From Nanobdellota archaeon (GTDB lineage Archaea > Nanobdellota > Nanobdellia > Woesearchaeales > WJIZ01), in the NCBI GenBank assembly GCA_023140175.1, contig JAGLMD010000053.1:1-33078 (forward strand): a stretch of DNA of 33,078 bases, given 5' to 3'. This document shows, in pieces, positions 1-33,078 of this stretch; position 1 is the stretch's first letter; the number at the start of each line of letters is the position of its first letter. Below the pieces are notes generated by a model. The model was given only the letters and a program-made list of their open reading frames with translations, had not been told where the DNA came from and ran no database searches. The translations under genes were made by a program, and so were the position numbers.

Positions 1-53
1 TAGTCGGAAAATTTATATATTTTCATGCATTTATAGCTATATTAGGAGATATT

Positions 54-518
54 ATGGCCATAGAGAAAGAAGAACTAAAGAAGCTGTCTCTTCAGGAGAG
101 AATTAAGAAATTAAAGGAGATTGAAGAAGAGAAAAAAATAGAGATTGAAGAAGCCGAGGATCTGATAAAAAGTGCTGAAGCAGAGATTGAGAGAAACAAG
201 GATGTACCGGATATAGAAGTGCCTGAGATAGAGCCCATTGATATTACCAGGATTTTTGGGGTCGAGGAAGGATTAGAAACCACAGTAAGAAGAGAAGTAA
301 ATGCTGAAGAGAATACGGAAATAAAGTATACTCCCTCTGCTGAATATGATGCTGAGGTTGGATCTTTATGGGCTGTGAGTGAAGGGAAAATAAAGGAAGA
401 TGAGCGAATTAGAAAATTTGAGGATAGTGTAAAGTATGAAACAACTGCTGACCAGGCAGATGATGCTACTGCATCAAGATCTGTCCATAAGAGAATAAAG
501 AAGTATACAATGGGCTGA
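54..518 (+). CDS. Hypothetical charged coiled-coil protein (paralog of next ORF)
   Basis: ORF with upstream TATA-like ttatatatt and aggaga RBS-like sequence; N-terminus LSLQERIKKLKEIEEEKK...DLIKSAEAEIERNKDV resembles the next ORF. Confidence 0.75.
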   Translation: MAIEKEELKKLSLQERIKKLKEIEEEKKIEIEEAEDLIKSAEAEIERNKDVPDIEVPEIEPIDITRIFGVEEGLETTVRREVNAEENTEIKYTPSAEYDAEVGSLWAVSEGKIKEDERIRKFEDSVKYETTADQADDATASRSVHKRIKKYTMG

Positions 519-566
519 TTTTGAGAAAACTTTATAAATTATATAGAATAGAGAATCTAAAACAAG

Positions 567-1223
567 ATGCGTTTAAACAAGAAACAGCTTAGTAAACTGC
601 CTCCTGAAGAGAGAATACATAAATTAAAGGAAATTCAGGAGACAAAGAAGGAAAAAACCAAAACAGTTAAGGAGATAGAGTCCCTTATAAAATCTGCTGA
701 AGAAGAGATAAGAAAAAAAGAGGATGTCGAAGAAGAAAAGCAGGGGGATATTTCTCAGATAGTTGAAAATAGTGAAGGCCTGGAAGATACGGTCATAGAA
801 GAGAGTCTGGAACATGAAGAGAAGGTAAAGTATGATTCTATAGTAACTACTGAGTATGATGTGAATCAGGCTCAGGGAGAAAAGTATGAGATACCCAATC
901 CTGAGCAAGAGGAAGAACAAAGAATAATGGAACAAGGTGCGAAAGCAGATTATAACCAGGAAACATATACTCCTGAGGAAAGAAAAGAAGGACAGCCTCA
1001 GGGTAATATGCCGCAAGAACAGGCAGGGGATTATAATGGTGTACAGACAGAGCAGGGAAAAGAAGAAGAAGATTTCAGCATGATGAGGCGGCCTGAAGAG
1101 ATCCAGGAATTAGTCAAAACAAGAGATGTTTTTGATCTGACTGATTTCAGTGTCATGAAAAAAGAGCTTATTGCGAAGGTTGTAAAGGAGTATGTCCCAA
1201 CATACCAGAACACTAGAGTATAA
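567..1223 (+). CDS. Hypothetical charged coiled-coil protein (paralog of preceding ORF)
   Basis: N-terminus LPPEERIHKLKEIQETKK...SLIKSAEEEIRKKEDV aligns with ORF 54-518; TATA-like tttataaatt upstream. Confidence 0.75.
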   Translation: MRLNKKQLSKLPPEERIHKLKEIQETKKEKTKTVKEIESLIKSAEEEIRKKEDVEEEKQGDISQIVENSEGLEDTVIEESLEHEEKVKYDSIVTTEYDVNQAQGEKYEIPNPEQEEEQRIMEQGAKADYNQETYTPEERKEGQPQGNMPQEQAGDYNGVQTEQGKEEEDFSMMRRPEEIQELVKTRDVFDLTDFSVMKKELIAKVVKEYVPTYQNTRV

Positions 1224-1430
1224 CTAATGCTTTATTATGCTCCAGAATATTCTTAAGATTGATAAAAAAGAAAGTGCTATTATGATATAATTCTCTATAG
1301 TATATGATATACCAATACCAAAGACAGGAAGGCCCCTTCTTAGGTTGATGATGGAGATAAAGAAAAGTACAGTAAAAATCAATAAAAGGGCCAATAATAG
1401 TATGAGTTCTTTGTTTGTTGATTCTGGCAT
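1224..1430 (-). CDS. Small membrane protein, about two predicted TM segments
   Basis: 68 aa, hydrophobic ELILLLALLLIFTVLFFISII and YIIIALSFLSILRIFW; fills the gap between genes, abuts the stop of the preceding ORF. Confidence 0.45.
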   Translation of the reverse strand: MPESTNKELILLLALLLIFTVLFFISIINLRRGLPVFGIGISYTIENYIIIALSFLSILRIFWSIIKH

Positions 1431-1532
1431 GATAGTACTAATATTTAATTCTATATTTATTTATTTATGTTTTGGAGAAAATACTTCGAATTCCGGAAAA
1501 GGTTATATAGTCCAGGGGATTATAGCATAGTT

Positions 1533-2075
1533 ATGAGGGAGAAATACGAAAAAGTAAAGGGGGCATACAAAGAATTGCATAAGAAATTTCTTGAGAATAA
1601 CCCTTTTCTTATAAAATACCTTGATAATGGAGTATGGGCACCTTCCCTGCCTAAGGAATTGTTCAGGATATTTGGGAAATACGAAGACAAAAGCAAGACA
1701 ATCCTGGATCTTGGATCAGGAGACGGTTTGGCAGTGATGGTTGCTTCTGTATTCTTCAATCATGCTTATGGCGTTGAAATAGATAAAGGATTCTTTGATA
1801 TCTCGAATAAGATGAAGGAAAAGCTCGGCATAGATAATGTGACTTTCATAAAAGAAGATTTCTATAACCTAAACCTTAACAATTATGATATACTATTTAT
1901 AGCGCCTGACAAAGAATTCTCATTGAAGCTGGAGAACAAGATTGCAAAAGAACTTAATGGAATACTCATAGTATATTCATCGATATTTAAACCAAAGACA
2001 TTAAAGAAAATAGATGAATTTGAGACACACCATTTTTCAGTGAGTGTCTATGAAAACAAAGCAAAGAAAGTGTGA
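1533..2075 (+). CDS. SAM-dependent class I methyltransferase-like protein
   Basis: ILDLGSGDGLAVMVASVFFNHAYGVEID (motif I/II pattern). The ORF track starts at 1467; MREKYEK at 1533 is a more likely start. Confidence 0.7.
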   Translation: MREKYEKVKGAYKELHKKFLENNPFLIKYLDNGVWAPSLPKELFRIFGKYEDKSKTILDLGSGDGLAVMVASVFFNHAYGVEIDKGFFDISNKMKEKLGIDNVTFIKEDFYNLNLNNYDILFIAPDKEFSLKLENKIAKELNGILIVYSSIFKPKTLKKIDEFETHHFSVSVYENKAKKV

Positions 2076-2893
2076 GGGTCGTCTATTTTTACATTTCCTA
2101 TCAGGAAATTATTTTTTCCAAGAACCTTTATATTATTCTTCCTCTTAAGGAGGTTATAGAAATCATTCTTGCAGCTGGGAATGACGCTATCAGGAGAATA
2201 TTCTACAATATCATCTGCTGCCTTAAAGCGATTGATGCTATAAACTCCGATGCCTTCAGAATAAATGACAACACATTTTAGGGCCTGCCTGAAATATGAA
2301 GCTATGTCTGTATCATGTTTCTCTATGATCGAGAGATTCCTTAAAGCAATCTTCTTGCTTTCTTCGCAGTGGAAGCTGCATGGAAAATGGGTCAATAGGC
2401 TTATATCAAAAACACGAAGAGAGTAATTATTCTGCCATGGATAGTTAATGCTATAGGAGTTATTGAATGTGAAAGGCAATAAATCAGATGTTCCTTTAGA
2501 TGCATCAGGGAAATTTTTTTCAAAAAACCTGCAGCAGCAATCAGGATAGCCCAATAATCTGCCCAGGCTGTAATGGTCATCATGCTTTTCATTTTTGAGG
2601 GCTTTTTTAGCAAGCTCTTTGTCCTTTGAGATATAGATGAAAGGATGGCCTTGCTGCGGATGATCAAGGCTAACTTTCAATGCCTTATCACTATAGTTTC
2701 GGGTTTTATCGACATGCTTGATGATCTTGAAATCAGAGACAACAAAAGAGAGATTATTCTTAGAAAGAATATCAAGAAAAGTCTTATCATTATAGAATAT
2801 CTGCCTTGTGACTGGCTTGGCATCTGCTAAAACATAAAGTATCTCTAAGGCCTTTGTCAATGAACCAAGATTATCTTTCAACTCTAAAAGCAT
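2048..2893 (-). CDS. DUF483-like protein
   Basis: LGRLLGYPDCCCRFFEKNFPDA and HFPCSFHCEESKKIA Cys-rich motifs typical of the DUF483 family. Confidence 0.6.
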   Translation of the reverse strand: MLLELKDNLGSLTKALEILYVLADAKPVTRQIFYNDKTFLDILSKNNLSFVVSDFKIIKHVDKTRNYSDKALKVSLDHPQQGHPFIYISKDKELAKKALKNEKHDDHYSLGRLLGYPDCCCRFFEKNFPDASKGTSDLLPFTFNNSYSINYPWQNNYSLRVFDISLLTHFPCSFHCEESKKIALRNLSIIEKHDTDIASYFRQALKCVVIYSEGIGVYSINRFKAADDIVEYSPDSVIPSCKNDFYNLLKRKNNIKVLGKNNFLIGNVKIDDPHTFFALFS

Positions 2894-3011
2894 GACAAAT
2901 AAAGAAGTGAAGAACTATTTAATCCTTTTTATTATACTATTCAAAAATAGTTACTAATCTTTATATACATTCTTTGTAATTTTGTAATTAATAGAGAGTG
3001 GGGACTAGATT

Positions 3012-3821
3012 ATGGAATTTGATATACCTAAAAGAGTGCATCCCAATATTGAGCATTACAGAAAAGAGGAGCTTGATATTGCAAAAAGGTTTGCTGCAGA
3101 AGTGAATAAAGAGATGGGCAGGTTTGTAAATGCGATTGTGCTCTTTGGTTCAAGCGCAAGAAATACTTCTACACCAAAGTCAGATATTGATGTGCTGGTG
3201 CTTATCGATGATATGTCTATCATCGTCAATAGGGATGTGGCAGATGCCTATAGGATGATAATTCAAAAAATGATAACCAAAGTATCGAGAAGGCTGCATG
3301 TTGTGACATTAAGGCTTACTGCTTTCTGGGATTATATAAGAAATGGTGATCCTATCGGGATAAACATACTAAGAGACGGCATATCTCTCTCTGATACGGG
3401 TTTCTTTGACCCATTGCAATTATTGCTCAAGAAAGGAAAGATAAGGCCTTCAAAGGAAAGCATATGGGCATATTATGTAAAGGCACCTTCAACCTTAAAT
3501 AACTCAAAGTGGCATATAATGCAGGCTGTCATTGACTTATACTGGGCTGTCATTGATTCTGCACATGCTGCTTTAATGAGCCAGAATGCTGTGCCGCCGA
3601 CTCCAGAGCATGTGGCAGATATGCTTGATGAAATACTTGTGAGGAATGGAAAACTAGAGAAGAAATATTCAAAGACTATGAAGTCTTTCTATGAGAGAGC
3701 AAAGGCTATAATGCACCGCGAGATACTTGAGGTAAAAGGCAGTGAATTTGATAAATACTTTGAAGAAGCAAATGAGTTTGTTGACAGGATGAAGATATTT
3801 ATTGATGGCCATAATGGTTAG
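3012..3821 (+). CDS. Minimal nucleotidyltransferase (pol-beta superfamily) fused to a HEPN-like C-terminal domain
   Basis: NTase motif VLFGSSARNTSTPKSDIDVLV; C-terminal helical region DSAHAALMSQNAVPPTPEHV...FYERAKAIMHREI with an R-x5-H. Confidence 0.75.
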   Translation: MEFDIPKRVHPNIEHYRKEELDIAKRFAAEVNKEMGRFVNAIVLFGSSARNTSTPKSDIDVLVLIDDMSIIVNRDVADAYRMIIQKMITKVSRRLHVVTLRLTAFWDYIRNGDPIGINILRDGISLSDTGFFDPLQLLLKKGKIRPSKESIWAYYVKAPSTLNNSKWHIMQAVIDLYWAVIDSAHAALMSQNAVPPTPEHVADMLDEILVRNGKLEKKYSKTMKSFYERAKAIMHREILEVKGSEFDKYFEEANEFVDRMKIFIDGHNG

Positions 3822-3884
3822 ATTGTAGTGACTTTCTAGTAGTTATAAAGCGGCATATTTATAAAGCGATTCTTCTTCTGATAT

Positions 3885-5036
3885 GTGAAGATGTTTTATA
3901 ATGCTAAAAAGCAATCATTGAAATTAGAGAATAAGCTAAATGGCCTAGATAATAATGTAAATGAACTACTGAAATTAAGGGGAGAGGTGTTATCTGAATT
4001 TGGAAACAAAGTAAATTTGAATGAGTCTATATCCGACCTATTCCCTGTTTATTCAAAGATTGAAAGATTTGTTGAAGATAAGTCAAAGTACATACCATAT
4101 AGTTCAGATAATCTAGTGGATCTGATTACAGTCCTTTCCTTAGCAGTAGGATATGGCTCTTATTACCATAATGAAGATCAGATAGGGTCAAGTGATCCAT
4201 CTATTGGAATAACCTATTTAGGTGAGAAGACAGGCCAGATCATCCAGGGGATGTATACAGGTGCTTTATTATCAATGATAAGCAGAGGAAACCAGAAACA
4301 AGGATCTTCTGGTAAATTAATTCTTGATGGCCATTCTTTTAAGAAGGAGTTTAGGAAGAAATTTAAATTATCAGCAAAAGCAGATACTAATATTAAGTGC
4401 AGTGGAAATCCGAATATCCCTTACTTGTTCCTTTTTGCCCGGGATTTTGATGATCTAATCATTAAGAATCTAAATGGTGATTATTTGGGTGCATATATGG
4501 CCAGCAGGGATGGAACAGGATATAAACTTGAATTTATTGGATGCAAAGGCAATCGTATTGGAGAAGGTATCTCTTCTGAAAAAGGCAAGCTGTTTAATCT
4601 TACAGGGAGGGATTGTGAAGGAGATAGATCATTTTCAAAGGGTGCAAGCTATAATGGTTTTATAGGTTTTATGTATGCTCAAGGCATGAAGGGAAATAAT
4701 TTGCTCTATAAATATGGGGAAGGGGGATCTACACCTATTTTTATTTTAGACGACATAAAGGATGAATTGAATCATCCGGAACTTTTTGCAGATGGCGGCA
4801 AATGTGAAATCATGTATATCAGAAACAGCAAAGCAAACAACACCAAGAATGCCCATAAAATTTTTAGAGGAAGTGTATCTAGTGATGCTAACTTAAATCA
4901 TATTATTGTCAAGAATAATGGAGATAGTTTCATGATAACTGTTTCAGGAGAATATTCTGGGGCGATATCTAATTGGATTGATGATAAAAAAGAGATCGAT
5001 AAGCTTCTTGATAAATATGATCTATTGTGTGTTTAA
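3885..5036 (+). CDS. Hypothetical protein
   Basis: 383-aa ORF, TATA-like tttataaag about 25 nt upstream of ATG (leaderless arrangement); no recognised family. Confidence 0.7.
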   Translation: MKMFYNAKKQSLKLENKLNGLDNNVNELLKLRGEVLSEFGNKVNLNESISDLFPVYSKIERFVEDKSKYIPYSSDNLVDLITVLSLAVGYGSYYHNEDQIGSSDPSIGITYLGEKTGQIIQGMYTGALLSMISRGNQKQGSSGKLILDGHSFKKEFRKKFKLSAKADTNIKCSGNPNIPYLFLFARDFDDLIIKNLNGDYLGAYMASRDGTGYKLEFIGCKGNRIGEGISSEKGKLFNLTGRDCEGDRSFSKGASYNGFIGFMYAQGMKGNNLLYKYGEGGSTPIFILDDIKDELNHPELFADGGKCEIMYIRNSKANNTKNAHKIFRGSVSSDANLNHIIVKNNGDSFMITVSGEYSGAISNWIDDKKEIDKLLDKYDLLCV

Positions 5037-5098
5037 TTCCTGCATCTTTATCCTGCTGAATAAAAAAATCTTTATATCAATACTTTCTTTTTAGTGTA

Positions 5099-5671
5099 AT
5101 GAGCTTTGAAAAGCAGAAAAAAGATATATTAACAAGAAGCGATAAGTCGAAGAAAGGAAGCATCGATGAAGGGATAAAACCATTGATTGATCTGATCAAT
5201 TCTCTTCCTGATCATTATACTACATCAAGCTGTGCAGGAAGGATACTTCTAATTGAGATTACTGATTCAGGAAGGAAAGATGAGAGTAAATGGGTATTTA
5301 TCAAGCATTCTAAAGTGAGTTTTAGTGAGATAAAGAAAGCACTAGCTGATATTTCTGATGAAAAGATATGGCTGAGGCAGGAGAGCATGATAATACATAT
5401 ATGCTGCAGAGATTTAGATAGTGCTAAGAAAATGCTCTCATTATGCTGGAAAGCCGGGTTAAAGAGGACTGGTATGATCACTATCGGGAAGAAGATTATA
5501 GTGGAGACGTTTGGAACAGAAAGATTAGATACGATTATAGCTGAGAAAGGGAATGTTATTGTTTCAGATGATTATCTTAGGGTATTGATAAGAGAAGCAA
5601 ATAAGAAATACACTAAGAATACAGCCAGAATAGAGAGACTATATAAGAAAATAAAAGAGTTAAAAAAATAA
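5099..5671 (+). CDS. taw3: tRNA wybutosine-synthesis protein Taw3/TYW3 family
   Basis: N-terminus FEKQKKDILTRSDKSKKGSIDEGIKPLIDLINSLPDHYTTSSCAGRI...W typical of TYW3. Confidence 0.88.
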   Translation: MSFEKQKKDILTRSDKSKKGSIDEGIKPLIDLINSLPDHYTTSSCAGRILLIEITDSGRKDESKWVFIKHSKVSFSEIKKALADISDEKIWLRQESMIIHICCRDLDSAKKMLSLCWKAGLKRTGMITIGKKIIVETFGTERLDTIIAEKGNVIVSDDYLRVLIREANKKYTKNTARIERLYKKIKELKK

Positions 5672-5678
5672 AAAATAA

Positions 5679-7304
5679 TTACTTTTTCTTTGTAAGTAAG
5701 ACTACTATCAACACTATCAGCCCTATCAGAACTATTGCTGCAACTCCCAACAGTGCGATATAACCTATTGAACCCATAAAGCCCCCTTCCTCTACCTGAG
5801 CAATCACTGGGAACTGAGTGCCTGGTATGGTTGTATCGTCATCTTTAGGCGGCTCAATTATGATATCTACCCTATCATCTTCTTCATCTTCATCAGGTAT
5901 GTCTACTGGCGGCTTAGATACTGCACATTTCTCAACTGTCAAGATAACTGTTTCACTATAGTCCTGCTCTGGCCTTTTGGTCTCATCATAATAGACATCA
6001 ATTTCTATGATATAATCTCCAGGCTCAACATCGGCTGCATCAATCCTGATGCTTTCGGTATATTCTGAATCATCAACACCTTCATCAAGTTCTATATCTA
6101 TCTCTTCAAAATCCAATCCAAGGTCTAGATTAGTCACAGTTATTCTTACCTCGTCTTGATCATTTTTTCCAAGATTTAATATTTCAAGATCCAGTTCTGT
6201 TCTTCTATTGCAACTTACTATAGGAGATTTCAATCTAGCTTCCATTATCCTTACGTCATCCTTTTCTTTCTCTATCTCGAGCACATATTCTAATCTAATC
6301 TCAAAATCATTATTATTTTCATCTTCGCCTTCAACTAAGATTATAAAATCATATGTTGTACCATCATCATCAACTTTCCAGGGTATTTCAAGCTCTACCT
6401 TGAAATCTTCATCCTTATCAGCCTTAATATCATCAGTATCAGACTCCTCATCAATTTCATCGCCATCATCTATATCCTCTATTGTGACTGTTACCATGAC
6501 ATCTTCTATGTCAACCTCTTCATCACCATCACCACTATACAGATTTGCGATCTCGAGGTTTACTACTATCTTATCTCCTGGATGAGCTGGCTCGTCTATT
6601 TTATAGCTATCTGATTCACATGAATCATCATCACATATATTTTTGTCAGTGCTACTGCCTACCTTAATATCAAGGTCTGTTATCTGCAACTTAACATCCT
6701 CTCTTACAGTTATAGTTACACTATCCTGAGCTGAAAGGTCGCCATCATCAGTTACATTTAACTGGAAAACATATGTTCCTGCTTGTGCTGGTGTGAATGT
6801 AGGCTTTTGTGCAGCAGCGTTTGAAAGAGTTACTGTAGTGCCAGATGTCTGGCTCCATGTATAAGTCAAAGTGTCAAGGTCAAGATCTGAACTTCCTGAA
6901 CCATCAAGTGTTACAGTATCGTTAATATCAACTGTCTGGTCAGGGCCTGCATTTGCTGTAGGGGCTCTGTTTACGTTATTTACAGTTATTGTTGCGGTTG
7001 TGCTATTTGAGGAATTAGCATCTGAAACTGTAAGCAAGACAGTATATGTGCCTGCATCACCATAACCAGTAAGCCATTCAAATGTTGCAGTTGTGTTATC
7101 TTCATATGTTTTTGTTAATTGAGCAGTCATGTTAGTTATAAATGTTGAACTTCCATTGTCAGGAATAGTTGATGTAATGTTAAATACCAGAGTAGAAGTT
7201 TCATTTACAGAAAGTATTGTTGGTGCATTTATTATAACAGGATTTGCACTCACCAAACCCACAAGAAATAACACCAATATACTAAAAATAGTTAATTTTT
7301 TCAT
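5679..7304 (-). CDS. Membrane-anchored surface protein with PKD-like repeats and acidic adhesin module
   Basis: Signal peptide; NRAPTANAGPDQTVDINDTVTLDGSGSSDLDLDTLTYTWSQTSG PKD-like domain; C-terminal TM plus LLTKKK. Confidence 0.8.
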   Translation of the reverse strand: MKKLTIFSILVLFLVGLVSANPVIINAPTILSVNETSTLVFNITSTIPDNGSSTFITNMTAQLTKTYEDNTTATFEWLTGYGDAGTYTVLLTVSDANSSNSTTATITVNNVNRAPTANAGPDQTVDINDTVTLDGSGSSDLDLDTLTYTWSQTSGTTVTLSNAAAQKPTFTPAQAGTYVFQLNVTDDGDLSAQDSVTITVREDVKLQITDLDIKVGSSTDKNICDDDSCESDSYKIDEPAHPGDKIVVNLEIANLYSGDGDEEVDIEDVMVTVTIEDIDDGDEIDEESDTDDIKADKDEDFKVELEIPWKVDDDGTTYDFIILVEGEDENNNDFEIRLEYVLEIEKEKDDVRIMEARLKSPIVSCNRRTELDLEILNLGKNDQDEVRITVTNLDLGLDFEEIDIELDEGVDDSEYTESIRIDAADVEPGDYIIEIDVYYDETKRPEQDYSETVILTVEKCAVSKPPVDIPDEDEEDDRVDIIIEPPKDDDTTIPGTQFPVIAQVEEGGFMGSIGYIALLGVAAIVLIGLIVLIVVLLTKKK

Positions 7305-7398
7305 TTTTTAAATCCCCCATGTTTATAGATTATTGTAATTATATAGTGAAAATAATTATAGCTTTATAAATTTTTCTATTTTATAGTAGTTAAAAATG

Positions 7399-8493
7399 TT
7401 ACTTTTTTAGGATTATGAAAGCTGCACCAACTGCAAAAATAACTAAGCCCAAGAGCAGGATAAATGCTATTGCCAGAACAAGTGTATATTCATCAGTTTG
7501 GGCAAAGTTTATTCTGTCTTTCTTAACTACTTTAGCAGCTATAGGCTGACTGTTTTCAGATTCAGCTTTAGACTCCGGTGTATATACATTTGTAATCACT
7601 TCTTTTGTCTCTTCCGGCTTTTCCTCTTGCTTTGGTTTTGGTTTAGCTTTTTTCTTACATTCATCAATCTCTAATTCAACATATTTTGATACTAAGTTGT
7701 TATCATATTCAACTATAAAATCAATCTGATGTGTTCCCTGTACAAGCTCCGGAGCTAATCTTACAGAATCACTGTAGTCATCATTCTCATCAAGCTCTAT
7801 GCTTTTTTTATAGTTAAGGTTTAGTTGTTCATTTATTATCCTGATTAATGGTCTTTCATCCTCTTTTCCAATATTCATAATATTATAATCCAGTTTGATA
7901 TTATTGCTGCATGTTAATAAAGAAGGCGATATAGTCAAACTTCCTATTATTATCTCATGCCTGTTTTTCTTGAATTCTATCTCTCCTAACTCATTTTTTG
8001 CAGTATACTCTCCTTCTGTGTCTTTACCTTTTCCTTTGACTTCGACAATTATATTATAAGAATCTCCGTGCTCAACATCATAAGGCATTATGAAAGTGAA
8101 TTTAATCTGTTCTGAATCACCCTCTTCCAGATCAAAATTATCGTCATCTTCTATATCATTGCCGCCATCATCTTCCAGGCCATCAAATTCAACAGTGATA
8201 TCAATATCTTCAATGTCTTCTCCTGCATTATTCTTTACTTTAATCTTTACTGTAACCTCTTCGCCTGGCTCTGGTCTTGATGGTGAAACTTTTATTGATA
8301 TTATTGCCAATAAATCTAAATCTTCTTCCTCAATAGTACCAGAATCTGGAGGAGGTGCAACAACAGCTGCTTCTTCTTCAGCAGGGCAAAAGTCAGGATC
8401 TCCAAAAAAAGGGTCGCTTGGTACACATATTGAATCTGCATAAATAGAAATAGCAAAAAGTATCATAACTAGTGAAATTATTATTTTTTTCAT
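7399..8493 (-). CDS. Membrane-anchored surface protein sharing the acidic Ig-like module
   Basis: Signal peptide; PSLLTCSNNIKLDYNIMNIGKEDERPLIRI; C-terminal TM; start overlaps the stop of the upstream gene by 4 bp. Confidence 0.78.
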   Translation of the reverse strand: MKKIIISLVMILFAISIYADSICVPSDPFFGDPDFCPAEEEAAVVAPPPDSGTIEEEDLDLLAIISIKVSPSRPEPGEEVTVKIKVKNNAGEDIEDIDITVEFDGLEDDGGNDIEDDDNFDLEEGDSEQIKFTFIMPYDVEHGDSYNIIVEVKGKGKDTEGEYTAKNELGEIEFKKNRHEIIIGSLTISPSLLTCSNNIKLDYNIMNIGKEDERPLIRIINEQLNLNYKKSIELDENDDYSDSVRLAPELVQGTHQIDFIVEYDNNLVSKYVELEIDECKKKAKPKPKQEEKPEETKEVITNVYTPESKAESENSQPIAAKVVKKDRINFAQTDEYTLVLAIAFILLLGLVIFAVGAAFIILKK

Positions 8494-10241
8494 TTTTTCC
8501 TACTGAGAATCAATAAGATTACTATTAATGCTATTACAACTAAAAGACCAGTAAACAATAAAACAGTATAAGTATCAGATTGTCTGAAATCTTTTATGGA
8601 TCTTATAACTGGCATGCCTGTAATTGAAGGAGAATCTGAAATCTCTACTTTTGGCTTTTGCATGGGAATAATTGTCTCTTCTTTTTCCTCTGGCTGTTCT
8701 TCTTCAGGCTCTGGCTCTGGTTCAGGCTCTGGGGTTGGTTCAGGCTCTGGTTCTGGAGTTGGTTCAGGTTGAGATTGTCCACATTCTGTTATAACCAGAT
8801 TCAAGCCAGATACTTGCTCTAAGATATCGAAATTACGATATATTCTAAGCTCGATAGGATATGTCCCTGGTGAAGGATTCTGTAATGTAATCGGTATATT
8901 TTCCCTGTATTTGTTATCATCATTATCTGTATCATATTCTATCTCAAACCTGCTTTTCTCATAATTAATCCCTAAATCAGAATTTTTTAATGTATACCTG
9001 ACATAATCCTCATCATCTTTTCCAAGATTGATAATCTCAAAATCTGCGACTGTCTTTAATGTGCAGCTTAACTGGCTGGGATTAAGCCTAAAATCATTTA
9101 TAATCAATTCATGGCTTTCTCTTCCCACTTTCAATTGGATTGTCCAGGCTATATCATAATCATTATCTTCATCATCTGTTCCTATAATTCTTATCTCAAT
9201 GTCATAAGTATCATCTAGTACGTCAATAGGCACATCAAAATCAAATTCAAATGTATGCCTTTTATCATTGCCTTCAAAATCAAGGTCAAACGACTCACTG
9301 GTGAATTCAAGGTCTTCATCATCCTCGTCTATTCCAAAGACAATTATTTCGACTTCGACATCATTTATCTCGATTTCCTGATTAGCTTCTTCGTCCCAAA
9401 GATTTTCAACTTCAATATCAAGTTCTATCCTGCTTAGAGGCTCTGCTTTTTCATCTATCTCTTCTCCGTCATTATTTATTGTCTGTGTTTCAGAGTCTAC
9501 TTTCACCCTTACTTTCTTAAGGTTAAGGTAGCTCATTACATCAAGTATGAAGAAATCTGAAAATGTCTCTGAACCTATTGTCAAATCTCCAATGATCATA
9601 TTTTCTTCAGTATCCTCCCCAAATGGGACAGATACCGTAACATCTATGTCTATGCTTTGGCCTGGAGCTAAAGAATCTATTGAATCAGGATCAAAATCAA
9701 GATCATATTTGCTATTTGCATTGCTGCTTATTCCTAAATTGCTTAGATTTACATTTCCGTTATTTGTGATAGTAAAGCTGTCTGAGCCAGTCTCATTATA
9801 GAATAATTCACCGAAGTCTATTGCAGTTCTGTCTAGAGTAAAGCTTTCTTTAGGATTTAATGTAAGAGTTATATCATAAGTTTCGGTGTTGCTTTCATTA
9901 TCAGTTATATCGAAAGAGCCTGTATAAGAACCGGCATACATAGTTGAAGGAAGATTTGAGCTTTCAAAGCTTATTGGTGCAGTCTCATTAAAAGGTATAG
10001 TTACAGTTGACGGGCTGAAAGTTACTGAAACAGTCCTTTGATCTTCTGAACTGGTAAGATTAATTTCTGTTGGAAAAACAAAGCTTATATTAGTTGTTCC
10101 TGTGTTGTTTATAAGAAAGCTTGAACTTAATTTTTCTCCCTGGTCTTTAGTAAAGGTTTCAGAATCCGGACTTATATCAAAACCAGCAGCTACAAAAGAA
10201 ACATAAAATAATAATATTAGGGTAAGTAGGATTTTCTTCAT
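8490..10241 (-). CDS. Membrane-anchored surface protein with ASH/Ig-like N-terminus and PEPEP stalk
   Basis: Signal peptide; PSQLSCTLKTVADFEIINLGKDDEDYVRYTLKNSDLGINY module; QPEPTPEPEPEPTPEPEPEPEPEEE linker; C-terminal TM plus SRKK. Confidence 0.8.
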   Translation of the reverse strand: MKKILLTLILLFYVSFVAAGFDISPDSETFTKDQGEKLSSSFLINNTGTTNISFVFPTEINLTSSEDQRTVSVTFSPSTVTIPFNETAPISFESSNLPSTMYAGSYTGSFDITDNESNTETYDITLTLNPKESFTLDRTAIDFGELFYNETGSDSFTITNNGNVNLSNLGISSNANSKYDLDFDPDSIDSLAPGQSIDIDVTVSVPFGEDTEENMIIGDLTIGSETFSDFFILDVMSYLNLKKVRVKVDSETQTINNDGEEIDEKAEPLSRIELDIEVENLWDEEANQEIEINDVEVEIIVFGIDEDDEDLEFTSESFDLDFEGNDKRHTFEFDFDVPIDVLDDTYDIEIRIIGTDDEDNDYDIAWTIQLKVGRESHELIINDFRLNPSQLSCTLKTVADFEIINLGKDDEDYVRYTLKNSDLGINYEKSRFEIEYDTDNDDNKYRENIPITLQNPSPGTYPIELRIYRNFDILEQVSGLNLVITECGQSQPEPTPEPEPEPTPEPEPEPEPEEEQPEEKEETIIPMQKPKVEISDSPSITGMPVIRSIKDFRQSDTYTVLLFTGLLVVIALIVILLILSRKK

Positions 10242-10387
10242 AAATATATCACCAAATATGTTATTATTCTACAGTGATACTTAATTATATATAAACATTT
10301 TGGTGGTTTCAATTGTTTTGGCAAAATCATAACATTTATTAATAAAATAAGTTAAGATAAAACTAAATATTAACAGGGGGTGTAAAA

Positions 10388-11128
10388 ATGGCATTTGTAT
10401 GGATAATCTGGGTAATATTTTTTGTAATTCTGTCTAGCATAAAGATAGTGTATCAATATGAAAGGGGGGTTAAATTTACCCTGGGAAAATATTCTGGAAT
10501 TATGAGTCCGGGATTAAGGTTGGTCATACCTATATTCCAGACATGGCATAAGATAGATATGAGGGTAAATGTTGTTGATGTTCCTGACCAGGACTGCATA
10601 ACAAAAGATAATGTATCTGTAAGAGTTAATGCTGTCTTATATTTTAAGGTCAGGAAGGCTGAGTCTGCTGTCATACAGGTCGAGGATTATATGTATGCTA
10701 CAAGCCAATTGGCGCAGACAACAATGAGGAATGTTGTAGGAGAGGTCACTTTAGACCAATTATTGGGCAGCAGGGATGAAGTAAGCAAGAAGATAGAGGA
10801 GATTGTGGATAAGTCAACAGATCCATGGGGAATAAAAGTGGATAGTGTAGATTTAAAGGATGTTGTGCTGCCTGATCAAATGAAGAGAACCATGGCAAAA
10901 GAGGCTGAATCTGAAAGAGAGAGAAGAGCTTTAATAATTAAATCTGAGGGAGAAAAGATTGCATCCAGCAATTTAATGAATGCTGCAAAGGTTTTGAGTT
11001 CTTCAACTGGAGCATTGCATTTGAGAACTTTGCAGAATTTTAATGATATAGCTTCAGATCCAACAAATACGATTGTTTTTGCAGTACCACTTGAAGCCCT
11101 TGGTGCTCTAGAGGGGGTGAAAAAATGA
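10388..11128 (+). CDS. SPFH/band 7 (stomatin/slipin-like) protein 1
   Basis: N-terminal TM then VYQYERGVKFTLGKYSGIMSPGLRLVIPIFQTWHKIDMRVNVVDVPDQDCITKDNVSVRVNAVLYF. Confidence 0.92.
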   Translation: MAFVWIIWVIFFVILSSIKIVYQYERGVKFTLGKYSGIMSPGLRLVIPIFQTWHKIDMRVNVVDVPDQDCITKDNVSVRVNAVLYFKVRKAESAVIQVEDYMYATSQLAQTTMRNVVGEVTLDQLLGSRDEVSKKIEEIVDKSTDPWGIKVDSVDLKDVVLPDQMKRTMAKEAESERERRALIIKSEGEKIASSNLMNAAKVLSSSTGALHLRTLQNFNDIASDPTNTIVFAVPLEALGALEGVKK

Positions 11129-11901
11129 CTTCTTTAGAATTTATCATTGGCGGATCTTTAGGTGGTTTAGTGATTGCAGTAATCATCTATATACTGCTTG
11201 GATTAAGGGTTGTCAATCAATATGAAAGGGGAGTTAAATTTACCCTGGGAAAATATTCTGGAATAATGGATCCTGGATTGAGAATTGTTCTGCCAATATT
11301 GCAGTCATGGCGAAGAATAGACATAAGGACAAAGGTAATAGATGTTCCAGACCAGGAAGCTATAACAAAGGACAATGTTTCAGTGAAGATAAATGCAGTC
11401 CTATACTATAAAGTTACAGATGCAAAGCTCTCTATACTGGAAGTGAGGAATTTTATGTATGCAACAAGCCAATTGGCGCAGACAACACTGAGAAATATTG
11501 TTGGAGAGGTAAGCTTAGATGGTTTGCTTCAAAAGAGGGAGGATATATCAAATAAAATACAAGTAATTGTCGATAAGGCAACAGATCCTTGGGGAATAAA
11601 GATTGAATCTGTTGAATTAAAGCATGTAGAAGTGCCTAAGGAGATGCAAAGGGTTATGGCAAGACAGGCTGAAGCAGAAAGAGAGAAAAGGGCAGTGATA
11701 ATAAAATCACAGGGAGAAGTAAGTGCAGCAGGTAATTTAGCAGCATCTGCTAAGAACCTTATCAAATATCCGGGAGCATTGCATTTGAGGACCTTAGGAA
11801 CTATCAATGACCTAAGCTCTGATAAAAGCAATACAATTGTCTATGCTTTGCCTAAGGAAGTGTTATTAGCTTTGAAGAAGATTGGCGGAGGAAAGATTTA
11901 A
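11125..11901 (+). CDS. SPFH/band 7 (stomatin/slipin-like) protein 2
   Basis: Close paralog of the preceding ORF; 4-bp start/stop overlap (ATGA). Confidence 0.92.
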   Translation: MTSLEFIIGGSLGGLVIAVIIYILLGLRVVNQYERGVKFTLGKYSGIMDPGLRIVLPILQSWRRIDIRTKVIDVPDQEAITKDNVSVKINAVLYYKVTDAKLSILEVRNFMYATSQLAQTTLRNIVGEVSLDGLLQKREDISNKIQVIVDKATDPWGIKIESVELKHVEVPKEMQRVMARQAEAEREKRAVIIKSQGEVSAAGNLAASAKNLIKYPGALHLRTLGTINDLSSDKSNTIVYALPKEVLLALKKIGGGKI

Positions 11902-11952
11902 TTTTTTTTATTTTTAATAAATTATTTAAGTTGCTGGAAAGAATAATTCTTT

Positions 11953-12270
11953 ATGCTTAATAAATCTAATTTTATCTGCAAACAATGCGGGAAATGCTGT
12001 AAGGCTTATACAGTGAAGTTATCGGGTTCTGATATAGAAAGGATAAAGAAAGCCGGCTATAAGAAAGAAGATTTTGCAGAAAAAGATGATTTTGATGTCA
12101 CGACAGGAAAATATGCGTTAAAGAGAGAAAATAATCAATGTATGTTTCTTATTCAAGATGATGATAAATATTTCTGCCAGATCTATGAAAACAGGCCCGA
12201 GATATGCAGAAAATATCCTTTTTTCGAAAAAGAGGATATAGAAAGTTGTGAGCCTTCTATTAAGAAATAA
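11953..12270 (+). CDS. YkgJ-family Cys-cluster protein (Zn/Fe-S chelating)
   Basis: FICKQCGKCCKAYTVKLSGSDIERI ... CQIYENRPEICRKYPF. Confidence 0.85.
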   Translation: MLNKSNFICKQCGKCCKAYTVKLSGSDIERIKKAGYKKEDFAEKDDFDVTTGKYALKRENNQCMFLIQDDDKYFCQIYENRPEICRKYPFFEKEDIESCEPSIKK

Positions 12271-12409
12271 TATTTTTTCTATAGTATATTAATATGCCTC
12301 CCCTTATCTTTGAGTCGAACTAAAATAACAAGAATTGTGAAAATCAACGATAACATTTTTAAAGGGTCTGTTGTTCCTTTTATGGATATAATTAGAGGAG
12401 GAATTAAGA

Positions 12410-13084
12410 ATGGCAGATTTTAAGTTATGCATTGCTGATCCTAAATCAGGAAAAACATATCAGAAAGAAGTAAAGGACAATGAGGCAGATCATTTCATAG
12501 GGAAGAATATTGGAGAGACTGTCAGTGGAGACCAGATAGGGATAAGCGGTTATGAATTCATTATAACCGGCGGTTCTGATAACTGCGGGTTTCCTATGAG
12601 GAAAGGCATTCTTGGAGTGAGAAAGAGGCTTACTTTGCTTGGGGGAGTTGGATTGAAAAAGAGATTCTCAAAAGGCATAAAGAAGAGAAAGACTGTCTGC
12701 GGGCATAAAATCAATCCAAGCATAAGCCAGATCAATCTTAAGGTCAATAAAGAAGGTTCTAAGAAACTTGATGATATTATTGGAAAGGCTGGAGGAGAGG
12801 AGAAAAAGGAAGAAGCGCCTAAGAAAGAAGAGAAGGCTAAGGCACCAAAGGAAGAAGTAAAGGAAGAGCCTAAGAAAGAAGAGAAACCAAAAGAAGAGCC
12901 GGCTAAGAAAGAAGGACCAGCCAAAGAAGATGTAAAGGAGCAGCCTAAGGGAGTGGCTAAGAAAGAAGAGAAGGCTGAGGCACCAAAGGAAGAAGTGAAG
13001 GAAGCGGCTAAGAAAGAAGAGAAACCAAAAGAAGATACTGCTAAGAAAGAAGAACCAGCCAAAGAAGAGAAGAAAAAAGAATAA
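12410..13084 (+). CDS. rps6e: 30S ribosomal protein S6e with long K/E-rich C-terminal tail
   Basis: DFKLCIADPKSGKTYQKEVKDNEADHFIGKNIGETVSGDQIGISGYEFIITGGSDNCGFPMRKGILGVRKRLTLLGGVG; GGAGG RBS upstream. Confidence 0.93.
   Translation: MADFKLCIADPKSGKTYQKEVKDNEADHFIGKNIGETVSGDQIGISGYEFIITGGSDNCGFPMRKGILGVRKRLTLLGGVGLKKRFSKGIKKRKTVCGHKINPSISQINLKVNKEGSKKLDDIIGKAGGEEKKEEAPKKEEKAKAPKEEVKEEPKKEEKPKEEPAKKEGPAKEDVKEQPKGVAKKEEKAEAPKEEVKEAAKKEEKPKEDTAKKEEPAKEEKKKE
12821..13066 (+). repeat. Imperfect tandem duplication with 138-bp period inside the S6e tail
   Basis: aagaaagaagagaaggct(a/g)aggcaccaaaggaagaagt at 12821 recurs at 12959; encodes KKEEKA(K/E)APKEEVKE..KKEEKPKE....KKE.PAKE. Confidence 0.85.
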
Positions 13085-13086
13085 AT

Positions 13087-14433
13087 ATGGCTGAAAAAAA
13101 GAAACCGAAGAAAGATACAGAGAAAGAAAGTAGTGTCCAGAAAAAGAAAAAAAGAAAAAAGAGGAAGACAAAAAGCACAACAGCCCATAAGACAAAGAAA
13201 TCTGATGATTCTTTATTACCTGAAATAAATATTGGCTTAGTAGGCCATGTTGACCATGGAAAAACAACACTGCTTGAGAGCTTCTCAGGAAAGTGGGCAG
13301 ACACACATTCTGAAGAAATCAAAAGAGGCATAACAATAAGATTAGGATATGCAGATACTACATTCAGGAAATGCAGGAAATGCGATACATATACAACAAA
13401 AGAGAAATGCCCTGAATGCGATTCTGAAACAGATATATTAAGAAAAGTAAGCTTTGTGGATGCGCCTGGCCATGAATCCCTAATGGCGACTATGTTAGCA
13501 GGGACAACAATAATGGATGGTGCTTTACTGCTCGTTGCAGTAAACGAGGAATGCCCCCAGCCACAGACAAGAGAGCATCTGATGGCTCTGGAAATAATAG
13601 GAATAAAAAATATTATTGTTATACAGAATAAGATAGATCTTGTTTCTGAGGAAGATGCAATAAAGAATCATAAGGAGATAAAAGAATTCCTTAAGAACAC
13701 TCCTTTCAAGAATGCTCCTATCATACCTATCTCAGCACAGCATAATGTTGGAATCTCATCATTAATAGGGGCTATTGAAAAGACAATACCAACGCCAAAA
13801 AGGAGTGCTTCTCTTGATCCTATTTTCCTGGTAGCCAGGAGTTTTGACATAAACAAGCCAAGCTCTAAGACAGATAATCTTGTCGGAGGAGTATTTGGAG
13901 GGGCATTGATCCAAGGCGAATTGAAAAATGGCTCTGAGATAATGATCCTTCCGGGCTATGAGGTAATTGAGAAAAACCAGAAGATATTCAAGCCATTGAA
14001 AACAAAAATAATAGACATTAAAACTGGCAGTAAATCAGTGGATAAAATAAGTCCTGGCGGGTCAGTGGGAATTCTGACAAGCCTTGATCCAGGCATAGTG
14101 AAATCAGATAAGCTCTCTGGCTCTGTTGTTGGGGTGGAAGAGAAATTACCCCCAGTACACTATCAGTTAAAGTTAGCAGTAACACTGCTAGAGAGAGTTG
14201 TTGGCACTGAGAAGAACCTTGATGTTGAGCCAATAAAGATGACTGAAGCACTGATGCTTAATGTGAATTCTGCTGCAACTGTAGGAATAGTCACAGAACT
14301 AAGAAAAAATGCAATAAGCTGCAGATTAAAACTGCCGGTATGTGCGGATATAGGCGCTAGAGTGACTATCTCCAGAATGATAGGAAACAGGTTCAGGCTT
14401 ATAGGTTATGGATTAATTCAGGAATCCAGCTAA
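13087..14433 (+). CDS. eif2g: Translation initiation factor aIF2 subunit gamma with basic N-terminal extension
   Basis: NIGLVGHVDHGKTTL, VDAPGHESLMATML, NKIDLV, Zn knuckle CRKC..CPEC; next to S6e as in many archaea. Confidence 0.95.
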   Translation: MAEKKKPKKDTEKESSVQKKKKRKKRKTKSTTAHKTKKSDDSLLPEINIGLVGHVDHGKTTLLESFSGKWADTHSEEIKRGITIRLGYADTTFRKCRKCDTYTTKEKCPECDSETDILRKVSFVDAPGHESLMATMLAGTTIMDGALLLVAVNEECPQPQTREHLMALEIIGIKNIIVIQNKIDLVSEEDAIKNHKEIKEFLKNTPFKNAPIIPISAQHNVGISSLIGAIEKTIPTPKRSASLDPIFLVARSFDINKPSSKTDNLVGGVFGGALIQGELKNGSEIMILPGYEVIEKNQKIFKPLKTKIIDIKTGSKSVDKISPGGSVGILTSLDPGIVKSDKLSGSVVGVEEKLPPVHYQLKLAVTLLERVVGTEKNLDVEPIKMTEALMLNVNSAATVGIVTELRKNAISCRLKLPVCADIGARVTISRMIGNRFRLIGYGLIQESS

Positions 14434-14444
14434 TGACAAGAGTT

Positions 14445-14555
14445 CTATTTCAGCCTGAAATCATGGGCTTGATCATACAGGAAATGAGAGAATTCCTCTT
14501 TAAATTCCATCTTTTTTTCTTTCAGTATTATTTTTTCTTGTATTTCTCTTAACAT
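14445..14555 (-). CDS. Candidate 36-aa small ORF (MLREIQEKIILKEKKMEFKEEFSHFLYDQAHDFRLK)
   Basis: Read by hand from the minus strand; ggag 8 nt upstream of ATG. Not in the supplied ORF track; short. Confidence 0.25.
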   Translation of the reverse strand: MLREIQEKIILKEKKMEFKEEFSHFLYDQAHDFRLK

Positions 14556-14684
14556 GAGTCCAACTCCTTTTATTAGGGAAATCTATACATATTTATATAA
14601 TTAATTCTTAAATATTATAAATATTATAAAAAAAGAAAAATTTATAAATTGGTATATATTATTGGTCATAGGGGGTTTTAAACT

Positions 14685-15626
14685 ATGAGAAGAAAAGTAA
14701 TTCAGATAGCAGATTCAACTCAGCTTGTTTCTCTGCCAAGGAAATGGGCGCTTAAACATGGTATAAAGAAAGGGGATGAACTTGAGGTTGAGGAAGATGG
14801 ATCCAAGATTATTGTTTCTACTGAAAAAGGCCAAAAATCTGATAATATTGAGGTGGATATCACTGGTCTTGATAGAGATTCACTAATGTTTCTGATTAGA
14901 GTATTATATATCAAAGGTTATGATGAAATAAAAATCAAATTTTCAAAAGCAGTAACAATACACCACAAAATCAACAAAGAGGTGAGTGTCATCTCAGCTA
15001 TAACTGAAGAAGCCAAGAGATTGAATGGTATCGAGGTTATTGAACAGGAAAATAATTTCTGTATAATAAAGGAAATATCCGAGGGCACTATCCAAGAATT
15101 TGACAATATCTTAAAGAGGATATTTCTCCTATTAATTGCTGCATCCAATAACCTTCTTGAGGGTGTGAGAGAAAGCAAATTTGTATTATTAGACAACATA
15201 AATGAGAAGCATGACACTATAACTACATTCACTTCTTATAATCTAAGACTCTTGAATAAATTTGGCTATCATGAGAGTGGAAAGTCAAATTTATTTTACC
15301 ATATAACTTTTTCTTTAGATGAGATAATAGATATTATCAAGTACACTGCGAGATATATTGGAAAAAATAAGATTGAACCATCTAAAGAGACTATGAATAT
15401 CCTCCACATGATCCACCAAACATTATCATTATATCATGAATTATTCTATAAATTTGATCTAAAAAAAATTGAGAAGATTTCCCAGGATAGATCATTAATT
15501 CTTGATAAGATTGAAACACTTATGAGGAAGGTCTCTTCAAAGGACATCTTTATATTAACGAGTATGGAGCAGATTTTAGAAATAATTATTCATCTAATTA
15601 ACAGCAGGTTAGCTATAAAGTATTAA
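14685..15626 (+). CDS. SpoVT/AbrB-domain, PhoU-like phosphate uptake regulator family
   Basis: RRKVIQIADSTQLVSLPRKWALKHGIKKGDELEVEEDGSKIIV AbrB domain followed by helical PhoU-like region. Confidence 0.82.
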   Translation: MRRKVIQIADSTQLVSLPRKWALKHGIKKGDELEVEEDGSKIIVSTEKGQKSDNIEVDITGLDRDSLMFLIRVLYIKGYDEIKIKFSKAVTIHHKINKEVSVISAITEEAKRLNGIEVIEQENNFCIIKEISEGTIQEFDNILKRIFLLLIAASNNLLEGVRESKFVLLDNINEKHDTITTFTSYNLRLLNKFGYHESGKSNLFYHITFSLDEIIDIIKYTARYIGKNKIEPSKETMNILHMIHQTLSLYHELFYKFDLKKIEKISQDRSLILDKIETLMRKVSSKDIFILTSMEQILEIIIHLINSRLAIKY

Positions 15627-16294
15627 CCAGTAGGTGTAATATGGCCCGTATAGTTAGTATGGTATATATCAAGATTGTAGGAAACTGCATTTTCTTTCAT
15701 TTCGAAATTAATTCTTAAATCATCCAGACTACAAGGATCATGCCTGAAGAAAGTCAGAATTTTAGTTTCTAATAGTAAATTAAGGAAGTATCCTAGTGTG
15801 AACTGATGGCTAACAATAAGTAGGGTAGAATCCCTATATTCAGATAAAATATGGTTCCTAAAGCTAGTTAAACGAAGCATTATCTTATCTAATGTCTCTA
15901 ATTCTTTTCTTTCATCCACTGAGTTGTGAAAAAGAGATTCCTCTTTAATCTGATCTAGATAGAACAAAAATCTTTCTATAGGCACCCCATGGGTATCAAT
16001 CTCTTCATATTTCACTCCCTCATATGGCCCCCAACACCTTTCATTTAATCTCGCATCACTGATAACTGTAAGGCCTTTTGTCCTTGCTATTACTTCAGCT
16101 GTTTGATAAGCCCGCTGCAATTCTCCAGAAATGATATAGTCAAGAGGAGTATCCATGAAATACGATGCCAAGTGCTCAGCATTTCTTATCCCTCTCTCGT
16201 TTAATGGAATATCTTTAGATCCCTGGATTACTCCGTCTCTTGTTGACTCAGTATCTCCATGTCTTGCATGTATTAACCTTAGCATAATCAACAT
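15623..16294 (-). CDS. Histidine phosphatase (phosphoglycerate mutase-like) family protein
   Basis: LIHARHGDTESTRDGVIQGSKDIPLNERGIRNAEHLA RHG motif; later VSHQFT. Confidence 0.85.
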   Translation of the reverse strand: MLIMLRLIHARHGDTESTRDGVIQGSKDIPLNERGIRNAEHLASYFMDTPLDYIISGELQRAYQTAEVIARTKGLTVISDARLNERCWGPYEGVKYEEIDTHGVPIERFLFYLDQIKEESLFHNSVDERKELETLDKIMLRLTSFRNHILSEYRDSTLLIVSHQFTLGYFLNLLLETKILTFFRHDPCSLDDLRINFEMKENAVSYNLDIYHTNYTGHITPTG

Positions 16295-16390
16295 ATAAAT
16301 ACATTGAAGTTTAAAAAGTATATCATTTTATTACTTCCTAATGAGTAAATATAGAAAGATTTTTAAATTAAAAAGAGCCCCGATCCAATA

Positions 16391-17497
16391 ATGACAGTCA
16401 GTAGATTATTAAGTATCATAGGGGGGAACGAAAAAAGAACCCCTGCTGTATTAGAGGATATGCTCAAATCTTTAGCATTACCGAGAAAAAGTTCAGAACT
16501 AGAGACTGCAGAACATGATGCCTTGCTCAAGGCAGTTGAGTCAACCACAAATGAAATACTGCGATATACCAAGACTTTATATGGAGGTGATGAAGAATCG
16601 AGAAAAAGTCAGCATGAGATGGATCAGCATTGGGCTGCGCAGAAGGCAGCATTCCAATATTTTGTGGCACATAAGAAAGAATACTTGGATTTTTTGCCTG
16701 GAAGAATATTTATATATATGCAATTTGCTGAGAGAATATTACAATATGCTGATAAATTGGAATCATTTGTAAAAAAGACAACGCCTAATGGTGCCCAGAT
16801 TGTGGAATTAGGTAGCGGAAGTGCAACATTGTCGCATATCTTGGTTAATAAAAGAAGTATTGGAGCGCATATAGTGGACCTTTCTGAGGGTGCGTTAGAT
16901 TATGCTCAATTCCTGGGAGAAAATCAATTTAAAACTATTGGGAATATTGGGAGCCATAGAACTGATATGTTTAATTTTTCATGGGATGAGAAGTATGATT
17001 TGGCGATGAACTCTGGAGTATTTGAGCATTTAACAATTAAGGAACAAGAAAAGCTTATCCATAGGATGTCTGATTTGATACATGATGGGGGCTTGGTTGC
17101 CATTGCAGTTCCCAATAAATCTAGTCCGATATATCAAGCAGCTAGGGAAGAGGAGAGCGGAAAAAAATGGTACGAAGCTATTAAAAGTTATCTTTACCCT
17201 CAACCATATTTGGATCCTGTTAATCTTCGGAAACTCTTCAAGGGTGCTGGACTAGAAATTTTGGAAGTTAGTGGGGTTTCATTGGCTCCTTCTGCAGTGA
17301 ATAGGAAACTATGTGAAAGAACTGCAGATGTATATAATGGAAATGTTGATAAATTTAATCCTGCATCAGTTGAGGCAACAATCACTTTCTGGAGACAGTT
17401 CGAAAAAGGGCTAAGATATGAGCATCCTGATATGCTTGAAAAATTTGCCTGGTACAATTATGCTATTGGACAGAAGCCAATAAAAAGCAAAGATTGA
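16391..17497 (+). CDS. SAM-dependent methyltransferase
   Basis: GAQIVELGSGSATLSHILVNKRSIGAHIVDLSEGALDYAQF; YDLAMNSGVFEHL. Confidence 0.8.
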   Translation: MTVSRLLSIIGGNEKRTPAVLEDMLKSLALPRKSSELETAEHDALLKAVESTTNEILRYTKTLYGGDEESRKSQHEMDQHWAAQKAAFQYFVAHKKEYLDFLPGRIFIYMQFAERILQYADKLESFVKKTTPNGAQIVELGSGSATLSHILVNKRSIGAHIVDLSEGALDYAQFLGENQFKTIGNIGSHRTDMFNFSWDEKYDLAMNSGVFEHLTIKEQEKLIHRMSDLIHDGGLVAIAVPNKSSPIYQAAREEESGKKWYEAIKSYLYPQPYLDPVNLRKLFKGAGLEILEVSGVSLAPSAVNRKLCERTADVYNGNVDKFNPASVEATITFWRQFEKGLRYEHPDMLEKFAWYNYAIGQKPIKSKD

Positions 17498-17503
17498 AGA
17501 TTT

Positions 17504-18124
17504 CTAAATTAGATATCGAATTAACATTAGACTTATGGCTGCTGCAACCAAAATACCATAAACAACCTTATTCCAGTTCAAAATCTTTTTTCCGTCGAAC
17601 ATTGCAAAAGGAATTAAATTGAACAAGCCAAGCCAAGTGTTAATTGTGAAGCCATAGTTTCCAATCAGGCTCAAAATTCCTTCTTTGTAGGTTATGGCTA
17701 GGGGAAGGAACAACAGAGCCATTATGAAATTCATCATCGGACCCATGGCTGATATCTTTCCATTTCTTGACTTTCCAATTGTCCTGCCAGAGATCATGAC
17801 TGCGCCAGGAGCAATAAAGACAAATCCAAAAAAAGACATTACTATTGCCAAAAGTAACATCTGGTCAAATGAACGGAATTCCGCCCATGCCCCATATTTC
17901 TGGGCAAGAATCTTATGGCCTAATTCATGAAAGATAAAGCCTACACCGACGGTTAAGCTAGAGATAATAAATGATGTGAATAGAGATATCTCAAGGCTTT
18001 TCGAAAGCAAGACTGCAAAGACAAAGCTGATAGCGAGCCATGCTTTTATCAGGTCTTTTATTTCTTTCTCTGAGAAAGAGATTGAGCCAAAATGCACTTT
18101 ATTGCTGGAATGGAGAGATACCAT
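17504..18124 (-). CDS. M50/site-2 protease family membrane metalloprotease
   Basis: FIFHELGHKILAQKYGAWAEF (HExxH in TM) and LGLFNLIPFAMFDGKKILNWN (NxxPxxxxDG-like). Confidence 0.85.
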   Translation of the reverse strand: MVSLHSSNKVHFGSISFSEKEIKDLIKAWLAISFVFAVLLSKSLEISLFTSFIISSLTVGVGFIFHELGHKILAQKYGAWAEFRSFDQMLLLAIVMSFFGFVFIAPGAVMISGRTIGKSRNGKISAMGPMMNFIMALLFLPLAITYKEGILSLIGNYGFTINTWLGLFNLIPFAMFDGKKILNWNKVVYGILVAAAISLMLIRYLI

Positions 18125-18163
18125 AGGGGAAAAATAAAGTAACCTTATTTAAAAAAGTTGGGT

Positions 18164-19258
18164 TTAATCAAAAAAACCTTTTTCTTTTAAGAGTTCAGCG
18201 TTTAATATTCCACCGCCTGCTGCTCCCCTGACAGTGTTATGGCTCAGGCCGACAAATCTATAGTCAAAGACATTACAAGGTCTTAGTCTGCCAACTGTTA
18301 CAGCCATCCCTTTATCTACATCACGATCTTTTCTTGGCTGAGGCCTATTATCCTCCTCTCGGTAGATAATCGGCTGTTTTGGAGCAAAGGGAAGGTCTAA
18401 TTCTTGAGGAATGCTTTTGAATTCTTTCCAGATTTTTAAGATATCTTCTTTTGATGGTTTTTTATCTCCAAATTCAAGGCTTACGCAAGCTGTATGGCCG
18501 TCTATAACAGGAACTCGGTTGCAGTGAGCAGAGATTTTAATGGAAAGGTCGTTGATGAATTTTCCATCTTCTATTTTCCCAAAAATCTTTTGCGGCTCTA
18601 TTTCAGATTTTTCTTCTTCACCGCCTATGTAAGGCACTATATTATCTACTAGGTCTATTGAAGCTACCCCCGGATAACCTGCTCCTGAGACTGCTTGCAA
18701 GGTTGTAATAATCATCCTCTTTACTTTATATCCTGCTTTCTGTAGAGCATAAACTGGAGTAATATAGCTCTGTAAGCTGCAGTTCGGCTTTACAGTCACA
18801 AATCCTTTTTTCCAGTTGTGGTGTTTCTGTTGGATTGGTATTATGTTTATGTGGTCTGCATTAATTTCTGGAATAAGCATCGGGACATCTTCTGTATGTC
18901 TATGTGCTGAGGCATTTGAGACAACAGGAATGTCATTTTCTGCATATTTATTCTCTAATTCCCTTATAGTTTGCTTATCTATCTCTAAAGCAGAGAAAAC
19001 AAAAGTGCATTTTCCTTTTGCTTCTTCGACATTATTTGCGTCTCCAACTATTAAGTCTTTAACTGTGGAAGGAATTTCTGTGTTCATATGCCATCTTCCT
19101 TTGACAGCTTCTTCATAGCTTTTGCCTGCTGATCTTGGAGAAGCTGCAACATAATTTACTTGAAACCATGGATGATTCTCTAATAATTTGATATACATCT
19201 GGCCAACCATTCCTGTTGCACCTAAAACTCCGACTTTTATTTTTTCCATATGCTTCAC
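18164..19258 (-). CDS. asd: Aspartate-semialdehyde dehydrogenase (archaeal type)
   Basis: KIKVGVLGATGMVGQMYIKLLENHPWF; VKPNCSLQSYITPVYAL; probable start MEKIK at 19249. Confidence 0.93.
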   Translation of the reverse strand: MKHMEKIKVGVLGATGMVGQMYIKLLENHPWFQVNYVAASPRSAGKSYEEAVKGRWHMNTEIPSTVKDLIVGDANNVEEAKGKCTFVFSALEIDKQTIRELENKYAENDIPVVSNASAHRHTEDVPMLIPEINADHINIIPIQQKHHNWKKGFVTVKPNCSLQSYITPVYALQKAGYKVKRMIITTLQAVSGAGYPGVASIDLVDNIVPYIGGEEEKSEIEPQKIFGKIEDGKFINDLSIKISAHCNRVPVIDGHTACVSLEFGDKKPSKEDILKIWKEFKSIPQELDLPFAPKQPIIYREEDNRPQPRKDRDVDKGMAVTVGRLRPCNVFDYRFVGLSHNTVRGAAGGGILNAELLKEKGFFD

Positions 19259-19300
19259 CTTTTAATTAGAGAACTAACTATACAACTTTTATATAAATAT

Positions 19301-19316
19301 TGTTATGATAGTAACA
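19301..19316. promoter_or_regulatory. Palindromic putative operator TGTTATGATAGTAACA in the asd/hom divergent promoter
   Basis: TGTTA-N6-TAACA; 15/16 match to the reverse complement of the site at 31858-31873. Confidence 0.55.
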
Positions 19317-19363
19317 GATAGTTATGACAAACTATTTAAACAAAAATCAAATAATGTTGCTTT

Positions 19364-20623
19364 ATGAATCTCAACATTGCATTAATAGGTACTGGAACTA
19401 TAGGCTCTGGGGTTGTGGAGATATTAAAAAATAATTCTGAATTAATAGAGAAAAGGACAGGAGTGAGTATAATTTTGAAGAAAGTATGTGAACTTGATTT
19501 TTCCAAAGCAAAAAAATTAGGCATAGATGAAGAAATATTGACAAAAGATTACAAAGAAGTTATCTCTGATAAAGATATCGATGTTGTAATTGAACTTATA
19601 GGGGGATATGAGCCTGCAAGAACAATAATCATTGAGGCAATAAAAGCAGGAAAGAATATTGTTACGGCAAATAAAGCTGTTATTGCAAGGTATGGGGATG
19701 AGATATTTAAAGCTGCAGCAGAGAATAATGTTAATGTTAATTTTGAGGCTGCTGTTGGCGGATGCATACCTATTATAAAAGCCATAAAAGAGAGTTATGC
19801 GAGTGATAAGATTAAAGCGATATATGGCATACTTAATGGAACAACAAATTTTATCCTTTCCATGATGGAAGAGGGAATGAGCTACTCAGATTCTTTGAAG
19901 AAAGCGCAGGAATTGGGTTTTGCTGAAGCAGACCCTAGTTTTGATGTAGAAGGAAAGGACACTGCACATAAAATTGTTATCTTGTCAAGGTTAGCTTACA
20001 ACAGCATGATTCCCGAGAATATAGAAACAACAGGGATATCTGAACTAAAGATGCCCGACATAATGTATGCCAAAGAATTGGGATATAAGATAAAGCTTCT
20101 TGCAATATCAAAACTTGAGAATAATGAGCTGGATATTAGAGCAGGGCCAGTTATGGTTCCAATAGAGCATAGCATAGCATCTGTCAATAATGAAATTAAT
20201 GCTGTTTATTTAATCGGAGAACAGACAAAAGAAACAATGTTATATGGAAGGGGTGCAGGAAAGCTGCCGACTGCTACTGCTGTTGTTTCTGATATAGTAG
20301 ACATAGCTAAAAGAAATAAGGGCTATTATACTTTCTTCAATGAAATTAAATTAAAGGATCAGGATGAAGTAATGGCAAGGTTTTATCTTAAGTTTATGCT
20401 TATAGACAAGCCAGGGTCTTTAGCCAAGATTACAAAGATATTAGGAGACAATAATATCAGCATAAATGCTGCTGTGCAGAAAGAAGAAGACAAAGATGTT
20501 GTGCCTGTTGTTGTTATAACCCATAAATCTCTTAATAAAAATATAAAGAAAGCAATTGAAGAAATAGAAAAACTTGATAGTGTAAAGGAAAAGCCTGTTT
20601 ATCTGATGATTGAGGATTTTTAA
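19364..20623 (+). CDS. hom: Homoserine dehydrogenase with C-terminal ACT domain
   Basis: LNIALIGTGTIGSGVVEIL; NIVTANKAVIARYG; NGTTNFILS; C-terminal DKPGSLAKITKILGDNNISINAAVQ. Confidence 0.95.
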   Translation: MNLNIALIGTGTIGSGVVEILKNNSELIEKRTGVSIILKKVCELDFSKAKKLGIDEEILTKDYKEVISDKDIDVVIELIGGYEPARTIIIEAIKAGKNIVTANKAVIARYGDEIFKAAAENNVNVNFEAAVGGCIPIIKAIKESYASDKIKAIYGILNGTTNFILSMMEEGMSYSDSLKKAQELGFAEADPSFDVEGKDTAHKIVILSRLAYNSMIPENIETTGISELKMPDIMYAKELGYKIKLLAISKLENNELDIRAGPVMVPIEHSIASVNNEINAVYLIGEQTKETMLYGRGAGKLPTATAVVSDIVDIAKRNKGYYTFFNEIKLKDQDEVMARFYLKFMLIDKPGSLAKITKILGDNNISINAAVQKEEDKDVVPVVVITHKSLNKNIKKAIEEIEKLDSVKEKPVYLMIEDF

Positions 20624-20683
20624 TTGTAAATTTTACTTTTAATAGATATGATCTCCAGTCTGATTCTTACTTATTGAGATGGA

Positions 20684-21478
20684 CTATCTAATTCTCTCTT
20701 CATAACAATCCTTAATTCGTTCTATAACTTTTTTAGAATCATCTGCCTTAATTATGAAGTACATCCTTTTCTCATCGGAATTGATATACCAATCACAAAT
20801 ACTTCCAAAGATAATATCATCTTTAAAATTATCTGCTATTTTTTCATAGTTTAGTTCATAAAACTTAGATGAAATGGCAAGTTTATGTATTTCTGGGCTG
20901 ATTATATCCTTTTCTTTGGATAGTATCAATATATTGGGGTGAAGTTCTAAACTCTTTAAAAGCCTTTTATGTTTATCTTCCCCGGAAATGTCATTTTGAT
21001 ACGATAAGCCGCCTACTTCGAATAAGTGATCAAAAGACGAAAAGCAATCCATGGAACATATTCTTTTCCGATAAATTTCTTTGAGTCTATCCCGAATAAG
21101 CCCATAAGTCAGCAACTCCTCTCCTTTCATGGTTCTTTCACAATACTCTGAAACCAACTGTTTTAAAGCATCATTATTGTATTTTTGAGCTATGTACATT
21201 AATTTTCCATAATCAATATTCCTTACTTTAAAGAATGAATTACGAAAATCTGCCAGATCCTGCGCTCCAGGAAACCTATGGACGATTCTATCCTCTAATA
21301 TAACACCCTCATAAACCGGAACAAAAGAAAATTTTCCTAATGAAGACACATACTCACTAACTTCAGAAATAAAAGATCCATTTAGCTCCTGATCCACCAA
21401 TATAGCCAAATTTTTGTTTCTTTTTAATATCCTCCTTATATCTTTCTTAGTTAAATTTTCATGCATTAAGTCAGACAA
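20684..21478 (-). CDS. Hypothetical protein
   Basis: 264-aa ORF in an otherwise empty interval; no recognised family. Confidence 0.65.
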   Translation of the reverse strand: MSDLMHENLTKKDIRRILKRNKNLAILVDQELNGSFISEVSEYVSSLGKFSFVPVYEGVILEDRIVHRFPGAQDLADFRNSFFKVRNIDYGKLMYIAQKYNNDALKQLVSEYCERTMKGEELLTYGLIRDRLKEIYRKRICSMDCFSSFDHLFEVGGLSYQNDISGEDKHKRLLKSLELHPNILILSKEKDIISPEIHKLAISSKFYELNYEKIADNFKDDIIFGSICDWYINSDEKRMYFIIKADDSKKVIERIKDCYEERIR

Positions 21479-21531
21479 TTAGGTTATTATTTATAAACTT
21501 TTAAGTTCTCAAAGCAATATCTTCCCACTAC

Positions 21532-22851
21532 TCAAATAAACTCCTGATGCAAAGCATTTATGGTCTTGTCAGCATCTTCTTCATCAACAACAAAACTTAT
21601 GTTGATTTCTGAAGCACCCTGAGATATCATCTCGATACTCACTCCTGCCTTGCCGACTGTAGAGAATACTTTTCCTGCAAGTCCTTTTGTATGCTTCAAC
21701 CCTTCTCCGACAACACATATGATGGCTTTGTTATCTTCTGTCTTTACTTTTGCGATACCTTCCAGATCTTTTACTATCTTATCCATCCCATTTGAATCAT
21801 TGATTGTCATAGAGATACTCACTTCTGACGTAGAAATCATGTCGACACTTTTCTGATAGTCTCTGAAGATATCAAAGACCCTTGCTAAATATCCGTGCGC
21901 GTTTAACATCCTTGTTGAGGTGACATTAACCAAAGAAATGCCTTTCTTGCAGGCAATGGCTTTCATTACTTTGTCAGTTTTTTCTGCTTTTGGTGTTACA
22001 ATAGTGCCTTTTCCTTCCGGATTATATGTATTCAGAACCCTGACAGGAATATTCTTTTCCATGGCCGGAATTATTGATTTGGGATGCAAGACCTTTGCTC
22101 CAAAGATTGCTAATTCAGAGGCTTCATCAAAGCTTAGCTTAGCTATTGTTTTTGCATCCTTGACTATTTTTGGATCTGTGCTCATTATTCCGTCAACATC
22201 TGTCCAGATCTGGATTTCATCTGAGTCAGTTGCTGCTCCAATAATGGAAGCAGTATAATCTGAGCCGCCCCTGCTTAAGGTAGTTATTTCACCGGCAGTT
22301 GTTTTTCCTATAAAGCCAGTTACCACAGGAACATGATCCATCTTAGCCATGTGCTCTTTTATCATCTCAGGAGCATGCTCTAAAGGCTCTGCCCTTCCAA
22401 AGTCCGGATTAGTTATCATGCCCATATCAAAAGCATCATGAGCCTTTGCTTTTATTCCAACTTTGCTGAGATAAGCTGCTACAATCCTGCAGGACATTCT
22501 TTCTCCATAGCTTTGTATATGGTCTAATGTTTCTGTGCTTTCCAATCTTACATTTTCGACCCTTTCCATAAGCCTGTCAATATCCTCAAGCAAGGGGGTA
22601 GCAGTATCTTTAGCTATGTCCAGTTCCCTGATGATCTTGTCATGTTTTTCCTTTAAGTGCCTGAGAAGATCCTTGGTTGATTCGCCTTTGAAAGCAGTAT
22701 TTGCCATCTCAATAAGCATATCGGTCACGCCCTTTACAGCACTGCATACAACAACAGGCTTTTGGTCGAGATTTAACTTTATTATCTGTGAGACAGCCTT
22801 GATTTTTTCAGCGTTTCCGACTGATGTACCGCCGAACTTCATTACGATCAT
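21532..22851 (-). CDS. lysC: Aspartate kinase with C-terminal ACT domains
   Basis: MIVMKFGGTSVGNAEKIK; TTLSRGGSDYTASIIGAA; C-terminal ACT repeats. Confidence 0.95.
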   Translation of the reverse strand: MIVMKFGGTSVGNAEKIKAVSQIIKLNLDQKPVVVCSAVKGVTDMLIEMANTAFKGESTKDLLRHLKEKHDKIIRELDIAKDTATPLLEDIDRLMERVENVRLESTETLDHIQSYGERMSCRIVAAYLSKVGIKAKAHDAFDMGMITNPDFGRAEPLEHAPEMIKEHMAKMDHVPVVTGFIGKTTAGEITTLSRGGSDYTASIIGAATDSDEIQIWTDVDGIMSTDPKIVKDAKTIAKLSFDEASELAIFGAKVLHPKSIIPAMEKNIPVRVLNTYNPEGKGTIVTPKAEKTDKVMKAIACKKGISLVNVTSTRMLNAHGYLARVFDIFRDYQKSVDMISTSEVSISMTINDSNGMDKIVKDLEGIAKVKTEDNKAIICVVGEGLKHTKGLAGKVFSTVGKAGVSIEMISQGASEINISFVVDEEDADKTINALHQEFI

Positions 22852-22961
22852 TTAGTTTCACCCTTAATTCTGATTCAAAGAAGGATACAAGAATTATTTA
22901 AAAAGATTATGTATCAAAGAAAACAAATTTTTATATATAAGTGTAGACTTTGATGGATAAA

Positions 22962-22993
22962 GGGGTGAGTAAACACCTCAGGGAATTCTGAGG
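22962..22993 (+). promoter_or_regulatory. Structured 5' leader with two overlapping, mutually exclusive hairpins
   Basis: GGGGTG(22962-67):CACCTC(22974-79) and CCTCAG(22976-81):CTGAGG(22988-93) share CCTC; TATA-like tttttatatataag at about 22928-22941 upstream, GGAGG at 22999. Confidence 0.45.
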
Positions 22994-23010
22994 ATCATGG
23001 AGGGTTTTAG

Positions 23011-23712
23011 ATGGAAAGTATTAGTAATACTGTTAACCAATATAAAATGATACCTAAAGCAGACTATCCTATTTTAATCTATCAAGATAATGGAAATAAG
23101 GAAAAAGCACCGAACATAGATGGGAGCGTTATACAAAGAGAAAATATACAAAAGAGTGTTAGAAACATACTTAGGTGTGGCAAGAAAGAACTACCAATTG
23201 ATCAAATTAAGGAGGAGAAGGAAGAAAATTACAACCATAATAAGATAGTCATATTTGGAACTGAGATAGATTTAGAGAGAAGGTGTTTTGGGTGGACAAT
23301 GAGAGATGAAAAACCCCCTGAAATTCTTTCTAGAGAAATAGAATATAGAATAAATGAACACGAAGCTAAGAAAGGTAAGTTTCAGTATATATATTTTATT
23401 TTTGATAGGGTGCCTTCAAATCCAGGTTCTTATAGAAGACCTGATGTAGAATATTTCAAAGGATTAGGGGAGAAACTGTATAAAGCATTCCCTAAGGAGA
23501 TAAGAAAGAGTGTACAAGTAAGAGTATTACAAGATAGATATAATCTCACAAAATTATTATTAAAGCCTCATAAAGATAAACAAGGGACAGTTTTCTCAGG
23601 AACTAAAGATATAATAGAGATCAAGTCTAAGGGATTTGGGGTTCATTCTGAAATGATAGGTAAAGAGTTGGAAGGGATAGTAGAAAGCACTAAACCTGAT
23701 CCAGAAGCCTGA
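23011..23712 (+). CDS. Hypothetical protein
   Basis: 233-aa ORF, ggagg upstream; 3' end overlaps lysS by 23 bp (convergent). Confidence 0.65.
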   Translation: MESISNTVNQYKMIPKADYPILIYQDNGNKEKAPNIDGSVIQRENIQKSVRNILRCGKKELPIDQIKEEKEENYNHNKIVIFGTEIDLERRCFGWTMRDEKPPEILSREIEYRINEHEAKKGKFQYIYFIFDRVPSNPGSYRRPDVEYFKGLGEKLYKAFPKEIRKSVQVRVLQDRYNLTKLLLKPHKDKQGTVFSGTKDIIEIKSKGFGVHSEMIGKELEGIVESTKPDPEA

Positions 23713-25249
23713 TAACTTTTTCTTTTCCTATTGTCAGGATAAATGGAGCTAACTTTGGGCCTTTTTCCTTGTTTATCAGTATCCTGTAACATAGCTTGAA
23801 GAAATCCTTTGTACTGTAATCATTGCTTTTTATTATACCATAGAACTCGTTGAAAAGCTCATCTTCTGTGTAATCTTTTTCTTTAAGCTTATCTTTTAGC
23901 TGAGTGAGAATATTTTTTTCTTTTTCATTTAAGTCAGACCCTACTTTTTTTACTATATTGAATCTCATGGCTTCAGGAGCATAGTTATTTATCCAGTTAG
24001 AAGCACATCTTACCCTTAGTTTCAGCCTTTCTGAATCAAAATCCTCTTTTATCTCTTTTTTGTAATAATCTTTTATCTTATCAAAATCGTTTTCATAGAT
24101 CTGGATAATATTGCAGAGATGCCTGAAGCTGGGCTGCAGGGGAAATTTCTTTTTTGGCTTGTCGACACAGCTCAATTCATAGATTCTTTTCTGTTTAGAA
24201 GCTTCTTTTTCTGGTAAATCTTCCTTATCATAATATATTCTTTCCAACTTATCAAAGTCTTCATATATTTTTATTACATCCAAGTCAAAGCTGATCGCGA
24301 ATTCAGTATTCGGCCTTGTACCAGCAAAGAGATATCTTACAATGTCTGGCTCGTAAATTTCCAAGACATCTTTTATTGTGATTACATTTCCCAATGAAGA
24401 AGATATTTTTCCGCCTGCTCCTTTTATTGAGATGAAGTCATACATTATGTACAATGGAGGGTCTTGGTTGTATATTTTTTTTACTATCTCTTTAGCTGTT
24501 GTAAAACTACCGCCTTCTGTTGAATGGTCTTTGCCTCCTGGCTCGAAATCTACTTTTTCATATGCCCAGCGCATGGGCCAGTCTATCCTCCATAATAATT
24601 TAGATATGCCATCTTTTGAAAAGTCAAATGTTTTTTCTTTGTTGTTCTTGTCTTTGTAGCTGATTTCAAAGTTTCCAAGATACTTTATGTCTGAAATCTC
24701 GTCTGTTTTAGTATCTGGATCGAAAATGCTTATTGGAAGCCATGAATCTGATAAAGGTTCTTTTCTGTAATTGTCCAGGATAGACTTTATTTCCTTAGAG
24801 TGTTCCAATGCTTTTCTCATGCCTTCTTTATATGCACATTTCCTGTATTGTTTGCTTTGGTAGATGAATTCGGGATTTATTCCCAGCTTAGAGAGTTCTT
24901 TTTCAACTGCAACTTCATTATGACGAGCGAAGCTTTCTTCTTTATCATAAGGATCAGGAACATCTACAATCGGCTTTCTCAGTTCTTTTTTCAGTTCATC
25001 TTGCTTTGGCCATCCTTTAGGGACTTTCCTGAAGACATCATAATCATCCCAGGAATAGATGAATCTTGTTTTCTTTCCCAAATCTTTTAATGCTCTTACA
25101 ACTAATTCGACAGTTATTATCTCCCTAAAATTGCCGATATGGACAATACCAGAAGGAGTTATACCAGAAGCACAGACATATTGGTCTTTTTTTACTTTTA
25201 TTATCTTTCTTGCTGTCTGGTCAGCCCAGTGCATTGATTCTTCTGACAT
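23690..25249 (-). CDS. lysS: Lysyl-tRNA synthetase, class I
   Basis: HWADQTARKIIK, YVCASGITPSGIVHIGNFREIITVELV (HIGN), KISSSLGNVITIKDVLEIYEPDIVRYLFAGTRPNTEFAISFD. Confidence 0.95.
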   Translation of the reverse strand: MSEESMHWADQTARKIIKVKKDQYVCASGITPSGIVHIGNFREIITVELVVRALKDLGKKTRFIYSWDDYDVFRKVPKGWPKQDELKKELRKPIVDVPDPYDKEESFARHNEVAVEKELSKLGINPEFIYQSKQYRKCAYKEGMRKALEHSKEIKSILDNYRKEPLSDSWLPISIFDPDTKTDEISDIKYLGNFEISYKDKNNKEKTFDFSKDGISKLLWRIDWPMRWAYEKVDFEPGGKDHSTEGGSFTTAKEIVKKIYNQDPPLYIMYDFISIKGAGGKISSSLGNVITIKDVLEIYEPDIVRYLFAGTRPNTEFAISFDLDVIKIYEDFDKLERIYYDKEDLPEKEASKQKRIYELSCVDKPKKKFPLQPSFRHLCNIIQIYENDFDKIKDYYKKEIKEDFDSERLKLRVRCASNWINNYAPEAMRFNIVKKVGSDLNEKEKNILTQLKDKLKEKDYTEDELFNEFYGIIKSNDYSTKDFFKLCYRILINKEKGPKLAPFILTIGKEKVIRLLDQV

Positions 25250-25378
25250 GATTTAATGTTTTATCAGGAGTTTTTTAAAGATTGTGGTTGGAGATTGATA
25301 TCAAATTAACTCTAATGACTTATCATGATCTAATTTTGCTGCACTAATTATATAAATTTCCAATCATTCCAGATTATC

Positions 25379-25927
25379 ATGAGAATAGGTGTTTATGGCT
25401 CTGCAGCTGAGAATAACAAGCCATCTGCAAATGAGAAAGCCAGAGAGATAGGAAGAGAGATAGCGAGAAAGGGGCATGTGCTGATAACTGGCGGCTGTAA
25501 TGGTTTTCCTTATGAGGCAGTTATCGGAGCAAGAGAATTTGACGGGCATTGTATAGCTTATTCTCCGGCTACTTCCCTTGAGGAGCATGTACATACTTTT
25601 GGTTTTCCTGTTGATGGTTTTTCTGAATTTGTATATACTCCTGAATCTTTTGAGCATGCTAATGATAGATATATCTGCCTAAAATACCGGAACCTGATCT
25701 CTGTAGCATCTGTTGATGCAGGATTAATAATAGGTGGGAGAACTGGTACTATGAATGAATTCACACTACTTTATGACTGGGGCAAGAATATAGGCGTACT
25801 AGCGGAGAGCGGAGGAATAACAAATGAAGCTATCCAAACACTCCTAAAAGATATAGATAAAGATAGGGGCTCTAAAATAATATATGATGCTGAGCCAATT
25901 TCTTTAGTAAAAAGATTAGTTACTTGA
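25379..25927 (+). CDS. SLOG/LOG-like (TIGR00725-type) Rossmann protein
   Basis: RIGVYGSAAENNKPSANEKAREIGREIARKGHVLITGGCNGFPYEAVIGA; GGRTGTMNEFTLLYDWGKNIGVL. Confidence 0.8.
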   Translation: MRIGVYGSAAENNKPSANEKAREIGREIARKGHVLITGGCNGFPYEAVIGAREFDGHCIAYSPATSLEEHVHTFGFPVDGFSEFVYTPESFEHANDRYICLKYRNLISVASVDAGLIIGGRTGTMNEFTLLYDWGKNIGVLAESGGITNEAIQTLLKDIDKDRGSKIIYDAEPISLVKRLVT

Positions 25928-25996
25928 TAAGTGCTGGAAATCAATTGAACATAAGCAAGGTTTGTATTATAATATAAGCACACCCAGAACAAAAAA

Positions 25997-26353
25997 TCAT
26001 GTAAAATATCTTGGATCATCACTTCTTATGGTTATTTCACTTTTATCTGTTTTGTTATATTTTGTGCTAATCTTTTCTTTTTTCACATCTGTTTCTTTAT
26101 CATCTTTTATATCATTGATCTCCAGGACTTTTTTCATGTTCATATTGCCGCAGTTCATGCAGCTGAAATAGGCGCCATATTTGCCCTTCTTTATATCTAA
26201 GTAACCTCCGCAAATGCATTTGATATCCTTTATGATAGAATTCTTGTGTCTTGAGCAGACAGGAATGCTTTGAGGATTTACTGTTGTTGCCTGCTGATTA
26301 CAAAAAGGGCATTTGTCTATTTTGCTCTGTCCATATTTTTTAGGGATATACAT
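25997..26353 (-). CDS. Small multi-Cys zinc-ribbon protein
   Basis: CPFCNQQ...CSRH...CICGGY...CMNCGN pattern, 118 aa. Confidence 0.65.
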   Translation of the reverse strand: MYIPKKYGQSKIDKCPFCNQQATTVNPQSIPVCSRHKNSIIKDIKCICGGYLDIKKGKYGAYFSCMNCGNMNMKKVLEINDIKDDKETDVKKEKISTKYNKTDKSEITIRSDDPRYFT

Positions 26354-26385
26354 ATTGAATCAAACCTTTATAATAATAAAAGAAA

Positions 26386-27567
26386 TCAAAACTTCAGATT
26401 CCTTAGTTTATCTGCTGCTATCTTACAATCATTGATAGTTGGAACCAGTGCAAACCTAACATAGCCGTCTCCGGGATTCAAGCCATCTACTGGATCAGAT
26501 ATCCATGGGCCCGGTGTAACAACACAAGCTATTTTCGGATCAAGAAGCTTCTTTGCAAAATCTACTGATGTCATTTTCTCTGGAACCTTTTGCCATATGT
26601 ACATTGTTGCTTTTGGAGTGCAGTCTTCCAATCCTGCCTCAACTAATGCCTTGCACACTAAATCCCTCTTTCTCTTATAGTTTTCCCTCATCAGCTTGAC
26701 ATGAGATTCATCTTCATATGCTGCAATAGCTGCATCCTGCAGGAATGTTGAAGTGCCGGAGTCGATATTTGTTTTTACTTTTCTGAATATCTTTATTATT
26801 TCTGCATCTCCAGCTATCCAGCCTACCCTGTAAGTAGTCATGAAGCTTCTTTTAGATAAAGAGTTGAAAACAACTATCCCTTCCCTGTCAAGTTCAAGGA
26901 TCGATATTGGTTTGTCATCTTCATTGTAATAGAATTCTGAATAAGGTTCGTCAGAAGCAATAATAATATTATTATCATGGCCAAAATCAATGACTTTCTT
27001 AAAGAATTCTTTTGATGCTGTCTGTGTTGTGGGATTATTTGGGTAGTTTATCCAAAGAATCTTTGATTTTTTTACTATTTCAGCTGGAATCTTTTCTAAT
27101 TCTGGATAGAAATTATTCTCCTTTGTTAAAGGCATGAAATAACTTTTTCCTTCGGCAAATAAAGTTCCTCTTGAGTAAGGGGGATAGCCGGGAGTAGGGC
27201 ATAGCACATAATCACCAGGATTGACAAAGCCCTCTGCGAAATTAAACACAGCTTCTTTGCTGCCCGCTGTTGAAGAAATTTCTGTTTTGGGGTCTAAATC
27301 AATATTAAATCTTTTCTTGTTCCAATTAGCAACAGATTCTCTGAATTCTAAACTGCCGATGTAAGAAGGATAACCAGAGCTTCTTTTTTTGTCAATGGCC
27401 CTTTTGGTATAGTTTCTAATTATTCCGGGAGTTTGCTCTTTTGGATCGCCAACACCAAAGTCTATTGGAATGATATCCTGCTTCTTTAGTTTTTCAACTT
27501 CGTTATCAACATCAGCAAAAGCATAGCTGCCTATGGACTGCACCCTTTTTGAAGCTTCTATCATCAT
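26386..27567 (-). CDS. dapL: Class I/II PLP aminotransferase, probable LL-diaminopimelate aminotransferase
   Basis: CPTPGYPPYSRGTLFAEGKSYFMPLTKENNFYPELEKIP...WINYPNNPT; VFNSLSKRSFMTTYRVGW; located among dap genes. Confidence 0.8.
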   Translation of the reverse strand: MMIEASKRVQSIGSYAFADVDNEVEKLKKQDIIPIDFGVGDPKEQTPGIIRNYTKRAIDKKRSSGYPSYIGSLEFRESVANWNKKRFNIDLDPKTEISSTAGSKEAVFNFAEGFVNPGDYVLCPTPGYPPYSRGTLFAEGKSYFMPLTKENNFYPELEKIPAEIVKKSKILWINYPNNPTTQTASKEFFKKVIDFGHDNNIIIASDEPYSEFYYNEDDKPISILELDREGIVVFNSLSKRSFMTTYRVGWIAGDAEIIKIFRKVKTNIDSGTSTFLQDAAIAAYEDESHVKLMRENYKRKRDLVCKALVEAGLEDCTPKATMYIWQKVPEKMTSVDFAKKLLDPKIACVVTPGPWISDPVDGLNPGDGYVRFALVPTINDCKIAADKLRNLKF

Positions 27568-27621
27568 TTTCTTACCTCGTTTTTTACAGTTTAGAAAAGA
27601 TACTGAAGGTATTTATAAAAT

Positions 27622-28785
27622 TTATTGCTTTTGTTGAGCAGAATTAATAGGCACTTCATATGTCACTTCCGATATTAGATGGCCATTAGGAATTAGGGAG
27701 TCATTAGGAAAAACACTATTCTTGTAAAGGGGAGTTATTTCAATCTTAACACCTTTAGCTTCAGCAGGCAATTTTGGGTTTAATTTTAAAATAACAGAAC
27801 CCATCTTAATTTCATCTATTAAATTACCTTCTCCACCATGCCCAAGAGGAAAAGAATTATTTCCATATTTAAGTTCAACTACTTTAGACACCTGCTGATG
27901 CAAGCCCTCTAATTTATAATCCAGATTGAACTTGAATCCTTCCAAGGCCATATGTGAATTACTGACCTCGATGAATTTTAGGCTATAAACTCCATTTTCT
28001 AAACAAATATACTTAAAATCATGTGATGGGATCGTTTTATACTTCTTATTAAAATCAGCTATAAAATCTTCATTTAATTCGGGGGAGATGCTAATAACCT
28101 CATCTAAGTTTTTCTTCTTTGCTAAAACAGAACTGAATTGAGTATATAGGCTTTTCAACAGAGCCTCAGTCTGGCTATAGCTAAGTTTCCTCTTTGACTC
28201 ACCTTCTTTTTCCCAGGCTAGATAAGCCTTAATACCCCCAGATAGTCCATTAATCTGATATTTTAGATCCTTCATGTCATTAATATAACAGATAAAATTA
28301 GAAGTAAATTGCCTCATTTTATCCAGGGTATCCTTATCAATATTATTTTCCCTATCAGTAAGCTCTATTTGCACTTGCTCACTTAGTGCATCTTTATTTA
28401 CCGTATCCAAAAAACCTGACCATTCTGCTTTTAAATACTTATTATAGATTGAAAAAAAATTAATGGAATGCTCCCTAAAATCAGTCAAATCTGATGAATT
28501 TATTGGCTGATAATCCTTACCTTCAATAAGAAAAGTAGAATCAGTACCTGATGTTCCTGAATAGATCATTATATCATCAAATTCTAAACCAGAACGATTA
28601 GATCGTTGCTGAGACTCTCCAGCAGAAGATATTAAATTTGAAATATCACAAACAGCTTGTTTATAGTCAGAAACAATATCTTTCTTTATTTCTTCAGAAA
28701 GAATTTCCCACGCCCTTATATTCTTTTCCTCAATAAGGTCAGTAAGTAGTCTCCTATCACTTGTAATGTCTCTTTTAACTGCCAT
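27622..28785 (-). CDS. Hypothetical protein
   Basis: Long ORF; TATA-like tttatatatg about 25 nt upstream of MAVKRDITSD suggests a leaderless start at 28785 (ORF track start 28806). Confidence 0.65.
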   Translation of the reverse strand: MAVKRDITSDRRLLTDLIEEKNIRAWEILSEEIKKDIVSDYKQAVCDISNLISSAGESQQRSNRSGLEFDDIMIYSGTSGTDSTFLIEGKDYQPINSSDLTDFREHSINFFSIYNKYLKAEWSGFLDTVNKDALSEQVQIELTDRENNIDKDTLDKMRQFTSNFICYINDMKDLKYQINGLSGGIKAYLAWEKEGESKRKLSYSQTEALLKSLYTQFSSVLAKKKNLDEVISISPELNEDFIADFNKKYKTIPSHDFKYICLENGVYSLKFIEVSNSHMALEGFKFNLDYKLEGLHQQVSKVVELKYGNNSFPLGHGGEGNLIDEIKMGSVILKLNPKLPAEAKGVKIEITPLYKNSVFPNDSLIPNGHLISEVTYEVPINSAQQKQ

Positions 28786-28863
28786 AATCTTTGAAATTAA
28801 ATACATATATAAAAAACTTATTATTCAAGGGTGGTATATGAAACCGAGAGAATAGAGTGGTGC

Positions 28864-30126
28864 TTAAACCTTAAACTTTTCCAGTTGCTTAAAATCCAAA
28901 GTAGCAAAATAATCTTCTACTGTTTCTTGTCTTCTTATCTGGATTACTTCATTGTTTTCTCTTAATAGCAATTCTCCACACCTTAACTTTCCATTATAAT
29001 TAAAGCCCATTGGCTTTCCATGAGCGCCCGCATCATGCAATACAAGTATATCCCCTACTTCAATCTCAGGGAGCATCCTATCTATTGCAAACTTATCATT
29101 ATTCTCGCATAAAGAGCCGGTCACATCATACTTATGGTCGCAAGCCTTATTCTCCTTACCTAAAACAGTTAAATGATGATACGCACCATAAATGGCAGGC
29201 CTCATGAAATCTGCCATAGACGAATCTGTTCCCACATAATCCTTATAGGTGTGCTTCATATGCCTTACAGACATTACAAGATAACCAAATGGCCCTGTAA
29301 TGACTCTTCCGCATTCCATATAAATCTTCAAAGGGCCTAATCCATTAGCAGATATCTTTTCAGAATATGCCTTCTTTATTCCATCAGCTAGAAACTCAAA
29401 AGAAACAGGCTTCTCATCAGGTCTTAAAGGAATCCCAATTCCTCCGCCCAGATTGACAAATTCAAACCGAATATCCAGCTTCTTACTTATCTCAACAACT
29501 AAATCAAAAAGCATTATAGCTGTATCTATAAAATATTCCCGATTCAATTCATTCGAGATTATCATTGTATGTAGCCCGAATCTCTTTACTCCTTTCTCTT
29601 TCATAATCCTATAGCCCTCAATTAACTGTGCCTTCGTAAGCCCATACTTCGCTTCCTTTGGGTCACCAATTATTACATTGCCTTGCCTTGCAGGCCCGGG
29701 GTTATACCTAAAACATATCAAATCAGGTATTCCGATAGTATCATCCAAAAAATTAATATGACTGATATCATCAACATTAATTATAGCTCCTGATTCACTT
29801 GCCTTCTTATATTCTTCAGCAGGAGTATTGTTAGAGCTAAACATAATATCCTCTCCGGAAACTCCTACTTTCTCAGCTAACAAAATCTCAGGAAGCGAAC
29901 TGCAATCCATACCGAATCCTTCTTCTCTTAATATTTTCATAATATAAGGATTAGGGCATGCCTTTACTGCAAAAAATTCCTCAAATCCTTCAATATCCTT
30001 AAATGCCTTCTTCAACCTTCTAGCATTTTCCCTGATTCCCTTCTCATCATAGATAAGGAAGGGAGTTCGATATTTTTTTGTTATTTCCAGTATTTTCTCT
30101 TTTGAAAAGGGTAGTTTCTTTATCAT
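28864..30126 (-). CDS. lysA: Diaminopimelate decarboxylase
   Basis: FFAVKACPNPYIMKIL (PLP Lys), EFVNLGGGIGIPLRPDEKP, MECGRVITGPFGYLV, GSLCENNDKFA. Confidence 0.9.
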   Translation of the reverse strand: MIKKLPFSKEKILEITKKYRTPFLIYDEKGIRENARRLKKAFKDIEGFEEFFAVKACPNPYIMKILREEGFGMDCSSLPEILLAEKVGVSGEDIMFSSNNTPAEEYKKASESGAIINVDDISHINFLDDTIGIPDLICFRYNPGPARQGNVIIGDPKEAKYGLTKAQLIEGYRIMKEKGVKRFGLHTMIISNELNREYFIDTAIMLFDLVVEISKKLDIRFEFVNLGGGIGIPLRPDEKPVSFEFLADGIKKAYSEKISANGLGPLKIYMECGRVITGPFGYLVMSVRHMKHTYKDYVGTDSSMADFMRPAIYGAYHHLTVLGKENKACDHKYDVTGSLCENNDKFAIDRMLPEIEVGDILVLHDAGAHGKPMGFNYNGKLRCGELLLRENNEVIQIRRQETVEDYFATLDFKQLEKFKV

Positions 30127-30144
30127 ATTAAATACCTCGAGAAT

Positions 30145-31032
30145 TTAGATAAGCTTCATATCTTCAAGCATCTCTTTCCATTTCTCTCTGTTTTTTTGGG
30201 ATAATTCGCACATCGGCAACCTGTAAATCTCTTCGCACATCCCTTTCATAGCTAAAGCTGCTTTTATGGGAATAGGATTTGTCTCTATGAATTCACCTTT
30301 GAAAAAATCCTGCATCTCATCATTTAGTTTTTTTGCTTTATCAAAGTCTTTGTTTAATGCTGCATCTACCATTGCGACCATCTTATCTGGAATAAGGTTA
30401 GAGGCAACTGAAACAACACCGCGGCCGCCTGCTTTAATCAAATCAAGAGTTATGTTATCATCTCCGGATAGAACGCTGAAATTATCTGGAGCTTGATTTA
30501 TAACATCCTTCATCTGGCCTAAGTTTCCGGATGCTTCCTTTACTGCTGTGATATTTTTACAATCTTTGATTAATCTCATTAATGTTGGAGTTTCTACATT
30601 AACTGCTGTTCTGCCTTTGATGTTATAGGCAATTATCTCTGTTTTTGTGTCTTTTATCGAATCAGCCACTGCCTTGAAATGCCTGTAAAGGCCTTCCTGT
30701 GTTGGTTTGTTATAGTATGGATTAACAACAAGGCATGCATCTGCTCCTGCGCCTGCTGCGTGTTTTGTCAATCTTATTGCTTCTGCTGTTGAATTAGAGC
30801 CTGTTCCCGCTATTACTATACACCTATTGCTAACCCATTCAATTACACTCTCTATTACCTTACCATGCTCAGCATGAGTCAAAGTAGGAGATTCGCCAGT
30901 TGTTCCCATAGGAACTATTCCTGCTACTTTATTTTCTATCTGGAATTCTACTAAGTTCTTTAATGAATCCCAGTCTATTTCACCACTCTTCTTGAAAGGT
31001 GTAATAATTGCTGTGTAAACGCCTTGAAACAT
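30145..31032 (-). CDS. dapA: 4-hydroxy-tetrahydrodipicolinate synthase
   Basis: GVYTAIITPFKKSGEIDWDSLKNLVEFQIENKVAGIVPMGTTGESPTL; IIAYNIKGRTAVNVE; AVKEASGNL. Confidence 0.95.
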   Translation of the reverse strand: MFQGVYTAIITPFKKSGEIDWDSLKNLVEFQIENKVAGIVPMGTTGESPTLTHAEHGKVIESVIEWVSNRCIVIAGTGSNSTAEAIRLTKHAAGAGADACLVVNPYYNKPTQEGLYRHFKAVADSIKDTKTEIIAYNIKGRTAVNVETPTLMRLIKDCKNITAVKEASGNLGQMKDVINQAPDNFSVLSGDDNITLDLIKAGGRGVVSVASNLIPDKMVAMVDAALNKDFDKAKKLNDEMQDFFKGEFIETNPIPIKAALAMKGMCEEIYRLPMCELSQKNREKWKEMLEDMKLI

Positions 31033-31034
31033 TT

Positions 31035-31781
31035 TTATTGCCCCCCGATTATCTCATTCATTAGATCGTCAATATTATAAAATCCTTTTTTCCCTTTAAT
31101 CCACTCTGCTGCCATAACAGAGCCAACTGCAAAGCCTGAACGATTTCTTGCTGTGTGAGTTATCTCTATTGTGTCTGCTTCAGAGTCAAAAATAATCTTA
31201 TGTGTTCCTGGAATAGAGCCCCCCCTCATGGATGCGAAATGCAGTTCATCTTCAGCTATTTCTCTGTTTAGTTTTTCTGTGGCTAATTTTTTCTTTCTAT
31301 CTACATTCTTCAGGATTATATCAGCTAACATCTTTGCTGTTCCGGATGGAGAATCTTTCTTTCCCTTATGATGCATCTCAAATGCTGAGATATCATAAGA
31401 ATCAATATTGTTGATTATCTTTGAAGCACAATCAAGGATTCTAAATAAAACATTAACTCCTATTGAAAAGTTTCCTGCCCATATAAATCCAATATCACTT
31501 ACATTGGATTTCATCTCTTCCATCTTATCATACCAGCCTGTTGTAGCCATAACCGTGTTTATCTTAAGTTGGTTGTATAATTTTGCATTTTTTAATGCTG
31601 TTTCTGGGATTGTAAAGTCTATTGCAGCATCTACATTTTTCATAGATTCTTCATTTATCTCAGGAAAATCTGCCCTGCAGTTAGGATCTATAGTTACGAC
31701 CTCATGTTCTTTAGATTTAGCAATAGCTTCAACTTCCTTTCCCATTCTTCCATAACCAACAATAGCAATCTTCATCATCAA
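31035..31781 (-). CDS. dapB: 4-hydroxy-tetrahydrodipicolinate reductase
   Basis: MKIAIVGYGRMGKEVEAIA; EMHHKGKKDSPSGTAKMLA. Confidence 0.93.
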   Translation of the reverse strand: MMMKIAIVGYGRMGKEVEAIAKSKEHEVVTIDPNCRADFPEINEESMKNVDAAIDFTIPETALKNAKLYNQLKINTVMATTGWYDKMEEMKSNVSDIGFIWAGNFSIGVNVLFRILDCASKIINNIDSYDISAFEMHHKGKKDSPSGTAKMLADIILKNVDRKKKLATEKLNREIAEDELHFASMRGGSIPGTHKIIFDSEADTIEITHTARNRSGFAVGSVMAAEWIKGKKGFYNIDDLMNEIIGGQ

Positions 31782-31857
31782 ATCACCTTGAAATTCAGTT
31801 AAACCGATTGATTTAAATATTTACCGCATAGAAACATTTAAAAGCATTTAAACATTC

Positions 31858-31873
31858 TGTTACTATTATAACA
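31858..31873. promoter_or_regulatory. Palindromic putative operator TGTTACTATTATAACA in the dapB/ACT-protein divergent promoter
   Basis: TGTTA-N6-TAACA; reverse complement TGTTATAATAGTAACA differs from the asd/hom site at one position. Confidence 0.55.
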
Positions 31874-31890
31874 ATTAGCAATGCTGGAAA

Positions 31891-32541
31891 ATGGTAACAA
31901 TAAGTCATCTTGTAGAAAAGACAATCAACGAACGGCCCCTATTATTTCAGGCTCTTGAACAGGATATTGTAAGCTTTGGCAATTTAGCAGCACAGCTAGA
32001 GTCTGAGATTAGCGAGGAGTTAGGGAAGGATGTAAGAAGGTCAGCAATAGTCATGGCTTTGAGAAGATACACAGATAAGATACAGGAGAAATCAAAGATA
32101 GCTAAGTTTGATTTCCGTTCTGAGATAAATATGAAGACAAATCTTTGTGATTTGGCTGTGAGGAAAAGCCCGGGATTATTTTTGAAATTACAGAGGATCC
32201 ATAAGATAGCTGACTATGGGAAAGGAGATACTCTAAATATAATACATGGCAATTATGAGGTAAGTATTGTAACAAACATAAAACACATTGCTGCGATAAA
32301 GAAAGAGCTCAAGGGAGAGAAGATAATAAAGATTGAGCAGAACCTTGTTGCTTTATCATTGAATTTTTCTGAGAAGTTCTTATACACTCCAGGAATTATT
32401 GCGACTGTTGTCAGGAAATTAACTTGGGAAAACATCAATATCTATGAGCTGATATCTACTTTTACAGAACTCACATTTATTATTTCTTCAAAAGATGCTA
32501 CAAAAGGATATAATGCATTGCAGAGATTGGTTAACTTGTAA
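31891..32541 (+). CDS. Predicted regulator of amino-acid metabolism with C-terminal ACT domain (COG2150-like)
   Basis: N-terminal helical region (NLAAQLESEISEELGKDVRRSAIVMALRRYTDKI) and C-terminal TPGIIATVVRKLTWENINIYELISTFTELTFIIS ACT-like fold; divergent from dapB. Confidence 0.7.
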   Translation: MVTISHLVEKTINERPLLFQALEQDIVSFGNLAAQLESEISEELGKDVRRSAIVMALRRYTDKIQEKSKIAKFDFRSEINMKTNLCDLAVRKSPGLFLKLQRIHKIADYGKGDTLNIIHGNYEVSIVTNIKHIAAIKKELKGEKIIKIEQNLVALSLNFSEKFLYTPGIIATVVRKLTWENINIYELISTFTELTFIISSKDATKGYNALQRLVNL

Positions 32542-32546
32542 AATAT

Positions 32547-32762
32547 TTAAATTTTTATAATTTTAAATCTTTTATTTTTCTTAGCTTTTGTAATATTGAA
32601 GCTTCCTTCTGCAAGCTTTGATGTCTTTAAAGCATATTCTTTAGCTTTATCTTCTGTTGAGAAAGTTTTTGCACTGTTCTTTCCTTCGACATTTCTAAAT
32701 CTCCCTTTTCTTGAAGAGGTTATCCCTAATTTTCTTTTAATTCTTGTATGTATTCTTGGCAT
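32547..32762 (-). CDS. Small very basic protein, possibly ribosome/nucleic-acid associated
   Basis: 71 aa, MPRIHTRIKRKLGITSSRKGRFRNVEGKNSAKTF, very K/R rich; tatatatt and ggtga upstream. Confidence 0.6.
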   Translation of the reverse strand: MPRIHTRIKRKLGITSSRKGRFRNVEGKNSAKTFSTEDKAKEYALKTSKLAEGSFNITKAKKNKRFKIIKI

Positions 32763-32804
32763 TTGATTTTCACCTTTAGTTGAATATATATGGGCCCTAG
32801 GGGA

Positions 32805-32823
32805 CTTTCGAGCTATAAAGCAT
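32805..32823 (-). other. tRNA intron 2 (19 nt, T-loop, between positions 59 and 60)
   Basis: ATGCTTTATAGCTCGAAAG; BHB: central helix TTCG:CGAA, bulges AAA and AGT. Excision restores canonical T-loop TTCGAAT. Confidence 0.85.
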
Positions 32824-32864
32824 TTCGAACCCCCGACCCCTCGCTTAAGAGGCGAGTGCTCTAA

Positions 32865-32896
32865 TTGCCCGCTAGCTTGCTATAAGCAAGCAGACG
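32865..32896 (-). other. tRNA intron 1 (32 nt, D-loop, between positions 19 and 20)
   Basis: CGTCTGCTTGCTTATAGCAAGCTAGCGGGCAA; BHB: central helix GCCT:GGGC, 3-nt bulges GGC and AAT, inner stem GCTTGC:GCAAGC. Excision restores AGCCTGGTTA D-loop. Confidence 0.85.
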
Positions 32897-32942
32897 CCAG
32901 GCTGAGCTAAGAGCCCATGAAAGATTATGAGTTTAGAAATGG

Positions 32943-32950
32943 TTTATAAA
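32943..32950 (-). promoter_or_regulatory. TATA box of the tRNA-Lys gene
   Basis: TTTATAAA centred about 30 bp upstream of the mature tRNA 5' end. Confidence 0.65.
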
Positions 32951-32953
32951 AGT

Positions 32954-33012
32954 TTGTGAAACGCTTTTGCATTTCACAACTTAGAAAATTTCTATTTTCG
33001 TAATTTTTCTAA
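32954..33012. other. Two consecutive inverted repeats upstream of the tRNA
   Basis: TTGTGAAA(32954-61)/TTTCACAA(32972-79) and TTAGAAAATT(32981-90)/AATTTTTCTAA(33002-12). Confidence 0.5.
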
Positions 33013-33078
33013 TAAAACCAATCCTGCAGAAATCTTTTTATATTCAATACATCAATTTTTTTATTGTATATAAAGTAT

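Follow-up and report, generated by a model that had tools for sequence, protein, structure and literature searches.

A tRNA-Lys(CUU) gene from a Woesearchaeota-type archaeon with two probable BHB-type introns at sites interrupted across its order

Crenarchaea offer the best-documented cases of introns at the tRNA elbow, which the literature ties to splicing endonucleases with special loops or extra subunits. Positions 1 to 33,078 of contig JAGLMD010000053.1 (assembly GCA_023140175.1), referred to here as the window, come from a Woesearchaeota-type DPANN archaeon, and the minus strand of positions 32791-32916 carries a tRNA-Lys(CUU) gene interrupted in both the D-loop and the T-loop, with the sequence and coordinates given in the initial annotation. 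The locus raises the question of whether a tRNA gene broken twice at the elbow is functional and, if so, which enzyme would splice its transcript. The features concerned, in the order in which they are read on the minus strand, are:

32943..32950, minus strand: perfect TATA-like box TTTATAAA, at -34 from nucleotide 1
32897..32916, minus strand: exon 1 of tRNA-Lys(CUU), nt 1-19 (acceptor 5' strand, D-stem, D-loop to GG)
32865..32896, minus strand: intron 1, 32 nt, D-loop 19/20; its 3' end GGGC pairs with exon GCCT
32824..32864, minus strand: exon 2 (D-stem 3' strand, anticodon arm CTCGC-CTCTTAA-GCGAG, variable loop, T-stem 5' strand, TTCGAA)
32805..32823, minus strand: intron 2, 19 nt, T-loop 59/60; CGAA pairs with exon TTCG
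32791..32804, minus strand: exon 3 (T60, T-stem 3' strand, acceptor 3' strand, discriminator A73)
32550..32762, minus strand: ORF for a 71-aa basic protein, just downstream of the tRNA and also found near tRNA-Lys(CUU) in a genome of the same genus

Excision of 32896-32865 and 32823-32805 leaves a 75-nt cloverleaf with anticodon CUU, a 7-bp acceptor arm and D-, anticodon and T-arms, and position 37/38 is uninterrupted, as had been described. Each insert has alternative joints of equal or near-equal score when pairing alone is considered; comparison decided for the joints of the initial annotation, as only they yield the loops found uninterrupted (AGCCTGGTTA and TTCGAAT) in the tRNA-Lys(CUU) of the other same-genus genome compared (L024 of G001). 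That gene reads GGGCTCTTAGCTCAGCCTGGTTAGAGC...GGTTCGAATCCCCTAGGGCCCA, which corresponds exactly to the proposed exons, so that both the two-intron reading and the textbook 75-nt product were borne out. The description of the joints as bulge-helix-bulge (BHB) structures stood in part: the central helices GCCT:GGGC (with one G-U pair) and TTCG:CGAA are present, but neither insert has a complete hBHBh' structure, intron 1 having a single outer stacked pair and intron 2 no inner pair adjoining the bulge. Since relaxed forms belong to the BHB family (PMC6379350), we still count both introns as members. Intron 1 also contains an inner hairpin (GCTTGCT/AGCAAGC).

Interruptions of this kind are frequent in the same genome. 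At least 11 of about 30 tRNA genes read, or about a third, have an intron outside 37/38, and five have two introns; this census, drawn from searches and stretches, is incomplete, and two genes that the script could not resolve (L126 and L128) were left out of the non-canonical count. In addition to the window gene, D-loop introns were found in L010, L015, L127 Gly(CCC) and L139 Arg(TCG), and T-loop introns at 59/60 in L097 Ala(GGC), an Ile(TAT)-like gene of contig C183, L019 Phe(GAA) and the Asp(GTC) gene of contig C49, the last read by eye. Other positions were 32/33 (L017) and 28/29 (L098). By a simple stacking count, a complete hBHBh' was present in 6 of the 23 introns of the other tRNA genes.

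The relatives compared belong to an order that comprises over 80 families. In a separate sample of 44 tRNA-Lys genes from 60 genomes of this order, 30 had introns, 15 had them outside 37/38 and 10 had at least two; these genes were located by the anticodon arm (L104 was read by eye), which makes the sample blind to D- and T-loop inserts. Introns in both loops occurred together in the window gene and in four tRNA-Lys(UUU) genes from other members of the order (L075, L079, L083 and L092, the last a triple). The orthologous tRNA-Lys(CUU) L253 (G326:C45:6770-7070) has three introns, at D 19/20, 37/38 and T 59/60, and thus shares both interrupted sites with the window gene. The exact D-loop motif AGCTYAGYCTGG...GGGCAATNAGAG was present in 11 of 288 genomes, the other 10 also belonging to the order, with none in the reversed-pattern control; most genes read at these matches were Ile(TAT)-like or Met-like, and one, L253, was a Lys(CUU). 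A loose T-loop pattern, GTTCGAA-N(4,34)-CGAAARTC, was searched in 279 genomes together with its reversed control; a tally of the resulting table gave about 119 against 98 in the order and 23 against 24 outside it. As the control was nearly as frequent, the pattern was not used as a count, and only tRNA-framed cases were considered. On these gene sequences, the double interruption is ordinary for the lineage, and the earlier view of it as an isolated oddity outside Thermoproteales does not hold, because the same two sites are interrupted in many tRNAs across the host's order.

Intron ends vary together with the exons that they face. In independent genes, D-loop exon GCCT is partnered by an intron 3' end GGGC or AGGC, GTCC by GGAC, and GCTT by GAGC or AAGC, and T-loop exon TTCG is partnered by CGAA and TTCA by TGAA. 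Watson-Crick pairs accounted for 33 of 40 positions at the D-loop and 48 of 52 at the T-loop, values reached in 8 and 7 of 20,000 exon shuffles, respectively, in a test that leans in favour of pairing since BHB pairing contributed to the score by which the joints were partly picked. At the T-loop, the exon consensus leaves the joint little freedom.

We consider it highly probable (about 0.93) that this tRNA-Lys(CUU) gene is functional, exists as a single copy and carries two archaeal BHB-type introns, both removable, at two hot spots of the lineage. These hot spots would be the near-invariant D-loop GCCTGG and T-loop TTCGAA, which would supply half of each central helix. Transcription of the pre-tRNA would presumably be directed by the TATA-like box. 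Most tRNA-Lys(CUU) genes in the order have a similar box, near -32 to -38. The four bulge sites would then be cut by the single EndA of the genome, acting alone as a homotetramer, and the exons joined by RtcB, for which one gene is present.

The genome has the splicing endonuclease gene that this reading calls for: one EndA of 194 aa, encoded at L022:1474-2058 on the minus strand. It has both an N- and a C-terminal domain, carries the family's conserved Tyr, His and Lys residues and is 58-78% identical to EndAs from metagenome bins whose titles name Woesearchaeota or Nanoarchaeota. A search with PF01974 at a permissive E-value gave a single convincing EndA per genome in all 30 genomes covered (the host and 29 relatives), with no second subunit or three-unit fusion; the whole domain was matched in 29 of them, in open frames of 175-246 codons, and only part of it in G012. 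The protein lacks a CSL-type loop, the insertion of the crenarchaeal Sulfolobus tokodaii enzyme (2cv8) being missing, as well as the NEQ205 insertion before the catalytic His, and the 25 sequences of the order that were aligned show a short loop region of nearly constant length. Its predicted structure has a mean pLDDT of 69.7, with a poor C-terminal half. With one gene per genome, about 180-210 aa, both domains, the catalytic Tyr/His/Lys and no CSL-type loop, EndA looks like an alpha4 enzyme by the published scheme, and not like an alpha2beta2 or epsilon2 one. Such an architecture has been described as narrow in specificity (PMC6379350), and efficient removal of relaxed motifs is attributed to (alpha-beta)2 and epsilon2 enzymes alone (PMC6379350, PMC12397907). 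The initial annotation had proposed that a broad-specificity endonuclease would be required, and the short alpha4-type EndA of this genome, as far as sequence can tell, does not support that claim. This mismatch between mostly relaxed introns and an alpha4-looking EndA is the most interesting residue of the analysis: either EndA may be broad without a known loop, or it may have an unrecognised partner, or the stacking criterion may be too strict.

The second of these options would make the enzyme (alpha-beta)2-like and broad, a divergent beta subunit pairing with EndA as in Nanoarchaeum equitans. The closest solved relative of EndA by sequence is indeed the N. equitans catalytic subunit (3iey_A), and a strongly diverged beta subunit could escape searches. 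However, each of the 30 genomes yielded a single convincing EndA, the protein keeps its own N-terminal domain, with the NEQ205 match spanning only residues 58-194, and this one EndA sequence still finds the N. equitans beta subunit at 1e-12. We therefore regard a hidden partner as unlikely. Returning to a lone EndA, we suggest tentatively, and at somewhat less than even odds, that throughout the order non-canonical tRNA introns are abundant, mostly relaxed and removed by a loop-less single-subunit enzyme. In this DPANN order, introns occupy the same pair of elbow sites in several isotypes, and the only EndA seen in its genomes is short and loop-less. If such an enzyme suffices, it would contradict the proposed rule by which introns of this kind have co-evolved with (alpha-beta)2 or epsilon2 enzymes that carry CSL or ASL loops, and would represent a third way to broad specificity.

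A different objection concerns the gene rather than the enzyme: the two insertions might have disabled the tRNA, leaving a decaying pseudogene while another gene does the work. Standard tRNA finders do miss the locus, ARAGORN and the Rfam scan at gathering threshold each giving 0 matches in the window, because the inserts defeat them, and the whole-genome Rfam tRNA scan recovered the gene only as a weak match (21.3 bits). tRNA gene counts obtained with standard finders will be too low in such genomes. However, the exons are identical to those of the same-genus L024 at 71 of 75 positions, including the whole of exon 1, and both sides of pair 27-43 account for two of the four differences, a compensatory change from C-G to A-T that suggests selection on the stem. 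L024 carries instead a 14-nt intron that fits 37/38, and intron content has therefore changed within one genus. No second tRNA-Lys(CUU) was found in the 184 contigs of this fragmented MAG, in a gap of which a copy could lie; an apparent tRNA-Lys(UUU), which follows a tRNA-Asp where contig C49 breaks off, seems to be a separate gene with a D-loop uninterrupted as far as it extends. A second tRNA-Lys(CUU) was rejected within these contigs, and conserved exons, the compensatory change, the single copy, the TATA-like box and the recurrence of these intron sites in many other tRNAs of the genome together make decay very improbable. That the BHB-like pairing is coincidental and the inserts assembly artefacts of a single MAG window is scarcely credible, both 4-bp central helices having arisen in only 0.05% of trials with the inserts shuffled in place and the same sites and end motifs recurring in many independent genomes.

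The gene belongs to a kind already known, since non-canonical positions and multiple introns are established in several archaea. Crenarchaeota have non-canonical introns at positions including 20/21 and 59/60, with up to three per tRNA, and Nanoarchaeota are also named there as rich in them (PMC4090602); such introns are also established in Thaumarchaeota (PMC8450103) and Asgard archaea (PMC11291895). No paper describing tRNA introns of Woesearchaeota was found in the open-access literature searched. The genes show a close likeness to those of Thermoproteales (Pyrobaculum), with at most three introns per tRNA at positions that include 20/21 and 59/60, BHB joints in which exon sequence is reused and similar introns in different tRNAs (PMC4090602). 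In contrast, the present host is a DPANN archaeon with a single short EndA devoid of the crenarchaeal loop, and its genome contains no second copy of intron 1 within 3 mismatches and no evident near copy of intron 2; a recent intra-genome copy or translocation was rejected for intron 1 on this basis. N. equitans belongs to the same broad archaeal group and shares non-canonical BHB processing, but has two subunits and split tRNAs, whereas EndA here is one subunit with its own N-terminal domain. The Asgard Atabeyarchaeia and Freyarchaeia, in which many tRNAs have several non-canonical introns (PMC11291895), are unrelated to the host and resemble it in intron richness. ARMAN-2 is likewise an ultrasmall archaeon with non-canonical introns, but its epsilon2 EndA is a three-unit protein of 390 aa with an ARMAN-specific loop, unlike any EndA in the 30 genomes.

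Shared introns resembling those reported for Thermoproteales (PMC4090602) were found in two relatives. In G133, from another order of the class, closely similar T-loop introns occur in one Arg and two Leu tRNAs (L238, L239 and L240), which suggests transfer between isotypes, and in G262, from the host's order, two Gln tRNAs carry the same T-loop intron.

The 71-aa basic protein had no Pfam or NCBIfam match and was found in 14 of the 99 genomes searched. Around the tRNA, the segment 18164-32762 of the window contains a lysine/aspartate-family set (aspartate kinase, DapA, DapB, LysA and an LL-DAP-aminotransferase-like protein) as well as an archaeal lysine--tRNA ligase. Elsewhere in the genome, the tRNA-Asp(GTC) gene L243 (G000:C49:1-400), with apparent introns at 37/38 and 59/60, lies directly before the cut-off tRNA-Lys(UUU), and a similar order was seen in G050. 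The 36-kb contig G000:C163 has four tRNA-like genes (L001, L016, L020 and L133), some of which read as intron-free and are of odd sequence, and is possibly a mobile element or virus. Finally, three consecutive, apparently secreted and membrane-anchored proteins of similar layout are encoded on the minus strand of the window at 5679-10241 and are probably paralogues.
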